64,000 bases of DNA, from positions 310,001 through 374,000 of the forward strand of contig NZ_JAJSDQ010000001.1 in NCBI RefSeq assembly GCF_021272345.1. Reading direction: 5' to 3'. Below, one piece after another: positions 1 through 64,000 of the stretch (the stretch's first letter is position 1; each line of letters opens with the position of its first letter). The stretch is from Ornithinimicrobium sediminis. Its GTDB lineage: Bacteria; Actinomycetota; Actinomycetes; Actinomycetales; Dermatophilaceae. Both the position numbers and the translations under genes were made by a program. The notes beneath the pieces are model-generated. The model did no database searches and was not told the origin of the DNA. It was given only the letters and a program-made list of their open reading frames with translations.

Positions 1-419
1 TGCGGCGGCCGTGAACGGGGCGCCCGCGCTGGCTGCGGCGGGGGCCGGGCTGCCGCCCACCCCGCTGGGGGCGGCGATGAACAGGGCGAACGCGGCGATG
101 ACCAGGGGACGCATCCCGGACTGCGGCAGGGACAGGACCGGCAGTGCCGGGGGTCGGACGCCCCGCAGTGCCGAGACGGCTTCTACGGCGATGCTGACCG
201 ACAGTGCGGCCCACACGACCCAGCCGAGCAGCTTGGCCCCGGTCAGGGCCAGGGTGCCGTCGTCGGGTGTCAGCAGGGCGTCACGGGCCTGGTCCAGGCT
301 GGGCAAAGTCTGCGGTAGCGGGTTGCCTCCCAGGGCCACCAGCAGGGCGGGCAGTCCCACCAGGATGCCGATCAGGACGACCAGGGCGCCCAGGCCGGCC
401 AGTCGTTGACGCAGTCTCA
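1..419 (-). CDS. N-terminal part of a Tad-locus membrane protein (LysM/BTAD-type), cut by the window edge
   Basis: The reading frame starts with ATG at 419, stays open and leaves the window on the left, so only about 139 residues are visible. A hydrophobic segment at residues 10-32 is followed by a soluble stretch and two more hydrophobic segments near residues 62-80 and 103-120. This N-terminus (start MRLRQRLAGLGALVVLIGI) resembles the long LysM plus BTAD-regulator proteins that close Streptomyces-type Tad loci. The LysM and BTAD domains would lie outside the window, so the name rests on the N-terminus and the context. Its ATG overlaps the stop of the preceding TadE/TadG gene, so it is the next gene of the same operon. 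Confidence 0.6.
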
Positions 420-869
420 TTGTTCTACTCCTTCCACGGACCGGGTGATCCGTGCCTCAGCGGTACCGGTCGCGGTCAGGGCGCCGACGCCGACCACGCC
501 CAGGAACAGGGTCGGGTAGGTCGAGGTCACCTCCACCCGAATGCTGGTCGGCCCGGCTACGGTCGCCGACCCAAGGGCCCCGGCGGTGTCCAGGTAGGTC
601 TGGGCGGCCGCGGCGGCCCGGGCGGGGTCCGCCCGGGCGCCTTGGCCGCGGACCCCGGTGGCCATCTGTACCTGTTGCCCGCCGACCCGGGCGGCCTCCC
701 GGGCGACGGCCCGGGCCTCCTGCATGGCGTGCAGGTGCCCGGCCACGTCGACGGCCAGACCGACCATGATCAGGAACGAGGTCGCGATGACGATGACGAA
801 CACACCGACCGAACCGCGCTCGGCACGCTCCCCGAACGTCTCCACAGCTCCCCCTCTGCCGGTCTTCAC
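417..869 (-). CDS. TadE/TadG-type pilus assembly protein
   Basis: A 150-residue protein with a short charged N-terminus (GERAERGS), one transmembrane helix (VGVFVIVIATSFLIMVGLAV), and then an Asp-Val-Ala-Gly-His-Leu helix rich in Ala/Arg (residues about 40-60). This is the layout of the TadG N-terminal/TadE domain. Such minor pseudopilins are anchored in the membrane and assist Flp pilus assembly. The GTG at 869 was chosen because GGGGTGAG lies at good spacing and the gene then begins 7 bp after the previous stop. An alternative GTG lies at 845. It is the third of three tandem TadE-like genes, and its stop overlaps the start of the next gene. Confidence 0.75.
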   Translation of the reverse strand: MKTGRGGAVETFGERAERGSVGVFVIVIATSFLIMVGLAVDVAGHLHAMQEARAVAREAARVGGQQVQMATGVRGQGARADPARAAAAAQTYLDTAGALGSATVAGPTSIRVEVTSTYPTLFLGVVGVGALTATGTAEARITRSVEGVEQ

Positions 870-876
870 AGCGGTC

Positions 877-1320
877 TCACCCCTGCCGTGAGCGGTACGT
901 ATCAATCGGGGACGACATGGTCGCCTCCAGGGTGCGGTTGCCCGGGATACCGGGGAAGGCCAGGTCGGACATGTCGACCTGGCAGGACACGGTCGCCGAG
1001 ACCATCCCGGGTGTCCCGGGGACCTGCGCGAAGGCGCTGGTGTCCACCGACACCGACTGGGTCGCGCAGCGCACGTCCTGGTTGGCCAGAGATGCCGACG
1101 CCGCGCCGGCTGCGGAACCGGACGCCTCACCGGCTGAGCGGGCAATCGAGGCAGCACGGGCCGCCTCAGCGGCCGCTGCCTGGACAGACTGCTGCGCCAG
1201 GGCGTACCGGCCGGCGAAGAACACGGCCAGAACGAAGAACAGCAGGACCGGGCCGAGAACGACTATCTCCACCGACACCGACCCCCGGTCACATCCGGTC
1301 CCACGCACGCGGCGGTTCAT
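877..1320 (-). CDS. TadE family pilus assembly protein
   Basis: A 147-residue protein. A basic leader ending in CDRGSVSVEIVVLGPVLLFF gives the TadE signature: Glu five residues into a hydrophobic helix, like a prepilin processing site. A long Gln/Ala-rich helix with several AAEAARAAS-type repeats follows, then a beta-rich tail with a Cys pair. Such proteins are minor pseudopilins of the Tad system. The start codon overlaps the end of the upstream TadE gene by 4 bp, which indicates translational coupling. The gene immediately precedes another TadG/TadE gene. Confidence 0.8.
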   Translation of the reverse strand: MNRRVRGTGCDRGSVSVEIVVLGPVLLFFVLAVFFAGRYALAQQSVQAAAAEAARAASIARSAGEASGSAAGAASASLANQDVRCATQSVSVDTSAFAQVPGTPGMVSATVSCQVDMSDLAFPGIPGNRTLEATMSSPIDTYRSRQG

Positions 1321-1739
1321 CCGGTGATCCTCTCGGTCGGGAAGCTGGCCGACTGGGCCACGGCCGGGTCCAGGAACGGAATGAGGCTCTGCGCGTGGCC
1401 GGTGACGGTGACGGTCGCGGACGTCACCGTCCTGGACCCGGAGACGGCCACGTTCAGGACGACGCCGCTGCCGGCGTCGGCCACAAAGCTCGAAGCTGCC
1501 GCGATGCCGGCACCGGCCGAGGAGTCCTCGGCCGCAGCGACCCGGGCGCCCTCCTGGGCTGCCGCCAGGGCGACGGCCCGGGCGTGGAACCACAGCCCTC
1601 CCTGCACCATCGCGAACAGCAGCAGGAACACCAACGGCAACAGCACGACGACCTCCACCGACGCCGCACCACGGTCCCGGGCACTGACGCACGGGGATCG
1701 CGCCACCGGCCGGGACAGCGGAACGGGCCGGTGCCGCAT
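1317..1739 (-). CDS. TadE family pilus assembly protein
   Basis: A 140-residue protein with a basic leader and the TadE-like segment DRGAASVEVVVLLPLVFLLL, followed by an amphipathic Ala-rich helix (AVALAAAQEGARVAAAED) and a beta-rich C-terminus. Glu after the small-residue site matches class III prepilin-like processing. Its start shares one base with the stop of the pilin-like gene upstream, and its stop overlaps the next TadE start by 4 bp. It is the first of three pseudopilin genes in the operon. Confidence 0.8.
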   Translation of the reverse strand: MRHRPVPLSRPVARSPCVSARDRGAASVEVVVLLPLVFLLLFAMVQGGLWFHARAVALAAAQEGARVAAAEDSSAGAGIAAASSFVADAGSGVVLNVAVSGSRTVTSATVTVTGHAQSLIPFLDPAVAQSASFPTERITG

Positions 1740-1939
1740 CAGCCCAAACCGCCCAGCCTGCCGGTGGCCCAGCTCGTGAGCAGACCGACGATGAGGGTGG
1801 CCAGGGCGAACAGCCCCAGGGCGATGACGACGGTCTCCACCGAGATCGACCCCCGCTCACCGCGGTCGATGATCTCGGCGCGGACACGCTGCGGGTAGGC
1901 AGCGGCCCGGACGCTGTAGTGGATGGTGGACTTCTTCAT
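1739..1939 (-). CDS. small Flp-type pilin-like protein
   Basis: Only 66 residues: a basic 30-residue leader ending in DRGERG, then SISVETVVIALGLFALATLI and a short tail ending GRLGGLG. Gly, then four residues, then Glu at the head of a hydrophobic helix is the class III prepilin pattern cut by TadV-type peptidases. Size, position between tadC and the tadE genes, and the strong Shine-Dalgarno sequence suggest it is the major pilin subunit. No prepilin peptidase gene is visible in the window. The family is inferred from pattern and context; sequence identity to known Flp proteins cannot be judged here. Confidence 0.65.
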   Translation of the reverse strand: MKKSTIHYSVRAAAYPQRVRAEIIDRGERGSISVETVVIALGLFALATLIVGLLTSWATGRLGGLG

Positions 1940-1944
1940 GGTTG

Positions 1945-1951
1945 CTCCCCT
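1945..1951 (-). promoter_or_regulatory. strong ribosome binding site of the pilin-like gene
   Basis: The minus strand reads AAAAAGGGGAGCAACC before the ATG at 1939. AGGGGAG lies 5 nt from the start, the best Shine-Dalgarno match in the operon and in an A-rich context. Most neighbouring genes start by 1-4 bp overlaps with weaker sites, so this gene is probably translated at a higher level. Confidence 0.6.
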
Positions 1952-2011
1952 TTTTGATGGTGTGTGAATTGACGGATCAAGTCGGTCGGATGGGTGGGGT
2001 TGTCGTGGCGG

Positions 2012-2941
2012 TCAGCTCCCCACCATGCGCAGCATCTGGGGGGTGATCAGGATGAGCAGGAAGATCAGCCCGAGCAGGGTCATCGGCAGGGTCATTCGTT
2101 CGCTGACCTCGTTGGCCCTGGTCTTTTGCGCGGAGAGGATCGCTGAGCGCATGCTGGTCGCGCGAGCCTTGAGCTGGGGGTAGACCCGGGCCCCGTCCTC
2201 CCCGGACAGGCGCATGATGTCGGCCAGCTCGTGCAGGTCGGGCAGGTCGATCTCGTTGCCCAGCTGACGCAGCGCGTCCCAGGGGGTGAGCCCGGACCAC
2301 CGGGTCCGCGCCAGCTCCTCACGTAACCGGGCGAAGACCCAGGAGTCCCCGACCGCGGCCGCGGCCTCCATCGACTGCCGCGGGCCGGACCCCGAGGCCA
2401 TCTCCAGGGCCACCAGGTCCACGAACGCGCCCAGGGCCCGCGCGAACTCCACCCTGGCGTCCCGGGCTTCGGTGACCACGTTGTACGTCGGGATGAACCA
2501 CAGGACCACGGCCAGGAGCAGGGTCGCCACGACCGGCACGTACACCGGGACGGCGAAGGTGAGCATCACGGTCCAGGCCAGCACCGGGCCGGCGACCAGG
2601 CCGATGAAGGCGTACAGGATCTTCTCCCCGTAGAACCGGGTCGGCGTCGTGCCCACCACGGCCAGGTCCGCGGGCGCCACCCTCCCCCAGACCGCCGGCG
2701 GCAGGTGCCGGGCACCCCAGGCACCCAGCACGTCCCGCACATCCCGCGCGTCGCCGGTGCCCTGGACCCGGGCCTGGGCGCTGGCCTGGGCGGCGGCCTG
2801 AGCCTCCCGGGCGCCGGCCGGGGAGAGCCTGGTCAGGGTCTGCCCCAGGTCGGGGTGGGCAGGGACCAGCTGGAACAGCACCAGCGCCACCCCGGCCCCG
2901 ACAAGGCCACCGGCGGCCAGCAGCAGCTGCACGGCAGTCAT
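2012..2941 (-). CDS. tadC: TadC-like type II/IV secretion F-family membrane protein
   Basis: A 309-residue integral membrane protein with an N-terminal helix (AVQLLLAAGGLVGAGVALVL), two central helices near residues 115-160, a cytoplasmic GspF-like domain (ARALGAFVDLVALEMASGSG, then LADIMRLSGEDGARVYPQLK) and a C-terminal helix (LPMTLLGLIFLLILITP). This is the layout of TadC, which pairs with TadB as the inner-membrane platform of the Tad machine and couples TadA ATP hydrolysis to pilin assembly. The start overlaps the tadB stop by 4 bp. About 70 bp separate it from the pilin gene. Confidence 0.85.
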   Translation of the reverse strand: MTAVQLLLAAGGLVGAGVALVLFQLVPAHPDLGQTLTRLSPAGAREAQAAAQASAQARVQGTGDARDVRDVLGAWGARHLPPAVWGRVAPADLAVVGTTPTRFYGEKILYAFIGLVAGPVLAWTVMLTFAVPVYVPVVATLLLAVVLWFIPTYNVVTEARDARVEFARALGAFVDLVALEMASGSGPRQSMEAAAAVGDSWVFARLREELARTRWSGLTPWDALRQLGNEIDLPDLHELADIMRLSGEDGARVYPQLKARATSMRSAILSAQKTRANEVSERMTLPMTLLGLIFLLILITPQMLRMVGS

Positions 2942-3795
2942 GACGCGCCGTCCCGGACAGATGCGCCGATGAACCTGGGCATCGCTTTGCCCTGGGCCAT
3001 CGTGCGCAGCCAGATCAGCATCCCGACGTACAGGGCCAGGAAGGTGCCCAGCAGGACCTGCCCGACCGGGGTCCCGTACGGGGCGATGTAGTCCCCGGAC
3101 AGGGACAAAAACCCCAGCACTCCCAGGGTGATCCCGGTGATCAGCCGGGCATTGGCCCGCGGCTTGGCCCTGTCCGACTCGATCTCCCGGCGGGCCCGCA
3201 CGTCCTCACCCACCGATTCGGCGAGGGCGCCCAGGACGGTGGCCAGCCCGCCGCCGCGGCGACGCGCCCCCAGCGCCAGGTTGGCGGCGATCAGGTCCCC
3301 GGTGGGGTCGTCCAGGTCGTCGGCGAACGCCCGCAGCGCGTCCTCGGTGGCCCACCGTGCCCGCAAACGCCCCGCCAGGCGGGTCACCTCCGGTTTGATC
3401 GGCTCCGGGGTGGACCGCAACGACCGCAGGAGTGCCTGCTCCAGCCCGACCCCGGCACCCAGCGTGCCGGCCACGGTGCGGACCCACTCCTCCATCGCCT
3501 CCAGACGTTCCACCTCCCGTCGCGCGGGGGGCGCGGCGAGCAGCACCGGGACACCTGCCAGGGCCAACGGGGCGAGGACCAGGGCGATCACCCACCCTGT
3601 CGCCACCGCCACCAGGGCACCCCCCGCCAGTCCGATTCCCAGGAGCACCCGGGTCCGCGGGCTCACCCGAAGACGGCTCGTGCTGGTCCTCTGTGGGCGG
3701 GCCGGCGGGATCGGCCGGGCCAGCAACCCCAGGACCAGCGCCATCATCCCGCCGGTGACCAGGGCGCCGGCGAGCCCGACGAGCACGGTGCTCAT
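2938..3795 (-). CDS. tadB: TadB-like type II/IV secretion F-family membrane protein
   Basis: A 285-residue protein with an N-terminal hydrophobic segment, a helix pair near residues 50-90, the F-domain signature LEAMEEWVRTVAGTLGAGVG followed by LRARWATEDALRAFADDLDD, and two C-terminal helices. TadB is the partner of TadC in the inner-membrane platform of Tad pili. GTG or ATG overlap starts link it to tadA upstream and tadC downstream (4 bp each). Confidence 0.85.
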   Translation of the reverse strand: MSTVLVGLAGALVTGGMMALVLGLLARPIPPARPQRTSTSRLRVSPRTRVLLGIGLAGGALVAVATGWVIALVLAPLALAGVPVLLAAPPARREVERLEAMEEWVRTVAGTLGAGVGLEQALLRSLRSTPEPIKPEVTRLAGRLRARWATEDALRAFADDLDDPTGDLIAANLALGARRRGGGLATVLGALAESVGEDVRARREIESDRAKPRANARLITGITLGVLGFLSLSGDYIAPYGTPVGQVLLGTFLALYVGMLIWLRTMAQGKAMPRFIGASVRDGAS

Positions 3796-5444
3796 GGCCC
3801 GGTGCCTTCCTGCGCCTGGGTGAAGCCGGCCAGGTCGAAACCGAACCGCGCCAGGTCCCGGTACTCATCCGGCAGCACATCCGGGGAAGCCACCGTCGCC
3901 CCTGGGTCCGCGGTGAACACGTGGGTGACGGCGTACCCGGTCTGCTCCTCCCCCAACGCCACCGCGATGATCTGGGAGACGAACCGGGACACCTGAGCGC
4001 TCCCGTCCGGGCCCGGGTGGGTCTGTTTGGTGACGTGAACGACGACGTCGACACCCGACGCGACCGCCCGCAGAGCGAACTCGTGGGTCGCGTGCTGGCC
4101 GGACTCCATCACGCACGTCACCAGCTTCTCCACCGCCCCAACGGCGTGTGCCGCGTGCGTAGTAGAGATCGACCCGGACCCGGACTGCATGGCCTTGAGC
4201 ATCGCCGCGGCCTCCGGGCCACGGACCTCGCCGACGATCTGCCGGTTCAGGTTCATCCGGAAGCTGCCGTGCAACGCCTGGTCCAGGCTGAACGCCCCGG
4301 CACGTTGCCCGTCCGGGCCGACCTCCCCGGACCCCGGCCGCGCCTCCCACGCGAACACGTACGGGTGCCGGTCGCGCATCTCGTGCAGGTGCAGCTCGTA
4401 CTCGGTCTCGAAGGTGCCGATGACCTCATACTTCGGGATCTCATGGCACAACGCCCGCACCATCGTCGTCTTCCCCGCGCCCTGCGCACCGGAGACCACC
4501 ACCGAACGCCCCGAACGGACCACCGCCGCCAGGAACGACGCAGCCACACCGCTGAGCGTGCCCAGGGCGACCAGGTCATCCAGGGACACCTGCGTCAGCC
4601 GGTGCCGGCGGATCACCACCTGCGGTCGGGGCGTCACCCACGCCTGCGCCGCCAACCGGGCGCCGCCGTCCAACCGCAGGTGCAGCTCGGGATGGGACGG
4701 GGAGAACGACCGGGCGTTGACCTCCGAGCGGGAGGCCACGAACATCAGGAAGTCCACCAGCTCCTCATCCGAGTCCGCCACCGGTGCAGCGGCCACCTGC
4801 TTGCCGCCGGTGAGCTCAACGGTGACCTGGTCGTGGCCGAAGATCATGATGTTCTCCACCTGCGGGTCGTCGACCAGCGGCTGCAGCCGGCCCAGCCCGA
4901 ACACCGCATCGAACACCGCCCTAGCCAAAGCCTCCTGCACCTCGGGTTCCCAGGCGGTCTCACCGGCCCGCAGCCGCTCGGTGGCCTCCTGGTGCAACAG
5001 GTCGGTGATGATCACCCGGCCCCGCTCCTGCTGGGCGCCCCGGTCCTCCTCACCGGTGGGCTGCCCTTCCTGGCTGAGCCGGTCGGCGGTCTGCTGCCGC
5101 AGGCTCGCCACCAGCTCCCAGTCCACCCCCGACCCCGACCAGACACCCCCAGCAGACACCCGCCCGTCCCCGGCGTGCAGGGGCACCACGTTGCCCCCAC
5201 CCCCCGGTCCGGGCAGTTCGGGCTGGTGAGCGACCCCGGTGGTGGTCTCCGGTGGTGTGCCGTTGGTGTCCGGTGGTTCGGCGGGCGGGGTGAGGGTGAA
5301 CCCGCCTCGGCGCCGACCCCGAGGTAGTCCCTCAGCCCGGGACGGGGTGTCTTCCGAGGTCTTGGGCGTGGTGAACAGTGGTAGCCCGGCCGGGTCGGCA
5401 CTGCCGCCTTGCTCGGTGCCGACATCCAGCTCCTCGACGCTCAC
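3792..5444 (-). CDS. tadA: TadA/CpaF-family secretion ATPase
   Basis: A 550-residue protein. The first 130 residues are a low-complexity Pro/Gly/Glu-rich extension. The CpaF N-terminal domain follows, then the ATPase core with Walker A GAQGAGKTT near residue 320, an Asp-box region (EVIGTFETEYELHLHE) and the Walker B/His-box block RQIVGEVRGPEAAAMLKAMQ with SGSGSISTTHA. It powers pilin extrusion through TadB/TadC. The GTG at 5444 was chosen because it gives a 4-bp GTGA overlap with the upstream cpaE-like stop. The long disordered N-terminus is typical of actinobacterial homologues. Confidence 0.9.
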   Translation of the reverse strand: MSVEELDVGTEQGGSADPAGLPLFTTPKTSEDTPSRAEGLPRGRRRGGFTLTPPAEPPDTNGTPPETTTGVAHQPELPGPGGGGNVVPLHAGDGRVSAGGVWSGSGVDWELVASLRQQTADRLSQEGQPTGEEDRGAQQERGRVIITDLLHQEATERLRAGETAWEPEVQEALARAVFDAVFGLGRLQPLVDDPQVENIMIFGHDQVTVELTGGKQVAAAPVADSDEELVDFLMFVASRSEVNARSFSPSHPELHLRLDGGARLAAQAWVTPRPQVVIRRHRLTQVSLDDLVALGTLSGVAASFLAAVVRSGRSVVVSGAQGAGKTTMVRALCHEIPKYEVIGTFETEYELHLHEMRDRHPYVFAWEARPGSGEVGPDGQRAGAFSLDQALHGSFRMNLNRQIVGEVRGPEAAAMLKAMQSGSGSISTTHAAHAVGAVEKLVTCVMESGQHATHEFALRAVASGVDVVVHVTKQTHPGPDGSAQVSRFVSQIIAVALGEEQTGYAVTHVFTADPGATVASPDVLPDEYRDLARFGFDLAGFTQAQEGTGP

Positions 5445-6244
5445 GCCTGCACCCCCGCCCCGGTCAGGTCCGCGGCGGTGCCGGCCACAGCATCCCGGGC
5501 GGCCACGTCCAGGGTGCGCAGGCTGCGGACCAGCCTGCTGCCCTCCAGACGGCGCACCTGCGCGCCGGCGGAGAACACCGCGGCAGTCTTGGGGTCCCAG
5601 GCCACGGACGCTAGGACCGGGGACCTGCCGCCGCACACCCCGGCCAGCACCTTGCCTACCTCACCCTGGCTGTACGGGCGTCCGGGACCCACCAGCACCA
5701 CACCCAGCGACGAGGACGCTGCGCCGACCTCTGCGAGCTCGGTGTGCATCGTGGCCAGCCAGGACCGCAGGGCGGACAACGACACCAGGTCGGCTCGGCA
5801 CACGACCAGGGCCAGGTCCGCCCCGTGCAGCAACGCGGATGGTGACCCGGCCAGACCGAGGCGGCCCACGTCCACGATGACGTCCTGCCCGGTGCCCTCC
5901 AGTGCCTTGAGCGCGGCCAGCAACGGCTCAAACAGGCCGGCCAGGATGCGGGCCTGTCCGTGGGAGCGGGTACCGGGCAGCAGTCCCACCTGGGACCCGG
6001 GCAGTGGCATGGCCAGGGACGGCAAGGCCGCCCGTAGCCTGCCCTGGCGGTGCGCGGTCCACAGCTCCAACAATGCGTCCGGCGGCACCATCTGCCCGCG
6101 CAGGTACCCGGCCAGCATCGCCGAACCACCGGTGGGGTCAGCGTCCACCAACACCGTGGGCCGCCCCCGGGACAGCGCCCACCCCAAGGCGGTCGTCGTC
6201 ACCCCCGGCGAACCGGAGGCCGATGTCAGCGCGATGACCGCCAC
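5441..6244 (-). CDS. CpaE/TadZ-like ParA-family protein with degenerate P-loop
   Basis: A 267-residue MinD/ParA-fold protein. The N-terminal P-loop region reads ALTSASGSPGVTTTALGWAL, so the lysine normally preceding Thr is a valine. VLVDADPTGGSAMLAGYL is the deviant ParA switch region, and VIVDVGRLG the Walker B region. TadZ/CpaE proteins localise the Tad machine at the cell pole, and several lack ATPase residues, so a scaffold role is plausible. The GTG at 6244, 3 nt after the upstream stop, has GAGGGGGA at good spacing. It lies between the SAF-domain gene and tadA in the same operon. Confidence 0.75.
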   Translation of the reverse strand: MAVIALTSASGSPGVTTTALGWALSRGRPTVLVDADPTGGSAMLAGYLRGQMVPPDALLELWTAHRQGRLRAALPSLAMPLPGSQVGLLPGTRSHGQARILAGLFEPLLAALKALEGTGQDVIVDVGRLGLAGSPSALLHGADLALVVCRADLVSLSALRSWLATMHTELAEVGAASSSLGVVLVGPGRPYSQGEVGKVLAGVCGGRSPVLASVAWDPKTAAVFSAGAQVRRLEGSRLVRSLRTLDVAARDAVAGTAADLTGAGVQA

Positions 6245-6246
6245 CT

Positions 6247-6957
6247 TCAGTCCCCCTCGCGGCTGTCCAGGACCACCGCGGCCCGACCCGCGGAGGCCCA
6301 CTGGACGATCTGCGCCGCGTCCTGCTCCGGCACCAGGACCGAGACCACCGTCTGCGCCGACTCCAGCGACGTGGCCACACCGACCACCTCCGCCGCAAAC
6401 AGGGTGTCCTGCGCCTCGAACGTCGCCGGGTCACCGGCCTGACCAGGGGTGGCCACCACCCGCACGCGGTCCCCCACCGCCAGCGGTTCCCCGGGCATCA
6501 GCTCGGCCGTCAACGCCAAACCCACGACGGACTGCCCCTCGCCCGGGACGACCTGCTCGGCGGTCGCCTCACGGGTCAGCAGGGTCCCGGCCGACAGGTC
6601 CCGTGCCGCGCGCTGGCCCACGAACGACTCCAGGTCGGCGCCAGGCACGACCTGCAGCGCCGGGTCCGGGGTGACCTGGACGGCCATCAGGTCGCCCGCG
6701 GTGATCGTCTCTCCCCGCATCACCGTGTCCCGTACCGCCACCACGCTCACCGAGTCCGTGTTGGACAGGTACACCCACACCGCCAGCAGGGCCCCCATCA
6801 GGACCAGGCCCAGACCGGCCAGAGCCAACACCGGTCGCCGGCGCAGCTTCGGCGGGGCCGGCACAGAGACCGGTTCCCCAGGCCTCGGTGCGACAGGAGG
6901 CGGCGATGACCCGCCGGTGCTCCCCTGACCCTCACCCGGGTCCAGCTTCTTGGCCAT
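6247..6957 (-). CDS. SAF-domain pilus protein, CpaB/RcpC-like
   Basis: A 236-residue protein with a Pro-rich cytoplasmic N-terminus, one membrane helix near residues 42-62 (PVLALAGLGLVLMGALLAVW), and then an SAF domain. The SAF domain is recognised by RDTVMRGETITAGDLMAVQV and, after AARDLSAGTLLTREA, a second beta block ending in VGDRVRVVAT. CpaB/RcpC proteins sit at the membrane/wall interface of Tad machines. The ATG at 6957 follows GGGAGAGGG at good spacing, so the shorter start was taken. It is 76 bp downstream of the PKD-protein gene. Confidence 0.75.
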   Translation of the reverse strand: MAKKLDPGEGQGSTGGSSPPPVAPRPGEPVSVPAPPKLRRRPVLALAGLGLVLMGALLAVWVYLSNTDSVSVVAVRDTVMRGETITAGDLMAVQVTPDPALQVVPGADLESFVGQRAARDLSAGTLLTREATAEQVVPGEGQSVVGLALTAELMPGEPLAVGDRVRVVATPGQAGDPATFEAQDTLFAAEVVGVATSLESAQTVVSVLVPEQDAAQIVQWASAGRAAVVLDSREGD

Positions 6958-7033
6958 TAGTCCCTCTCCCCATCCCGTTTGCGTGAGGCTCGAGGTGCTT
7001 TCCACCCCGAAGGCCCTTCCCCGCCCCTGATTC

Positions 7034-7960
7034 CTACTGGCTCAGCACCTGGACCTCCCCCATCACGATCTGACCGTCCTGGACCAGGTCCATCTCGATC
7101 GTTCCCGACTGTCCCAAGCCCGCCCAGGTGATGACCCAGTACGACGTCGCCGAGATCGCGTACCGGCCCTGCTGCTCGTACCGGTGGCCGCAGTCCGGGC
7201 TGTCCATGTCTTGGAACCGGTCCTCGTACGTGGTACCCGGCGTGGTACAGACCACGACGGTCCCGTCCCCCATGTCCCACTCGATCCGGTCCACCTGCGC
7301 CGTCGCCGTCACCGACCACGGCCCCGAGCTGGCAGTCCGGGTGATCGGCCCCCACGTCGACCCACCCAGGTCTTCGACCCACATCCACGTCGGCAACCCC
7401 ACCAGCCCGACCCGGTCCGGTCCCTGCTCGGGCACGATCCCGATCTGGATTGCCCGCAGGTTCATCGACTCCACCGCCGCCCGAGCCAGCTCCTCCGGGT
7501 CCGGCGGGGCACCCCACGGCGGTGACGGGGCCCACCGGGGGACCGTGTCCGGCGGGAACGGGTCAGTCAAGGTGACACCGCGCGAGCACCAGAAGATCGC
7601 CCCCTCCGTGCGACCACTCCAGGCAGGGTCGCCCCAGGGCGGCTGCGGGTCGGCGTACTTCGTCCAGCACGCCCACTCATACGACCAGTACCAGTCGTGG
7701 ATGACGCACGGCACCTCACGGTCCAGCAACGGGTCCGCACAGACCGGGTCGCCGCCCTCCCCCGGCTCACCCGACCCGTCACGCGGCGGAGCCGGGTAGT
7801 CCGGCGGAGGCGGCGGGACGTAGATCATGCACTGACCGGTCAGCTCGCTGACCTTGACGCAATCCGGTTCGGCCTGAGCGGGCGCACCGATCAGGGCCGT
7901 CAGGGACGCGCCCAACATCATGCTGAGGATGGCCCGCCACAGGACGGCTAGCCGTCGCAC
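7034..7960 (-). CDS. secreted PKD-like protein of the Tad locus
   Basis: A 308-residue protein starting at GTG 7960. A Sec signal peptide (LSMMLGASLTALIGAPAQAE) gives cleavage after AQA near residue 30. The mature part is rich in Pro, Trp and Cys, and its second half contains a PKD-like block (VDRIEWDMGDGTVVVCTTPG, then CGHRYEQQGRYAISAT). Proteins of this type accompany Streptomyces Tad loci, sometimes annotated vaguely as ATP/GTP-binding. No nucleotide-binding motif is visible here, so an extracellular adhesion or pilus-tip role is more likely (inference). The first 13 bp overlap the end of the lipoprotein gene. Confidence 0.65.
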   Translation of the reverse strand: MRRLAVLWRAILSMMLGASLTALIGAPAQAEPDCVKVSELTGQCMIYVPPPPPDYPAPPRDGSGEPGEGGDPVCADPLLDREVPCVIHDWYWSYEWACWTKYADPQPPWGDPAWSGRTEGAIFWCSRGVTLTDPFPPDTVPRWAPSPPWGAPPDPEELARAAVESMNLRAIQIGIVPEQGPDRVGLVGLPTWMWVEDLGGSTWGPITRTASSGPWSVTATAQVDRIEWDMGDGTVVVCTTPGTTYEDRFQDMDSPDCGHRYEQQGRYAISATSYWVITWAGLGQSGTIEMDLVQDGQIVMGEVQVLSQ

Positions 7961-8559
7961 GGCTCGTTCCTGTTCGTGTCGTCCACGATGTACCAGCCGA
8001 GCTCCGCGGAGTCGTCACGCTCCAGGACGAAGTCCTTCAGCGTCTCGTCCAGGCGGTCGTCCGCGATGACGGACTCCCCGTCCTCGTCGACCGCCTCGAC
8101 AGCAGACACGTCGGCGCAGGCCACCGCTTCCGCCGTCTCCTCGTCGATCATCACCTCGAGCACTTCCAGGTCGGTCCCACCGGTGAAGGTGATTCCCTGC
8201 GCCTCGGCGGCCATCACCTCGGTGACCCACTGCTCGCGAGCCGTGTCACGAGAGAACGGGTAGATCCCCTCGATCGACTCCTCGCCGGTGGTCGCTCGCG
8301 CCAAGGCTGCATTGAAGGCCTGCAGCGTGGCCTCGACGTCTGCCCGGTCCTGCTCCTCGTCCGACAGCTCAGGCGCTGCGGTGGTGGTCTCGGAGGCGTC
8401 CGTCGGTGCATCGGTGGTCGGGGTGGGCGCTGTCGTCGCGACCGGGTTGGTAGGCGTCTGAGTGGCAATCTCGTCGCCGGGGTCGTTGCTGCAGCCGGCC
8501 AGGACAAGCGTCACTGCCGCGACCAGACTCACCGCGGTAGCTCGAGTACTTGTCCCCAT
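7948..8559 (-). CDS. putative lipoprotein, first gene of the Tad operon
   Basis: A 203-residue protein. The signal peptide ends in the lipobox LVLAGCSN, so Cys near residue 22 would be lipidated. A Thr/Pro-rich linker follows (TPTNPVATTAPTPTTDAPTD), and then an acidic folded domain of about 130 residues resembling NTF2-like or DUF4878-type lipoproteins (EATLQAFNAALARATTGEES). The ATG at 8559 is the start closest to the signal peptide. It overlaps the next gene by 13 bp and is therefore likely part of the pilus operon. Its specific function is unknown. Confidence 0.65.
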   Translation of the reverse strand: MGTSTRATAVSLVAAVTLVLAGCSNDPGDEIATQTPTNPVATTAPTPTTDAPTDASETTTAAPELSDEEQDRADVEATLQAFNAALARATTGEESIEGIYPFSRDTAREQWVTEVMAAEAQGITFTGGTDLEVLEVMIDEETAEAVACADVSAVEAVDEDGESVIADDRLDETLKDFVLERDDSAELGWYIVDDTNRNEPCDG

Positions 8560-8814
8560 AGCGCGTCCTTCCCTCACCCACCAAAGCGGCTCGCGGGTCG
8601 CCCGGGTCTCACTCTCCGACGATTTGGCACTTTAGCGATACCCCCGAACCTTCAGCGGCCCCATAGCGGAGTCTGTGGATAAGTGGGACCCCATGCCCCC
8701 GGCCCCATCCCACTGGGGCCGCTTCGAGAGTAGACGCCAGAGCCGCCGTCGCCGAGTGTTCTTGCCAAACCGTTACCCAAGGGGCGCTGGCGCGACAATC
8801 ACCGCGGCACGATC
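8560..8814. other. intergenic region upstream of the Tad operon
   Basis: 255 bp with no convincing gene. It must contain the promoter of the minus-strand pilus operon, but no clear -35/-10 pair could be assigned. An inverted repeat at 8700-8721 (7-bp arms CGGCCCC/GGGGCCG, 8-nt loop) lies downstream of the double-XRE gene and may end its transcript. A single TGTGGATAA at 8674-8682 matches a DnaA box but stands alone. Confidence 0.4.
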
Positions 8815-9282
8815 TCAGGCCCCACGCCGCGCCAGAACGAGCGCCGTCTCCACCTGTGCCGTAGAGACATCCAGCGCGCGCGCCAGCGCGTCCACCACGT
8901 CCTTGGCGGGCATCCTCCTGAAGTCGCCGCTCTCCCACCGCCGGACCGTGGACGAGGAAGCGTTCGCCGTCTCCGCCAAGCCCTGCAAGCTCATCCCCCG
9001 GCTGACCCGCAGCTCTCGAAGCGCAAGACCCTCAGCGTTGTCGATCGCGAGCAGCTCGACCGGTTCGACACCCAACACCTCAGCGACCCGACGCAGCGTC
9101 CTCGGTCGAGGCGTGGCGACACCCCGCTCCCAGGCTGAGATGGCAGCAGCGCCCTGGACCCCGACCTCCACCGAGAGCGCATGCTGCGACCATCCCCTCT
9201 GGAGCCGGAGAGCCCGTAGCCGGTCGGTGTCCAAAGGCACACGCGCGTAAGGAACGGTCACACCCTCGCTCTGTTCGCCCAC
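8815..9282 (-). CDS. XRE-type transcriptional regulator with two helix-turn-helix domains
   Basis: A 155-residue protein with two Cro/C1-type HTH domains in tandem. Domain 1 spans about residues 22-75 (LRALRLQRGWSQHALSVEVG, ISAWERG). Domain 2 spans about 85-140 (LRELRVSRGMSLQGLAETAN, VRRWESG). No metabolite or protease domain is attached. It lies between the pilus operon and the divergent excisionase-like gene, as expected for a master regulator of an integrated element. The GTG at 9282 is the longest start; GTG codons at 9261 and 9240 are alternatives, and none has a good Shine-Dalgarno sequence, so a leaderless transcript is possible. Confidence 0.7.
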   Translation of the reverse strand: MGEQSEGVTVPYARVPLDTDRLRALRLQRGWSQHALSVEVGVQGAAAISAWERGVATPRPRTLRRVAEVLGVEPVELLAIDNAEGLALRELRVSRGMSLQGLAETANASSSTVRRWESGDFRRMPAKDVVDALARALDVSTAQVETALVLARRGA

Positions 9283-9284
9283 AG

Positions 9285-9311
9285 GACGCAGACTAGAGGT
9301 TGGCCTGCGTC
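9285..9311. promoter_or_regulatory. inverted repeat between the XRE and excisionase-like genes, possible operator
   Basis: GACGCAG (9285-9291) and CTGCGTC (9305-9311) are perfect 7-bp arms separated by 13 bp, in the 75-bp gap between two divergent genes. Position and symmetry suit an operator for the neighbouring XRE regulator. No experimental or comparative support is available here. Confidence 0.35.
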
Positions 9312-9357
9312 TGCTCGCCGCTGAGACCCCAGGCCCCGCGACTCCGCTTTTGGATGC

Positions 9358-9579
9358 ATGAGCAAGCGCACCGCAAGCATGGATACGACCACTAGGCGTC
9401 AGTTCGAGTCTCTTGCCGAGGCGGCCGCTCGGACCGGGCTCAGCACTTACACACTGCGGCGAAGGATCGCCGACGGGCGGTTGCCTGCCTACCGCAGCGG
9501 ATCACGCATCATCCGGGTGAACCCCGACGACGTGGACAATCTCATGACGCGCATCCCGACGGTGATGCGAGACGACTAA
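9358..9579 (+). CDS. excisionase-like small DNA-binding protein (MerR/AlpA-type HTH)
   Basis: A 73-residue protein. Residues 16-60 read SLAEAAARTGLSTYTLRRRI, then ADGRLPAYRSGSRIIRV and NPDDVDNL. This is the winged-helix 'excisionase family' pattern, in which a recognition helix is followed by a Gly-Arg-Leu wing and an Arg-rich strand. Beside a tyrosine integrase such proteins are usually recombination directionality factors. Here the gene is convergent with int and overlaps its stop by 4 bp, unlike the usual co-directional xis-int order. An internal ATG at 9379 is an alternative start. Confidence 0.7.
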   Translation: MSKRTASMDTTTRRQFESLAEAAARTGLSTYTLRRRIADGRLPAYRSGSRIIRVNPDDVDNLMTRIPTVMRDD

Positions 9580-10760
9580 CTGCCGATCACCCGGTTCAGG
9601 CGCTCGGTCAGTGCCCTGTCTCGTGTCGCGGTCGCATGCTGGTACCGCAGCGCCACGGTGACGTCGGTATGGCCGCCCCTGTGTAGCAACTCGGCCAGCG
9701 TCGCCCCTTGAACGGCGTAGGCGCTCAGGCCGGTGTGCCGCAGGTTGTGGAAGTGGAACCCGGGACGCCCGGAACGATCGCGAGCTTCTCGCCAGTGTCG
9801 ATCAAGGGTCGACTGGCTGACTCGAGTCCCACGCGGGCCGCAGAGGACGGGGGCGGTCGGTTCGGACCCGGTGAACGTGCCAAGGTGCATGACCAACGCG
9901 GGCAGCAGAGCGGCGGGGATGGCGATGCTCCTCACGCTGCCCGCCTTGGGAGGGGTCAGCGACTTCGCCTGACTGTTCCATTGACGCCTGACATGCAGGG
10001 TTGCCCGGCTGGGGTCGTCCAGGTGCTCCAGGTCCCGGCGCTGCAGGCCGAGCACCTCTCCCATGCGGAGGGCACACCACGCGGCTAGCGGTACCGCGAT
10101 GCGTAGGTGCGCGGGCATAGCCTCGGCGAACGACTTGACTTCTTCGGCGGTCGCCACGTCGCCCTGCTCATCCTCGGGGCGGACCCGCCGATGCTTCCGC
10201 GCCACCGGGAACGTGAACGTCTCAAGTCCGCCGGCGCGGGACTTCACAGCTGCGTTGATGCATGAACGGAGGACGATCGAGGCGTTGGCTGCCACCCCGT
10301 TCGTCCGCGCACCCGCGTGCCGCTTGCTGGGCAGGCGGGCGAGGGCGGCCAGGTGGTCGGCCACCATCTCGGTGGTCAGGTCCACCAGACGCACGTCTCC
10401 TAGCTGGGGGACGACGTGGTTCTTGAGGACCGACCGGTAGGCGACGATCGTCCCCCTGGACCTGTCGGGGTTGGCCTCCAGCGCTGTTAGCCACGTCTCG
10501 GACCATTCGCGCAAAGTCAGACTCTCCGCAGCCTGACGCTCGGCTTCGGCCCGATGGGCGGCACGACGGGCAGCGGGTGGGACGAATATGCCTCGCGCTG
10601 CGTCCGCCCTGGCGATGCTCAACGCAGCCTTGGCGTCCGTGAGCGTGTCGTAGACACCCAGGGAGTGAGTCTTCCCGTCGAGGTCCATCCGCACTCGGTA
10701 GCGGCCGCGGAAACGCACGACACCCTGCGGCAGTCTGCCCTTGGCTTGGCTGGTGCCCAC
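9576..10760 (-). CDS. tyrosine-type site-specific integrase
   Basis: A 394-residue protein: an N-terminal AP2-like DNA-binding segment (GVVRFRGRYRVRMDLDGKTH), a SAM-like core-binding domain (about residues 80-175) and a C-terminal catalytic domain. Catalytic residues are visible: Arg232 (WCALRMGEVLGL), Lys272, His338/Arg341 (HFHNLRHTG), His364 (RGGHTD) and Tyr373 (ALRYQHA). The GTG start at 10760 is preceded by GGGAGG at 9 nt. The gene lies 175 bp from the 3' end of tRNA-His and is transcribed away from it, the usual arrangement of an element integrated at a tRNA. It looks intact. Confidence 0.9.
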   Translation of the reverse strand: MGTSQAKGRLPQGVVRFRGRYRVRMDLDGKTHSLGVYDTLTDAKAALSIARADAARGIFVPPAARRAAHRAEAERQAAESLTLREWSETWLTALEANPDRSRGTIVAYRSVLKNHVVPQLGDVRLVDLTTEMVADHLAALARLPSKRHAGARTNGVAANASIVLRSCINAAVKSRAGGLETFTFPVARKHRRVRPEDEQGDVATAEEVKSFAEAMPAHLRIAVPLAAWCALRMGEVLGLQRRDLEHLDDPSRATLHVRRQWNSQAKSLTPPKAGSVRSIAIPAALLPALVMHLGTFTGSEPTAPVLCGPRGTRVSQSTLDRHWREARDRSGRPGFHFHNLRHTGLSAYAVQGATLAELLHRGGHTDVTVALRYQHATATRDRALTERLNRVIGS

Positions 10761-10857
10761 CGGTGCCCACCTCCCGACCTCAGCGGCGGTGTGTCAGCTG
10801 TGTGTCAGTTTTACCGCTCTAACGAGCCTACTCCTGCTCACACCTGCTCAACGCGAA

Positions 10858-10898
10858 AGGCCCCGGATTCCGCACCGTCGCACGGGAATCCGGGGCCT
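10858..10898 (-). terminator. intrinsic terminator downstream of tRNA-His
   Basis: Perfect 14-bp arms (AGGCCCCGGATTCC / GGAATCCGGGGCCT) with a 13-nt loop. On the minus strand the stem is followed by TTTCGCG, so it sits where a tRNA-His transcript would end, 37 bp past the gene. Confidence 0.7.
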
Positions 10899-10934
10899 GA
10901 CCTGGAGTGACGTAGATCACGTCCATCCCCTGAG

Positions 10935-11007
10935 GGTGAGTGACGGGACTTGAACCCGCGACATCCGCGACCACAACGCGGCGCTCTACCTGCTGAGCTA
11001 CACCCAC
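10935..11007 (-). tRNA. tRNA-His (GTG anticodon)
   Basis: The minus strand folds as a complete cloverleaf. The acceptor GTGGGTG pairs with CACTCAC (one G-U), followed by TA, the D-arm GCTC, an anticodon loop TTGTGGT with GTG, and a T-arm GCGGGTTCAAGTCCCGT. A G at 11008 can serve as the extra G-1 opposite C73, a hallmark of tRNA-His. CCA is not encoded. The integrase lies just beyond its 3' end, so this tRNA is the likely attachment site. Confidence 0.95.
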
Positions 11008-11099
11008 CACGGCTGCTCGGGAGGCTCACGCCGTCCGGGCAACGCGGACCATCGTACCTGTTCTCGGCCGATGCTCCCGACCATCCGAGGGCAGTGGGC

Positions 11100-12122
11100 T
11101 CAGTCCTCGTCGGAGCGCCCCGTGCCCGCCTCCATACGCACCCGGCGCATCTCCTGGCGCTGCTCGCGCTCCTTCTCGTGGTTCTTCTCCACCTTCCGGG
11201 TGTCCCGCAGCGGCAGCTGGATCTGCTCCTCGGCGGCGATGCCGGCCTGCAGCTGCCGGCTGCGCTCGAGCTCGGCGTCCAGCTCCCCTCCGAGCACCAG
11301 CACGATGTTGGTGATCCAGAGCCACAGCAGCATGATGATGACGCCGGCGAGCGCCCCGTAGGTCGCGTTGTAGGAGGCCAGCCCGGAGCCCAGGTAGAGG
11401 CCGAACGCGACCGTCGCCAGCGCCCACACGACGATGGCGAACGCCGCCCCGTAGGACAGGATGCGGAACTTCGGGCGCACGTTCGGGGTCGCCCAGTAGA
11501 GGAAGGCGACGAGCAGCATCACGATGAGGACGACCACCGGCCACTTGGCGATGTTCCACACCGTCACCGCTGTGCTGCCCAGGCCCACCACGTTGCCGAC
11601 GGCCTCGGCGATACCACCGCTGAGGACCAGGGCGATCGCGACCGCCAGCACACCGACCACCAGCACCACCGTGACCAGGTACGTCCACGGGCGCAGCTTC
11701 CACACGGGCCTGCCCTCCTCGACACCGTAGATGCGGTTCATGGCGCGCGTGAAGGCGTTGACGTAGTTGGACGCCGAGAACAGTGCAGCGCCCACACCGA
11801 CGAGCAGGGCGATGCCCGCTCCCCCGCTCTGGCCCGTGGAGGTGATGAAGTCCTCCACCTGGGTCAGCGCACTGTCCGGCGCCCCCAGGTCACTGCCGAT
11901 CTGCAGCAGGTTGGTGATGACCTCCTCGCTGTCGGCGAAGAGCCCGAGCAGGGAGGTGAGGGCCAGGATGGCCGGGAAGAGCGAGAGCACGGCGAAGTAG
12001 GTCAGCGCCGCGGCCAGGTCGGGTCCGCCGTCCCGGGTGAACTGCTGCACGGCCCGCTTGAAGGCGTTCTTGAGGTCGGGGCTGGCGTCGGACGTGGGGG
12101 GGTCGGTTCTCGTGGTGCTCAC
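11100..12122 (-). CDS. YihY/BrkB-family membrane protein
   Basis: A 340-residue inner-membrane protein. The family signature appears near residues 20-60 (FKRAVQQFTRDGGPDLAAALTYFAVLSLFPAILAL), and about six membrane helices can be counted, including VIIMLLWLWITNIVLVLGGE at the end of the core. The tail is highly charged (EREQRQEMRRVRMEAG). The family was once called ribonuclease BN, but that assignment was withdrawn and its function is unknown. The GTG at 12122 is preferred for similarity of the N-terminus; a GTG at 12140 is possible. It is monocistronic between tRNA-His and tRNA-Lys. Confidence 0.85.
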   Translation of the reverse strand: MSTTRTDPPTSDASPDLKNAFKRAVQQFTRDGGPDLAAALTYFAVLSLFPAILALTSLLGLFADSEEVITNLLQIGSDLGAPDSALTQVEDFITSTGQSGGAGIALLVGVGAALFSASNYVNAFTRAMNRIYGVEEGRPVWKLRPWTYLVTVVLVVGVLAVAIALVLSGGIAEAVGNVVGLGSTAVTVWNIAKWPVVVLIVMLLVAFLYWATPNVRPKFRILSYGAAFAIVVWALATVAFGLYLGSGLASYNATYGALAGVIIMLLWLWITNIVLVLGGELDAELERSRQLQAGIAAEEQIQLPLRDTRKVEKNHEKEREQRQEMRRVRMEAGTGRSDED

Positions 12123-12172
12123 ACCGGCCAAGTCTGGCACCCATCCGGGTCCGGTGCGCCCGGGACGCGCGA

Positions 12173-12204
12173 ACGCCCTCCCGGACCGTGGTCCGAAAGG
12201 GCGT
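12173..12204 (-). terminator. hairpin terminator downstream of tRNA-Lys
   Basis: An imperfect inverted repeat (ACGCCCTcccGGACC / GGTCCgaaAGGGCGT) lies 10 bp beyond the 3' end of tRNA-Lys on the minus strand. Two mismatches interrupt the stem and no clear T-run follows. Confidence 0.5.
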
Positions 12205-12214
12205 CTGCACGGAG

Positions 12215-12287
<73 letters not shown>

Positions 12288-12356
12288 AACAGCAGAGAAC
12301 AGTAGCACCAGGGGGGCCGGCCGATGAAATCTGCGGACGTGGGACAGGATGTGCGC

Positions 12357-13412
12357 ATGCGCGCACTCGTGAAGACACACGCCGGACCGGGGCTGGAGCT
12401 CGTCGACGTGCCAGAGCCCTCCCCCGGTGCTGCCGAGGTCAAGATCAGGGTGCTGCGGGCCGGCCTGTGCGGCACCGACCTGCACATCGAGGCCTGGGAC
12501 GACTGGTCCGCCTCCATGCTGCGCCCCCCGCTCGTCGTCGGTCACGAGTTCTACGGTGAGATCGTCGAGATCGGCTCCGGCGTGCCCCGGCACGGGGGGC
12601 AGTACGACCTGCGGGTCGGCATGCGCGTCTCGGCCGAGGGCCACGTCATCTGCGGGGTGTGCCGCAACTGCCGGGCCGGCCGCCAGCACATGTGCGTCCA
12701 GACCTCCAACCTGGGGGTGAACCGCGACGGTGCCTTCGCCGACTACGTGTGCGTGCCGCATACGAACGTGTGGGTGCAGCCCGACGACATCGACCCCGAG
12801 CTGGGCGCCGTCTTCGACCCCCTCGGCAACGCCGTGCACACGGCGCTGAGCTTCCCGATGAGCGGTGACGACGTGCTGGTGACCGGCGCCGGGCCCATCG
12901 GGGTGATGGCCGTCGCGATCGCCCGGCACATCGGCGCACGCTACGTCGTGGCCACCGACATCTCCGACGTCCGCCTCGAGCTCGCCCGGGCGGCGGGTGC
13001 CGACCGGGTGGTCAACGTGGCGCGTGAGCGCATCGCCCCCGTGCAGGCCGAGCTCGGCATGGCCGAGGGCTTCGACGTCGCCCTGGAGATGAGCGGCTTC
13101 CCGACCGCGATGTCCGAGCTGATCGCGAACTGCACCCACGGTGCCAAGATCGCCATGCTCGGCCTGCCCAAGGAGCCCTTCGCGATCGACTGGGGGCCGG
13201 TCATCACGCGGATGCTCACGATCAAGGGGATCTACGGGCGCGAGATGTACGACACGTGGTACCGGATGACGTTCATGCTGCAGACCTCGGAGGTCCTGCG
13301 CGAGCGCATCCGCTCGGTCATCACGCACCGCTTCCCGGCGGACCGGTGGGGCGACGCCTTCGCCACCGCCCGGTCCGGCGAGTGCGGCAAGGTCATCATG
13401 GACTGGAGCTAG
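12357..13412 (+). CDS. tdh: L-threonine 3-dehydrogenase
   Basis: A 351-residue zinc medium-chain dehydrogenase converting L-threonine to 2-amino-3-ketobutyrate with NAD+. The catalytic zinc site is [16 protein letters not shown] with [12 protein letters not shown]. The structural zinc cysteines are [15 protein letters not shown], and the Rossmann motif is [15 protein letters not shown]. The C-terminal [16 protein letters not shown] is typical of Tdh. The ATG at 12357 follows GGGACAGGA at 7-8 nt, so a longer upstream start was rejected. It is followed after 13 bp by kbl, so the pair forms the standard threonine-to-glycine operon. Confidence 0.95.
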
Positions 13413-13425
13413 GACAGGAGATCAG

Positions 13426-14616
13426 ATGTATGCCGTGAAGCAGGCGCTCGTCGAGGAGCTGGAGCAGATCCGCGCCGACGGGCTCTACAAGGTCGAGCGG
13501 GAGCTGACGACGCCGCAGTCGTCGCACGTCAGCACCACGCAGGCGGAGGCCCTCAACTTCTGCGCCAACAACTACCTCGGGCTGGCCGACCACCCCGACG
13601 TGGTGGCCGCCGCCCGGGAGGCCCTGGACAGGTGGGGGTTCGGCATGGCCTCGGTGCGCTTCATCTGCGGGACGCAGACCCAGCACCGGGAGCTGGAGCG
13701 GGCGATCGCCGACTTCTCCGGCACCGAGGAGGCCATCCTGTTCTCGTCGTGCTTCGACGCCAACGGGGGCGTCTTCGAGGTCCTGTTCACGGCCGAGGAC
13801 GCCATCATCTCCGACGAGCTCAACCACGCTTCCATCATCGACGGCATCCGGCTGTCGAAGGCCCGGCGCTTCCGCTACCGCAACCGTGACCTGGCCGACC
13901 TGCGCCGACAGCTGGAGGCTGCGCGTGACGCCGGTGCGCGCCGCACGGTCGTCGTGACCGACGGGGTGTTCTCGATGGACGGCTACTACGCGCCGCTGGA
14001 GGAGATCTGCGACCTGGCCGAGGAGTTCGGGGCCATGGTCTTCGTCGACGACTCCCACGCCGTCGGCTTCGTCGGCGAGCACGGACGGGGCACCCACGAG
14101 CACTGCGGTGTGCTGGACCGCGTCGACATCATCACGGGCACGCTCGGCAAGGCCCTGGGCGGTGCCAGCGGAGGGTATGTCGCGGCGCACGCCGAGATCG
14201 TCGACCTGCTGCGCCAGCGGGCCCGGCCCTACCTCTTCTCCAACGCCGTGGCCCCCTCGGTGGTCGCCGGCTCGCTGAAGGCCCTGGAGATCGCACGCGA
14301 GGCGGCGGAGCCCCGGGAGCGGCTGCGCACCAACACCGCGCTCTTCCGCAGACTCATGGCGCAGGCGGGCTTCGAGGTGCTGGAGGGCACGCATCCCATC
14401 ACGCCGGTGATGTTCCCCGGTGACGACGGCGCCCGGCGTGCGTCCCAGGTGGCCGATGCCATGCTCGCGCGCGGCGTCTACGTCATCGCCTTCAGCTACC
14501 CGGTGGTGCCCAAGGGCAAAGCCCGCATCCGCGTGCAGCTGTCGGCGGCGCACAGCGAGGAGGACGTGCGGGCCTGTGTCGCGGCCTTCGTGGCGGCACG
14601 CGACGAGGTCGGCTGA
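13426..14616 (+). CDS. kbl: glycine C-acetyltransferase (2-amino-3-ketobutyrate CoA ligase)
   Basis: A 396-residue PLP enzyme of the alpha-oxoamine synthase family, cleaving 2-amino-3-ketobutyrate with CoA into glycine and acetyl-CoA. Motifs: [14 protein letters not shown], the substrate-phosphate region [32 protein letters not shown], and the PLP lysine in [15 protein letters not shown]. The length is normal for Kbl. GGACAGGAG gives a good ribosome site 5 nt before the ATG. It is the second gene of the tdh-kbl operon and ends at a large hairpin shared with the convergent corA. Confidence 0.95.
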
Positions 14617-14636
14617 CGCCCTGCTTCTGCCTCACA

Positions 14637-14680
14637 CAGGTCTGCAGGAGTGGTGACCGCTGACCACGTCTGCAGACCTG
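14637..14680. terminator. bidirectional hairpin between kbl and corA
   Basis: Outer perfect 11-bp arms (CAGGTCTGCAG / CTGCAGACCTG) enclose inner arms GTGGT / ACCAC around an 8-nt loop, giving a long two-part stem. It is exactly between two convergent genes, so it probably terminates both. Confidence 0.7.
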
Positions 14681-14706
14681 GTGGCGTCGCGTCAGGACGG
14701 AGTGCC

Positions 14707-15684
14707 TCAGAGCCAGCCGGTGCGCCGGAAAGCGCGGTAGAGCGACAGGCAGATCACGACCATGAGCACCAGCAGGGCGGGGTAGCCCCACTGCCAGCCG
14801 AGCCCCGGCATGTGCTCGAAGTTCATCCCGAAGATGCCTGCCAGCAGGGTGGGCACCGCCGCGATGGCCACCCAGGCGCTGATCTTGCGCATGTCGTCGT
14901 TCTGCTGCACCCCGACCTGGGTGAGGTGCGCGCTGAGCACGTCGGTCAGCAGGCCGTCGTAGGTGTCGATGTGCTCGACGACCTGGATCAGGTGGTCCTC
15001 GACGTCACGGAACTGCAGGCGCAGCTCGGTCGAGTCGATCGGGCTGCTCTCCTCGTGCAGCCACCCGACCGGACGCACCAGGGGCGCTGCGGCACGACGG
15101 AACTCCAGCACCTCCCGCTTCAGCGCGTAGATCGTCTCCGAGCGGGCAGGGTCCCCCGACCCGAACACGGCAGCCTCGATCTCGTCGAGGTCACGCTGCA
15201 CCTCCGTGTCGATGTCGCGGTAGGTGTCGACGACCGCGTCCAGCACGGCGTGGAACACCGCCGCCGGCCCCGACTCCGCCATCAGCTCCGGCGTCGACTC
15301 CAACCGCTCACGGACCCCCGCCAGCGGCGCGGCCTCCCCACGCCGGATCGTCACGACGAAGTGCTCACCGACGAAGAGCATGACCTCGCCGGTCTCGATG
15401 TCGGAGGTGCTCTCGACGTAGCGCAGGGTCTTCAGCACCGCGAAGATGGTCTGGTCGTAGCGCTCCACCTTGACCCGCTGCTTGCCGTTGACGGCATCGG
15501 CCACGGCCAGCGGGTGCAGCTCCAGCTGGTCCCGCACCTCGTCGAACTCGCGGTCGGTCGGGTCCTTCAGACCGATCCAGACGAAGCCGGAGCTGTGGCC
15601 CGCGGCGAGGCGGCCCAGCTCGACACCCAGGTCGGTGCAGGCAAAGCGGACGCCGTCGCGGTAGACGGCCTGGTCGACGATCAT
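14707..15684 (-). CDS. corA: CorA-family magnesium/cobalt transporter
   Basis: A 325-residue protein: a large cytoplasmic alpha/beta plus helical N-domain, then two C-terminal membrane helices (ISAWVAIAAVPTLLAGIFGM and the helix ending LLVLMVVICLSLYRAF) joined by the loop motif GMNFEHMP. The GMN motif at the pore mouth identifies CorA channels for Mg2+ and related divalent cations. The ATG at 15684 leaves a 7-bp gap from the GroES-like gene, so the two may be co-transcribed. Confidence 0.92.
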   Translation of the reverse strand: MIVDQAVYRDGVRFACTDLGVELGRLAAGHSSGFVWIGLKDPTDREFDEVRDQLELHPLAVADAVNGKQRVKVERYDQTIFAVLKTLRYVESTSDIETGEVMLFVGEHFVVTIRRGEAAPLAGVRERLESTPELMAESGPAAVFHAVLDAVVDTYRDIDTEVQRDLDEIEAAVFGSGDPARSETIYALKREVLEFRRAAAPLVRPVGWLHEESSPIDSTELRLQFRDVEDHLIQVVEHIDTYDGLLTDVLSAHLTQVGVQQNDDMRKISAWVAIAAVPTLLAGIFGMNFEHMPGLGWQWGYPALLVLMVVICLSLYRAFRRTGWL

Positions 15685-15691
15685 GCGGCGC

Positions 15692-16018
15692 TCACAGGTA
15701 GAGCCCCGTGCGGCCGTCCTCGACGCGCTCGGCTGCGACGGCATGGATGTCGCGCTCACGCAGCAGGACGTAGGAGGTGGTCGCCAGCTCCACCTCGGCA
15801 CGGTCCTCGGGGTCGAAGAGCACCCGGTCGCCGATCTGCACCTGGCGGACGTTCTGACCGGTCGCCACCACGCGTGCCCAGGCGAGCCGCTTGCCCACCG
15901 AGGCCGTCGCCGGGATGACGATCCCTCCCCCCGAGCGACGCTCCGCGTGCTCGTCCTCGGCGGAGACGAGCACGCGGTCGTGCAGCATGCGGATCGGCAG
16001 CCTGCCGTGCTCTGCCAT
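15692..16018 (-). CDS. GroES/Cpn10-family protein
   Basis: 108 residues. The N-terminal IRMLHDRVLVSAEDEHAERR and GGIVIPATASVGKRLAWARV match the Cpn10 barrel, including its mobile-loop position; VQIGDRVLF and YVLLRERDIHAV complete the fold. The mobile loop (AERRSGGGIVIP) differs from classical GroES, there is no groEL neighbour, and many actinobacteria carry this as an extra Cpn10-like copy. It is therefore probably not the main co-chaperonin. It lies between a DUF3618 gene (13 bp gap) and corA. Confidence 0.8.
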   Translation of the reverse strand: MAEHGRLPIRMLHDRVLVSAEDEHAERRSGGGIVIPATASVGKRLAWARVVATGQNVRQVQIGDRVLFDPEDRAEVELATTSYVLLRERDIHAVAAERVEDGRTGLYL

Positions 16019-16031
16019 CAGGAGCGGACGC

Positions 16032-16328
16032 TCAGCCCTGGTAGAAGACGCGCCGGCCGAGGCCGAGCAGCACCGCCACCCCCGCTACGACCCCCAGTGC
16101 CGTCGCCAGACGGTCCATCCGGACGTCGCCGTGCTCGTCGAAGACCAGGCGCTGTGCACTCGCCTTCAGGTTCTCCACCTGCCGACGCTTGAGCTCCTCC
16201 GGGCTGGCCCGGAAGGCGAGCTCGTCGACCGTGCGGGCCAGACGCTCGCGGGTCGCAGCCAGCTCGGCCTCGATCTCCTTGGTGGAGCGTGCCTTCTGCG
16301 CCGTGTCGGACGGCTGCTTGTCGGCCAT
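16032..16328 (-). CDS. DUF3618 family membrane-associated protein
   Basis: 98 residues. The conserved DUF3618 block is STKEIEAELAATRERLARTV followed by DELAFRASPEELKRRQVE. A linker and a single C-terminal helix (LATALGVVAGVAVLLGLGRR) anchor it to the membrane. The function is unknown; relatives are common beside stress and membrane genes in actinobacteria. The ATG at 16328 matches the family's start and has AGGAAGGGAC upstream. It is divergent from the peroxiredoxin gene. Confidence 0.8.
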   Translation of the reverse strand: MADKQPSDTAQKARSTKEIEAELAATRERLARTVDELAFRASPEELKRRQVENLKASAQRLVFDEHGDVRMDRLATALGVVAGVAVLLGLGRRVFYQG

Positions 16329-16430
16329 GTAGCGTCCCTTCCTCGATCCGTGCGTGGGCTGCCTCAACAGGGTCAGCAGACGCCTGAGACGATAACGCAG
16401 AACCTGCCCCCGCGACTCTCAGGAGACCTC

Positions 16431-16904
16431 ATGCCCCGACTCGACGTAGGCCTGCAGGCACCCGAATGGACGCTGCCCGACGCCCAGGGCCGCCCGGTGT
16501 CCCTCGGAGACTTCGCCGGGCGTGACCTGGTCATCTACTTCTACCCCGCCGCCGGCACGCCCGGGTGCACCACGCAGGCCTGCGACTTCCGCGACAACCT
16601 CGCCGTGCTGCACGAGCACGGGTATGCCGTCGTGGGCATCTCCCCCGACCCGCCCGCGAAGCTCGCCCGGTTCGTCGAGGACGAGGGCCTGACCTTCCCG
16701 GTGCTGGCCGACGAGGACAGGTCGGTGCTCACGGCATACGGCGCGTTCGGCGAGAAGAAGCTCTACGGCAAGACGGTCGTCGGCGTCATCCGCTCGACCG
16801 TCGTCGTGGACGGCACGGGCACGGTGACGCTGGCCAGGTACAACGTCAAGGCCACCGGGCACGTGGCGTCGCTGGCCAAGGCCCTCGGCGTCCCGCTGGG
16901 CTGA
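16431..16904 (+). CDS. bcp: thioredoxin-dependent peroxiredoxin, BCP/PrxQ type
   Basis: 157 residues. Peroxidatic Cys and the second Cys of the BCP class lie in YPAAGTPGCTTQACDFRDNL (C-x4-C spacing), with GISPDPPAKLARFVEDEGLT and the STVVVDGTGTV strand. It reduces H2O2 and organic peroxides using thioredoxin. AGGAGA lies 5 nt before the ATG, which fixes the start. It is single, and convergent with the PGPGW gene 18 bp away. Confidence 0.92.
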   Translation: MPRLDVGLQAPEWTLPDAQGRPVSLGDFAGRDLVIYFYPAAGTPGCTTQACDFRDNLAVLHEHGYAVVGISPDPPAKLARFVEDEGLTFPVLADEDRSVLTAYGAFGEKKLYGKTVVGVIRSTVVVDGTGTVTLARYNVKATGHVASLAKALGVPLG

Positions 16905-16922
16905 CCGGCGGGCGCCGCGGTC

Positions 16923-17414
16923 TCAGGCGTCCTGGGTCCCCTGGGCCGGGATGTCCGGCCCGACCCCGGGTGAGACGGGGTAGCGGAAGCGCCGGATGCT
17001 GTAGAGGAGCAGACCGAGCCCGATCATGCCGGACACCACGATGCTCACCCCCGCGACGGCACCACCGGGGAACCACCACTGCTCGTCCAGCGGGAACCAT
17101 TCGGGGACCGCGGGCGGGTAGATGAACAGGAACCCCGAGCCCATGACCCACAGCCCCGCGAAGGCGCTGGAGAGGATGCGCGGCCAGGTGCGCACGCCCT
17201 CGCGTGCTGCGGCGAACGCACGGACCTTGATGGGCAGGAGCTGACGCCTGGCCCAGTCGTACTGCCGCGAGAGCACCAGGATGCCGGCGAACACGGTGAG
17301 CAGGCCGGGGCCGGGCAGCACGAGCAGGGCGATGCCGACGACGACCAGCGTCCATCCGACGACCTCGAGGACCGTCCGCCGGAGGGCCCCCACCATGGGG
17401 TTGCGCGTGCTCAC
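16923..17414 (-). CDS. PGPGW-type transmembrane protein
   Basis: 163 residues with four hydrophobic segments. The first pair contains the family motif LLVLPGPGLLTVFAGILVLS followed by RQYDWARRQLLPIK, matching the putative PGPGW membrane family of actinobacteria; its function is unknown. The GTG at 17414 gives an N-terminus of 35 residues before the first helix core. No Shine-Dalgarno sequence is evident there, and an ATG at 17396 is an alternative. It is divergent from tRNA-Leu. Confidence 0.75.
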   Translation of the reverse strand: MSTRNPMVGALRRTVLEVVGWTLVVVGIALLVLPGPGLLTVFAGILVLSRQYDWARRQLLPIKVRAFAAAREGVRTWPRILSSAFAGLWVMGSGFLFIYPPAVPEWFPLDEQWWFPGGAVAGVSIVVSGMIGLGLLLYSIRRFRYPVSPGVGPDIPAQGTQDA

Positions 17415-17438
17415 GCGGCCCAATATGTCATGGCGCGG

Positions 17439-17468
17439 TGACAGCATCCTGAGGAAGTCCTCCATACT
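17439..17468 (+). promoter_or_regulatory. candidate promoter of tRNA-Leu
   Basis: TGACAG (17439-17444) and CATACT (17463-17468) are separated by 18 bp, ending 13 bp before the mature tRNA 5' end. The placement fits a sigma-70-like tRNA promoter. Confidence 0.4.
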
Positions 17469-17481
17469 GGCGGGGCACATC

Positions 17482-17563
17482 GCGCCCGTGGTGGAACTGG
17501 CAGACACGCAGGATTTAGGTTCCTGTGCCCCAGGGTGTGCGGGTTCGAGTCCCGCCGGGCGCA
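17482..17563 (+). tRNA. tRNA-Leu (TAG anticodon)
   Basis: An 82-nt class II tRNA: acceptor GCGCCCG pairs with CGGGCGC, D-arm TGGTGGAACTGGCAGACACG, anticodon arm CAGGA-TTTAGGT-TCCTG with TAG, an extended variable arm (TGCCCCAGGGTGTG region) and T-arm GGGTTCGAGTCCC. CCA is not encoded. The gene ends 3 bp from the stop codon of the convergent SGNH gene. Confidence 0.95.
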
Positions 17564-17566
17564 CCC

Positions 17567-18415
17567 TCACCGCTCCAGGGCGTCCTCGACCGTCCGGGCC
17601 CACACCTGGGAGCCCTCGGCGCTGGGGTGCACCCGGTCGACCAGCAGCTCGCCGATGGGTCGCGGTGCCTCCGCGAACGACCTGGCCACGTCGATCGTGG
17701 GCACCTGCTCCTGCTCCGCGATGTCCTCGACCGCCTGCCGCACCTCGGCGTGGGCGTCGTCGAGCTGGGGGTTCTGCAGGACGAGCACGACCTCGGCCTC
17801 CGGTGCGCCCGCGCGCACCCGGCGCACCAGCTCGGCCACCTGCTGTACGTCCTCCGGGCCGTGGTTGTGCCCGTAGCTGAGCAGCACCAGGTCGGTGTCG
17901 TCCGGCACCAGCAGGTCGAGGTGCTCCATCGCGTAGGAGGCCCGGGTGCCGGTCACCGAGCCGTTCCGCACCGTGACGTCCGGGCCTACCCCGCCGAACG
18001 ACTGGGCGGCGACGTAGCCGGCGTCGCCGAAGGCGTCCCACCGCAGGAGCGTCGCACCACGCTCCGTGCCCAGCGACCGGGCCCAGAGGTGGACCCACTC
18101 CCCTGTGTCGTCGCCGGTGGAGTCGCCGAGCACCACCACCCTGGCCCCGGGCTGCGCCAGCGCCTGCGCTGCCGCCTTCAGGCTCGTCGGGTCCTGCTCC
18201 TCCAGCGGTCCGGTCCCGGTCCGGGGAGCGGCCTCGGTGGCGGTCGGCGGGGACGGTGGTGCCACGGTGAGGTCCTCCTGGTCGTCCGAGGTGAGCACGA
18301 CGAAGACGACGGTGGCCAGGACGACCAGCGCCCCGAGCAGCGCGACCACGGCAGGCAGGACGCGGGACCCCTCGTCGAAAGGCGCCCCGGTGGGTGGCAG
18401 GTCGGTGGTCGGCAC
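17567..18415 (-). CDS. SGNH/GDSL-family hydrolase with N-terminal membrane anchor
   Basis: 282 residues. One N-terminal helix (VLPAVVALLGALVVLATVVF) is followed by a Thr/Pro-rich linker and an SGNH fold: block I ARVVVLGDSTGDDTGEW with the nucleophile Ser, the Asn-containing block SYGHNHG, and block V DRVHPSAEG with the Asp/His pair. It probably acts outside the membrane as an esterase; the substrate is unknown. It lies 4 bp downstream of thrB, at the end of the rph-rdgB-thrC-thrB gene run. Confidence 0.8.
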   Translation of the reverse strand: MPTTDLPPTGAPFDEGSRVLPAVVALLGALVVLATVVFVVLTSDDQEDLTVAPPSPPTATEAAPRTGTGPLEEQDPTSLKAAAQALAQPGARVVVLGDSTGDDTGEWVHLWARSLGTERGATLLRWDAFGDAGYVAAQSFGGVGPDVTVRNGSVTGTRASYAMEHLDLLVPDDTDLVLLSYGHNHGPEDVQQVAELVRRVRAGAPEAEVVLVLQNPQLDDAHAEVRQAVEDIAEQEQVPTIDVARSFAEAPRPIGELLVDRVHPSAEGSQVWARTVEDALER

Positions 18416-18419
18416 GGGC

Positions 18420-19370
18420 TCAGGTGGAGATCAGCCCGTGCAGGGCGATGCCGGGGCGCACGACCTTCCAGGCCCGCCCCCAGCCCCGCACCTCGGCCGC
18501 CACCACCTCGGCGATGTCGCGGCGCACGAGCGCGAGGACGCTGGGCCCGGCTCCGCTGACGACCGCCGCATGCCCCTGGGCGCGCAGGGTGTCGACCGCT
18601 GCCATCGACGCCGGGTAGGCCGTGCGCCGCTGCTCCTGGTGCAGCCAGTCGCAGGTCGCGTCCCACAGCAACGTCGGGTCGGTGGTGAGCGCGTGCACCA
18701 GCAGTGCCGCCCGGCCGGCCTGCTGGACGGCATCGGCGTGCGGCACATGACCCGGGAGCACCGCGCGGGCGGTGGTCGTCGAGAGCCGGTCGCCCCGGGG
18801 GACCAGCACGACCGGCTCGATCTCCGGATGGACCACCAGGTGGGCGGTGCGCACGACCCTGGACGCCGGCATCCACGAGACGGTCAGGCCCCCGTAGACA
18901 CTGGCCGAGGAGTTGTCGGGATGCCCCTCCCACACCCCGGCGTGCGTGTTGACGAGCGCGAGCTCGGTGTCGGTGAGCGGCCCCCGTGAGGCCAGCGCGA
19001 AGCCCAGGCCCAGCCCGGCCACCACCGCCGTCGCCGACGACCCGAGACCTGCCGACATCGGCACGACGTTGTGGCAGGACAGCTGCAGGCCGAGGTCGCG
19101 GCGGGCGAGCTCCTCGAGCCAGCCGACCCCCAGGACCTCGAGCGCCTCGCGCATCGCCCTGGCCACCAGGTGCGCCTCGTCGTCCGGGAGCAGCTCGACG
19201 CCCTCTCCGCGCAGCTCCACGACCAACCCGGGGGTCGAGGTGACCCGGACCGCGTACTCGTCGCGGATGCCGAGGGCCAGCCCGACGGTGTCGAACCCGG
19301 GCCCGAGGTTGGCCGAGCTGGCGGGCACGCTCACGCGCACCGTCCGGCCAGGCTCCAGCGCAGCGCTCAC
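18420..19370 (-). CDS. thrB: homoserine kinase
   Basis: A 316-residue GHMP kinase phosphorylating homoserine, the step before threonine synthase. Motifs: VSVPASSANLGPGFDTVGLA at the N-terminus, the ATP-binding loop NVVPMSAGLGSSATAVVAGL, and the C-terminal VVSGAGPSVLALV. The length is normal. It starts 7 bp after thrC ends, giving a thrC-thrB operon. Homoserine dehydrogenase (hom), often adjacent in actinobacteria, is not in the window. Confidence 0.95.
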   Translation of the reverse strand: MSAALEPGRTVRVSVPASSANLGPGFDTVGLALGIRDEYAVRVTSTPGLVVELRGEGVELLPDDEAHLVARAMREALEVLGVGWLEELARRDLGLQLSCHNVVPMSAGLGSSATAVVAGLGLGFALASRGPLTDTELALVNTHAGVWEGHPDNSSASVYGGLTVSWMPASRVVRTAHLVVHPEIEPVVLVPRGDRLSTTTARAVLPGHVPHADAVQQAGRAALLVHALTTDPTLLWDATCDWLHQEQRRTAYPASMAAVDTLRAQGHAAVVSGAGPSVLALVRRDIAEVVAAEVRGWGRAWKVVRPGIALHGLIST

Positions 19371-19377
19371 GAGTGGC

Positions 19378-20463
19378 TCACTCCTGCAGGCCGAGCGCCT
19401 GTGCCGCGCTGAAGGCGTCCACCGAGACGCGGGTCGGCTCGATCTCGGCCCCGCCGAGGGTCCTCAGCGCCCACTGCGGGTCCTTCAGCCCGTGACCGGT
19501 GACCGTGCAGACGACGGTCGCCCCCTGGGGCACCCGGCCGGCGGCGGCCATCTTGAGCAGACCGGCCACCGACGCGGCCGACGCCGGCTCCACGAAGATC
19601 CCCTCCCTGGAGGACAGCAGACGGTGGGCCGCCAGGATCTCCTGGTCGCTCACGGCGTCGATGAGCCCACCGGACTCGTCGCGTGCCGCGACCGCCTGGC
19701 GCCAGGAGGCCGGGTTGCCGATGCGGATCGCGGTCGCCAAGGTCTCGGGGTGGTCGACCGGGTGGCCGAGCACGATCGGGGCCGCGCCCTCGGCCTGGAA
19801 GCCCCACATGGCCGGGGTCCGGGTGGCCGGACCCGGCCGTGCGGCATCGGCGGTGTACTCGGTGTACCCCCTCCAGTAGGCCGTGATGTTGCCGGCGTTG
19901 CCGACGGGCAGGCAGTGGATGTCGGGCGCGTCGCCGAGGGCGTCGACCACCTCGAAGGACGCGGTCTTCTGCCCCTCGATGCGAGCCGGGTTCACCGAGT
20001 TGACCAGCTCGACCGGGTAGGCCTCGGCGAGCTTGCGCGCCAGCGTCAGACAGTCGTCGAAGTTGCCGTCGACCTGCAGGAGCGTGGCCCCGTGGGCAAC
20101 CGCCTGCGAAAGCTTGCCCATGGCGATCTTGCCGTCCGGGACGAGCACCCCGCACGTCATCCCGGCCTTGGTGGCGTAGGCGGCGGCGCTCGCGCTGGTG
20201 TTGCCGGTGGAGGCGCAGATGACGGCCTGGGCCCCCTTGCGGGCCGCGTCGGAGATCGCCGTGGTCATGCCGCGGTCCTTGAAGGAGGCGGTCGGGTTCA
20301 GGCCTTCGTACTTGACGTGCACCTGGGCGCCGACGAGCTCGGAGAGGTGCTCGGCGGGGATGAGCGGTGTGCCGCCCTCGCGCAGCGTGACGACGGTAGC
20401 GGTGACGGAGGCGTCGAGGCGGTCGGCATACTCACGGATGATGCCGCGCCACTGGTGGACCAT
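19378..20463 (-). CDS. thrC: threonine synthase
   Basis: 361 residues, fold-type II PLP enzyme converting O-phosphohomoserine to threonine. The PLP lysine is in the motif [34 protein letters not shown] binds the cofactor phosphate; [16 protein letters not shown] follows. It is the short form typical of actinobacteria. ATG at 20463 with GGAAACC upstream. It is 30 bp from rdgB and 7 bp from thrB; the threonine product is also the substrate of the tdh-kbl pair elsewhere in this window. Confidence 0.95.
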
Positions 20464-20493
20464 GGTTTCCTTCGGGTCGGTCGGGGTATGCCG

Positions 20494-21132
20494 TCAGCCG
20501 GCCTGGCCGAACAGCTGGACGAGGTCGTCGGCCAGGGCACGGAAGGCCGCGCCGCGGTGGGACACGGCGTGCTTCTCGGCGGAAGAGTACTCCGCGAGGG
20601 TGCGGCCGTCGGGAAGCTCCAGCACGGGGTCGTAGCCGAAGCCGTGCTCACCTCGCGGCCGGCGGGTGACCCGACCGCGCACGGAGCCCTCCCGCACGAC
20701 CTCGGTGCCGTCCGGCAGCACCAGCGCAGCAGCGCAGACGAAGCCCGCCCCCCGGTGCTCGTCGGGCACGTCCGCGAGCTGCGAGAGCAGCAGGTCGTTG
20801 TTGGCCCGGTCCTTGTCACCGTCGCCCACCCCTGACCACCGTGCGCTGAAGACACCGGGGCTGCCGCCGAGCACGTCGACCGCCAGACCGGAGTCGTCGG
20901 CGAGCGCCGGCCGCCCCGTGGCCTGCGCGGTGGCACGCGCCTTCAGCAGGGCGTTGGCGGCGAAGGTCACCCCGGACTCGACGACCTCCTCGACCTGGGG
21001 GTACTCCTCCACCCCGACGAGCTCCAGGCCCGTGCGCTCCAGCGCCTCGGCGAGGATGTCCCGCAGCTCGCCGACCTTGTGCGAGTTCCGGGTCGCCAGC
21101 ACGATCCGCCGGTCGGCGGGGGTGGGCGTCAC
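20494..21132 (-). CDS. rdgB: XTP/dITP diphosphatase (Ham1/RdgB family)
   Basis: 212 residues. The N-terminal [20 protein letters not shown], the catalytic [24 protein letters not shown] block and the C-terminal [14 protein letters not shown] are diagnostic. The enzyme removes deaminated purine nucleotides (ITP, XTP, dITP) from the pool. Its start overlaps the rph stop by 4 bp, the conserved actinobacterial rph-rdgB pair. Confidence 0.95.
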
Positions 21133-21923
21133 GGGAGCTCCGCTCCCGCCTCGTGGGCGTCCGCGCCGCCCATGTCGTCGGCGCCCAGGGAGGCGGCCTG
21201 CCGGGCGATGAGCTCCGCGCAGCCTTCGGCGGCCAGGTCGAGCAGTGCGTCGAGCAGCTCGCGGTCGAACGGCGTGCCCTCCGCAGTGCCCTGCACCTCG
21301 ACGAAGCGGCCGTCACCGGTCATGACGACGTTCATGTCCGTGTCGGCGTCGACGTCCTCCGGGTAGTCGAGGTCGAGCACCGGCTCGCCGTCCACCACGC
21401 CCACGCTGACCGCGGCGACCGCACCGACGATGGGCTGGGCCTCGGGCCGGATCAGACCCCTGGACCGCGCCGTCTCCACCGCGTCCACGAGCGCCACGTA
21501 GGCACCGGTGACGGCGGCGGTGCGCGTGCCCCCGTCGGCCTGGAGGACGTCACAGTCCAGGTGGATGGTGTTCTCGCCCAGCTCGGCGAGGTCGACCACC
21601 GCGCGCAGGCTGCGACCGATGAGCCGGGAGATCTCGTGGGTGCGGCCCCCGATGCGTCCCCGCACCGACTCGCGCGGGCTGCGGGTGTTGGTCGACCGCG
21701 GGAGCATGGCGTACTCCGCGGTGGTCCAGCCCTGGCCGCTGCCCTTGCGCCAGCGCGGGACGCCCTCGGTGAAGGAGGCGGCGCACAGCACCCTCGTGCG
21801 GCCGAACTCCACGAGCACGCTGCCCTCGGCGTGGTCCAGCCAGCCACGCGTGATGCGGACCTCACGGAGCTGGTCGGCGGTGCGTCCGTCGTGCCGGAAG
21901 CCGGCGGGGTGTGGCGTCGTCAT
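21129..21923 (-). CDS. rph: ribonuclease PH
   Basis: 264 residues, phosphorolytic 3'-5' exoribonuclease that trims tRNA 3' ends. Recognisable blocks: [20 protein letters not shown], the phosphate-binding region [20 protein letters not shown] and [14 protein letters not shown], plus the C-terminal [20 protein letters not shown]. It is full length, with an ATG at 21923. It is divergent from the DUF2786 gene and co-transcribed with rdgB. Confidence 0.95.
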
Positions 21924-22106
21924 GCGCCCAGGCTAGCGGCGGCGGACGGTGCGCGAGCACGCTCTCCCGCCGATGGCCTCGACGGCGTCCCCGAGAGACG
22001 CCGTCCACATCCTCGCGGTCGGGGCGCTCCTGTGGACGGTGGGCGGCCGGGGCCGTCCCGCACCTGCACAGTGGGCGGCAGTCGATCGGGAGCGAGGGGA
22101 CGCGAG

Positions 22107-23387
22107 ATGGCAGGGACGGACGACGAGGCGGGCACGGCCCGGGCCGCGCAGGCACAGCGTGTCACGCAGGAGGTGGTGCGGCAGGTGCGCCGGGGCACGC
22201 AGGGCCGCACGGTGCTCGACGACCTCGACCCAGCCCTGCGGTGCGAGGTGTCGGCGGCGCTGCGCCTGGTGCTGCGCTCCCTCGTGGAGCAGGCGTGGCA
22301 GACGGGATGGCAGCCCGCAGACCTGCGCCACCACGGTCGGCGGCACCTGCGAGCACGCGCCGGCCGCCTGGTGGACGACATCCTCGTGGAGCAGCTCTCC
22401 GGCTACGCGCGGTCCAGCGTGGACGCACGGTGGTGGGCGCAGCTGCACAGCTGCGGTCTGGACCGGCCGGCGGCGCCCGACGGCCCGTCGGGGCGCCGTC
22501 TCGACTGCGATGCCGGCTGGGCGCCCTTCTGCGAGGACGCGGTGGCGGTGCTCCGCCTGCTCCTGGCGCTGCCGGTCCTCGAGCAGATCGGGCCGTTGCC
22601 CGGCCAGGCGCGCCCCGAGCCCGACGACGTGGGTGTGGCGCTGGACGACAAGGTCCTCACCCGGGTCCGCCGCCTGCTGGTCAAGGCGGAGTCGACGCCT
22701 TACGAGGCCGAGGCGGAGACCTTCACGGCGGGGGCGCAGGCGCTCATGGCCAGACACAGCCTGGACCGGGCCGTGGTCGAGGCCGCGGCGCGCCGGCAGG
22801 ACGCGGCGCACGAGCAGCGGCGTCACGGCGGCTGTGCCCCGGGGGCGGTCCGGATCGGGGTCGACCGGCCCTACGAGGCGCCGAAGGCGCTGTTGCTGCA
22901 CCTGGTCAGCGAGGCCAACGGCTGCCGGGCGGTGTGGCGCTCGGGCCTCGGTCTGAGCACGGTCGTCGGGAGCTCGTCGGACCTGCGGACCGTCGAGCTG
23001 CTCTACACCTCGCTGATGCTCCAGGCCTCCACCGCGCTGCAGCGTGAGGTCACGACCCAGCCACCCGGGCGCCGCGCACGTGGGAGGGCCTTCCGCGCCT
23101 CGTTCCTCACCGGCTTCGCCGTGCGGACCGGCGAGCGGCTGCAAGCGGTGGTCCAGGAGCAGGCCCGTCAGGCGAGCTGTGCAGCCCGCCGGCCGGACGA
23201 GCTGGTGCACGTCCTGGCAGACCGGTCGCAGGTGGTGGAGCGCGAGACGCGACGCCTCTTCCCCGCCACCTCGACCGCGTCCGTGGGCTCGGTCCGCGAT
23301 CTCGGAGGATGGGTGCGCGGACGCGCCGCCGCCGACCTCGCGCAGTGGGGCACGGACACCGCCGTGGCGCGGGGCAGCGCCGGATGA
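22107..23387 (+). CDS. DUF2786 domain protein of unknown function
   Basis: 426 residues. The centre carries the DUF2786 motif VLTRVRRLLVKAESTPYEAE, continuing AETFTAGAQALMARHSLDRA. The N-terminal 150 residues (helical, Arg/Leu-rich) and a C-terminal domain with an LLYTSLMLQASTALQREV helix flank it. DUF2786 proteins occur in actinobacteria and phages without an assigned role. GAGGGGA 6 nt before the ATG decides the start. With the oxidoreductase gene convergent to it, it separates the usual murI-MBL and rph-rdgB neighbours. Confidence 0.75.
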   Translation: MAGTDDEAGTARAAQAQRVTQEVVRQVRRGTQGRTVLDDLDPALRCEVSAALRLVLRSLVEQAWQTGWQPADLRHHGRRHLRARAGRLVDDILVEQLSGYARSSVDARWWAQLHSCGLDRPAAPDGPSGRRLDCDAGWAPFCEDAVAVLRLLLALPVLEQIGPLPGQARPEPDDVGVALDDKVLTRVRRLLVKAESTPYEAEAETFTAGAQALMARHSLDRAVVEAAARRQDAAHEQRRHGGCAPGAVRIGVDRPYEAPKALLLHLVSEANGCRAVWRSGLGLSTVVGSSSDLRTVELLYTSLMLQASTALQREVTTQPPGRRARGRAFRASFLTGFAVRTGERLQAVVQEQARQASCAARRPDELVHVLADRSQVVERETRRLFPATSTASVGSVRDLGGWVRGRAAADLAQWGTDTAVARGSAG

Positions 23388-23392
23388 CCCGC

Positions 23393-24979
23393 TCAGGTCA
23401 CCGTCACGTCGATGGTGTGCCGACCCGTCGCCCCGCTGGGGGCCGGGGGCTGCCTGCGGTCGGTCTGGGTCTCGCCGTCGCGGTTGGTCGCCCGCACCAC
23501 GACCGTGTGCTCGCCGGGCTCGGCCTCCCAGACGAGCCGCCACTGGCGCCAGGCGTCGACGGAGGGCTCGAGGGCCAGCTGCGCCTCCTGCCACTCCCCT
23601 CCGTCCACCTGCACCTCCACACGCTCGATCCCGGTGTGCTGGTCCCACGCCACCCCGGCGATGACGGCGCGGCCGGCGGGCACGTCGCTGCCCTGCCGTG
23701 GCACGTCGATGCGCGACTGTGTCTTCACCGGTCCCCGCTCGGACCACCCTCGCGGCGTCCAGTAGCCCTCGTCCCGGTCGAACCGGGTGACCAGGAGGTC
23801 CACCACCCACTTGGTGGCCGAGACGTAGCCGTAGAGGCCGGGCACCACCAGCCGCACCGGGAAGCCGTGCTGGGGGGGCAACGGCTCACCGTTCATCGAC
23901 ACGGCCAGGATGGCGTCGCGGTCGTCGGTGAGCACCTCCAGCGGGGTGCCGGCGGTCCACCCGTCCTCGCTGGTGGACAGGACCATGTCGGCGTCGCTGT
24001 GCACCCCCGCTCGGGCCAGCAGCTCCCGGACGGGCCAGCCGACCCACACGGCGTTGCCGACGAGGTTGCCTCCGACCTCGTTGGAGACACAGGTCAGGGT
24101 CGCCAGGGTCTCGACCATCTCCTGCTCGAGCAGCTCGTCGAAGGTCATCTCGACCTCGTTGTCCACCATGCCGTGCACCCGCAGCCGCCAGGTCGCGGGG
24201 TCGACCTGGGGCACCGACAGGGCGGTGTCGATCCGGTAGAAGCTGTCGTTGGGCGTGACGAACGTGCTGGTCCCCGGCTCCCGGAAGTCGGCCCCGGCCG
24301 GCACCTCCACGCGTCGGGTGAGCCGCGGCACCCGCGCCAGGCGACGGCCCACGTCCTCACGGGCGACCTCCACGGCCGCCTGGGCCTGGGTCAGCACCCG
24401 GCCCGCGGCCAGCCCGAGCAGTCCGACGACGGTCAGCCCACCCCCGAGGGCCACGACGCTGCGCCGGCGGGTCGTCCCGGCTGGCGTCGTGGGTCCGGCC
24501 GGGGCCGTGGGTCCGGCACCGTGCTCCCGAGCCTCCCCGCCGGCTCGGGCCGTCAGCCAGGCGAGCACCGACAGACCCGCCAGCGTGCCGACCAGGGTCG
24601 GCAGCGCGTCGACGATCCCGGCGCCGGGGCGCGACAGCACCGCGGCCGTGCCGACACCGCCGACGACGGCGAAGGCGACCAGCCCCGGCGTGGGACGGCG
24701 CTGGGCCAGCTCGCCCAACAGGGCACACAGCACCGTGAGGGTGAGGCCCATCCCCACGAAGAGCGCGGCCTTGTCGCTGGTGCCGAACGCCGCCACGGCC
24801 AGGTCCTTGAGCCAGGCCGGGGTCAGGTCCACGAAGGCCTCGCCGACGGCCAGCACCGGCGAGGGCGTGCCCTCGGTGCCGACGACGCGGGTGAGGAACG
24901 CGGCCGTGAGCTCCGCCACGCCGAGGGTGACGGCGCCGGCGGCGACGCCGCTCAGCGGAGCAGCGAGTCGGGAGGCCAT
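23393..24979 (-). CDS. membrane-anchored molybdopterin-dependent oxidoreductase (sulfite-oxidase fold)
   Basis: 528 residues. The first 170 residues hold four or five membrane helices and a low-complexity Thr/Pro/Ala linker. Another helix follows (SVVALGGGLTVVGLLGLAAG), and then a sulfite oxidase-type Mo-cofactor domain: VTPNDSFYRIDTALSVPQVD, WRLRVHGMVDNEVEMTFDEL, and the Mo-ligand Cys in LATLTCVSNEVGGNLVGNAV. The C-terminal Mo-co dimerisation domain (GVAWDQHTGIERVEVQVDGG) ends the protein. It is probably periplasmic-facing, with unknown substrate. It is 61 bp downstream of the MBL-fold gene. Confidence 0.85.
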   Translation of the reverse strand: MASRLAAPLSGVAAGAVTLGVAELTAAFLTRVVGTEGTPSPVLAVGEAFVDLTPAWLKDLAVAAFGTSDKAALFVGMGLTLTVLCALLGELAQRRPTPGLVAFAVVGGVGTAAVLSRPGAGIVDALPTLVGTLAGLSVLAWLTARAGGEAREHGAGPTAPAGPTTPAGTTRRRSVVALGGGLTVVGLLGLAAGRVLTQAQAAVEVAREDVGRRLARVPRLTRRVEVPAGADFREPGTSTFVTPNDSFYRIDTALSVPQVDPATWRLRVHGMVDNEVEMTFDELLEQEMVETLATLTCVSNEVGGNLVGNAVWVGWPVRELLARAGVHSDADMVLSTSEDGWTAGTPLEVLTDDRDAILAVSMNGEPLPPQHGFPVRLVVPGLYGYVSATKWVVDLLVTRFDRDEGYWTPRGWSERGPVKTQSRIDVPRQGSDVPAGRAVIAGVAWDQHTGIERVEVQVDGGEWQEAQLALEPSVDAWRQWRLVWEAEPGEHTVVVRATNRDGETQTDRRQPPAPSGATGRHTIDVTVT

Positions 24980-25040
24980 GTCGCCAGTGTCGCACCACGG
25001 CCCTGGGACGAACCTGACAGGACGGTGACGTGCGCGCAGG

Positions 25041-25811
25041 TCAGCCCAGGTCGACGACCATGCCCGGCCGCGCGAGCTCCACCTCACCGGGCCAGATCTC
25101 CCCGGCCTGGGCCCGGCACACCTCGGGGTCGTTCCAGGAGGGGACATGGGTGAGCATGAGCCGCTGCACCCCACCGGCGTCGACAGCGGCGCGGGCGGCC
25201 CGGCGTCCGGTGAGGTGGATGCCCCTGGCCTCGTCGCGGCCCTCGACGAAGGCGGCATCGGCCAGCACCAGGTCGGCATCGGCCATCAGCGGGGTGAGCT
25301 CGGGGCAGGCGTCGGTGTCGCCGGTGAAGGCCAGCGTGGCCCCTCGGCACTCCACCCGGAAGCCGTAGGCCTCGACCGGGTGCTCGACCCGGAACGGGGT
25401 GACGCGGAACGGCCCGACGACGAAGTCCTGGCGGCAGCGCAGCTCACGGAAGTCGTAGGTCTCCTCGACCGACGACGGTGCGGTGACCCCGTGCGCCCGT
25501 GCGAGCCTCGCCCCGGCGCCGGCGGGTGCGTGCACCGGCAGGCGGGTCGAGGCAGGTCCCCCGGGGTGGTGCGTGCGCATGACGTGCAGCCCCGTGAGGT
25601 CCAGGCAGTGGTCGGGGTGCAGATGGCTGAGCAGCACGGCGTCCAGCGACATCGGGTCGGCGTGCCGTTGCAGCGGCCCCAGCGCCCCGTTGCCGAGGTC
25701 CATGACGACAGCCCACCTGCGGCCTGCGTGCTCGGCCGTGAGCAGGTAGCAGCTGGCCGGACCCTCCCGCCCCGGGAACGACCCTGCGCACCCCACCACT
25801 GTCAGGCGCAT
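25041..25811 (-). CDS. MBL-fold phosphodiesterase, Rv1339-like
   Basis: 256 residues with the metallo-beta-lactamase metal motif LLSHLHPDHCLDLTGLHVM, the bridging ligand region TLAFTGDTDACPEL and the terminal His in LMLTHVPSW. The gene order murI then this gene equals Mycobacterium Rv1338-Rv1339, where Rv1339 has been described as an atypical cyclic-nucleotide phosphodiesterase; that role is inferred here from synteny and fold. GGAGGA lies 3 nt from the ATG at 25811, whose A overlaps the murI stop. A GTG immediately upstream at 25814 is the alternative. Confidence 0.8.
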   Translation of the reverse strand: MRLTVVGCAGSFPGREGPASCYLLTAEHAGRRWAVVMDLGNGALGPLQRHADPMSLDAVLLSHLHPDHCLDLTGLHVMRTHHPGGPASTRLPVHAPAGAGARLARAHGVTAPSSVEETYDFRELRCRQDFVVGPFRVTPFRVEHPVEAYGFRVECRGATLAFTGDTDACPELTPLMADADLVLADAAFVEGRDEARGIHLTGRRAARAAVDAGGVQRLMLTHVPSWNDPEVCRAQAGEIWPGEVELARPGMVVDLG

Positions 25812-26626
25812 CACTCCTCCGGCCTCCCGACGAAGGCCCGGCCCACGTGTTCGACCTCGGGGCCCAGGAACCGCCTGGCCAGGGGCGTGAAGCCATGCGG
25901 GTCACCGGTCGTGAGGAACTGGTGGGTGGGCTCCCCCTGGGTCTCCGGGCGCAGCTCGTCGGCGTCGGTCAGCACCCGGTAGAGCTCGGCCGCGGTGGCC
26001 TCGGCCGAGCTGACCAGCGTGACCTCGTCACCGAGCACGTAGGACAGCGCGGAGGACAGCAACGGGTAGTGCGTGCAGCCCAGGATGAGGGTGTCGATCT
26101 CGGCCTCCTGCAGCGGCGAGAGGTAGCCCCGCGCGGTCTCGATGACCTCCGGCCCGCTGGTGACGCCGGCCTCCACGAACTCCACGAACCTGGGGCAGGG
26201 TCGGCTCTGCACGTGGACGTGCGGGGGCGCCGCGGCGAACGCGTCGAGGTAGGCCCTCGACTGGTGCGTGGCCAGGGTCGAGATGACCCCGACGCGACCG
26301 GTGCGGGTGACCGACATGGCGCGCCGGACCGCGGGGCGGATGACCTCGATCACCGGCACGTCGTAACGCTCGCGGGCGTCGGCGAGCACGGCGGCGGACG
26401 CCGAGTTGCAGGCGATGACGAGAGCCTTGACGCCGTGCGAGACCAGCCGGTCCAGGCACTCCAGGGCGTAGCGCCGCACCTCGGCGATCGGACGCGGGCC
26501 GTAGGGCGCCCGGGCCGTGTCACCCAGGTAGAGCACGGACTCGTGGGGCAGCTGGTCCAGCACCTCCCGGGCCACGGTGAGGCCACCGAAGCCCGAGTCG
26601 AAGATGCCGATCGGAGAGTCCGTCAC
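25811..26626 (-). CDS. murI: glutamate racemase
   Basis: 271 residues. [34 protein letters not shown], the first catalytic Cys in [13 protein letters not shown] and the second in [14 protein letters not shown] identify MurI, which supplies D-glutamate for peptidoglycan. GTG at 26626, 10 bp after the upstream FAH-family gene ends. The stop overlaps the start of the MBL gene (TGATG), a conserved actinobacterial pairing. Confidence 0.95.
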
Positions 26627-26636
26627 CTGTGGCAGG

Positions 26637-27425
26637 CTACGCGGGGTCGCCGGCATCGGCGCGCACGAACGGGTTGGACATCGCGCCGATGCCCTCGACC
26701 TCCACCTCGACCCGCTGGCCGGCCTCGACCAGCCCGACCCCCGCCGGGGTGCCGGTGAGGATGACGTCTCCGGGCAGCAGGGTGAACGAGGCGGAGACGT
26801 GCTCCACGAGGGCGCCGATGCCGTGCACGAGGTCGGCGGTGGTGCCGTCCTGCCGGACCTCACCGTCGACCCGGCTGACGACGGCGAGGTCGCCCACGTC
26901 GAGGTCGGTCTCGATCCACGGGCCGAGCGGGCAGAAGGTGTCCATGCCCTTGGCACGGGCCCACTGTCCGTCGGTGCGCTGCAGGTCGCGGGCCGTGACG
27001 TCGTTGGCCACCGTGTAGCCGAAGATGACCGTCGAGGCCTGCTCCGCGGCGACGTCCTTGCACATCCGCCCGATGACGACCGCCAGCTCGGCCTCGTAGG
27101 ACACCTCGTCGGTGACCGGGGGGATGACGACGGGGTCGTCCGGACCGCACACCGCGGTGTTGGGCACGAGGAACATCATGGGCTCCTCCGGCACCTCACT
27201 GCCCATCTCGGCGGCATGGTCGGCGTAGTTGCGCCCGATGCCGACGACCTTGGACCGCGGGATGACCGGCGCCAGCAGCCGCACCTCGTCCACGCGGAAG
27301 GTCTGGCCGGTTAGCTCGATCCTGGTGTAGAGCGGGTCGCCGCTGATCTCGGCGATCTTCTCCCCCGCCCCGTCGACCAGCCCGAACATGGGGTCCTCAC
27401 CCGTGGTGAACCTGCAGATACGCAT
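26637..27425 (-). CDS. fumarylacetoacetate hydrolase (FAH) family protein
   Basis: 262 residues. An N-terminal about-65-residue cap domain ([19 protein letters not shown]) precedes the FAH core: [20 protein letters not shown], the metal-binding Glu pair in [40 protein letters not shown], and [16 protein letters not shown]. Family members hydrolyse or decarboxylate beta-diketo acids or 2-oxo acids in aromatic catabolism; the substrate here is unknown. Its ATG is immediately back-to-back with the ATG of the divergent gene and has no Shine-Dalgarno sequence, so a leaderless mRNA is likely. Confidence 0.88.
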
Positions 27426-28337
27426 ATGGCCCACACTAGTGCGGTGCACACGACCGACCCGGTGACCTCCACGGTGCTCGAGGAGCACGTATGGCGCGCG
27501 CTTGCCGAGGCGCACGCCGACCGCGTCGAGGAGCTCACCGCCGACCGGGTCGCCCGGCGCAGGCGGGGGCTCACGCACCCGGTCGAGGACTTTCTGTTCG
27601 ACTACTACGGTCACCGGCCCGCGCAGCTGGCGCGCTGGCACCCCGGCGTGGGCGTGGGACTGGCCGGCGGCGACGAGCGGTCGGGCTGGACGGCATACCG
27701 CGTGGTGGACGGGGTGGCCGTGGTGGACGTGGCCCGCTTCCTCGAGCGGCGCGGCGCGGCTGTGGACTTCGTGCGGGCGCTGCTGACCGCGACCCTCGAC
27801 CGGCCGGGGCGCTTCGGCTGCTTCGGCCTGCACGAGTGGGCGATGGTCTACCGGGCCTCCGAGGATGAGGTCCGCCACAGCGGCTGGCCGCTACGCCTGG
27901 GCCGGGCCGGCACCGACGCCGTGGTGGAGTCCCACACCCTGGCGTGCTCGCACTTCGACGCCGCGCGCTTCTTCACCACCGATGCGCGGCCCCGCAACGT
28001 CCTCTCGCCGACCAGGCAGGACCAGGTGGCTCTCGAGCAGCCAGGGTGCCTGCATGCCGGGATGGACGTCTACAAGTGGTGCTTCAAGCTGGCCCCGGTC
28101 GTGCCGAGCGACCTGACGCTGGAGGCCTTCGAGCTGGCCAGGGAGATCCGCGAGCTCGACATGCGGGCCGCGCCCTACGACCTCACCGAGCTCGGCTACC
28201 GGCCGCTGCCCATCGAGACGCCCGAGGGCAAGGCGGAGTACGCCGCCACCCAGCGTGGGTTCAGCGGACGTGCCCAGGCGCTGCGCGGCCGGCTGCTCGA
28301 GGTTGTGCGGCCGCTCGGGCCCTCGTCCCCTGGGTGA
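27426..28337 (+). CDS. conserved actinobacterial protein, often annotated as 3-methyladenine DNA glycosylase
   Basis: 303 residues. Conserved stretches: RALAEAHADRVEELTADRVA, RRRRGLTHPVEDFLFDYYGH RPAQLARWHPG, GLHEWAMVYR and HAGMDVYKWCFKLAPVVPSD. Close relatives in actinobacteria carry the glycosylase name, but no helix-hairpin-helix or other glycosylase motif is visible here, so that function is unproven. The ATG at 27426 abuts the divergent FAH start; a GTG at 27444 is an alternative. A C-terminal EGKAEYAATQRGFSGRAQAL helix ends the conserved part. Confidence 0.7.
   Translation: MAHTSAVHTTDPVTSTVLEEHVWRALAEAHADRVEELTADRVARRRRGLTHPVEDFLFDYYGHRPAQLARWHPGVGVGLAGGDERSGWTAYRVVDGVAVVDVARFLERRGAAVDFVRALLTATLDRPGRFGCFGLHEWAMVYRASEDEVRHSGWPLRLGRAGTDAVVESHTLACSHFDAARFFTTDARPRNVLSPTRQDQVALEQPGCLHAGMDVYKWCFKLAPVVPSDLTLEAFELAREIRELDMRAAPYDLTELGYRPLPIETPEGKAEYAATQRGFSGRAQALRGRLLEVVRPLGPSSPG
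27433..27438 (-). promoter_or_regulatory. -10 element for a leaderless transcript of the FAH-family gene
   Basis: TAGTGT on the minus strand matches the actinobacterial TANNNT -10 element and ends 7 nt before the A of the ATG at 27425, so transcription would start at the start codon itself. It sits in a palindrome CACTAGTG (27434-27441) shared with the divergent gene. Confidence 0.45.
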
Positions 28338-28402
28338 TGCCGGCCCAGACGGTCACCTGACCGACCCAGCCAGCCATCTCCCCGGCGCACCGGCCCTCGC
28401 GG

Positions 28403-28984
28403 TCACCCGACCGCCTCACCCGCCAGCAGGTCGGCGGTCGAGACGACGGTCGCGAACTCCCCGTGCAGGTTGGTCGCGGTGACCCGGGCCAGCGTCGCGG
28501 CAGGCACGACGTCACCGTCCGGCGCCACGCGGTCGAAGGTGTATGTCGCGTCCAGCACGAAGCGCACCTCGTAGCCCAGGTTGCCGCCCACCCGGGCCGT
28601 GGTCTCGCAGCAGTGGTTGGTAGTGATCCCGCAGACCACGATGCTGCTGATCCCCTGGCCCCGCAGCCAGGCGTCCAGGTCGGGGCTGCCGTGGAAGGAG
28701 GAGTTCACCGACTTCGTCACCAGCAGGTCCCAGCCCTGCCCGACCACCGGCTGGAGCGCGTTGCCCGGGGATGACGGATGCAGGGGCGACACCGGGTCAC
28801 CGGAGTCGTGCCGCACGACGACGACCGGCAGGCCGTGGGCGCGCCAGTGCCGGAGCAGGCGGCCGATGTTGGCCTCCGCCGCGGGGTTGTCACGCCGACC
28901 CCAGTGGTCCACCGCCCCGAAGCCGGTCTGGACGTCGACGACGACCAGCGCCGCGGAGCCGGCACCGCCCGACGCGTCAGACAA
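28403..28984 (-). CDS. isochorismatase-family cysteine hydrolase
   Basis: 193 residues. The catalytic triad is visible: Asp in LVVVDVQTGFG, Lys in LLVTKSVNSSFHGS, and Cys in VVCGITTNHCCETTAR. The GxTTNHCCETTAR form is common in nicotinamidase/isochorismatase-like hydrolases of unknown substrate. The TTG at 28984 (8-bp overlap with the ilvE stop) is chosen; a GTG at 29017 inside ilvE is possible, and neither has a clear ribosome site. It is likely translated by coupling to ilvE. Confidence 0.82.
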   Translation of the reverse strand: MSDASGGAGSAALVVVDVQTGFGAVDHWGRRDNPAAEANIGRLLRHWRAHGLPVVVVRHDSGDPVSPLHPSSPGNALQPVVGQGWDLLVTKSVNSSFHGSPDLDAWLRGQGISSIVVCGITTNHCCETTARVGGNLGYEVRFVLDATYTFDRVAPDGDVVPAATLARVTATNLHGEFATVVSTADLLAGEAVG

Positions 28985-30083
28985 GCCGGTGCATCCAGCC
29001 GTGCATGTCCTCGGCACGGCCGTACTGGATGTCGAGCAGGCTTCGGCGCAGACCGGCCGCCACCTCGCCCGCGTCGTCGGCGGGGCCGGTGCGCACCTCC
29101 CCGTCAGGCCACACGAGCCGGCCGACCGGGGTGATGACCGCCGCCGTGCCGCAGGCGAAGACCTCGGCCAGGGCGCCGGACGCGGCGTCGGCGCGCCACT
29201 CCTCGATGGAGTACCGGCGCTCGGTGACCTGGTGGCCCCGCTCCCGGGCCAGCGTGATGACCGAGTCGCGCGTCACGCCCTCCAGGATCGTCCCGGTGAG
29301 CTCGGGGGTGACGATGCTGCCGTCCTCGTAGACGAAGAACAGGTTCATGCCACCGAGCTCCTCGACCCACGTCTGCTCGACGGCGTCGAGGAAGACCACC
29401 TGGTCGCACCCGTGGCGCTGCCCCTCGGCCATCGGCATCAGCGAGGCGGCGTAGTTGCCACCGCACTTGGCGGCGCCGGTGCCCCCGGGCGCCGCCCGGG
29501 TGTAGTCCTGGGAGAGCCAGATGCTGACCGGCCTGAGCCCGCTGGCGAAGTAGGCACCCGCGGGTGAGGCGATGACGAGGAAGGCCGCCGACCTGCTGGG
29601 CCGCACACCGAGACCGACCTCGGTGGCGATCATGAACGGGCGCAGGTAGAGGCTGGTCTCCCCGCCCTCCGCCGAGGGCACCCAGTGCTGGTCGAGCTCC
29701 ACCAGGGCGCGCAGCGCCTCGAGGAAGACGTCCTCCGGCACCTCCGGCAGCGCCAGCCGGCGGGCACTGCGGGCGAAGCGCTCGGCGTTGCGCTCGGGCC
29801 GGAACGTCCAGATCGACCCGTCCTCGTGGCGGTAGGCCTTCATCCCCTCGAAGATCTCCTGGCCGTAGTGGAAGATCGCGGCGGCAGGGTCGACCGACAG
29901 GGGACCGTAGGCGCTGACGCGGCCGTCGTGCCAGCCGGCCTCGGCGTCCCAGTCGATGCGGGCCATGTGGTCGGTGAAGACGGAGCCGAAGGCCGGCGCG
30001 GCCAGGACCTCGGCCACCCGCTCGGCGGAGGCACGGTCCTCGCGGGGCTCGATCGAGAAGTGGCTCGCCGTCTGCGTCTGCAC
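28977..30083 (-). CDS. ilvE: branched-chain amino acid aminotransferase
   Basis: 368 residues, fold-type IV PLP enzyme interconverting branched-chain amino acids and their 2-oxo acids. FHYGQEIFEGMKAYRHEDGS at the N-terminal substrate site, the PLP lysine in GTGAAKCGGNYAASLMPMAE, and ELTGTILEGVTRDSVITLA are diagnostic. The length matches actinobacterial IlvE. ATG at 30083 with AGGAGCA upstream gives a clear start. The downstream isochorismatase-family gene overlaps its end. Confidence 0.95.
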   Translation of the reverse strand: MQTQTASHFSIEPREDRASAERVAEVLAAPAFGSVFTDHMARIDWDAEAGWHDGRVSAYGPLSVDPAAAIFHYGQEIFEGMKAYRHEDGSIWTFRPERNAERFARSARRLALPEVPEDVFLEALRALVELDQHWVPSAEGGETSLYLRPFMIATEVGLGVRPSRSAAFLVIASPAGAYFASGLRPVSIWLSQDYTRAAPGGTGAAKCGGNYAASLMPMAEGQRHGCDQVVFLDAVEQTWVEELGGMNLFFVYEDGSIVTPELTGTILEGVTRDSVITLARERGHQVTERRYSIEEWRADAASGALAEVFACGTAAVITPVGRLVWPDGEVRTGPADDAGEVAAGLRRSLLDIQYGRAEDMHGWMHRLV

Positions 30084-30157
30084 GTCTGCTCCTTAGGTCC
30101 GGCACCGTCGCTGGCACGTCCCAAACTACCCCTTGACGCAGGGGCAGCAGCAGCCCC

Positions 30158-30721
30158 TCAGTCCCTGCGCCGCGGAGTGTGCACCAGCACCAGGCGCGCG
30201 GACTCGACGGGGATGCCGTCCCAGGTGCTCTCCGTCTCCAGCACGGCGCAGGTCATGGTCGGGAAGCCGAGCTCGAAACGGGAGACGGCCGACTGCTCGG
30301 AGAGGTCTGCGTCGGCGAGCTCGGCCACCAGCCCCGGCACCCCGGGCGCGTGACCCACCACCGCGACGGTGCGCACCTCCGCCGGCACCTCGGCGAGCAC
30401 GCGCAGCAGGACCTCGGGCCAGGCGTTGTAGATGCGCTGGTCGTGCCACACCTCGGCCAGGGCCAGCTCCTCGGACTCGGTGGTCATGTGCTCCCAGGTC
30501 TGCCGGGTCCGCATCGAGGTCGAGCACAGGACCAGGTCCGGGACCAGCCCCAGGTCCACCAGCCACCGCCCGGCGGCCTCGGCGTCCCCGACACCCCGGG
30601 GCAGCAGACGCCTCCCGTGGTCCCCCTGCTCCGCGGGCCCCGACTGCTCGGTCTTGGCGTGCCGGATCAGCACCAAGGTGCGGGGCGCACCGTCGGACGT
30701 GCCGGCGCGGTCGAGGCTCAT
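30158..30721 (-). CDS. SixA-like histidine phosphatase
   Basis: 187 residues. RTLVLIRHAKTEQSGPAEQG holds the catalytic RHxK motif, LCSTSMRTRQTWEHMTTES the second Arg, and VAVVGHAPGVPGLVAELADA the second His. SixA proteins dephosphorylate phosphohistidine or act on small phosphorylated metabolites. ATG at 30721. It is the last gene of the GH92-GT4-phosphatase run, 26 bp after the glycosyltransferase. Whether it acts on a product of that pathway is unknown. Confidence 0.88.
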   Translation of the reverse strand: MSLDRAGTSDGAPRTLVLIRHAKTEQSGPAEQGDHGRRLLPRGVGDAEAAGRWLVDLGLVPDLVLCSTSMRTRQTWEHMTTESEELALAEVWHDQRIYNAWPEVLLRVLAEVPAEVRTVAVVGHAPGVPGLVAELADADLSEQSAVSRFELGFPTMTCAVLETESTWDGIPVESARLVLVHTPRRRD

Positions 30722-30747
30722 CGCACCGTCATACACCTCACACGCCG

Positions 30748-32061
30748 TCAGGCAAAGACCACACGCCCGGTCTCCTCGTCCGGGATCCGTTCCAGCAGTG
30801 CGTCGAGCACCGCCACACGGTCGAACTGCATCGCGTAGGCCCGGGCGGCAGCCGCGCGCGTGGCACGCTCCGCGGGCGGCAGAGCCAACACCTCGTCCAG
30901 GGCCACGGCGATCGCCGCCGGGTCGCCGGGCGGCACGAAGGTGGCGTGCGGCCCCACGGCCTCGCCGACCCCGCCGGTGTCGGTCGTGACGACCGGGCCA
31001 CCACCGGCCAGCATCTTCTCCGCCAGCGCGATGCCGAAGGTCTCCACGAACTCCGGCCGCGGCTTGGTGGGCAGCACGAACGCGGCGCAACCCGCCATGA
31101 GCGCAGGCTTCTCGACGTCCGGGACGTCGTGCAGGAGCTCCACCCGCGCCGCCGCCGGCGAGCGGGCCGCGAGGGCGTGCAGGTGGTCCCGCTCGGGACC
31201 GTTGCCCGCGATGACCAGCCGCAGGTCCCGGCACAACGGGCTGGCGGCGAAGCCGGTGACGAGGTCGTCCACCCCCTTGGCGTGCACGAGCCGGGAGAGG
31301 AAGAAGACGTAGCCGTCGCGGACCAGGCCCCGCCGCGACAGGACCTGCTCCTGCGCCGCCGGGTCCGCGTGCACGTAGGCGGCGGTGTCGATGGCCGGGT
31401 AGGAGACCTCCACCCTGGCGCGGCAGGCCGCGGCGAAGCGGGTGCCGAAGCGAGCGTCGACCTCGGCCGCAGCCTCGACGATGAGGTCGCGGGTGTAGCG
31501 CGAGACCGCGACCGGCAGGTCTGCGTCCAGGTAGGAGGCCAGCACATGAGCCGCTGCGCCGAGCCGGTCCTCGGCCACGGCCGTGCGCACGACATGGGTG
31601 ATGTCGGACCCGACGGCCTCGGCGACGGTGGTCACCCGGACCGGCCGCCCGGTGGACCGTGCCACGCGCAGCGCCTCGCTCACCGCAGTCTGGTGCGGGC
31701 TCAGGTAGAGGGACATGCAGACCGTGGGGACCCCGTCGGTGAACAGCTCGACCAGCCTGCCCACCACGCCCGCGAGGTGGCGACCGTCCGGCACGCGGTA
31801 GTCCCCCACCGGCTCCGGACGCTCGACGACGATGCCGGGCCCGTAGGGCTCGACGCTCTCGAGCGGCTTCAGCGGCAGCCCTGACCGGGCCAGCCGCTCC
31901 AGGGTCCAGGTCACGACCCGCACCTCCGTGAACCCGCGCTGCATCGCGGCCTCGGCCAGGTTGCGTGCCTCGCCGGAGTGTCCACAGATCACCGGGTCGG
32001 CCCGCACCACGATGACGAGCCGGCGGCGGTGGCGGGCGCCGTGCAGGTAGGTCGCGCTCAT
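30748..32061 (-). CDS. GT4-family glycosyltransferase
   Basis: 437 residues, GT-B fold. The C-terminal domain has FFLSRLVHAKGVDDLVTGFA, LVIAGNGPERDHLHALAARS and the nucleotide-sugar E-x7-E region RPEFVETFGIALAEKMLAGG. The N-terminal domain contains GHSGEARNLAEAAMQRGFTE, a Gly-rich acceptor loop. It would transfer a sugar, perhaps mannose given its GH92 neighbour (inference), to an unknown acceptor in the cytosol. The start overlaps the GH92 stop by 4 bp (ATGA). No membrane helix is visible. Confidence 0.85.
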   Translation of the reverse strand: MSATYLHGARHRRRLVIVVRADPVICGHSGEARNLAEAAMQRGFTEVRVVTWTLERLARSGLPLKPLESVEPYGPGIVVERPEPVGDYRVPDGRHLAGVVGRLVELFTDGVPTVCMSLYLSPHQTAVSEALRVARSTGRPVRVTTVAEAVGSDITHVVRTAVAEDRLGAAAHVLASYLDADLPVAVSRYTRDLIVEAAAEVDARFGTRFAAACRARVEVSYPAIDTAAYVHADPAAQEQVLSRRGLVRDGYVFFLSRLVHAKGVDDLVTGFAASPLCRDLRLVIAGNGPERDHLHALAARSPAAARVELLHDVPDVEKPALMAGCAAFVLPTKPRPEFVETFGIALAEKMLAGGGPVVTTDTGGVGEAVGPHATFVPPGDPAAIAVALDEVLALPPAERATRAAAARAYAMQFDRVAVLDALLERIPDEETGRVVFA

Positions 32062-34271
32062 GTCAGAGCCCCTTCCCGAAGGGATGTCGAGGGTGGTCGG
32101 GTCCCGGTCGCCCAGGTGGACGGGGCCGGCCCGAGCTCGACCTGCAGGTGACCACCCCGGTGCAGCTCGCGGGCCGGGATCCAGCTGCGGTCCAGGGGTC
32201 TGCCCTGCCAGGTCACCGACTGCACGTAGTCCACCGGGCCGTCCGGCCACGCGGGCAGGGCACCGGTGGCGGTCACGACGACGTGGCGCTCCCCCAGCCT
32301 GACCCGTGCCTCCTCGACCACCGGTGCGTTGATGAGGTAGACGCCCTGCCCTGCAACGGGGAAGAGCCCGAGGACGGCCCACACCAGCCAGGAGCTCAGC
32401 CCGCCCGAGTCGTCGTTGCCCGGCAGCCCGCCACGGCCGGTGCCGAAACGCTGCCGCACCACCGCCTGCACCACCTCCGCGGTGCGGTCCGGACGCCCGA
32501 CGTAGTGGTAGGCCCACGGCGCGTCCAGGTCGGGCTCGTTGTTGAGCCCCTGGAAGCGCTGCAGCGCGATCCCGTCAGCGAGCTCGGCCGCGTCCGGGTC
32601 CGGCCCGGGCTGGCTCACGGGTGCTGCGCCATACCCGAAGAAGCGGTCGAGCAGGCTGGTGAACCGCTCCTCTCCCCCGGCGAGCTCGATGCGCGCTCGC
32701 ATGTCATGGGTGATCCGGAACGAGTAGTTCCACCGGCCACCCTCGTAGAAGGTCGAGTCGACCAGCAGGCCGGTGGCCGGGTCGAAGGCGTTGGTCCAGC
32801 GCTCCGCGAGCCGCTCGCACCGGTCCGCCAGAGCGGCGTCACCGACGCGCCGGGCCACCACGGCCGTGCAGTGGTAGCCGAAGGCCAGGTCCAGGGTGTG
32901 CGTCACCGGGTGGGCCACGCCGTGCAGGAGGAAGTCCTCCCCCAGCGACCGTCGCAGGTCGCCGGCCATGAGGGACAGGGCCCACTCCCAGTCGACGCCG
33001 GGCAGGTCGAGCCGGCACAGGTCGGCCAGGAACGTGTGGGCCAGCGCGCTGCCCTGCTGCCAGAACCGGTCCGCGCCCTTGGCCATCCGGTAGCCGATCG
33101 GGAGGTTGCCCTCCTCCTCGCAGATGGTGAGCAGGGCGTTGGCCAGCTCGACCGCCCGCTCCGGCAGGAGCGCCGTGAGCAGCGGCAGCTGGGTGCGGTG
33201 AATGTCCCACATCGTGCAGAGGTCGAACGCGTAGGGACCGTCCGCCGCCCAGGTCGGGCTCTCGTCCCGGGCCAGCGCGGGCTTGACCAGCGAGTGGTAG
33301 AGGGCCGTGGCCAGCACGGAGCGCAGTGCCGGGGAGGCGGTCCGCACCCGCACCGCACCGAGGTCGGCCCGCCAGTCCGTGGCCGTCTGCGCCCGGCGCA
33401 GGTCGAACACCCCGGTCCTGGCGCCACCCGTGTCCCGTTGGAGGTTGGCCCGGGCCTGGTCGGCGCCGCGCAGCGAGAAGCCGACCCGCACCTCGACGAC
33501 CCGGCCCGCCTCGGCAGGGCCGTGCCACAGGACGCCGAACGGACGCAGGATGGTGGCCCGGATGTGGTCCAGCTGCAGCGCCGTGCCCCCGTGCACGGCC
33601 CGGTGGTCGTGCCAGAGCACCTGCTGCCAGTCGCCGGCGTCGACCTCGACGTGCAGGGCGAGCGGTGTCCCCTCCATGACGACCACGGCCTCGGCACGCC
33701 GCTGGTCCAGCGTCTGCACCTGTGCGCGCCGGGGCACGGTCTCTCCGTGCGGGACGGCAAGACCGCCGTGCGAGAGGTCGAGCACCACCCTGGCGTCGTC
33801 GTGCTCGGGGAACGTGTAGCGGTGCACGGCCGAGCGGGGGCCGACGGTGACCTCGAGGCGGATGCCTGAGGCCAGGGTGGCGGCGTAGTAGCCCGGCTCC
33901 GCGTGCTCGTCGGTGAGCGGCCAGGTGGTGCCCAGACCGTCCAGCGGCTGCACCATCGGGGTGACCCGCACGTAGTTGTAGTAGGCGCGGATGGCGCCGG
34001 TGCCGCTCTGGTGGAAGTGGGTGACCCCCGAGGCGACGAGGCGGGGGTGCAGCAGTCGAGGCTCCCCCTCGGTGCTCAGGTCGTAGCGGCCGTAGCCGGT
34101 CGGGTAGCCGCCGGCGTAGCTGCAGGCGGAGACCATGCCCAGGGGGTAGGTCGCCCCGGGGTGGGTGTTGCCGACCGGGGGCTTGGGTGACCACCAGGTG
34201 GCGGCCAGGCCGGTGGGCACGGGCAGGTCGGCACGCTCGGTGCCGATGAACGGGTCCACGTCCCGCCACAC
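32058..34271 (-). CDS. GH92-family glycoside hydrolase (alpha-mannosidase type)
   Basis: About 737 residues without a signal peptide, so probably cytosolic. GH92 hallmarks: N-terminal VDPFIGTERADLPVPTG, GNTHPGATYPLGMVSACSYA, VTHFHQSGTG, and C-terminal RGGLPGNDDSGGLSSWLVWA with VLGLFPVAGQGVYLINAP. The two Asp in GNDD fit the catalytic base position. GH92 enzymes are Ca2+-dependent exo-alpha-mannosidases. The second GTG (34271) is favoured because GAGGGGAGG then sits 8 nt away; the GTG at 34280 touches that site. It is first in an operon with a GT4 enzyme and SixA. Confidence 0.85.
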   Translation of the reverse strand: MWRDVDPFIGTERADLPVPTGLAATWWSPKPPVGNTHPGATYPLGMVSACSYAGGYPTGYGRYDLSTEGEPRLLHPRLVASGVTHFHQSGTGAIRAYYNYVRVTPMVQPLDGLGTTWPLTDEHAEPGYYAATLASGIRLEVTVGPRSAVHRYTFPEHDDARVVLDLSHGGLAVPHGETVPRRAQVQTLDQRRAEAVVVMEGTPLALHVEVDAGDWQQVLWHDHRAVHGGTALQLDHIRATILRPFGVLWHGPAEAGRVVEVRVGFSLRGADQARANLQRDTGGARTGVFDLRRAQTATDWRADLGAVRVRTASPALRSVLATALYHSLVKPALARDESPTWAADGPYAFDLCTMWDIHRTQLPLLTALLPERAVELANALLTICEEEGNLPIGYRMAKGADRFWQQGSALAHTFLADLCRLDLPGVDWEWALSLMAGDLRRSLGEDFLLHGVAHPVTHTLDLAFGYHCTAVVARRVGDAALADRCERLAERWTNAFDPATGLLVDSTFYEGGRWNYSFRITHDMRARIELAGGEERFTSLLDRFFGYGAAPVSQPGPDPDAAELADGIALQRFQGLNNEPDLDAPWAYHYVGRPDRTAEVVQAVVRQRFGTGRGGLPGNDDSGGLSSWLVWAVLGLFPVAGQGVYLINAPVVEEARVRLGERHVVVTATGALPAWPDGPVDYVQSVTWQGRPLDRSWIPARELHRGGHLQVELGPAPSTWATGTRPPSTSLREGALT

Positions 34272-34390
34272 GCAGTCCACCTCCCCTCGTGCGCCCGACC
34301 GTCGGGGCGTGCGCTCACGCTAGGGGGAGGCTGTTTCCCCACGGTTTCGCCGACGTGTCGTGGACGTGGCGCATCCCGGGGGGCCGGGTC

Positions 34391-35311
34391 TCACCCGGTC
34401 GCGACCACGTGAGGCAGCTGTCCCCTCTGCCCGTATGCGGTGAGCTGCGCCCGCAGGTAGCGCGCCATCCGGGGGGCGAACGCGCTGGTGCTGCCCGCGG
34501 TGTGTGGGCTGACGAGCACACCTGGGGTGCTCCAGAGCGGGTGGTCCGGCGGCAGCGGCTCGGGGTCCGTGACGTCGAGCGCGGCCCGCAGCCTGCCGCC
34601 GGCGCACTCCGCGACGAGGGCGTCGGTGTCGACGACCGCACCCCGGCCGACGTTGACGACCAGGGCGTCGTCGGGCAGCAGGGCCAGTGCCGCGGCGTCG
34701 ACGAGCCTGCGGGTGCCCTCCGTGAGCGGGGTCGCGAGCGCGAGGACGTCGGCCCGCGGCAGCAGCGCGGGCAGCTCGGCGACGCCGTGGACCCGGTCGA
34801 CCAGGCCGTCCCCGGCGCGTGCGCGGGACGCCACGGCGACCACCTCCGCCTCGCAGGCGCGCAGCCGCGTGGCCAGGGCACGCCCGATGCCGCCGTAGCC
34901 GACCACGACGACGGTGCTGTCGGCGACGGAGCGTCGCTGCCGTGGCGCCGCCCACTCCCCGCTCGCCTGGGCCCGGACGAAGTCGGGCAGGTCCCGCTGC
35001 GCGGCCAGCAGCAGTGCCAGGGCCAGCTCGGCAGTGGCGGTGTCGTGCACCCCGACGGCGTTGGACAAGGTCACTCCCGGCGGCAGGAAGCGCAGCGCGT
35101 GCTCGTGCCCGGCCGAGCTCAGCTGGACAGCACGCAGCCCGGGCAGCTCGGCGAGCCGGGTGACCCACGGGGCCTGGTGGGTCGGCACGACGACCACCTC
35201 GACCTCGCCGGCCCGCGGCGGGTCGGTGCGCAGGTCCCAGGGCAGGATCTCCACCCCCTCGACGGGTCCGACGAGCTCGACCAGGGACGGGGGCACGGTC
35301 ACGACACTCAC
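34391..35311 (-). CDS. D-isomer-specific 2-hydroxyacid dehydrogenase
   Basis: 306 residues. The Rossmann motif is VVVVGYGGIGRALATRLRAC; catalytic Arg in LVVNVGRGAVVDTDALVAEC, Glu in ALDVTDPEPLPPDHPLW and His in VLVSPHTAGSTSAF. It reduces a 2-oxo acid or oxidises a D-2-hydroxy acid with NAD(P)H; the substrate is not evident. GTG at 35311 after GCGGCGG. It is divergent from the sugar-dehydrogenase lipoprotein gene, 42 bp apart. Confidence 0.88.
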   Translation of the reverse strand: MSVVTVPPSLVELVGPVEGVEILPWDLRTDPPRAGEVEVVVVPTHQAPWVTRLAELPGLRAVQLSSAGHEHALRFLPPGVTLSNAVGVHDTATAELALALLLAAQRDLPDFVRAQASGEWAAPRQRRSVADSTVVVVGYGGIGRALATRLRACEAEVVAVASRARAGDGLVDRVHGVAELPALLPRADVLALATPLTEGTRRLVDAAALALLPDDALVVNVGRGAVVDTDALVAECAGGRLRAALDVTDPEPLPPDHPLWSTPGVLVSPHTAGSTSAFAPRMARYLRAQLTAYGQRGQLPHVVATG

Positions 35312-35353
35312 CCGCCGCAGCCTATGTCCAGGTGCAGGTGGCACGCTGGGGCG

Positions 35354-36538
35354 ATGCACCGACGACGGACATCGCTGCTGGCCGGAGCTGCACTGCTCGC
35401 TGTCGCGGCGTGCGGCGCCGAGGAGCCGGAGGCCACGGACCCGGCGCCCACCGAGGTCTCGGCCTCGCCGGAGCCGAGCTCGCAGGACCCTGACGCGGCC
35501 ACGGTGTCCGCGCCCGAGACCACGACGCAGACGGCCACGCCCACCGCGACCGAGGAGGCTGCGCCGCTGGAGCCGCTCGTCGTCGTCGCCGACTCGCTCG
35601 ACGTCCCCTGGGGGCTCGCGGTCGTCGAGGACGGCACCGCAGCGCTCGTGGGCGAACGTGACACGGCGCAGGTGTGGCGGGTGCCCCTGGAGGGCGAGCG
35701 TGAGCTCGTCGCCACCGTGCCCGGGGTCCGGCCGGACAGCGAGGGCGGCCTGCTCGGCCTCGTCGTCCCCCCGGACGGCGACGGCTCGCAGTTCTTCGTC
35801 TACGCCACCACCGCCGAGGACAACCGCGTGCTGCGCATCGACACCTCCGGCGGCGAGCCGCAGGTCGAGGTGGTGCTCGACGGCATACCCAAGGCCGGCA
35901 ACCACAACGGTGGCCGGCTGGCGTTCGGCCCCGACGGTCACCTCTACGTGAGCACCGGTGACGCCCTGGACGTGGGCCTGGCCCAGCAGCCCGGCTCCCT
36001 GGGCGGCAAGATCCTGAGGATCACCGAGGACGGCGACCCTGCGCCGGGCAACCCGGACCCCGACTCACCCGTGTGGTCCCTGGGGCACCGCAACGTCCAG
36101 GGGCTGGGGTGGGACTCGCAGGGCCGGATGTGGGCCAGCGAGTTCGGACAGAACGCCCTCGACGAGCTCAACCTCATCGAGCCCGGTGGCAACTACGGCT
36201 GGCCCCTCTACGAAGGACCGGGAGGGGACCCGGCCTACGTCGACCCCGTGCTCACCTGGACCACCGACCAGGCCTCCCCCTCGGGGCTGGCGGTCGGCCC
36301 GGACGACGCGATCTACGTGGCGGCGCTGCGCGGACAGGCGCTGTGGCGCGTGCAGGTCGACGCCGACGGCGTGGCAGGGGAGCCGGAGCGGCTGCTCACC
36401 GACCACGGACGGCTGCGCAGCGTGGTCGTCGACGACGCCGGTGCACTCTGGGTGCTCACGAGCAACACCTTCCGCGGCAGCCCTGCCGAGGACGACGACC
36501 GGCTCCTGAGGCTCGACCCGGCGGAGCTGCGCCGCTGA
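35354..36538 (+). CDS. PQQ-dependent sugar dehydrogenase lipoprotein
   Basis: 394 residues. The lipoprotein signal ends LLAVAACGAEE, and a Thr/Pro/Ala-rich linker to residue about 75 follows. The six-bladed propeller of soluble aldose sugar dehydrogenases has DSLDVPWGLAVVEDG, PKAGNHNGGRLAFGPDGHLY VSTGD and SLGHRNVQGLGWD. It would oxidise sugars at the outer face of the membrane with PQQ. No PQQ synthesis genes are in the window. The gene ends 35 bp before a tandem repeat array. Confidence 0.85.
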   Translation: MHRRRTSLLAGAALLAVAACGAEEPEATDPAPTEVSASPEPSSQDPDAATVSAPETTTQTATPTATEEAAPLEPLVVVADSLDVPWGLAVVEDGTAALVGERDTAQVWRVPLEGERELVATVPGVRPDSEGGLLGLVVPPDGDGSQFFVYATTAEDNRVLRIDTSGGEPQVEVVLDGIPKAGNHNGGRLAFGPDGHLYVSTGDALDVGLAQQPGSLGGKILRITEDGDPAPGNPDPDSPVWSLGHRNVQGLGWDSQGRMWASEFGQNALDELNLIEPGGNYGWPLYEGPGGDPAYVDPVLTWTTDQASPSGLAVGPDDAIYVAALRGQALWRVQVDADGVAGEPERLLTDHGRLRSVVVDDAGALWVLTSNTFRGSPAEDDDRLLRLDPAELRR

Positions 36539-36572
36539 CTCCTCGGCTGGGCCGTCCGGGGGTGTCAGGTCC

Positions 36573-36690
36573 CGTCGTTTCTGACCAGTGCCGTCGTTTC
36601 TGACCGGTGCTGCCGTTTCTGACCGGTGCTGTGCTGCAGCGCAGCACCTGTCGGACACCGCAGCACCCGTCGGACACCGCAGCACCGGAG
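36573..36690. repeat. 19-bp tandem repeats in inverted arrangement, convergent 3' ends
   Basis: Three copies of a 19-bp unit (core CGTTTCTGACCGGTG, starting at 36576, 36595, 36614) are followed by the palindrome GTGCTGCAGCGCAGCAC (36631-36647), and then by two and a half units of a related 19-bp sequence (CAGCACCTGTCGGACACCG at 36642, 36661, 36680). The second set aligns at about 14 of 19 positions with the reverse complement of the first, so the whole can fold back on itself. It lies between the stops of the sugar dehydrogenase and gatB and could act as a terminator. Confidence 0.8.
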
Positions 36691-36740
36691 CGGGCCGGCT
36701 GCACGGAGGCCGGGACAGGGCAGCTCTCGGCGGGTGGCGG

Positions 36741-38303
36741 TCAGGAGACGCCGAGCCGCTCCAGGATGAGGGCACGCGCCTTGGCCGCGTCGGCCTGGCC
36801 GCGCATCTCCTTCATCACCTGGCCGATCAGGGCACCGGCGGCCTGCACCTTGCCGTCACGGATCTTGTCGGCCACGTCGGGGTGGGCAGCGATGACCTTG
36901 TCCACCGCCGCCTCCAGCGCCCCGTCGTCCTGGACCAGCTCCAGGCCACGGGCGTCGGCGACCTCGGCCGGGCCGCCCTCGCCGGCGAGCACGCCCTCGA
37001 GCACCTGCCTGGCCATCGAGTCGTTGAGACGGCCATCGCGGACCAGCCCGTCCAGCTCGGCGACGTGCGCGGGCGTGACGCCCATGGCCGTCACCTCGAC
37101 CCCCTCGCTGTTGGCCCTGCGGGCCAGCTCGCCGGTCCACCACTTGCGGGCCGCCGCGGGCGTGGCTCCCGCTGCCACCGTGTCCTCGATGACCTCCAGC
37201 GCCCCCGCGTTGACGACGTCGCGCATCTCCAGGTCGGAGTAGCCCCAGTCGGCCTGCAGCCGCTTGCGGCGCTCCTGCGGCGGCTCGGGCAGCGTCGCCC
37301 GCAGGCGCTCGACGTCCTCACGGGTCGGTGCCACCGGCACCAGGTCCGGCTCGGGGAAGTAGCGGTAGTCGTCGGCGTCGGACTTCGGGCGGCCCGAGGT
37401 CGTCACTCCGGTGTCCTCGTGCCAGTGCCGGGTCTCCTGCGTGATCGGCGACCCGGAGTCGAGCACGGCGGCGTGCCGGGTGATCTCGTAGCGCACGGCA
37501 CGTTCGACCGAGCGCAGGGAGTTGACGTTCTTGGTCTCGGTGCGGGTGCCCAGGGGCACGGCCGCCTGCTCCACGGAGGCCGGGTCGTCCGAGACCTTCG
37601 CGCGCAGTGACACGTTGGCGTCGCAGCGCATCGAGCCCTGCTCCATCCGCACGTCGGAGACCCCGAGGGCCTTGAGCAGGTCGCGCAACGCCGAGACGTA
37701 CGCCTTGGCGATCTCCGGCGCACGCTCCCCCGCCCCGGTGAGCGGCGTGGTGACGATCTCGATGAGCGGGATGCCGGCACGGTTGTAGTCGACCAGCGAG
37801 TAGTCGGCGCCGTGGATACGACCGGTGGAGCCGCCGACGTGCAGCGATTTGCCGGTGTCCTCCTCCATGTGGGCGCGCTCGATGCCGACCCGGAAGACCT
37901 CGGTGCCACCGGCGCCGTCATCGTGCTCCACGTCCAGGTAGCCGCCGAACGCGATCGGCTCGTCGTACTGGCTGGTCTGGAAGTTCTTGGGCATGTCCGG
38001 GTAGAAGTAGTTCTTGCGCGCGAAGCGGCACCACGACGCGATCTCGCAGTTCAGCGCCAGGCCGATCCTGATCGCCGACTCGACGGCTGCGTGGTTGACC
38101 ACCGGCAGCGCACCGGGCAGGCCCAGGCACACCGGGCACACCTGGGTGTTGGGCTCGGCGCCGAACTCGGTGGCGCACCCGCAGAACATCTTGGTGGCGG
38201 TGTTGAGCTCGACGTGCACCTCCAGGCCCATCACCGGGTCGAAGCGGCGCATCACCTCCTCGAAGGGTACGACCGTCTCCGCGGTCCTGGTCCGTGTGCT
38301 CAT
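36741..38303 (-). CDS. gatB: aspartyl/glutamyl-tRNA amidotransferase subunit B
   Basis: 520 residues. [20 protein letters not shown] with the downstream [15 protein letters not shown] forms the zinc-binding Cys set. [39 protein letters not shown] is the kinase-domain signature. The C-terminal YqeY-like tail domain binds tRNA. GatB phosphorylates mischarged Glu-tRNA(Gln)/Asp-tRNA(Asn) before amidation. It overlaps gatA by 4 bp and is last in gatC-gatA-gatB. Confidence 0.96.
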
Positions 38304-39820
38304 GCCGGCACCTCCTGCGACTCGACGGTGGGGGCCCGGTCCAGGACCGGCCCGCCCCAGGCCGTGTGGAGCCGCTCCTCCAGGGCCGCGGCCACGGCAT
38401 ACAGCCGCTGGTCCTCGGTCGCGGGCGCGAGCACCTGCAGGCCGACCGGCAACCCGTCCTCGTCGGCCACGCCCACCGGCAGCGACAGGCCCGGGACGCC
38501 GGCGAGGTTGGCGGGGATGGTGGCGATGTCGTTGAGGTACATCGTCATCGGGTCCTCGGTCTGGTCGCCGATCCGGAAGGCAGTCGTCGGCGCCGTCGGG
38601 CTCACCAGCACGTCGGCCTGCGAGAACGCGGCCTCGAAGTCGCGGGCGATGAGGGTGCGCACCTTCTGCGCCTGGCCGTAGTAGGCGTCGTAGTAGCCGC
38701 TGGACAGGGCGTAGGTGCCCAGGATGATGCGGCGCTTGACCTCGTCACCGAAGCCCGCGTCGCGGCTGGCCCCCATGACCTGCTCGGCACTCGGACTGTC
38801 GACGCCGTCCGGCCCGACCCGCAGGCCGTAGCGCATGGCGTCGTAGCGGGCCAGGTTGGAGGAGGCCTCGCTGGGCAGGATGAGGTAGTAGGCGGCCATG
38901 GCGTAGCGGAAGTGCGGGCAGGAGACCTCGACGACCTCGGCCCCGAGGGCCTTCAGCTCCTCCACCGCCTCCTCGAAGCGGGCCAGCACACCGGCCTGGA
39001 AGCCCTCGCCGGAGATCTCGCGCACGACGCCGACCCTGAGCCCGGTGAGGTCACGGGTGGCCGACGCCTCCAGCACCGGCGGCACGGGGGCGTCGATGGA
39101 CGTGGAGTCCATCGGGTCGTGCCCGGCGACGACCTCGTGCAGCAGCGCCGCGTCGGCCACCGTCCGGGCACAGGGACCGATCTGGTCCAGGGAGGAGGCC
39201 AGTGCGATCACCCCGTAGCGCGATACCCCGCCGTACGTCGGCTTGGTGCCGACGGTGCCGGTGACCGCGGCGGGCTGGCGGATCGAGCCACCGGTGTCGG
39301 AGCCGATCGCCAGCGGTGCCAGGTATGCCGCCACGGCCGCCGAGCTGCCGCCACCGGACCCTCCGGGGATGCGCTCGAGGTCCCACGGGTTGCGCGTGGG
39401 GCCGTAGGCCGAGTGCTCGGTCGAGGAGCCCATTGCGAACTCGTCCATGTTGGTCTTGCCGAGGATCGGCATGCGCGCCTCCTTGAGGCGGGTCACGATC
39501 GTCGCGTCGTAGGGCGGCACCCAGCCCTCGAGCATCCGCGACCCGGCGGTCGTCGGGATGCCGACGGTGCAGGCGATGTCCTTGACCGCCACCGGCACAC
39601 CGGCCAGCCGGGGCAGGCTCTCCCCCGCGGCACGTGCGGCGTCCACGGCACGTGCCGTCGCCAGGGCACCCTCGGTGTCGACCTGCAGGTAGGCGTTGAG
39701 CACCGGGTTGAGCCGCTCGATGCGGTCCAGGTGCGCCTGGGTCAGGGCCTCGGAGGTGAAGTCGCCGGCGGCCAGGCCCTCGGCCATCCGGGCAGCGGTG
39801 AGCCGCGTGAGGTCGGTCAT
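38300..39820 (-). CDS. gatA: aspartyl/glutamyl-tRNA amidotransferase subunit A
   Basis: 506 residues, amidase-signature family. The Ser-cisSer-Lys triad is visible: Lys in [14 protein letters not shown], and the Ser-rich block [32 protein letters not shown]. It hydrolyses glutamine and channels ammonia to GatB. The length is standard. It lies 4 bp downstream of gatC and overlaps gatB by 4 bp. Confidence 0.97.
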
Positions 39821-39824
39821 GGGA

Positions 39825-40121
39825 TCAGTCCTCGTCCAGGATGCGGGGCACGGCGAAGCGCTGCTCCTGCGCCATCGGCGCAGCCGCCAGAGCCTGCTCG
39901 ACGGCCAGGCTGGGGCGCACCTCGTCCGGGCGGGTCACGTTGGTCAGCGGCAGCGGGTGCGACGTCGGGGGCACGTCGGCGGCCGCGACCTCGTTGACCT
40001 GGCCGACCCAGCCGACGATCTGGTCGAGCTGGCCGGCCAGCCGGTCGAGCTCAGCCTCCGAGAGCTGGATGCGGGCGAGCATGGCCACGTGCGCGACGTC
40101 GTCGCGGGACAGTGCGGACAT
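39825..40121 (-). CDS. gatC: aspartyl/glutamyl-tRNA amidotransferase subunit C
   Basis: 98 residues, full length for GatC. The N-terminal [37 protein letters not shown] and the C-terminal [20 protein letters not shown] match the family, which stabilises the GatA-GatB complex. It is the first gene of the gatCAB operon, with the promoter in the 43-bp gap to the glutaredoxin gene or just upstream. Confidence 0.95.
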
Positions 40122-40164
40122 GCGGGCCAGTGTATGCGGCGCTCACCGCTGCCCTGGTCGCCGC

Positions 40165-40590
40165 TCAGGCAGAGAGCCGTTCCCGCACGAGGGAGGGGTC
40201 GGGGTTGGTGAACGGCAGACCGTCGATGACCACGGTCGGCACGACCTCGTTGCCGTCGTTGACGCTGCGCACGAAGGCTGCGGCCTCGTCGTCCTGCCAG
40301 ATGTTCACCCAGTGCGCGTCGTCGGCCAGCCCGCCGAGACCGGAGCGCAGCCGGCCGCAGAAGCCACAGCCGGGGCGCCAGTAGACGACGACGGGACGAT
40401 CCTGCTCAGGCATGGCCATGACCTCTCGATGACGCGGTGTGCGGCCGCCCTTCCACGGGGAGGACGACCAGGAGAACGCAGCAGCAGCCAGCAGCACCAG
40501 GGCCGCGAGGGGCCACTGGCCCTCCAGGGCGATCGACGATGCGGCATACAGGCCGAACACCGCGACGACGACCCACAGGTAGCGCTGCAC
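40165..40590 (-). CDS. membrane-anchored glutaredoxin-like protein
   Basis: 141 residues. Two N-terminal membrane helices (LWVVVAVFGLYAASSIAL and LAALVLLAAAAFSW) precede a glutaredoxin fold with the redox motif VVYWRPGCGFCGRLRSGLGG and the cis-Pro region NEVVPTVVIDG. The active site is CGFC. Such small fused proteins are widespread in actinobacteria; mycoredoxin-like thiol exchange at the membrane is possible. It is monocistronic upstream of gatC, same strand. Confidence 0.85.
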   Translation of the reverse strand: MQRYLWVVVAVFGLYAASSIALEGQWPLAALVLLAAAAFSWSSSPWKGGRTPRHREVMAMPEQDRPVVVYWRPGCGFCGRLRSGLGGLADDAHWVNIWQDDEAAAFVRSVNDGNEVVPTVVIDGLPFTNPDPSLVRERLSA

Positions 40591-40635
40591 CGGCCCACGG
40601 TACCCCTGCTTCCTGCACGTCGGGGCTGCGCGCCG

Positions 40636-42152
40636 TCAGTGGTCGGTGCGGCCGGCGGGCGGGGCCACCGGACCGGCGCCGGACCCGCCGGGCGGGAGCA
40701 CCACGAACTGGCCCATCATCCCCTGGTCCTCGTGGCGCAGGAGGTGGCAGTGGTACATGTTCGGCACCTCCGGGTCGACGTGCTCGGGCAGGGTGACGAG
40801 CATCCGCACCGGCTGCCCCGCCGGCAGGAAGACCGTGTCCTTCAGGCCCGCCAGCTCCGGCCCCGCAGCACGGCCGCCGACCGTCAGCACCCGCATCTGC
40901 ACCCCGTGCACGTGGAAGTGGTGCGGCTCACCGTCACTGTTGAGGACCTCCCACACCTCGGTCTCACCGGCCGTGACGACCTCGTCCACGCGGTCCGTGT
41001 CCATGACGGCGCCGTTGATCGTGCGGCCCTGCAGCCTGAAGGTGCGGGTGCGCACAGCCTCCGCCTCCGCCGCGGCCAGGTCCGGGGCGTCCGAGCCGAG
41101 CCTGTCGGGCACCTCGGGTGAGGGCTCGAGCGTGGGCCGTGCCCGCAGCTGCACCACGTCGAGGGTGTCGCCACCACCGCTGAACCGTGCGCTCATCGCG
41201 CTGACGCCCAAATCGGGCGGGTGGCTGCGCAGCACACGGGTCTCACCCGGGGTCATGGTGACCACGACCTCGGCGCGCTCCCCTGGTGACAGCTGCACGC
41301 GGCTCGTGCGGTGGGGAGCCGGCAGCAGCCCGCCGTCACCGGCGACCTGGGTGAGGACGGACCCGTCGTCCAGCCCGAAGTCGTAGGTGCGCTGCACCGA
41401 CGCGTTGAGCAGCCGCAGCCGCACCCGCTCGGTGGACACCACGGCATACGGCCCGGGCGTGCCGTTGACCAGGACGGTGTCGCCCGGGTCGGCACCCGTG
41501 CGCAGTCGACCGTCCTGCTCCAGCGTGACGTCCTGCACGATGACCGGCAGGTCGTCGACGCCGTAGTCACCGGGCAGGTCCAGCGCCTGCTCGACCGGGT
41601 CGTCGACGATGAACATGCCCACCATCCCCTGGGCGACCTGCTCGGCCGTCTTCCCGTGCGGGTGGGGGCGGTACCACAGCGTCGCGGCCGGCTGGTCGAC
41701 CGTCCAGCTCGGTGACCACAGCCCGCCAGGAGCCACCGGCCGGTGCGGCCCCGCCGTCCACGGAGGACGGGAGCTCCATCCCGTGCCAGTGCACCGTGGT
41801 GGCCTCGTCCAGCCCGTTGCGGACGTGGACCACGACCTCCTCACCCCGCTGCGCCCGCAGCGTGGGCCCCAGGTGGCCACCCTGGAAGCCGCGGGTGCGG
41901 GTCGGGGACGCGCCCCCGAGGTCGCCCTCACCCTCAGCGGCCGTGAGCTGGAACACCCGGCGCCCCTGCGGGTCGGTCTCGGCCGCCGCCAGAGGCGGGA
42001 CCTGCAGGGCCCGGTCGAAGGCGACCCGTCCCGCGGTGTCCACCCCCTGGGCCAGCAGGACGACGAGGAAGCCGCGCCGGGAGGCTCCTGGCCCACCGCG
42101 GCTCGGCGCGTCCTCGGGGGGACGGTGGGTGAGGCGGACGTGTGCTGGCCAT
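40636..42152 (-). pseudogene. CueO-like multicopper oxidase broken by a frameshift
   Basis: The N-terminal part (with VVHVRNGLDEATTVHWHGME, copper ligands HWH) and the C-terminal part (WYRPHPHGKTAEQVAQGM, HHFHVHGVQMRVL, YHCHLLRHEDQGMMGQF) are in different frames. The frame changes at the four-G run of the coding strand at 41749-41752; removing one G joins DGG to PHRPVAPGGLWS exactly as in CueO. All four copper-ligand blocks are otherwise present. The 5' end is also uncertain: an ATG at 42152 is out of frame with the twin-arginine-like SRRGFLVVLLAQG unless a six-C run (42116-42121) is also shifted. Sequencing error is a real alternative. Confidence 0.75.
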
Positions 42153-42169
42153 GATGGAGCTCCTCGGGA

Positions 42170-42191
42170 CGGCGGACGGACTCGTCCGCCG
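42170..42191. promoter_or_regulatory. inverted repeat upstream of the copper oxidase gene
   Basis: Perfect 9-bp arms CGGCGGACG / CGTCCGCCG around GACT, 18 bp upstream of the ATG at 42152. It could be a 5'-UTR hairpin or an operator of a metal-responsive repressor; nothing in the sequence decides between them. Confidence 0.3.
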
Positions 42192-42253
42192 TGCCCGCCC
42201 CATCCAGCCCTGCGAGCGGTTCTGGGGGTGCGGCCAGGGTCGCACTCAGGGGT

Positions 42254-42275
42254 GGTTCAGGGAGCCCCCTGAACC
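42254..42275 (-). terminator. hairpin downstream of ligA
   Basis: GGTTCAGGG and CCCTGAACC are perfect 9-bp arms with a 4-nt loop, 18 bp past the ligA stop on the minus strand. No T-run follows, so termination efficiency is unclear. Confidence 0.5.
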
Positions 42276-42292
42276 CTGCCCGCCTCGGGGCT

Positions 42293-45370
<3,078 letters not shown>

Positions 45371-45374
<4 letters not shown>

Positions 45375-46402
45375 CCGGCGGCGCTCTCGGCCAGGTCGCC
45401 GGCCAGCCGGACGGTGGCCTCGGTCAGCGCACGGGCGCTCCGGGGGGTGGCACCGGCGAGCCCACAGGCAGGGGTGACCGTGACGTCCGCCAGGTCCCTT
45501 CGCGGCAGGCCCACCTCACCCCAGCGGGCGACGAGGTCGTCGTGCGGTCCGCGGTATGCGGTGGGGTCGCCGTCGGCCGGCACGAGTCCCGCCCACAGGG
45601 CCGTGCCGGCCTCGACGGCGACGGCCAGGGACTCCCACGCGCGGGCCCCCAGGGCGGTGACGTCGAGGGACAGCGCGTCCGGGCGGGCGTCGCGCAGCAC
45701 CGGCACCGGTGGCGGCGCAGCACAGTAGTGCACCACGGTGCGGGCGGCCCCACCGGACACAGCACCGTCGAGCACCTGACGCAGGGCGGCCACCGCCTCC
45801 GCCGCCTCGGGTGCGCGCAGCACGCGGTAGCCCGACTCCGAGCGCACCCGGCCGAGCAGCACCGTGCCCAGGCTCGGCTCGTCGACCTGGAGCACGACCT
45901 CGGCCCCCGGCACCAGCCGGCGCACCTCCCCTACGTGCCCGGCGACACCCTCGGCGAGCGAGGCACACAGGTCACGGGTGGCACCGGCGTCGGAGAGCAC
46001 GCGGTCGCCCAGCGGCAGCCAGAGCTCGGAGGCCAGCGTCCACGGGCCGCCGACCTGCACCTTGAGAGGTCCGGACCAGCCGTCGTAGGCCTCCGCGAGC
46101 TCGTCGAGGTCATGGCGCCAGAAGGAGGCGGTGCGCTCGGCATCTCGTCCCGGACGGTCCACCAGCCGCCAGCCCTGCGGCTGGAGGTCCACCGCCAGGT
46201 CGACGAGCAGGCGCGTCGCGCGCCCGACCATGTCGGCACCGGGCCCCCGCGCCGGCAGCTCAGGCAGGTAGGGCAGCCCCGTGACCCCCTCGGCGCTGGC
46301 CTCACCCAGCACGTCCCGCACGACGCGGACCGCCTCACGCACGTCCGTCCCGGGCCACGACCCGATCCCGCTCACACCGACCATGGGCACAGTCTGCGGC
46401 AT
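45371..46402 (-). CDS. short MetE-like (cobalamin-independent methionine synthase family) protein
   Basis: 343 residues: equivalent only to the C-terminal catalytic barrel of MetE. VGVSGIGSWPGTDVREAVRV at the N-terminus is typical of the actinobacterial short form. Zinc ligands appear as HYC (VVHYCAAPPPVPVLRDARPD) and Cys in VTPACGLAGATPR. It may be a methyltransferase accepting a small methyl donor rather than folate. The ATG at 46402 has a G-run directly upstream; the ATG at 46384 is also possible. The 31-bp repeat array begins just upstream. Confidence 0.8.
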
Positions 46403-46410
46403 CCCCCACC

Positions 46411-46503
46411 CCCGCGTTGCCAGGGAGATCCCGACGCCCATCCCGCGTTGCCAGGGAGATCCCGACGCCCATCCCGCGTTGCCAGGGAGATCCCGGGAGT
46501 CGG
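46411..46503. repeat. 31-bp tandem repeats, forward orientation, three units
   Basis: Units start at 46411, 46442 and 46473 with the core CCCGCGTTGCCAGGGAGATC. The first two 31-bp units are identical; the third diverges after the core. They lie 9 bp upstream of the MetE-like start. The same core recurs at 57431-57585 and, inverted, at 46576-46660 and 58576-58662. Confidence 0.9.
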
Positions 46504-46575
46504 AGACGAAGGACAGGACCTACAAGTGAAGCGCCACGCCGGCCGGCGGACTGCCTGCCAGCGGCTGTTCGGGAA

Positions 46576-46660
46576 GTGCAGACTCCCTGGCAACGTCTGC
46601 TCCAGCGTCGCAAACCCCCTCGCAACGGCTGTCGTGGGGGTGCAAACCCCCTGGCAACGG
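46576..46660. repeat. 32-bp-period repeats, reverse orientation, three units
   Basis: The inverse core CCCTGGCAACG (or CCCTCGCAACG) occurs at 46585, 46617 and 46649, exactly 32 bp apart, each preceded by a GCAAAC/GCAGACT-like stretch. The last unit ends 1 bp before the stop codon of the alpha/beta-hydrolase gene. Together with the forward units at 46411-46503 it encloses about 80 bp containing GCCGGCCGGC. Confidence 0.9.
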
Positions 46661-48361
46661 TCACTGGTCGCGGACGAGCAGCACCTCGCGGAGACGCTCG
46701 GTGTCGTCGTCCCCCCACCCCTGCGGCTGCAGCACCGCGGCCCAGCCGTTCGCAGGGTCCGCGCCGTACTGGTGGCCGTGGCCCGGGGGCACCCCCTCGG
46801 CGAGCGCCAGGTCCGCGGCGACCTGCAGGAACGTCACGAAGGGGAACCAGCGGGTGCTGGGCAGCACGTCGTAGCCCCGCTCCTCCTCCAGCCAGTCGGG
46901 CTTGCGCACCGCCAGGGAGAAGTCGAACCAGACGACAGGATCCGAGGGGTGCTGGAGGTAGACCACGCGGGTGTCTCCCCACTCCCCCGTCGGACGCCCG
47001 AGGTCGTCGGGCCGGGCGGCGAAGCGCACCGTCCGTCCCTCCTCGTAGACGGGCAGCCACTCCGGTGACCCGGGGTCGCGGTTGTCGACGTACTCCCGCC
47101 ACAGGTCGCTCATGAAGGGCGGTCCCACGAAGAGGGCCCCGTCGATGCGGGCACGCATGTCGGCGGCGCTGCCGAACGGTGTCTCGCCGCCGAAGGACCC
47201 CAGGCTCTCGCCGGCGACGACGAGCAGCGGTCGCTCGTCCTGTGGCAGCTGCTCCCACCGGGCGTAGACGGCCTCGAACAGCGCACGGCCGGCCGCACGG
47301 GCACGGCCCTGGTCGATGAGGAAGGACAGCGGGCTGGGCAGGTAGGAGTACTGCATGCTGACCTGCGCGGTGTCACCGTTGTAGAGGTACTCCAGGGCGA
47401 CGGCCGAGTTCTCGTTGACCCATCCCGTGCCTGTGGTGGTCACGACGGACAGCACCGCACGGTCGAAGCCGCCCGCCCGCTCCAGGTCGTCGACGGCGAG
47501 CTCCGCCGTGCTTTCGATGTCGTCGGCGGAGGCGATGCCGGCATAGGCCCGCACGGGCTGGCTCGCCGGCCTGCCGCTGAATGCCTCGAGGTCGTCCACG
47601 CTGGTGGCCCCCGCCATGAACCTGCGTCCCTGACGCCCCAGTGACTCCCAGGTCACGAGTGACTCAGGGCTGCCGGAGACCTCCGCGGCGGCCGGCTGCG
47701 GCGTGTCCGGCTCGAGCTCGCCGTTGACCTGGGCAAACGACGCGTCGAGAGCACGCACCGCGTTGTCGATGACGACCCCGTTGAGGATGCCGAACGTGAG
47801 GGCCAGCACCGCCACGGCGGCGATGAGCGCCGACACCCGTCGCGGGACGACCCGGGAGACGACGCGGTCCAGCCGGCGGTAGACCCACCGCAACACGCGC
47901 GCCAGCGCGACGACCAGCACGAAGACCAGCAGCGCCACGGCGATGACCACGAACGGGTGGGCCCAGCCGACCAGCTCGACACCCATCAGCTCTCGCAGCT
48001 CGCGCTGCCAGGCCCGGTGTCTCACCAGCACGAGGACGGTGCCGACCGACGCGATGAGGGCGACCGCCAGCGCGACCGGCCGCGAGGCCTCCCCGGGTGC
48101 CGGCCGTTCCAGGAAGAAGCGCCAGGCACGGACGACCACCAGCCCCAGCGCATAGCCGAACGCGGCGGAGGCACCGCCGATGACGCCCTGGAAGAAGCCG
48201 GAGCGCGGCATCAGCGACGGGGTCAGTGAGAGCCAGAAGAAGAGGACCGCCAGGCTGAGCGCGACCAGCGTCGTGACCGTCGGTGACCAGGCGGGGGACG
48301 GCCCGGTGTCCCGCTGTTCCGGAGATGCGTCGGCGCCGCGTGAGCCCTCGTCATCACCCAT
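46661..48361 (-). CDS. polytopic membrane protein with alpha/beta-hydrolase domain
   Basis: 566 residues. The N-terminal 210 residues hold five or so membrane helices (TLVALSLAVLFFWLSLTPSL is the first). The C-terminal domain carries the nucleophile elbow LLVVAGESLGSFGGETPFGS, with VYLQHPSDPVVWFDFSL and the terminal HGHQYGADPANGWA providing likely acid/His positions. This matches the actinobacterial alpha/beta-hydrolase family with a membrane N-domain (DUF2319-type). The function is unknown; a lipid or cell-envelope ester substrate is plausible. ATG at 48361. Confidence 0.8.
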   Translation of the reverse strand: MGDDEGSRGADASPEQRDTGPSPAWSPTVTTLVALSLAVLFFWLSLTPSLMPRSGFFQGVIGGASAAFGYALGLVVVRAWRFFLERPAPGEASRPVALAVALIASVGTVLVLVRHRAWQRELRELMGVELVGWAHPFVVIAVALLVFVLVVALARVLRWVYRRLDRVVSRVVPRRVSALIAAVAVLALTFGILNGVVIDNAVRALDASFAQVNGELEPDTPQPAAAEVSGSPESLVTWESLGRQGRRFMAGATSVDDLEAFSGRPASQPVRAYAGIASADDIESTAELAVDDLERAGGFDRAVLSVVTTTGTGWVNENSAVALEYLYNGDTAQVSMQYSYLPSPLSFLIDQGRARAAGRALFEAVYARWEQLPQDERPLLVVAGESLGSFGGETPFGSAADMRARIDGALFVGPPFMSDLWREYVDNRDPGSPEWLPVYEEGRTVRFAARPDDLGRPTGEWGDTRVVYLQHPSDPVVWFDFSLAVRKPDWLEEERGYDVLPSTRWFPFVTFLQVAADLALAEGVPPGHGHQYGADPANGWAAVLQPQGWGDDDTERLREVLLVRDQ

Positions 48362-48450
48362 GTCAACAGCGTAGTCCCGCAAAGCCGTCGACAGGAGCGC
48401 CCACGTCTGTGGTGAAGCCCACCTCGTCGTGGCAGGCTCGCAGTGGCACA

Positions 48451-48774
48451 GTGGGGAGATGGACCACCGGCACAGCGTGGCTCGCCCCCCCGGTGCCCGA
48501 CGTGCTGCGACCGTTCGTCGACCCGTCCGGGCGTCTCGTCCAGGTGCCCCGCCGCGAGGAGAGACGGGTCGCCGCTCTCAGCTGGGTCGCGCACTCCCTC
48601 CCGCACGGTCTCGAGCTCTCCGAGGTGGAGCTCAACAGCCTGCTGCGCGAGTTCCACGACGACGTGGCGATGCTGCGGCGCTACCTGGTCGACGACGCCC
48701 TGGTCGAGCGCCCCGAGGCGGGGCGCTACCGCATACCGCCGCAGGACCGGGACCACGCGACACCGGCGGGCTGA
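48451..48774 (+). CDS. DUF2087 domain protein
   Basis: 107 residues. VLRPFVDPSGRLVQVPRREE, RVAALSWVAHSLPHGLELSE and LLREFHDDVAMLRRYLVDDA followed by LVERPEAGRYR match DUF2087, a small winged-helix-like domain often joined to ArsR- or LuxR-type regulators; here it stands alone. The GTG at 48451 is the most upstream start in frame; the GTG at 48499 lies closer to the domain. An ATG at 48459 in a neighbouring frame with a better ribosome site precedes a C7 run, so a frameshift at the start cannot be excluded. Confidence 0.65.
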   Translation: MGRWTTGTAWLAPPVPDVLRPFVDPSGRLVQVPRREERRVAALSWVAHSLPHGLELSEVELNSLLREFHDDVAMLRRYLVDDALVERPEAGRYRIPPQDRDHATPAG

Positions 48775-48802
48775 CCCGGGCACCCGACCGGGGTGACGGC
48801 CC

Positions 48803-49471
48803 TCACCGCCCGGGAGGCTCCTCGGTGGACGGGCCGACGTGCTCGTCGAGCCAGGCGTCGATGTCCTCGGTCTCCCGCCAGAGGGCGACGACCCGTCGCA
48901 GCGCCTCTCGCGTGCGCAGCCAGCCGTGCTCGGGCCAGGCCCGCGACAGTGTGAGGCCCTTGTGCCGCAGCAGGTCGACCCTAGGGTGGTCACGAGGGTA
49001 GCCACGCGGCGCCGTCGCCAGCGCGCTACCGCCCACGTCGGCGCCGGCGTCCCTGGCCTGCGCGACCAGGCCGGCCAGCACGGGGCCGCTGGTGTCGTCG
49101 GCGACGGCGACGCGGAAGCGCTCCAGCTGGTCACGGCTCATCTGGTAGTAGCCCGATGCCGCGAGCAGTCCGTCACCGCTGACCGCGGTGTAGTAGGCGG
49201 CCGCCCGGGAGCCGACCACCGCCCCCGCGTGCAGCTTGTAGGGCGAGGTGTCGGCGGAGAAGCGCACGTCACGGTGCGGACGGAAGACCTTGCCGTCCCC
49301 GAACTCCGCGGCCACCTCACCGAGCAGACGCTCCAGGGGCTCGCGGATGTCCCGCTCGTAGACGTCGCGGTGGGCGTCGAAGAAGGCCTTGCTGTTGTCG
49401 GCCTCGAGCTCGTGCCAGAACGACACCGCGCGCGGACCGAACCCGGTGAACCGACCCAGGACGGTGGTCAC
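48803..49471 (-). CDS. DUF2461 (TIGR02453) family protein
   Basis: 222 residues. [20 protein letters not shown], the conserved [20 protein letters not shown] block and [20 protein letters not shown] are family hallmarks. The function is unknown. GTG at 49471 overlaps the mnmA stop by 4 bp (GTGA), so it is the last gene of the desulfurase-mnmA operon. Confidence 0.88.
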
Positions 49472-50598
49472 GAGGGGGCCCGCCCTGCGGACACCTGACG
49501 GCGGTCGGCGGTGGCGATGGTCGCCGACCCGACGACGCGCGACCCGTGGTAGAGCACCACCGACTGGCCGGGGGCGACCCCCCGGATCCGCTCCTCGAGG
49601 TGCACCTCGAGCGTCCCGGCCTCGCCGTCGGCCCACGCCCGTGCGGCATACTCCTGGCCGTGCGCCCGCACCTGTGCGCCGACCTCGACGACCCCCTGGG
49701 GGGCCGGACCGCACCAGCGGGCGTGGTCCCCGACGATACGGTCGACACCGAGCAGCTCCTGGGCACCCACGACCACGGTGTTGGTGCGGGTGTCGGTGCG
49801 CACGACATACCGCTTCGTGCCGTCGGCCGGCGGGACCGTGAGGCCCACACCCCGTCGCTGTCCGACCGTGTAGCCGAAGGCGCCCCGGTGCTCACCGAGC
49901 ACCTGCCCCTCGGTGTCGACGACGGGCCCCGGCTGCTCGCCGAGCCGGCGCTGCAGCCAGCCACGGGTGTCTCCGTCGGGGATGAAACAGATGTCGTGGC
50001 TGTCCGGCTTCCTGGCCACCGAGAAGCCGCGCTGCGCCGCCTCCGCGCGGATGTCGGGCTTGGTCGTGTCGCCGAGAGGGAAGAAGCTGCGCCCGAGCTG
50101 CTCCGCGTCGAGCACCCCGAGCACGTAGGACTGGTCCTTGGCCGGGTCGACGGCGCGGTGCAGCTCCCGACGTGTCCCGCCGGGGGCGGCGGAGTCGGCC
50201 ACCTCGCGGACCTGGGCGTAGTGACCGGTCGCGACGGCGTCGAAGCCCAGTGCCAGCGCCTTGTCGAGGAGGGCGGCGAACTTGATCTTCTCGTTGCAGC
50301 GCAGGCACGGGTTGGGGGTCCGGCCTGCGGCGTACTCGGCGACGAAGTCGTCCACGACGTCGGCCTTGAAGCGCTCGGCCATGTCCCAGACGTAGAACGG
50401 GATGCCGAGGCGGTCGGCGACCCGGCGCGCATCCCCCGCGTCCTCGAGCGTGCAGCAGCCGCGAGCACTCTCCCGCAGGGTGGCCGCCGACTGGGACAGC
50501 GCGAGGTGGACACCCACCACCTCGTGCCCGGACTCCAGCATCCGAGCGGCGGCGACCGCCGAGTCGACCCCGCCGCTCATGGCGGCGACGACGCGCAT
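49468..50598 (-). CDS. mnmA: tRNA-specific 2-thiouridylase
   Basis: 376 residues. The PP-loop is [16 protein letters not shown]; the catalytic cysteines are in [20 protein letters not shown] and [37 protein letters not shown] and the C-terminal barrel complete the enzyme. It thiolates U34 of Lys, Glu and Gln tRNAs using sulfur from a cysteine desulfurase, which is encoded directly upstream with a 1-bp TGATG overlap. The tRNA-Lys seen in this window has a CTT anticodon and so is not a target. Confidence 0.96.
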
Positions 50599-51794
50599 CA
50601 GCCCACCCTCGCGGTGGCCTGACGGGCACGCCGGGCACGGTCCAGCGCTCCGGGGAGGGCGGCCAGGAAGGCGTCGACGTCGGCCTCGCTGGAGGTGTGG
50701 CCGAGCGAGAGCCGCAGTGCGCCACGTGCATCCGCCTCGGACACGCCCATCGCCAGCAGGACGTGGCTCGGTCGGGGCACCCCGGCCTGGCAGGCGGACC
50801 CCGTGGAGCACTCGACCCCTGCCGCGTCCAGCAGGTAGAGGAGGGAGTCGCCGTCGCAGTCGGGCAGGCGCAGGTGGGCGTTGCCGGGCAGGCGGTGTAT
50901 GCCGTCGCCGGGCTGCCAGTGACCGCTGACGGTGACCGTGGGGTCGACCGCGAGCGCACCTCGGATGAGCCGGTCCCGCAGGGCGGTCATGTGCTCGGCG
51001 TGGACGGCCTGGTGGGTGACCGCGTGGCGCACGGCGACGGCCAGCCCGGCGATGCCGGGCACGTCCAGCGTGCCGCTGCGGATCTGCCGCTCCTGCCCCC
51101 CTCCGTGGGTCAGCGGCACAGGGTCCTGGTCGCGTCCGGCGACGAGGACGCCGACGCCGAGGGGGCCACCGACCTTGTGGCCGGTGAGCGTGACGAGGTC
51201 GACCGGCACCTCACCCAGGGGCAGGGGCACCTGCCCCAGCGCCTGCACCGCGTCGGTGTGGAACGGCACGCCGTGCTCCCGGGCCACGGCCGCCAGCTCG
51301 GCGACCGGCTGCACGGTGCCCACCTCGTTGTTGGCCCACATCACGGACACGAGCGCCGCCGACGAGGGGTCGGCCGCCAGGGCGGCGCGCAGGACGGAAG
51401 GGCTCACGACACCGTGCTCGTCGGGCTCGAGCCAGGTCACGTCGGCCTGGCCGGTGCTGACCAGGTGGTCCACGGGGTCCAGGACGGCGTGGTGCTCGAC
51501 CGCCGACACGACCAGCCGACGACGGGTGGGGTCGTCGCCGTGGCGACGCCAGAAGGTGCCCTTCACGGCGAGGTTGTCCGACTCCGTGCCGCCGGAGGTG
51601 AAGATGACCTGGGAGGGGCGCACGCCCAGGTCCTCCGCGATGGACTCGCGGGACTCCTCGACGGTGCGGCGGGCCTGCCGGCCGGAGGTGTGCAGCGAGC
51701 TGGCGTTGCCGACCTGCCGCATGGTGGCGGTCACCACCTCGACGACCTCCTCCAGGATCGGGGTCGTCGCCGCGTGGTCGAGATAGGCAGTCAC
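50598..51794 (-). CDS. cysteine desulfurase (IscS/NifS family)
   Basis: 398 residues. [20 protein letters not shown] at the N-terminus, [29 protein letters not shown], the PLP lysine in [19 protein letters not shown] and the sulfur-carrying Cys in [20 protein letters not shown] mark a group I desulfurase. It moves sulfur from cysteine to MnmA (next gene, overlapping) and perhaps to Fe-S assembly. GTG at 51794. The 80-bp gap to etfA contains a terminator hairpin, so it probably has its own promoter. Confidence 0.93.
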
Positions 51795-51842
51795 TCCACA
51801 GGATTCTACGGCGCCCTGCGGGACCGGCGGTCCGCGGCCGCC

Positions 51843-51866
51843 CCGGGGGTGGCGGTCCACCCCCGG
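51843..51866 (-). terminator. hairpin terminator downstream of etfA
   Basis: CCGGGGGTGG and CCACCCCCGG are perfect 10-bp arms around CGGT, 9 bp after the etfA stop. The stem is entirely GC-rich apart from two A-T pairs; a T-run is absent. Confidence 0.6.
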
Positions 51867-51874
51867 AGCAGGGC

Positions 51875-52825
51875 TCAGCTGCCGCTGATCGTGTCCGCGG
51901 CCTGGGACAGCACCTGGAAGAGGTCGCCGACGACGCCGAAGTCGACCATCTCGAAGATCGGCGCCTCGGGGTCCTTGTTCACCGCCACGATCGTCTTGCT
52001 CGTCTGCATGCCGGCACGGTGCTGGATCGCCCCGGAGATGCCGGCGGCCACGTAGAGCTGCGGGGACACCGAGACACCGGTCTGTCCGACCTGGCTGGAG
52101 TGCGGGTACCACCCGGCGTCCACCGCTGCGCGGGACGCGCCGACCGCCGCACCGAGGGTGTCGGCGAAGGTCTCCACGGGACCGAAGTCACCGCCGGTGC
52201 CGCGGCCACCGGAGACCACGATGGCCGCCTCGCTGAGGGCCGGGCGGCCGGTCTGCTGCTTCGCGGAGCGCTCGACGATGCGCGCGGTGCGGGCTGCGTC
52301 GGAGACGGTGACCTCGACGACCTCGTCGGCCAGCTCTGCCGGCGCCTCCTCGGCGGCGATCGAGTTGGGCTTGACCGTGACGACGGGCGAGCCGTGGGTG
52401 GAGGCACACACTGCCTCGAAGTCACCGGCGAACACCGACTTGGTCACCTGCACGCCACCGTCGGTGGGCTGCACGTCGACCGCGTCGGTGAGGACGCCGG
52501 AGCTGGTCTTGATGGCCAGGCGACCGGCGATCTCCTTGCCGTCGAGGCTGGAGGGCAGCAGCACGGCGACCGGAGAGGTCCGCTCGACGAGCTGGGCGAG
52601 CGCCTCGGCCGCCGGGGCGACGAGATGGTCGGTGACCTCCGCGGACTCGATGCGGTAGGCCTTGACCGCGCCGAAGCGGGCCAGGGTGTCGCGGGCGGCG
52701 TCGAAGCCGGTGCCGATGAAGACCGCGGAGGGCTCGCCGAGGCGGCGGGCCGCGGTGAGCATCTCGGTGGTGGTCTTGCGGACGGTGCCGTCGACGTGGT
52801 CGACCAGGACGAGCACTTCTGCCAT
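51875..52825 (-). CDS. etfA: electron transfer flavoprotein alpha subunit
   Basis: 316 residues. The C-terminal FAD-binding domain has IVVSGGRGTGGDFGPVETFA, GASRAAVDAGWYPHSSQVGQ TG, YVAAGISGAIQHRAGMQTSK and VAVNKDPEAPIFEMVDFGVV. The N-terminal half is the Rossmann-like domain. ETF accepts electrons from acyl-CoA and other dehydrogenases. ATG at 52825, 28 bp after etfB ends, so etfB-etfA form an operon. Confidence 0.95.
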   Translation of the reverse strand: MAEVLVLVDHVDGTVRKTTTEMLTAARRLGEPSAVFIGTGFDAARDTLARFGAVKAYRIESAEVTDHLVAPAAEALAQLVERTSPVAVLLPSSLDGKEIAGRLAIKTSSGVLTDAVDVQPTDGGVQVTKSVFAGDFEAVCASTHGSPVVTVKPNSIAAEEAPAELADEVVEVTVSDAARTARIVERSAKQQTGRPALSEAAIVVSGGRGTGGDFGPVETFADTLGAAVGASRAAVDAGWYPHSSQVGQTGVSVSPQLYVAAGISGAIQHRAGMQTSKTIVAVNKDPEAPIFEMVDFGVVGDLFQVLSQAADTISGS

Positions 52826-52853
52826 GGGATCTACTCCTTGTCGGTCTGGTCGC

Positions 52854-53633
52854 TCAGGCGAACTTGCGGGAGGTCAGGAACTCGGCGAGCGCCGCCCCGC
52901 CCTGCCCCTCGTCGGTCACGATCTCACCCTGGCTGCGCGGCGGGCGCTGCTCGATGGAGACCACCGTCGTCCACGCGGCGCCGAGGCCGACCTCGCCGGC
53001 GTCGACGCCCAGGTCGGCCAGCGACCAGGTCTCGACCGGCTTCTTCTTCGCCGCCATGATCCCCTTGAACGAGGGGTAGCGCGGCTCGTTGATCTGGTCG
53101 GTGACGGACACCACGGCCGGCAGGGAGGCCTCGACCGTCTCGCTGGCGACGTCGCCGTCACGGCGGATGCGGACCGTGCCGCCGTCCACGCTGAGCTCGG
53201 AGGCGAAGGTCACCTGGGGCAGCCCGAGGCGCTCGGCGAGCATCGCAGGCACCACGCTCATCGTGCCGTCGGTCGAGCCGAGCCCGGTGAGCACGAGGTC
53301 GACGCCGCCGATCTTGTCGATGGCGGCGGCCAGCACCCGGGAGGTGGCGACCGCATCGGATCCGGCGATGGCCTCGTCGTTGATGTGGATCCCCTTGTGC
53401 GCGCCCATCTGCAGCGACTTCTTCACTGCGGCGGCAGCAGCCTCGGGACCCATGGTCAGCACGGTCACCTCGGCGTCACCCGCCTCGGCGATGGCGAGCG
53501 CCTCCTCGACGGCGTACTCGTCGAGCTCGGACAGCAGCCCGTCGACCGACTCACGCTCGGTGGTGTTGTCGGGCTCGAAGCTGCGCTCGGACTGCGCATC
53601 CGGGACGTACTTGACACAGACGACGATGTTCAC
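52854..53633 (-). CDS. etfB: electron transfer flavoprotein beta subunit
   Basis: 259 residues. MNIVVCVKYVPDAQSERSFE at the N-terminus, DEYAVEEALAIAEAGDAEVT, the TGLGSTDGTMSVVPAMLAER AMP-binding stretch and the ETF-beta signature EASLPAVVSVTDQINEPRYP followed by SFKGIMAAKKKP. It binds AMP and pairs with EtfA. It is the first gene of etfBA; upstream lies a perfect inverted repeat that may regulate it. Confidence 0.95.
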   Translation of the reverse strand: MNIVVCVKYVPDAQSERSFEPDNTTERESVDGLLSELDEYAVEEALAIAEAGDAEVTVLTMGPEAAAAAVKKSLQMGAHKGIHINDEAIAGSDAVATSRVLAAAIDKIGGVDLVLTGLGSTDGTMSVVPAMLAERLGLPQVTFASELSVDGGTVRIRRDGDVASETVEASLPAVVSVTDQINEPRYPSFKGIMAAKKKPVETWSLADLGVDAGEVGLGAAWTTVVSIEQRPPRSQGEIVTDEGQGGAALAEFLTSRKFA

Positions 53634-53678
53634 GTGTCACGACCTCTCGTGGGCGGGGATCAGGGATCTGGCTCCATC

Positions 53679-53707
53679 TTGACACCTGCCGTCGCGGCAG
53701 GTGTCAA
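53679..53707. promoter_or_regulatory. perfect 12-bp inverted repeat upstream of etfB
   Basis: TTGACACCTGCC and GGCAGGTGTCAA flank GTCGC, 45 bp upstream of the etfB ATG. Each arm ends with TTGACA on one strand, a perfect -35 hexamer, so the element could be an operator overlapping the etf promoter. It could also be a terminator for whatever is transcribed from the right, although no T-run follows. Confidence 0.45.
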
Positions 53708-53756
53708 CCGGTGGGCCCGCCGCGCGGGCCCGGACCGACGGACGGGACGAGGTCGC

Positions 53757-53852
53757 TCAGGCGAGCAGGTGCGTGAGGGACATCACGCCGGCCATCACGG
53801 CCGGGAGCTCGAGGAGAGTCTCGCGCCAGACCAGGAGGCCGAACCGTCGCAC
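53757..53852 (-). CDS. possible small hydrophobic protein (31 residues)
   Basis: A short reading frame GTG...TGA encodes VRRFGLLVWRETLLELPAVM followed by AGVMSLTHLLA, a basic start and an amphipathic or membrane-inserting helix. The ribosome site is weak (ACCGGG before a double GTG at 53855/53852). It lies between the terminator of the enoyl-CoA hydratase gene and the etfB inverted repeat. Only its composition and its position in otherwise empty DNA support it. A longer frame over the same bases (53704-53907) has a non-coding-looking composition. Confidence 0.3.
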   Translation of the reverse strand: MRRFGLLVWRETLLELPAVMAGVMSLTHLLA

Positions 53853-53864
53853 CACCCGGTAGGC

Positions 53865-53897
53865 AGAAGGCCGGGTCCACGCGGGACCCGGCCTTCT
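53865..53897 (-). terminator. intrinsic terminator downstream of the enoyl-CoA hydratase gene
   Basis: Perfect 14-bp arms AGAAGGCCGGGTCC / GGACCCGGCCTTCT with a 5-nt loop, 31 bp past the gene's stop on the minus strand. Confidence 0.75.
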
Positions 53898-53928
53898 TCA
53901 GGACCACACCGACGCGGGTGCGGGCGGG

Positions 53929-54711
53929 TCAGCGCCCCTCGAAATCCGCCTTGCCGGGACCGTGCTCGACGAAGGAGGTCATCCCGATCTCACGGTCCTT
54001 GGTCGCGAAGACCCCGGCGAACTGCATCGCCTCGATGGCCAGGCCGGTCTCCAGGTCGGTCTCCATCCCCCGGTCGACGGCCTCCTTGGCCGCACGCAGG
54101 GCGTAGGCCGGGCCGAGGACGTAGCGCGACATCCGCGCCCGGGCCGCGGCGTAGACCTCCCCGGGCTCGACGACCTCGTCCACCAGACCGATCTGCAGCG
54201 CCTCGTGCGCGTCGACCATCCGGCCCGTGAAGATCAGGTCCTTGGCCTTCGAAGGGCCGATGAGGCGGGGCAGGCGCTGAGAGCCGCCCGCACCCGGGAT
54301 GACACCGAGCAGGATCTCCGGCTGGCCCAGCTTGGCGTCGACCGCCGCGATGCGGAAGTCGCAGCACAGCGCGAGCTCGCACCCGGCGCCCAGGGCGTAG
54401 CCCGTGATCGCGGCCACGGTCGGCTTGGGGATCTGTGCGACGGCGCGGAAGCACTCCTGGATGACCGGGGCCCGGTCGACCATGTCCGTGTAGGTCATGG
54501 CCTGCATCTCCTTGATGTCCGCCCCCGCGGCGAAGACCTTCTCCCCGCCGTAGACGATCACGGCCGCGACGTCGTCGTCCGCAGACACCTGTCGCGCCGC
54601 AGCGCCGATCTGGTCCTGCACGGCGATGTCGAGCGGGTTCATCTTTCCCCGGTCGATGCGGAGGGTGGCGATGCCGCCCTCGACCTCGACCCGGACGAAC
54701 TGCTCGCTCAT
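53929..54711 (-). CDS. enoyl-CoA hydratase/isomerase (crotonase family)
   Basis: 260 residues. The oxyanion-hole segments EKVFAAGADIKEMQAMTYTD and TGYALGAGCELALCCDFRIA and the two catalytic Glu positions (GCELAL and KLGQPEILLGVIPGAGGSQR) are all present, which favours a true hydratase that adds water to trans-2-enoyl-CoA. It starts 4 bp inside the end of the YbjN gene. The etfBA genes downstream (separated by a terminator) suggest a shared role in acyl-CoA oxidation. Confidence 0.9.
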   Translation of the reverse strand: MSEQFVRVEVEGGIATLRIDRGKMNPLDIAVQDQIGAAARQVSADDDVAAVIVYGGEKVFAAGADIKEMQAMTYTDMVDRAPVIQECFRAVAQIPKPTVAAITGYALGAGCELALCCDFRIAAVDAKLGQPEILLGVIPGAGGSQRLPRLIGPSKAKDLIFTGRMVDAHEALQIGLVDEVVEPGEVYAAARARMSRYVLGPAYALRAAKEAVDRGMETDLETGLAIEAMQFAGVFATKDREIGMTSFVEHGPGKADFEGR

Positions 54712-55277
54712 GCCTGAGGCTCCGTGCCGTCGGAGCGGCCGTCAACGTCACCCTCGCGGCGCGGGCGCGGGGTGGCCACGGACAGCCACGGACCGGGCTC
54801 CTGCTGACCCTCGGGCGGCGCCACACCGGCGTCGCGCTGGGACTTGGCCAGGACGTTCTTGTGCCACAGCTGCACAGCCTGCAGCAGCAGGCCCACGCTG
54901 ATCTGCACCTTCGCCTTGGGGTTCTCGCGCTTGGCGATGATCTGCTCCACGGTGAGCACCAGGGTGCCGCCTGCGATCCCGGCCTTGACGAGGTTCATCC
55001 CCAGGGAGATGTCGTTGCAGGCGTTGAGCCGGGTCGTCAGGTCGTCCGGGACGCTGTCGGAGATCTGCCACTGGCCGAAGGTGCGCATGATGTCGACCTG
55101 GCCCCCCTCCAGCGAGCGCACGAAGAGCTTCTGCCCCTGGGCGGTGAAGGCCACGTCCCCCTGGCCGTCGAGGTCCGGGGCGAACTCCAGGTCCTGGAGC
55201 GCGTCGAGCACGCGGCCCCGCAGAGGGTGCTCCTCCGGAGGCGGTGGGAAGTTGGGCAGGGAGGTGGGATCACTCAT
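54708..55277 (-). CDS. YbjN-domain (type III chaperone-like fold) protein
   Basis: 189 residues. LRGRVLDALQDLEFAPDLDG begins the domain; QGQKLFVRSLEGGQVDIMRT and LNACNDISLGMNLVKAGIAG are typical of the actinobacterial YbjN family, whose function is not established. The C-terminus is a disordered Pro/Arg/Glu tail. ATG at 55277, 47 bp from the divergent glgX start. It is co-transcribed with the crotonase gene (4-bp overlap), which is not an obvious functional partner. Confidence 0.75.
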   Translation of the reverse strand: MSDPTSLPNFPPPPEEHPLRGRVLDALQDLEFAPDLDGQGDVAFTAQGQKLFVRSLEGGQVDIMRTFGQWQISDSVPDDLTTRLNACNDISLGMNLVKAGIAGGTLVLTVEQIIAKRENPKAKVQISVGLLLQAVQLWHKNVLAKSQRDAGVAPPEGQQEPGPWLSVATPRPRREGDVDGRSDGTEPQA

Positions 55278-55324
55278 GTGCCCAACGTACCGAGTCCACG
55301 GCCACCCCACATAAGGTGCGCACC

Positions 55325-57439
55325 ATGAGTGTGGATCCCTCTGCCCGTCGACGTGCCCGCGACACCCCACCCGCGATGGGGGTCTCCCTGACTCCGGACG
55401 GCGCCGAGTTCGCCGTCCTCGCCCGGCACGCCGAGTCCGTGGACCTGTGCCTCTTCGACGACGACGGGGCCGAGCGTCGGGTGCCTCTGCGCCGCCGTGC
55501 CTACGGCATCTGGTGGGACCATGTGCCTGGCGTCGGGCCTGGTCAACGCTACGGCTACCGCGTGCACGGGCCGTGGGCACCGCACGAGGGACATCGGCAC
55601 AACCCCGCCAAGCTGCTGGTCGACCCCTACGCCCGCGCGGTCGACGGCGAGGTCGGCTGGGGTCCGGAGGTCCACGGCCACCAGGTCGACGACCGGTGGA
55701 GCGGCGACGGCACCTCGCGTGACGACCGGGACAGCGCGGCATACGTGCCCCGTTCCGTGGTGCTCGACGACGGCTTCGACTGGTCCGGGGACGAGCGCCC
55801 GTGCGTGCCGCTCAGTGAGACCGTGGTCTACGAGGCGCACGTGCGGGGCCTCACGATGCTGCACCCTGACGTGCCGCCGGAGATCCGCGGCACCTACGCC
55901 GCACTGGGCCATCCGGCGGTGGTCGAGCACCTCCGGTCGCTCGGGGTCACCACCCTGGAGCTGCTGCCGATCCACGCCTTCACCCATGAGCCGCACCTGG
56001 TGCAGCTGGGGCTGACCAACTACTGGGGCTACAACACCCTCAACTTCTTCGCCCCGCATCCCGCGTATGCCGCCGCGAGCGACCCCGCGGAGGTCGTCAC
56101 CGAGGTCAAGAGCGCCATCAAGGCGCTGCACGCCGCCGGCATCGAGGTCGTCCTCGACGTCGTCTACAACCACACCTGCGAGCAGGCCGGTGACCAGGGT
56201 GCGACCCTGTCGTGGCGCGGCCTGGACAACCTGACCTACTACCGCCTCGACGAGCGCGGCTACGACATCGACGTCACCGGCTGCGGCAACACCCTCGACC
56301 TGCGCGAGCCGCTCGTCACCCGCATGGTCCTGGACTCGCTGCGCCACTGGGTCAACGAGTTCCGCGTCGACGGCTTCCGCTTCGACCTGGCGCCGGCCCT
56401 GGCACGCGGCAAGGACGACGCCTACGACCCCGACCACTCCTTCCACGTCGCCCTGCGCACCGACCCCGTGCTCTCGAGCGTCAAGCTCATCGCGGAGCCC
56501 TGGGACGTCGGGGTGCACGGGTGGCGCACCGGGCAGTTCCCTCCGCCCTTCGCCGAGTGGAACGACTGGTTCCGCGACCCGGTCCGCACGTTCTGGCTGA
56601 CCGACGTCGGGCGCGACCTGGACGGCCACCCCGGCCACGGGGTGCGCGAGCTGGCCACCCGCGTGGCCGGGTCGAAGGACCTCTTCGGTCACGAGGACCG
56701 CGGCCCCATCGCGTCGGTCAACTACGTCACCGCGCACGACGGCTTCACGCTGCACGACCTCACGGCATACCTGCACAAGCACAACGAGGCCAACGGCGAG
56801 GCGAACGGCGACGGCCACGGCGACAACCGCTCGTGGAACCACGGGGTCGAGGGCCTCACCCACGACGAGTCCGTGCTGGCGGGTCGACGGCGCTCCGTGC
56901 GCAACCTGCTCGCGACCCTGCTGCTCTCCCCCGGCGTGCCGATGATCACCGCCGGCGACGAGATCGGACGCACCCAGCGCGGCAACAACAACGCGTACTG
57001 CCAGGACAACGAGATCAGCTGGGTCGACTGGGGGCTCGCGCCCTGGCAGGAGAAGCTGCTCGCCGACGCCCGTGCCCTGACCGCCCTGCGCAGGGAGCAC
57101 CCGGTGCTGCGTCCCCGGGACTTCCCGGCCTACCGCCCCGTGCCGGGGCGGGTGCGCCTGCGGTGGTTCGACGAGAGCGGCGAGGTCATGGTCGAGCAGC
57201 AGTGGGTGGACCCGACGCGCCGGCTGGTGCAGGCGCTCTTCGACAGCCGGCACGACGGCGACGAGGCAGGGCAGCCGGTGCTGCTGGTGGTCAACGGCGG
57301 CGTGGACCACGAGGACGTGACGCTGCCGCAGGTGGACGGCATGAGCGACTGGCAGCTGCGCTGGTCCAGCCACCCGGACGACGTCGTGGGCGGCGCCACG
57401 AGTATCACTTTGCTCACCCTCCCCCACCCGCCCGGCTAG
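55325..57439 (+). CDS. glgX: glycogen debranching enzyme GlgX
   Basis: 704 residues, GH13 isoamylase-type. An N-terminal CBM48 domain (GVSLTPDGAEFAVLARHAES) precedes the barrel: region I EVVLDVVYNHTCEQ, nucleophile Asp in FRVDGFRFDLAPALARGK, acid Glu in KLIAEPWDVGVHGWRTG, and YVTAHDGFTLHDLTAYLHKH. It cleaves alpha-1,6 branches of phosphorylase-limit glycogen, so it works with glgP nearby. ATG at 55325. The TAG stop lies inside the first, degenerate copy of a 32-bp repeat array. Confidence 0.95.
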   Translation: MSVDPSARRRARDTPPAMGVSLTPDGAEFAVLARHAESVDLCLFDDDGAERRVPLRRRAYGIWWDHVPGVGPGQRYGYRVHGPWAPHEGHRHNPAKLLVDPYARAVDGEVGWGPEVHGHQVDDRWSGDGTSRDDRDSAAYVPRSVVLDDGFDWSGDERPCVPLSETVVYEAHVRGLTMLHPDVPPEIRGTYAALGHPAVVEHLRSLGVTTLELLPIHAFTHEPHLVQLGLTNYWGYNTLNFFAPHPAYAAASDPAEVVTEVKSAIKALHAAGIEVVLDVVYNHTCEQAGDQGATLSWRGLDNLTYYRLDERGYDIDVTGCGNTLDLREPLVTRMVLDSLRHWVNEFRVDGFRFDLAPALARGKDDAYDPDHSFHVALRTDPVLSSVKLIAEPWDVGVHGWRTGQFPPPFAEWNDWFRDPVRTFWLTDVGRDLDGHPGHGVRELATRVAGSKDLFGHEDRGPIASVNYVTAHDGFTLHDLTAYLHKHNEANGEANGDGHGDNRSWNHGVEGLTHDESVLAGRRRSVRNLLATLLLSPGVPMITAGDEIGRTQRGNNNAYCQDNEISWVDWGLAPWQEKLLADARALTALRREHPVLRPRDFPAYRPVPGRVRLRWFDESGEVMVEQQWVDPTRRLVQALFDSRHDGDEAGQPVLLVVNGGVDHEDVTLPQVDGMSDWQLRWSSHPDDVVGGATSITLLTLPHPPG

Positions 57440-57585
57440 GGAGATCCCGGCCACCCACCCGCGTTGCCAGGGAGATCCCGCGCAACCCACCCACGTTGCC
57501 AGGGAGATCCCGGGCCTCACGCCCGCGTTGCCAGGGAGATCCCGGGCCTCACGCCCGCGTTGCCAGGGAGACCCCGGGGCACCGC
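57431..57585. repeat. 32-bp tandem repeats, forward orientation, five units
   Basis: Full units with the core CCC(G/A)CGTTGCCAGGGAGATC start at 57458, 57490, 57522 and 57554, exactly 32 bp apart; a shortened copy starts at 57431 and contains the glgX stop codon. The stop and last codons of the convergent DUF559-like gene lie in the last two units, so the repeat encodes its C-terminal GVSLATRA. These match the units at 46411-46503 and are inverted relative to 58576-58662. Confidence 0.92.
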
Positions 57586-58502
57586 CAGGCGTCCAGGCGG
57601 TGGTCGCGCGCCTGCGCTGCGTGCCAGGCGTCACGCAGCTTGCCGGTGGCACGTCCCGCGCTGACGTCCTCCTTCCAGATCTCGGCGATGTGCAGGTTCA
57701 TCGCTGCGAACCGTTGGAAGCGATGGGCGTCGGCCTCCCTGGCGCCGTCGATGCCGTGCCAGAAGCCCTGGTACTCCGCGCCGAACCCGGTGAACGGGTC
57801 GAGCAGGTCGATCCGGCCCACGAAGACGCCGAAGCGGTCGTGGACCTCCACGTTGGCCAGCGGGCGCGGCAGGCCGATCGACAGCCAGTGCCAGCGCAGC
57901 TCGCTCTCGGGCACCGACTCCGCGCGGTCGCACATCTCGGGCAGTGCCGCCCGGACACGTCTGAGGCCGTGCAGCCGTCTCAGGGGTCGCACGTAGGCCG
58001 CGAGCTCCCCGGGTGTGACCAGTCCGTGCCGCATCGACAGGTCCAGCATCGCCAGGGCCCGGGCGTCCGTGCGGGCCCACCGTGCCAGGTCGAACGCCGT
58101 CCGTCGCGGGCTCGTGAGCCGGAGCCCGTCGACCTCCGCGACGTCCCCGGACGGCACCGGTGAGTAGCGCACCTTGAGGCCGGCACGTCGGTAGGTCCCC
58201 TCGTCGCGAGGCACGGAGAAGTCGACGGGCACCAACGAGTCGCCGTCGCGCGTCCCGTCCAGGAAGGAGGCGGGCACGCCCCATACGGCAGCCGCGGCCC
58301 ACCCGCTGAGCACACCGCCGGTCGGTGCGACGGCAAGGGCCTGCGCGATCCGCGCCTCCCGCTCGGGCACCTGCGCCTCGCTGACGACCCGGACCCCGTT
58401 CAGGTCTGTCGGGGACTCACAGCGCTCGATCTCGGCCCGACCCCACCCCGCGCGGCGGAGGTCGGCGACCCTTCGTGCCTCATACCCTTCCCATGGCCAC
58501 AT
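57549..58502 (-). CDS. AbiEi/DUF559-like endonuclease-fold protein inside a repeat-flanked cassette
   Basis: 317 residues. The N-terminus (EGYEARRVADLRRAGWGRAE IERCES) is helical, followed by an AbiEi-like middle (GGVLSGWAAAAVWGVPASFL, GLRLTSPRRTAFDLARWART). The C-terminal 110 residues resemble the DUF559/Vsr nuclease fold: Glu in SVPESELRWHWL, Asp in GVFVGRIDLLDPF, and EYQG (FGAEYQGFWHGI) where related proteins have EYDG or ExK. Activity is uncertain. The stop and last residues lie in a 32-bp repeat array, and an inverted array follows its start. It separates glgX from glgP. ATG at 58502. Confidence 0.7.
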   Translation of the reverse strand: MWPWEGYEARRVADLRRAGWGRAEIERCESPTDLNGVRVVSEAQVPEREARIAQALAVAPTGGVLSGWAAAAVWGVPASFLDGTRDGDSLVPVDFSVPRDEGTYRRAGLKVRYSPVPSGDVAEVDGLRLTSPRRTAFDLARWARTDARALAMLDLSMRHGLVTPGELAAYVRPLRRLHGLRRVRAALPEMCDRAESVPESELRWHWLSIGLPRPLANVEVHDRFGVFVGRIDLLDPFTGFGAEYQGFWHGIDGAREADAHRFQRFAAMNLHIAEIWKEDVSAGRATGKLRDAWHAAQARDHRLDAWRCPGVSLATRA

Positions 58503-58575
58503 GGCCCGATCTTGGCGACAACAGCACCGACCCCGCCGAGGCCCTGTGGACAACCACGGGGTCCGGCGGGACCGC

Positions 58576-58662
58576 CGAGCAGAATCCCTGGCAACGCGCC
58601 GCTACCGTGCGCACACTCCCTCGCAACGCGCCGCGGTGGGGCGGAAACTCCCTTGCAACGGG
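58576..58662. repeat. 32-bp-period repeats, reverse orientation, three units
   Basis: The inverse core CCCTGGCAACG, CCCTCGCAACG and CCCTTGCAACG starts at 58586, 58618 and 58650, exactly 32 bp apart. The last unit ends 2 bp before the glgP stop codon. It lies 73 bp upstream of the DUF559-like start and is the mirror of the array at that gene's other end. Confidence 0.9.
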
Positions 58663-61248
58663 TCAGGGGGCGGTGACCAGGCCGAGCTCGGCCACCCCCG
58701 TGAGCCGCTCGTGCTTCGGCAGCACCCGCACGGTCCAGCCCAAGGAGCCGGTGCGCGAGAGCACCACCTCCCCGGTGAACCGGTGCCGCCCGCCCTCGTA
58801 GGTCTCGGCGTGCGCCAGCTCGACGGTCTCCACGTCGGAGAGCTCGTCGTTGTCGCGGGCCCGACCGAAGAGCAGCTGCACCCGCACCTCGTGCGGAGCC
58901 AGCCCGTCCAGCGCGACATAGGCGTGCATCCGCACCCGGTCACCGACCTGCGGGGTGTCGCCGACGCCCTCGGCCTCGACATGGTCGACCCGCAGGTGGG
59001 GCCAGGCCGCGTGGGCCCGAGCCGCGTATGCCGCAAGGTCCCGGGCGCCGGCGAAGCCGCCCTCGCTGACGGCCCAGCCGGCCCGGGCGGCCGGAAGGTA
59101 GAGCTTCTGCGTGTAGTCCTGCACCATCCGGTCGGCCAGGACCTTCGGTCCGAGCGTGCCCAGCGTGTGCTGGATCATGCCCAGCCAGCGCATCGGCAGA
59201 CCCCGCTCGTCACGGTCGTAGAAGGTCGGGACCACCGAGCTCTCGAGCAGGTCGTAGAGGGCGGAGGCCTCGAGGTCGTCGCGGCGCTCGGCGTCCTCCA
59301 CGCCGTCGGCGGTCGGGATGGCCCAGCCGTTCTGGCCGTCGTACCACTCGTCCCACCACCCGTCGAGGATCGACAGGTTCAGCGCACCGTTGAGCGCGGC
59401 CTTCATCCCGGAGGTGCCACACGCCTCGAACGGACGCAACGGGTTGTTGAGCCACACGTCGCACCCCGGGTACAGGCGCTGGGCCATCGCGATGTCGTAG
59501 TTGGGCAGGAACACGATGCGGTCGCGCACCTCGGGGTCGTCGGTGAAGCGCACCATCTCCTGGATCAGTGCCTTGCCCGTGTCGTCGGCGGGGTGGCTCT
59601 TGCCGGCGATGAGCAGCTGCACCGGACGCTGCGGGTCCAGCAGGATCTTCTTCAGCCGCTCGGGGTCGCGGAGCATCAGGGTGAGCCGCTTGTAGGTCGC
59701 ACCTCGACGGGCGAAGCCGATGGTCAGGGCATCCGGGTCGAGCACGTCGTCGACCCAGCCGAGCTCGGCGGAGGTGGACCCGCGGCGCCGCATCGACTTG
59801 CGCAGCCGGGTGCGGGCGTCGGCGACGAGCTGCTCGCGCATCTGGCGCTTGGTCGCCCAGAGCGCCTCGGCGGGCACCTCCTCGACCCGGGACCAGACCT
59901 CGCCGCTGCGGATGGCGTCGGCCCCGAGGTGCTCGACGGCCAGGTCGTAGACCTTGCGGTCCACCCAGGTGCCGGCGTGCACGCCGTTGGTGATCGAGCC
60001 GATCGGCACCTCGGAGGTGTCGAAGCCCGGCCACAGGCCGGCGAACATGCCCCGGCTGACCGCCCCGTGCAGCACGGAGACACCGTTGGCGCGCTGCGCC
60101 AGGCGCATCCCCATCACCGCCATGTTGAAGATGCCCTCGGACCCGCCCTCGTAGGTCTCGGCCCCCAGGGCCAGCAGGTCGTCCACCGGCACACCGGGCA
60201 GCTCGGCGGTCCCGCCGAAGTGCGACCGGATGGCTTCCACGCCGAACCGGTCGATGCCGGCCGGGACGGGGGTGTGCGTGGTGAAGACGGTGCCCGCCCT
60301 TACCGTGCGCAGCGCCTCGTCGACGGACAGCCCGTGCTGCGTGGTGAGCTCGCTGATGCGCTCGATCCCCAGGAAGCCCGCGTGGCCCTCGTTGGTGTGG
60401 TAGACGTCCGGCACGGGGGCTCCGGTGAGCCGCGACCATGCGCGCAGGGCGCGGACCCCACCGATGCCGAGCAGCATCTCCTGCTCCAGCCGCTGGTCCC
60501 CGCCCCCGCCGTAGAGGCGGTTGGTCAGCTCGCGGCGGGAGGCGTCGTTGGTCTCGACGTCCGAGTCGAGCAGCAGCAGCGGGACGCGCCCGACCTGGGC
60601 CCGCCAGACATGGGCCTGCAGACGCCCGCCGGCGGGCATGGCGAGCTCGATGACCACCGGGCTGCCGTCCGCCTCACGCAGCATCGACATGGGCAGGTCG
60701 TCCGGGTCGAGCACGGGGTAGGACTCCTGCTGCCACCCCTCGGCGTTGAGCCGCTGACGGAAGTACCCGCTCTTGTAGAACAACCCGACGCCGACGATCG
60801 GCACACCGAGGTCGGAGGCGCTCTTGAGGTGGTCACCGGCCAGGATGCCCAGGCCGCCGGAGTACTGCGGGAGCACAGCGGTGATGCCGAACTCCGGGGA
60901 GAAGTAGGCGATCGAGGCGGGGACGGCGCCCTCGTCGGCATGGGTCTGCGCCTGCTTCTGGTACCACCGGGGCTCGGTCAGGTAGGCGCGCAGCCCGTCA
61001 CCCGCGGCGTCGACCCGCGCGAGGAAGTCGCTGTCGGCCGCCAGACGCTCCATGTCCGCCGGGGTCAGCCGGCTGAGCATCGTGACCGGGTCGTGGTCGA
61101 CCTCCTCCCACCTCTGCGGGTCGATGCTGCGGAACAGGTCGAGCGTCGGAGGATGCCACGACCAGCGCAGGTTCAGCGCCAGGTCGGACAGAGGGGCCAG
61201 GGTGGGAGGGAGCACGGTGCGGACGTGCAGCCTGCGGATCGCCTTCAC
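58663..61248 (-). CDS. glgP: alpha-glucan (glycogen) phosphorylase with DUF3417 N-domain
   Basis: 861 residues. The N-terminal DUF3417 block (TVLPPTLAPLSDLALNLRWS WHPPTLDLF) is typical of this GT35 subgroup. FSPEFGITAVLPQYSGGLGI LAGDHLKSA begins the catalytic domain, and the PLP lysine region is FEACGTSGMKAALNGALNLS with ILDGWWDEW. It releases glucose-1-phosphate, or in the GlgE context maltose chemistry intermediates, from alpha-glucans. GTG at 61248, with a 79-bp divergent gap to glgE. Confidence 0.93.
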   Translation of the reverse strand: MKAIRRLHVRTVLPPTLAPLSDLALNLRWSWHPPTLDLFRSIDPQRWEEVDHDPVTMLSRLTPADMERLAADSDFLARVDAAGDGLRAYLTEPRWYQKQAQTHADEGAVPASIAYFSPEFGITAVLPQYSGGLGILAGDHLKSASDLGVPIVGVGLFYKSGYFRQRLNAEGWQQESYPVLDPDDLPMSMLREADGSPVVIELAMPAGGRLQAHVWRAQVGRVPLLLLDSDVETNDASRRELTNRLYGGGGDQRLEQEMLLGIGGVRALRAWSRLTGAPVPDVYHTNEGHAGFLGIERISELTTQHGLSVDEALRTVRAGTVFTTHTPVPAGIDRFGVEAIRSHFGGTAELPGVPVDDLLALGAETYEGGSEGIFNMAVMGMRLAQRANGVSVLHGAVSRGMFAGLWPGFDTSEVPIGSITNGVHAGTWVDRKVYDLAVEHLGADAIRSGEVWSRVEEVPAEALWATKRQMREQLVADARTRLRKSMRRRGSTSAELGWVDDVLDPDALTIGFARRGATYKRLTLMLRDPERLKKILLDPQRPVQLLIAGKSHPADDTGKALIQEMVRFTDDPEVRDRIVFLPNYDIAMAQRLYPGCDVWLNNPLRPFEACGTSGMKAALNGALNLSILDGWWDEWYDGQNGWAIPTADGVEDAERRDDLEASALYDLLESSVVPTFYDRDERGLPMRWLGMIQHTLGTLGPKVLADRMVQDYTQKLYLPAARAGWAVSEGGFAGARDLAAYAARAHAAWPHLRVDHVEAEGVGDTPQVGDRVRMHAYVALDGLAPHEVRVQLLFGRARDNDELSDVETVELAHAETYEGGRHRFTGEVVLSRTGSLGWTVRVLPKHERLTGVAELGLVTAP

Positions 61249-61327
61249 GGTGGGAAGGATAGGGGACACGGCTGCAAGACCTTGCACTCCTCGCACACCC
61301 CAGCGCCAAACCGGTAGCGTCTGGGGC

Positions 61328-63403
61328 GTGACCGAGCAACGACGCAGCCCTTCCGACCCGATCGACCGCAGTGTGCTCGAGCTCGTGGGTCAGCAACCCA
61401 TCGGGCGTATCCCCGTGCAGGACGTACGGCCTGCCGTGGACGGTGGCGCACGACCGACGAAGTCCGTGGTGGCCGAGGTGTTCACCGTGTCCGCCACCGT
61501 GTTTCGCGAGGGCCACGACGCCGTCAACGCGACCTGTGTGCTGACCGACCCCGACGGGGTGGAGCAGCACCTGCCGATGCGCCTGATGAACCCCGGCCTG
61601 GACCTCTGGGAGACCGAGGTCCACGCGGACCGCCAGGGCATCTGGCACTACCGGGTCGAGGGATGGTCCGACCCCTACGGCACCTGGTTCCACGACGCCG
61701 TCATCAAGGTGGAAGCCGGCGTCGACGTCGAGCTGATGCTCGAGGAGGGCGCGCGCATGCTGGAGCGGGCCCGCGACGAGGTCGACCGCTCCCCCGCCCA
61801 GGCCGAGCTGCTGACCGACGCCGCGACCGCGCTGCGCGACACCGACCGACCGGTGCCGGCCCGCCTCGCCGCCGGCACCGACCCCGACATCCGCGACGTG
61901 CTCAGCGCGCACCCGCTGCGTGACATGGTCAGCCCCAGCGCCGACCTCACCTGGTGGGTCGAGCGGCCGCTGGCGCTCTACGGTGCGTGGTACGAGATCT
62001 TCCCTCGCTCCGAGGGCGCCACCCAGGACCCGGACACCGGGCTGTGGACCAGTGGCACCTTCGCGACGGCGGCCGAGCGGCTGCCCGCCGTCGCGGCCAT
62101 GGGCTTCGACGTCGTCTACCTGACGCCCGTCCACCCCATCGGCCGGGTCAACCGCAAGGGGCGCAACAACACCCTCGGAGCCGGCGAGCACGACCCCGGC
62201 TCCCCCTACGCCATCGGCGCCGCCGAGGGCGGCCACGACGCCCTGCACCCCGACCTCGGTGACTTCGACGACTTCGACGCCTTCGTCGCCCGGGCCGAGC
62301 AGGAGGGACTGGCGGTGGCCATGGACCTGGCACTGCAGGCGGCACCGGACCATCCGTGGGCGACGGAGCGCCCGGAGCTCTTCACCACCCGCGCGGACGG
62401 CACGATCGCCTACGCCGAGAACCCGCCGAAGAAGTACCAGGACATCTACCCGCTCAACTTCGACAACGACCCCGCCGGCTCCTATGCCGAGATGCGCCGG
62501 GTCATCCAGGTGTGGATCGACCACGGGGTGACGATCTTCCGGGTGGACAACCCGCACACCAAGCCGGTGGAGTTCTGGCAGTGGCTCATCGCCGACGTCG
62601 CGGTCGACCATCCCGAGGTCATCTGGCTCGCCGAGGCCTTCACCAAGCCGGCGATGATGCACACCCTGGCCAAGGCCGGCTTCCAGCAGTCCTACACCTA
62701 CTACGCCTGGCGCAACGAGGCCTGGGAGCTGCGGGAGTACGTCGCGGAGCTCGCCGGCGACGCCGCCACCTACATGCGCCCGTCGTTCTGGCCCACCACG
62801 CACGACATCCTCACGCCCTACATGCAGTTCGGCGGGCCGACGGCGTTCACGCTGCGTGCTGCCCTCGCCGCGACCCTGGTGCCGACCTACGGGATCTACT
62901 CCGGCTACGAGCACTGCGAGCACGTCGCCCGGCCCGGCGCCGAGGAGCAGATCGACAACGAGAAGTACGAGTTCAAGAACCGTCGCTGGGACCTCGACAG
63001 CCCCGACGGCGGCACGGGCCTGGCCCACGGCCGCCCGAACCTCGCGCCGTACCTGACCAAGCTCAACCGCATCCGGCGTGAGCACCCCAGCCTGCACTGG
63101 CTGCGCAACATCACCTTCCACGCCGCGGACGACGAGAACTTCCTGGTGTTCTCCAAGCGAGGCGGCGGGGCCGGTGACGACTCCGAGCACGACACGGTGC
63201 TGGTGATCGCCAACCTCGACCCGCATGCGGTGCGCGAGACGACCATCCACCTGGACATGCCCGCCCTGGGGCTGGACTGGCAGGACGGCTTCGTCGCCCA
63301 GGAGCTCGTCACCGGGCAGCAGTGGCACTGGGGGGAGCACAACTACGTGCGGCTCGGGGTCGGTGTCGAACCGGTCCACATCGTCTCGGTGAGGAGGGTC
63401 TGA
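61328..63403 (+). CDS. glgE: alpha-1,4-glucan:maltose-1-phosphate maltosyltransferase
   Basis: 691 residues, GH13_3. The N-terminal sandwich domain is followed by the barrel: [40 protein letters not shown], the nucleophile Asp in [20 protein letters not shown], acid Glu in [20 protein letters not shown] and [20 protein letters not shown]. GlgE lengthens alpha-glucan from maltose-1-phosphate. GTG at 61328 is the family-like start. The treS gene follows after 1 bp, forming the GlgE-pathway operon. Confidence 0.95.
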
Positions 63404-63404
63404 C

Positions 63405-64000
63405 GTGGTCCGGGGTCTCAACCTGCACCAGCCCGGCCTCAAGCACGACCCCGACTGGTACCGCAAGGCGGTCTTCTACGAGGTCGTCGTGCGGGCCTTC
63501 GACGACTCCACCGGCACCGGCTCGGGCGACTTCACGGGCCTCATCGGCAAGCTCGACTACCTCCAGTGGCTCGGCGTCGACTGCCTCTGGCTCCCCCCGT
63601 TCTACGCCTCCCCGCTGCGCGACGGCGGCTACGACGTGGCCGACTACACCGCCGTGCTCGCCGAGTTCGGCACCCTGCCGGACTTCCAGGAGCTCATCTC
63701 GCAGGCGCACGCCCGCGGCATCCGGCTCATCACCGACCTGGTGATGAACCACACCTCGGACCAGCACCCCTGGTTCCAGGCCTCGCGCAGCGAGCCGGAC
63801 GGGCCCTACGGCGACTTCTACGTGTGGTCCGACACCGACGACCGGTATGCCGACGCGCGCATCATCTTCGTCGACACCGAGGTCTCCAACTGGACCTTCG
63901 ACGCCGTGCGCCGGCAGTTCTTCTGGCACCGCTTCTTCTCCCACCAGCCCGACCTCAACTTCGAGAACCCTGCGGTGCAGGAGGCGATGTTCGACGTCGT
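63405..64000 (+). CDS. treS: trehalose synthase, N-terminal part cut by the window edge
   Basis: About 198 residues visible, open to the right edge. [53 protein letters not shown] and [20 protein letters not shown] are the first blocks of GH13 TreS, and [29 protein letters not shown] continues the barrel. It interconverts trehalose and maltose, feeding maltose kinase and GlgE. GTG at 63405, just after the glgE stop. A C-terminal maltokinase fusion or pep2 gene may follow outside the window. Confidence 0.93.

Follow-up and report, generated by a model that had tools for sequence, protein, structure and literature searches.

An AbiEi/endonuclease-like gene bracketed by genome-dispersed repeats in Ornithinimicrobium sediminis looks like a counterpart of REP-repeat systems

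Why is a gene between glgX and glgP enclosed by mirrored arrays of short repeats, and is its protein connected with them? The question was raised by a window (the whole stretch of DNA analysed) of 64,000 nt from Ornithinimicrobium sediminis, assembly GCF_021272345.1, contig NZ_JAJSDQ010000001.1, positions 310,001-374,000. The features concerned were as follows, in window coordinates.

46411..46495, plus strand: second forward array, same repeat family, period 31, 3 units
46583..46660, minus strand: mirror of the 46411-46495 array, 3 units, with no gene between the arms
55244..57439, plus strand: glgX, glycogen debranching enzyme, 5' of the forward array; ORF matching NCBIfam TIGR02100 (E 4.7e-258), true start uncertain
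57430..57585, plus strand: forward array, 32-bp period, one degenerate and four exact units, beginning inside the glgX stop codon
57549..58502, minus strand: AbiEi/REase-like gene, ORF open to a TTG at 58553, 3' end within the forward array
58576..58662, minus strand: reverse array, 3 units, between glgP and the AbiEi/REase gene, that is, on the promoter side of the latter
58663..61296, minus strand: glgP-type alpha-glucan phosphorylase, upstream of the reverse array; ORF matching NCBIfam TIGR02094 (E 6.2e-235)

The five forward and three reverse units of 32-bp period read in a first-pass annotation were borne out by TRF (57438-57582, period 32, 4.6 copies, score 206; 58585-58660, period 32, 2.4 copies, score 89) and by the positions of the core CGTTGCCAGGGAG, which was exact on the plus strand at 57462, 57494, 57526 and 57558 and occurred with one mismatch each on the minus strand at 58584, 58616 and 58648. 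With up to two mismatches allowed, 20 matches to the core were found in the window against a mean of 3.4, and none of 100 shuffles reached 20. The unit consisted of CGTTGCyAGGGAG and a C-rich linker, arranged as direct repeats. The NCBIfam matches agreed with the identities given to glgX and glgP, and the outer edges of the arrays did lie at their stop codons: the degenerate fifth forward unit overlapped the TAG of glgX (57437-57439), and the reverse array started 2 nt past the glgP stop. The end of the enclosed gene was also made of repeat as claimed, its C-terminal residues CPGVSLATRA being repeat-encoded and different from those of 7 aligned orthologs. That the repeat supplies the stop codon was true of some arrays of the congener G015, with the stop inside the core, but glgP of O. 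sediminis ended as in array-free relatives. The mirrored pair 46411-46495/46583-46660 was absent from the first-pass annotation; its reverse arm began 1 nt past the stop of the gene at 46661-48382.

The window protein matched AbiEi models only (PADLOC AbiEi, 8.8e-11; Pfam AbiEi_1, E 0.021, below the cut-off), and no direct Pfam DUF559 match was obtained. Its paralogs matched Pfam AbiEi_4, MTES_1575 and DUF559, one of them with 7.2e-10 for MTES_1575 and 1.9e-5 for DUF559. The earlier label DUF559/AbiEi-like stood in its AbiEi part, while the DUF559 part came from relatives only, REase-type Pfam matches being present in 2 of the 9 aligned family members. The family profile matched PDB 3hrl, an endonuclease-like protein (E 0.0022), and R236, D238, E249 and G252 were invariant across the 9 members. 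The glgP lineage, including the window protein, has EYQG in place of the ExDG of the other aligned members, and because of this replacement its nuclease may be dead. No Pfam transposase model was matched by the window protein or its paralogs. A structure model built from the single sequence was useless (mean pLDDT 41.9). Actinomycetota commonly encode such proteins, with matches in 43 of 119 sampled genomes and up to 14 per genome.

The repeat was searched for across genomes. The O. sediminis genome contained 31 exact cores, compared with 0 for the reversed-pattern control, and a two-unit pattern gave 62 matches at about 20 places. The same pattern had no match in 30 congeners and one match in one other of 58 genomes; among the genomes searched, this first core was restricted to one species. 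The expectation that the arrays were private to the AbiEi/REase gene had to be given up, since the core is dispersed and the pair at 46411-46660 encloses no gene. As side observations, a three-unit pattern of this type turned up as 14 scattered stretches in MAGs from other phyla, and two scans of viral contigs returned 0 and 1 stretches.

The arrays were placed with respect to genes. Among 29 own arrays in the stretches fetched, 23 had a same-strand stop codon at -9 to +62 nt and 12 had it at 0-5 nt (20 rows classed as miscellaneous, L066-L095, partly the same places, were excluded from these counts). Arrays were often located between convergent genes, an observation for which no genome-wide background was computed. 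In two congeners, G006 and G015, the spacing equalled 32 in 51 of 53 cases; 8 of the 42 arrays sampled there were inside coding sequences, and 6 had neither a called stop nearby nor a surrounding coding sequence. Some enzyme genes contained in-frame copies in certain species but not in their close relatives, and these copies look like insertions. A CRISPR-like array was rejected, as the spacing was 31-32 and the linkers within one array were alike, judged by eye. An RNA hairpin or intrinsic terminator was rejected for the lack of a common fold in 7 arrays (z from -3.4 to +2.8, only one below -1; the hairpin was scored, the U-run was not), and since no consistent RNA fold was seen, a DNA site is likelier.

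Close orthologs of the gene were found next to glgP in 8 of 31 genus genomes. The hypothesis of the first-pass annotation was to fall if most relatives carried the gene without repeats, which was not so: in all eight an array lay between glgP and the gene, on the promoter side, and it was of the repeat type local to that genome. Arrays directly on both sides were present in only 3 of the 8. The G019 ortholog is a possible fourth case, with a small called ORF separating it from its far array, whereas in G006 and G015 the far side had no array for about 1.4-1.5 kb. The coincidence of the glgP-linked gene with GGTTT-type or own-type arrays in 8 of 31 genomes is confounded by descent. The GGTTT repeat, read beside the orthologs, had 48-114 matches in each of five congeners, while its control had 0 in 31 genomes. 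Spread of the GGTTT core beyond the genus was rejected: it matched in 118 of 297 genomes of the order, mostly 1-4 times, and the controls were of the same order. Two outliers were seen, G276 (22 matches, a different and longer repeat) and G170 (11, control 0). The proposal that array subtype tracks the protein group and not the species was only partly supported, G023 being mixed in the 5 units seen.

Bracketing by repeats was then evaluated at AbiEi-like loci in general. Within the genus, 26 of 43 loci had a mirrored flank score of at least 20, or 25 of 42 without the discovery locus (L181 and L266, with no gene called mid-locus, were dropped), and 17 of 43 were below the cut. By comparison, only one of 227 control draws reached 20, and that one was an unrecognised AbiEi/DUF559 gene. 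The draws comprised 77 genes between convergent neighbours and 150 random genes, taken from 461 with repeat draws possible and from G013, G010, G020 and G022 only. In a separate lag count, the values for G020 and for part of G022 were set aside because runs of N had inflated them. In other genera and classes, 30 of 42 loci reached 20 by mirrored or direct score and 25 by mirrored score alone, leaving 12 below, against 1 of 42 for offset controls at the same loci (L295 and L300, with overlapping flanks on short contigs, L322, too short, and L304-L307, from the own genome, were omitted). Of 82 flanks, 51 contained tandem repeats, with a period of 32 in 20 and of 22 in 12, versus 12 of 300 windows, and 23 contained palindromes versus 1 of 150 controls, in a survey that omitted loci without a called gene and flanks below 80 nt. 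Three perfect palindromes had arms of 24, 24 and 25 and spacers of 8, 4 and 18. Among five further paralog loci examined in O. sediminis, L304 had palindromes, L010 a weaker match and L305-L307 none; a relative on a Tsukamurella plasmid had no shared flanking repeat. Each kind of bracketed locus had a repeat sequence of its own. Ordinary drift of tandem repeats in intergenic DNA, unlinked to the gene, is very improbable in the light of these controls: GC-rich intergenic DNA does contain tandem repeats, and the first core is limited to one species among those searched, but drift is contradicted by the bracketing, offset and flank-survey controls and by dispersal with reversed-pattern controls of 0 for the own core, GGTTT and a 22-nt pattern.

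Repeats derived from the flanks were themselves dispersed in the genomes concerned in three cases: GGTTT, the 22-nt pattern and a Collinsella palindrome. The 22-nt pattern, read from four flanks, had 18, 27, 15 and 11 matches in those genomes, with 15 of the 71 being the flank arrays themselves, and elsewhere one match in each of two further genomes and none in 25. The Collinsella palindrome was found at 23 places in its own record and in none of the other 72,555. The converse was also observed, as the dispersed core of G001 brackets the paralog L264, and a second dispersed family of G010, CGAGCGCG, for which that genome alone was searched, brackets the paralog L254, while the glgP-linked gene of that genome goes with GGTTT. 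The repeats might instead have spread by an unrelated route, with AbiEi/REase genes as cargo landing in repeat-rich sites between convergent genes, where the paralogs frequently sit. The gene-free pair in the window would suit such hitch-hiking, as would a broken transposase gene in L024, presumably IS481-like, that also lies between mirrored arrays. We consider it improbable, because different genes carry different repeat types, even within G010, control genes between convergent neighbours were seldom bracketed, and the glgP-linked gene always lies beside the local type in 8 species. The comparison with REP sequences and RAYT genes made in the first-pass annotation thus gained from bracketing far above controls and from cognate dispersal in five further cases, and lost the notion of arrays private to the gene. 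An interim reading, that dispersal refutes the comparison, was dropped once AbiEi/DUF559-like loci elsewhere proved to be repeat-bracketed: a RAYT-like link is supported because non-orthologous loci are bracketed by their own repeats and these are also dispersed.

According to PMC3733652, PMC8266576 and PMC3116915, RAYT and TIRYT genes are usually single-copy and lie beside cognate repeats dispersed genome-wide, REPs occur near 3' ends, between convergent genes and sometimes within genes, and coexisting REP families have repeat-specific genes. The AbiEi/REase system resembles REP/RAYT (the REPtron) and TIRYT in the gene flanked by cognate, genome-wide dispersed repeats, and REP/RAYT in the same three kinds of position and in having genes specific to their repeats where several families occur together. 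However, RAYTs are Y1 HUH transposases, whereas AbiEi and REase-type features are found here, and REPs are palindromic and GTAG-tagged, whereas the focal repeats form phased arrays of direct units that lack a GTAG tag and show no consistent hairpin; some paralog repeat families are palindromic, unlike the focal one. The focal system is not a RAYT, having neither HUH transposase nor GTAG hairpin. The DUF559/MTES_1575 Vsr-type REases are matched in Pfam by paralogs, but the motif of the glgP lineage is altered. No report of an AbiEi/DUF559 domain with cognate flanking repeats was found in the literature searched, which included few subscription journals and no bioRxiv.

The putative AbiEi-type module would be shared with the AbiE type IV toxin-antitoxin (AbiEi antitoxin; Rv2827c). 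In PMC7319586, AbiEi proteins are described as binding sites of 23 bp that are separated by 3 or 13 bp, and as autoregulating through such repeats in their own promoter, the spacers differing by one helical turn. Unit periods here are mostly 22 or 32 bp, and these periods and the palindrome arms of 24-25 bp agree with the published site length of 23 bp. Unlike AbiE, the focal gene has no AbiEii toxin beside it, its neighbours being glgX and the glgP-type phosphorylase, and the family adds a C-terminal REase-type domain and repeats that are two-sided at many loci and genome-dispersed. The focal system is not AbiE, as AbiEii is lacking. The known autoregulation, the promoter-side arrays of all eight orthologs, the strict phasing in G006 and G015, the array starts exactly at stop codons with frequent convergent neighbours (again without a genome-wide background) and the better case for a DNA site would all suit selected AbiEi-type binding sites that the protein does not move, namely an operator at its own promoter and terminator, insulator or nucleoid sites at 3' ends. 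This is unlikely, although the most serious of the alternatives: the in-frame copies look like insertions, replacement of the core from one species to another at dozens of sites is difficult to explain unless something copies it, and autoregulation needs no sites downstream of the gene.

The gene-repeat association itself is established, as are bracketing, cognate dispersal, stop-codon anchoring and in-frame copies absent in relatives. The most probable explanation, which we favour with some confidence, is a system akin to the REPtron but built on another enzyme, an AbiEi-REase protein that recognises the dispersed repeats belonging to it. A single gene would encode an AbiEi-type DNA-binding module and a Vsr/DUF559-type domain of restriction-endonuclease fold. 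The repeat cognate to it would have sites of about 22 bp that follow one another in helical phase, every 31-32 bp here and every 22 or 32 bp elsewhere; certain other families would instead have two sites inverted into a palindrome. Some copies would adjoin the gene and others would be dispersed, as a rule starting at the stop codons of other genes and frequently between convergent genes, and repeat families would differ by species and, where two such genes coexist, by gene within a genome. From the analogy with AbiEi, we infer a ratio of one bound AbiEi module per unit. We conjecture that DNA cleavage or nicking by the nuclease domain contributes to copying or maintaining the repeats, a role also proposed for RAYTs. 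A broader proposal, which we regard as possible but doubtful, is an Actinomycetota-wide new class of repeat-propagating systems unrelated to transposases, in which each protein, with a recognition site of 22-25 bp, would cause that site to be copied to gene 3' ends by nuclease-induced repair, with fast protein-site co-evolution and several systems per genome.

The gene and its repeats look like an undescribed counterpart of REP-repeat systems. Should these proteins recognise short repeats and either propagate or manage them, one class of bacterial repeats so far without explanation would gain a dedicated protein. REP-like systems would then seem to have arisen repeatedly on the basis of unrelated enzymes, and the spread of repeats and their retention by the host would become testable in actinobacteria.

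The arrays, the AbiEi/REase-like gene between them (57549-58502, minus strand) and their contact with the stop codons of glgX and glgP, as described in the first-pass annotation, were all borne out in the window sequence. The forward array contained four exact units and one degenerate unit, the reverse array contained three units with one mismatch each, and a second mirrored array pair without any gene between its arms was found at 46411-46660 of the window. In the window's own genome (G000), 31 exact copies of the core were detected versus 0 for the reversed pattern, and the two-unit core gave 62 matches, counted as 20 sites. The consensus of the aligned units began with CGTTGCyAGGGAG and continued with a weaker half and then a linker rich in C. 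The period was 31 or 32; 31-32 bp corresponds to three helical turns. Since RNA folding of the arrays gave no common structure, we interpret the unit as a site in double-stranded DNA. Arrays were typically oriented in the direction of the preceding gene. Among the 29 arrays detected in the fetched stretches, with genes called by a simple codon model here and throughout, a same-strand stop codon was located at -9 to +62 nt for 23, and 12 started 0-5 nt past such a codon. Mirrored pairs mostly represented convergent genes with one array per gene. Mirrored arrays of this type also enclosed a broken transposase gene, presumably IS481-like from its sequence (L024:4618-5603, contig C14 of G000), and a three-unit match to the core pattern was present near the end of one viral contig (L162, IMGVR_UViG_3300035506_000192).

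The gene and its repeats had been likened to RAYT genes and REP sequences, and other AbiEi-like genes were checked with the expectation that no such repeats would be found. Instead, and in support of the likeness, tandem or palindromic repeats were found in many flanks of these genes (loci L170-L185 and L254-L273), often on both sides, and the repeat sequence differed between kinds of locus. The best mirrored match between the 250-nt flanks scored at least 20 in 26 of 43 AbiEi-like loci and at least 16 in 29 of 43, while scores of at least 16 were obtained for 5 of 77 control genes between convergent neighbours and 2 of 150 random genes. The sole control scoring at least 20 (27) was a G013 gene which itself encodes an AbiEi/DUF559 protein overlooked by the search. 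In a cruder test, with 450-nt windows, mirrored or direct matches and offset controls from the same loci, a score of at least 20 was reached by 22 of 43 loci within the genus and 30 of 42 outside it, compared with 1 of 42 controls in each case. Tandem repeats occurred in 51 of 82 flanks versus 12 of 300 control windows, with 32 (20) and 22 (12) as the commonest periods, and palindromes in 23 of 82 flanks versus 1 of 150 controls. A further AbiEi-like gene of G000 (L304, G000:C7:439400-444100) carried long palindromic repeats on both sides, unlike the focal repeat.

The two-unit core of G000 was found in 0 of 30 congeners, and several of them carried a different core (GGTTT) at nearly the same period. 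This repeat, read beside orthologs of the focal gene, was dispersed through the genomes. Searching the 31 genus genomes with GGTTTYG N23-26 GGTTTYG gave 106 matches in G006, 114 in G023, 68 in G018, 61 in G015 and 48 in G010, 2-6 in five further genomes and none in 21, while the control gave 0 in all 31; the two matches each in G020 and G009 had a spacing of 33, with one of each inside an ORF, and were not counted as arrays. In G006 and G015, 51 of 53 spacings were 32. The two genomes contributed 20 and 22 arrays to a sample of 42: a same-strand stop lay within the distance allowed for 28, another 8 were embedded in coding sequences whose frame stays open across the array (7 antisense, 1 sense), and the remaining 6 had neither a nearby stop nor an enclosing coding sequence; three orthologous positions were common to both samples. 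One intragenic site, in what we take from its sequence to be a formate-dehydrogenase-like subunit gene, was filled in G015, G006 and G023, degenerate-looking in G018, and without recognisable repeat in G010, G008, G019 and G013. Arrays at 3' ends, arrays within genes, and a site filled in some genomes and not in others suggested that the repeats behave like small inserting elements with a strong bias toward 3' ends.

Antisense repeat units encoded the C-terminal ends of two orthologous genes, presumably XdhA-like from their sequence (L113 in G006, L122 in G015), and a 13-unit CGAGCGCG-family array of period 33 was located inside a called + strand gene of G010 (L218:4992-5400). Outside the genus, the GGTTT pattern matched 22 times in G276, as part of a longer repeat that recurs about every 93 bp, and 11 times in G170.

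Dispersal was also followed from other flanks into genomes. A 22-nt pattern derived from the flanks of L172, L173, L175 and L176 matched 27, 15, 18 and 11 times in the respective genomes, 15 of these 71 matches being the flank arrays themselves; G021 and G030 had one match each, 25 genomes had 0, and the control gave 0. The palindrome beside the Collinsella aerofaciens gene ULD52_RS07670 (WP_148332043.1) occurred at 23 places in NZ_OY725717.1 and, at the sensitivity of the scan, in none of the remaining 72,555 plasmid records; its half-sites numbered 24 in 200 kb versus 0 for the control. WP_148332043.1 had no match to AbiEi models; it was tied to the AbiEi-like locus L174 by tblastn (32% over 56%). 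NZ_OY725717.1 (L326-L329) is labelled a plasmid, yet the presence of secY and of genes for ribosomal proteins and RNA polymerase makes it look like a chromosome. In the opposite direction, from genome to flank, a second dispersed family of G010, CGACCGAGCGCGTG at 32 bp, bracketed the paralog L254, and L272 of G019 had the same core; a dispersed core of G001, with 20 matches there and no more than 0-5 in any of the remaining 30 genomes, bracketed the paralog L264.

Close orthologs of the focal gene adjoined glgP in 8 of 31 genus genomes, and in 8 of 8 an array lay between the two genes. An array was also present directly on the other side in G000, G023 and G008, past a small called ORF in G019, and about 1.4-1.5 kb off at the nearest in G006 and G015. 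In the glgP tree, the eight genomes were interleaved with G013, G022 and G020 (G020 and G022 being long branches of unsure placement), which had neither the gene at glgP nor such arrays, except that 400 kb of G013 contained a single decayed relic of two units. This co-occurrence is suggestive and confounded by descent. The window protein shared 47-50% identity with its orthologs, compared with 76-78% for glgP, and G018 and G023 shared 96% in glgP and 65% in the focal protein; judged by these identities, the focal protein is changing fast.

An AbiE identity for the focal locus was rejected because its neighbours are glgX and glgP. No published report of an association between AbiEi/REase genes and repeats was found in searches of the mainly open-access literature. 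In published accounts of REP systems, most REPs between convergent ORFs sit no more than 20 bp from 3' ends, some are intragenic, RAYT genes have REPs or other inverted repeats on their flanks (PMC3733652), and tnpAREP is mostly single copy with REPs genome-wide (PMC8266576). As far as these sources describe it, the layout is the same as that of the focal gene and its repeats, whereas the enzyme and the repeat differ.

In 2 of the 9 family members aligned, the C-terminal domain matched models of the Vsr/DUF559/MTES_1575 group, and the family profile matched PDB 3hrl with an E value of 0.0022; MTES_1575 is described as a Vsr REase in PMC3710099. R, D, E and G were invariant in 9 of 9 members. 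Nuclease activity in the glgP lineage is doubtful because EYQG replaces ExDG. According to PMC7319586, the two inverted repeats bound by AbiEi are 23 bp long and separated by 3 bp, whereas the 23-bp repeats bound by Rv2827c are separated by 13 bp within a pair; the two spacings differ by one helical turn. Tandem units beside AbiEi-like genes mostly recurred at 22 or 32 bp; in three perfect palindromes the arms measured 24, 24 and 25 and the spacers 8, 4 and 18. Because these periods and arms fit the published 23-bp sites, we infer that each repeat unit is the site of one AbiEi module.
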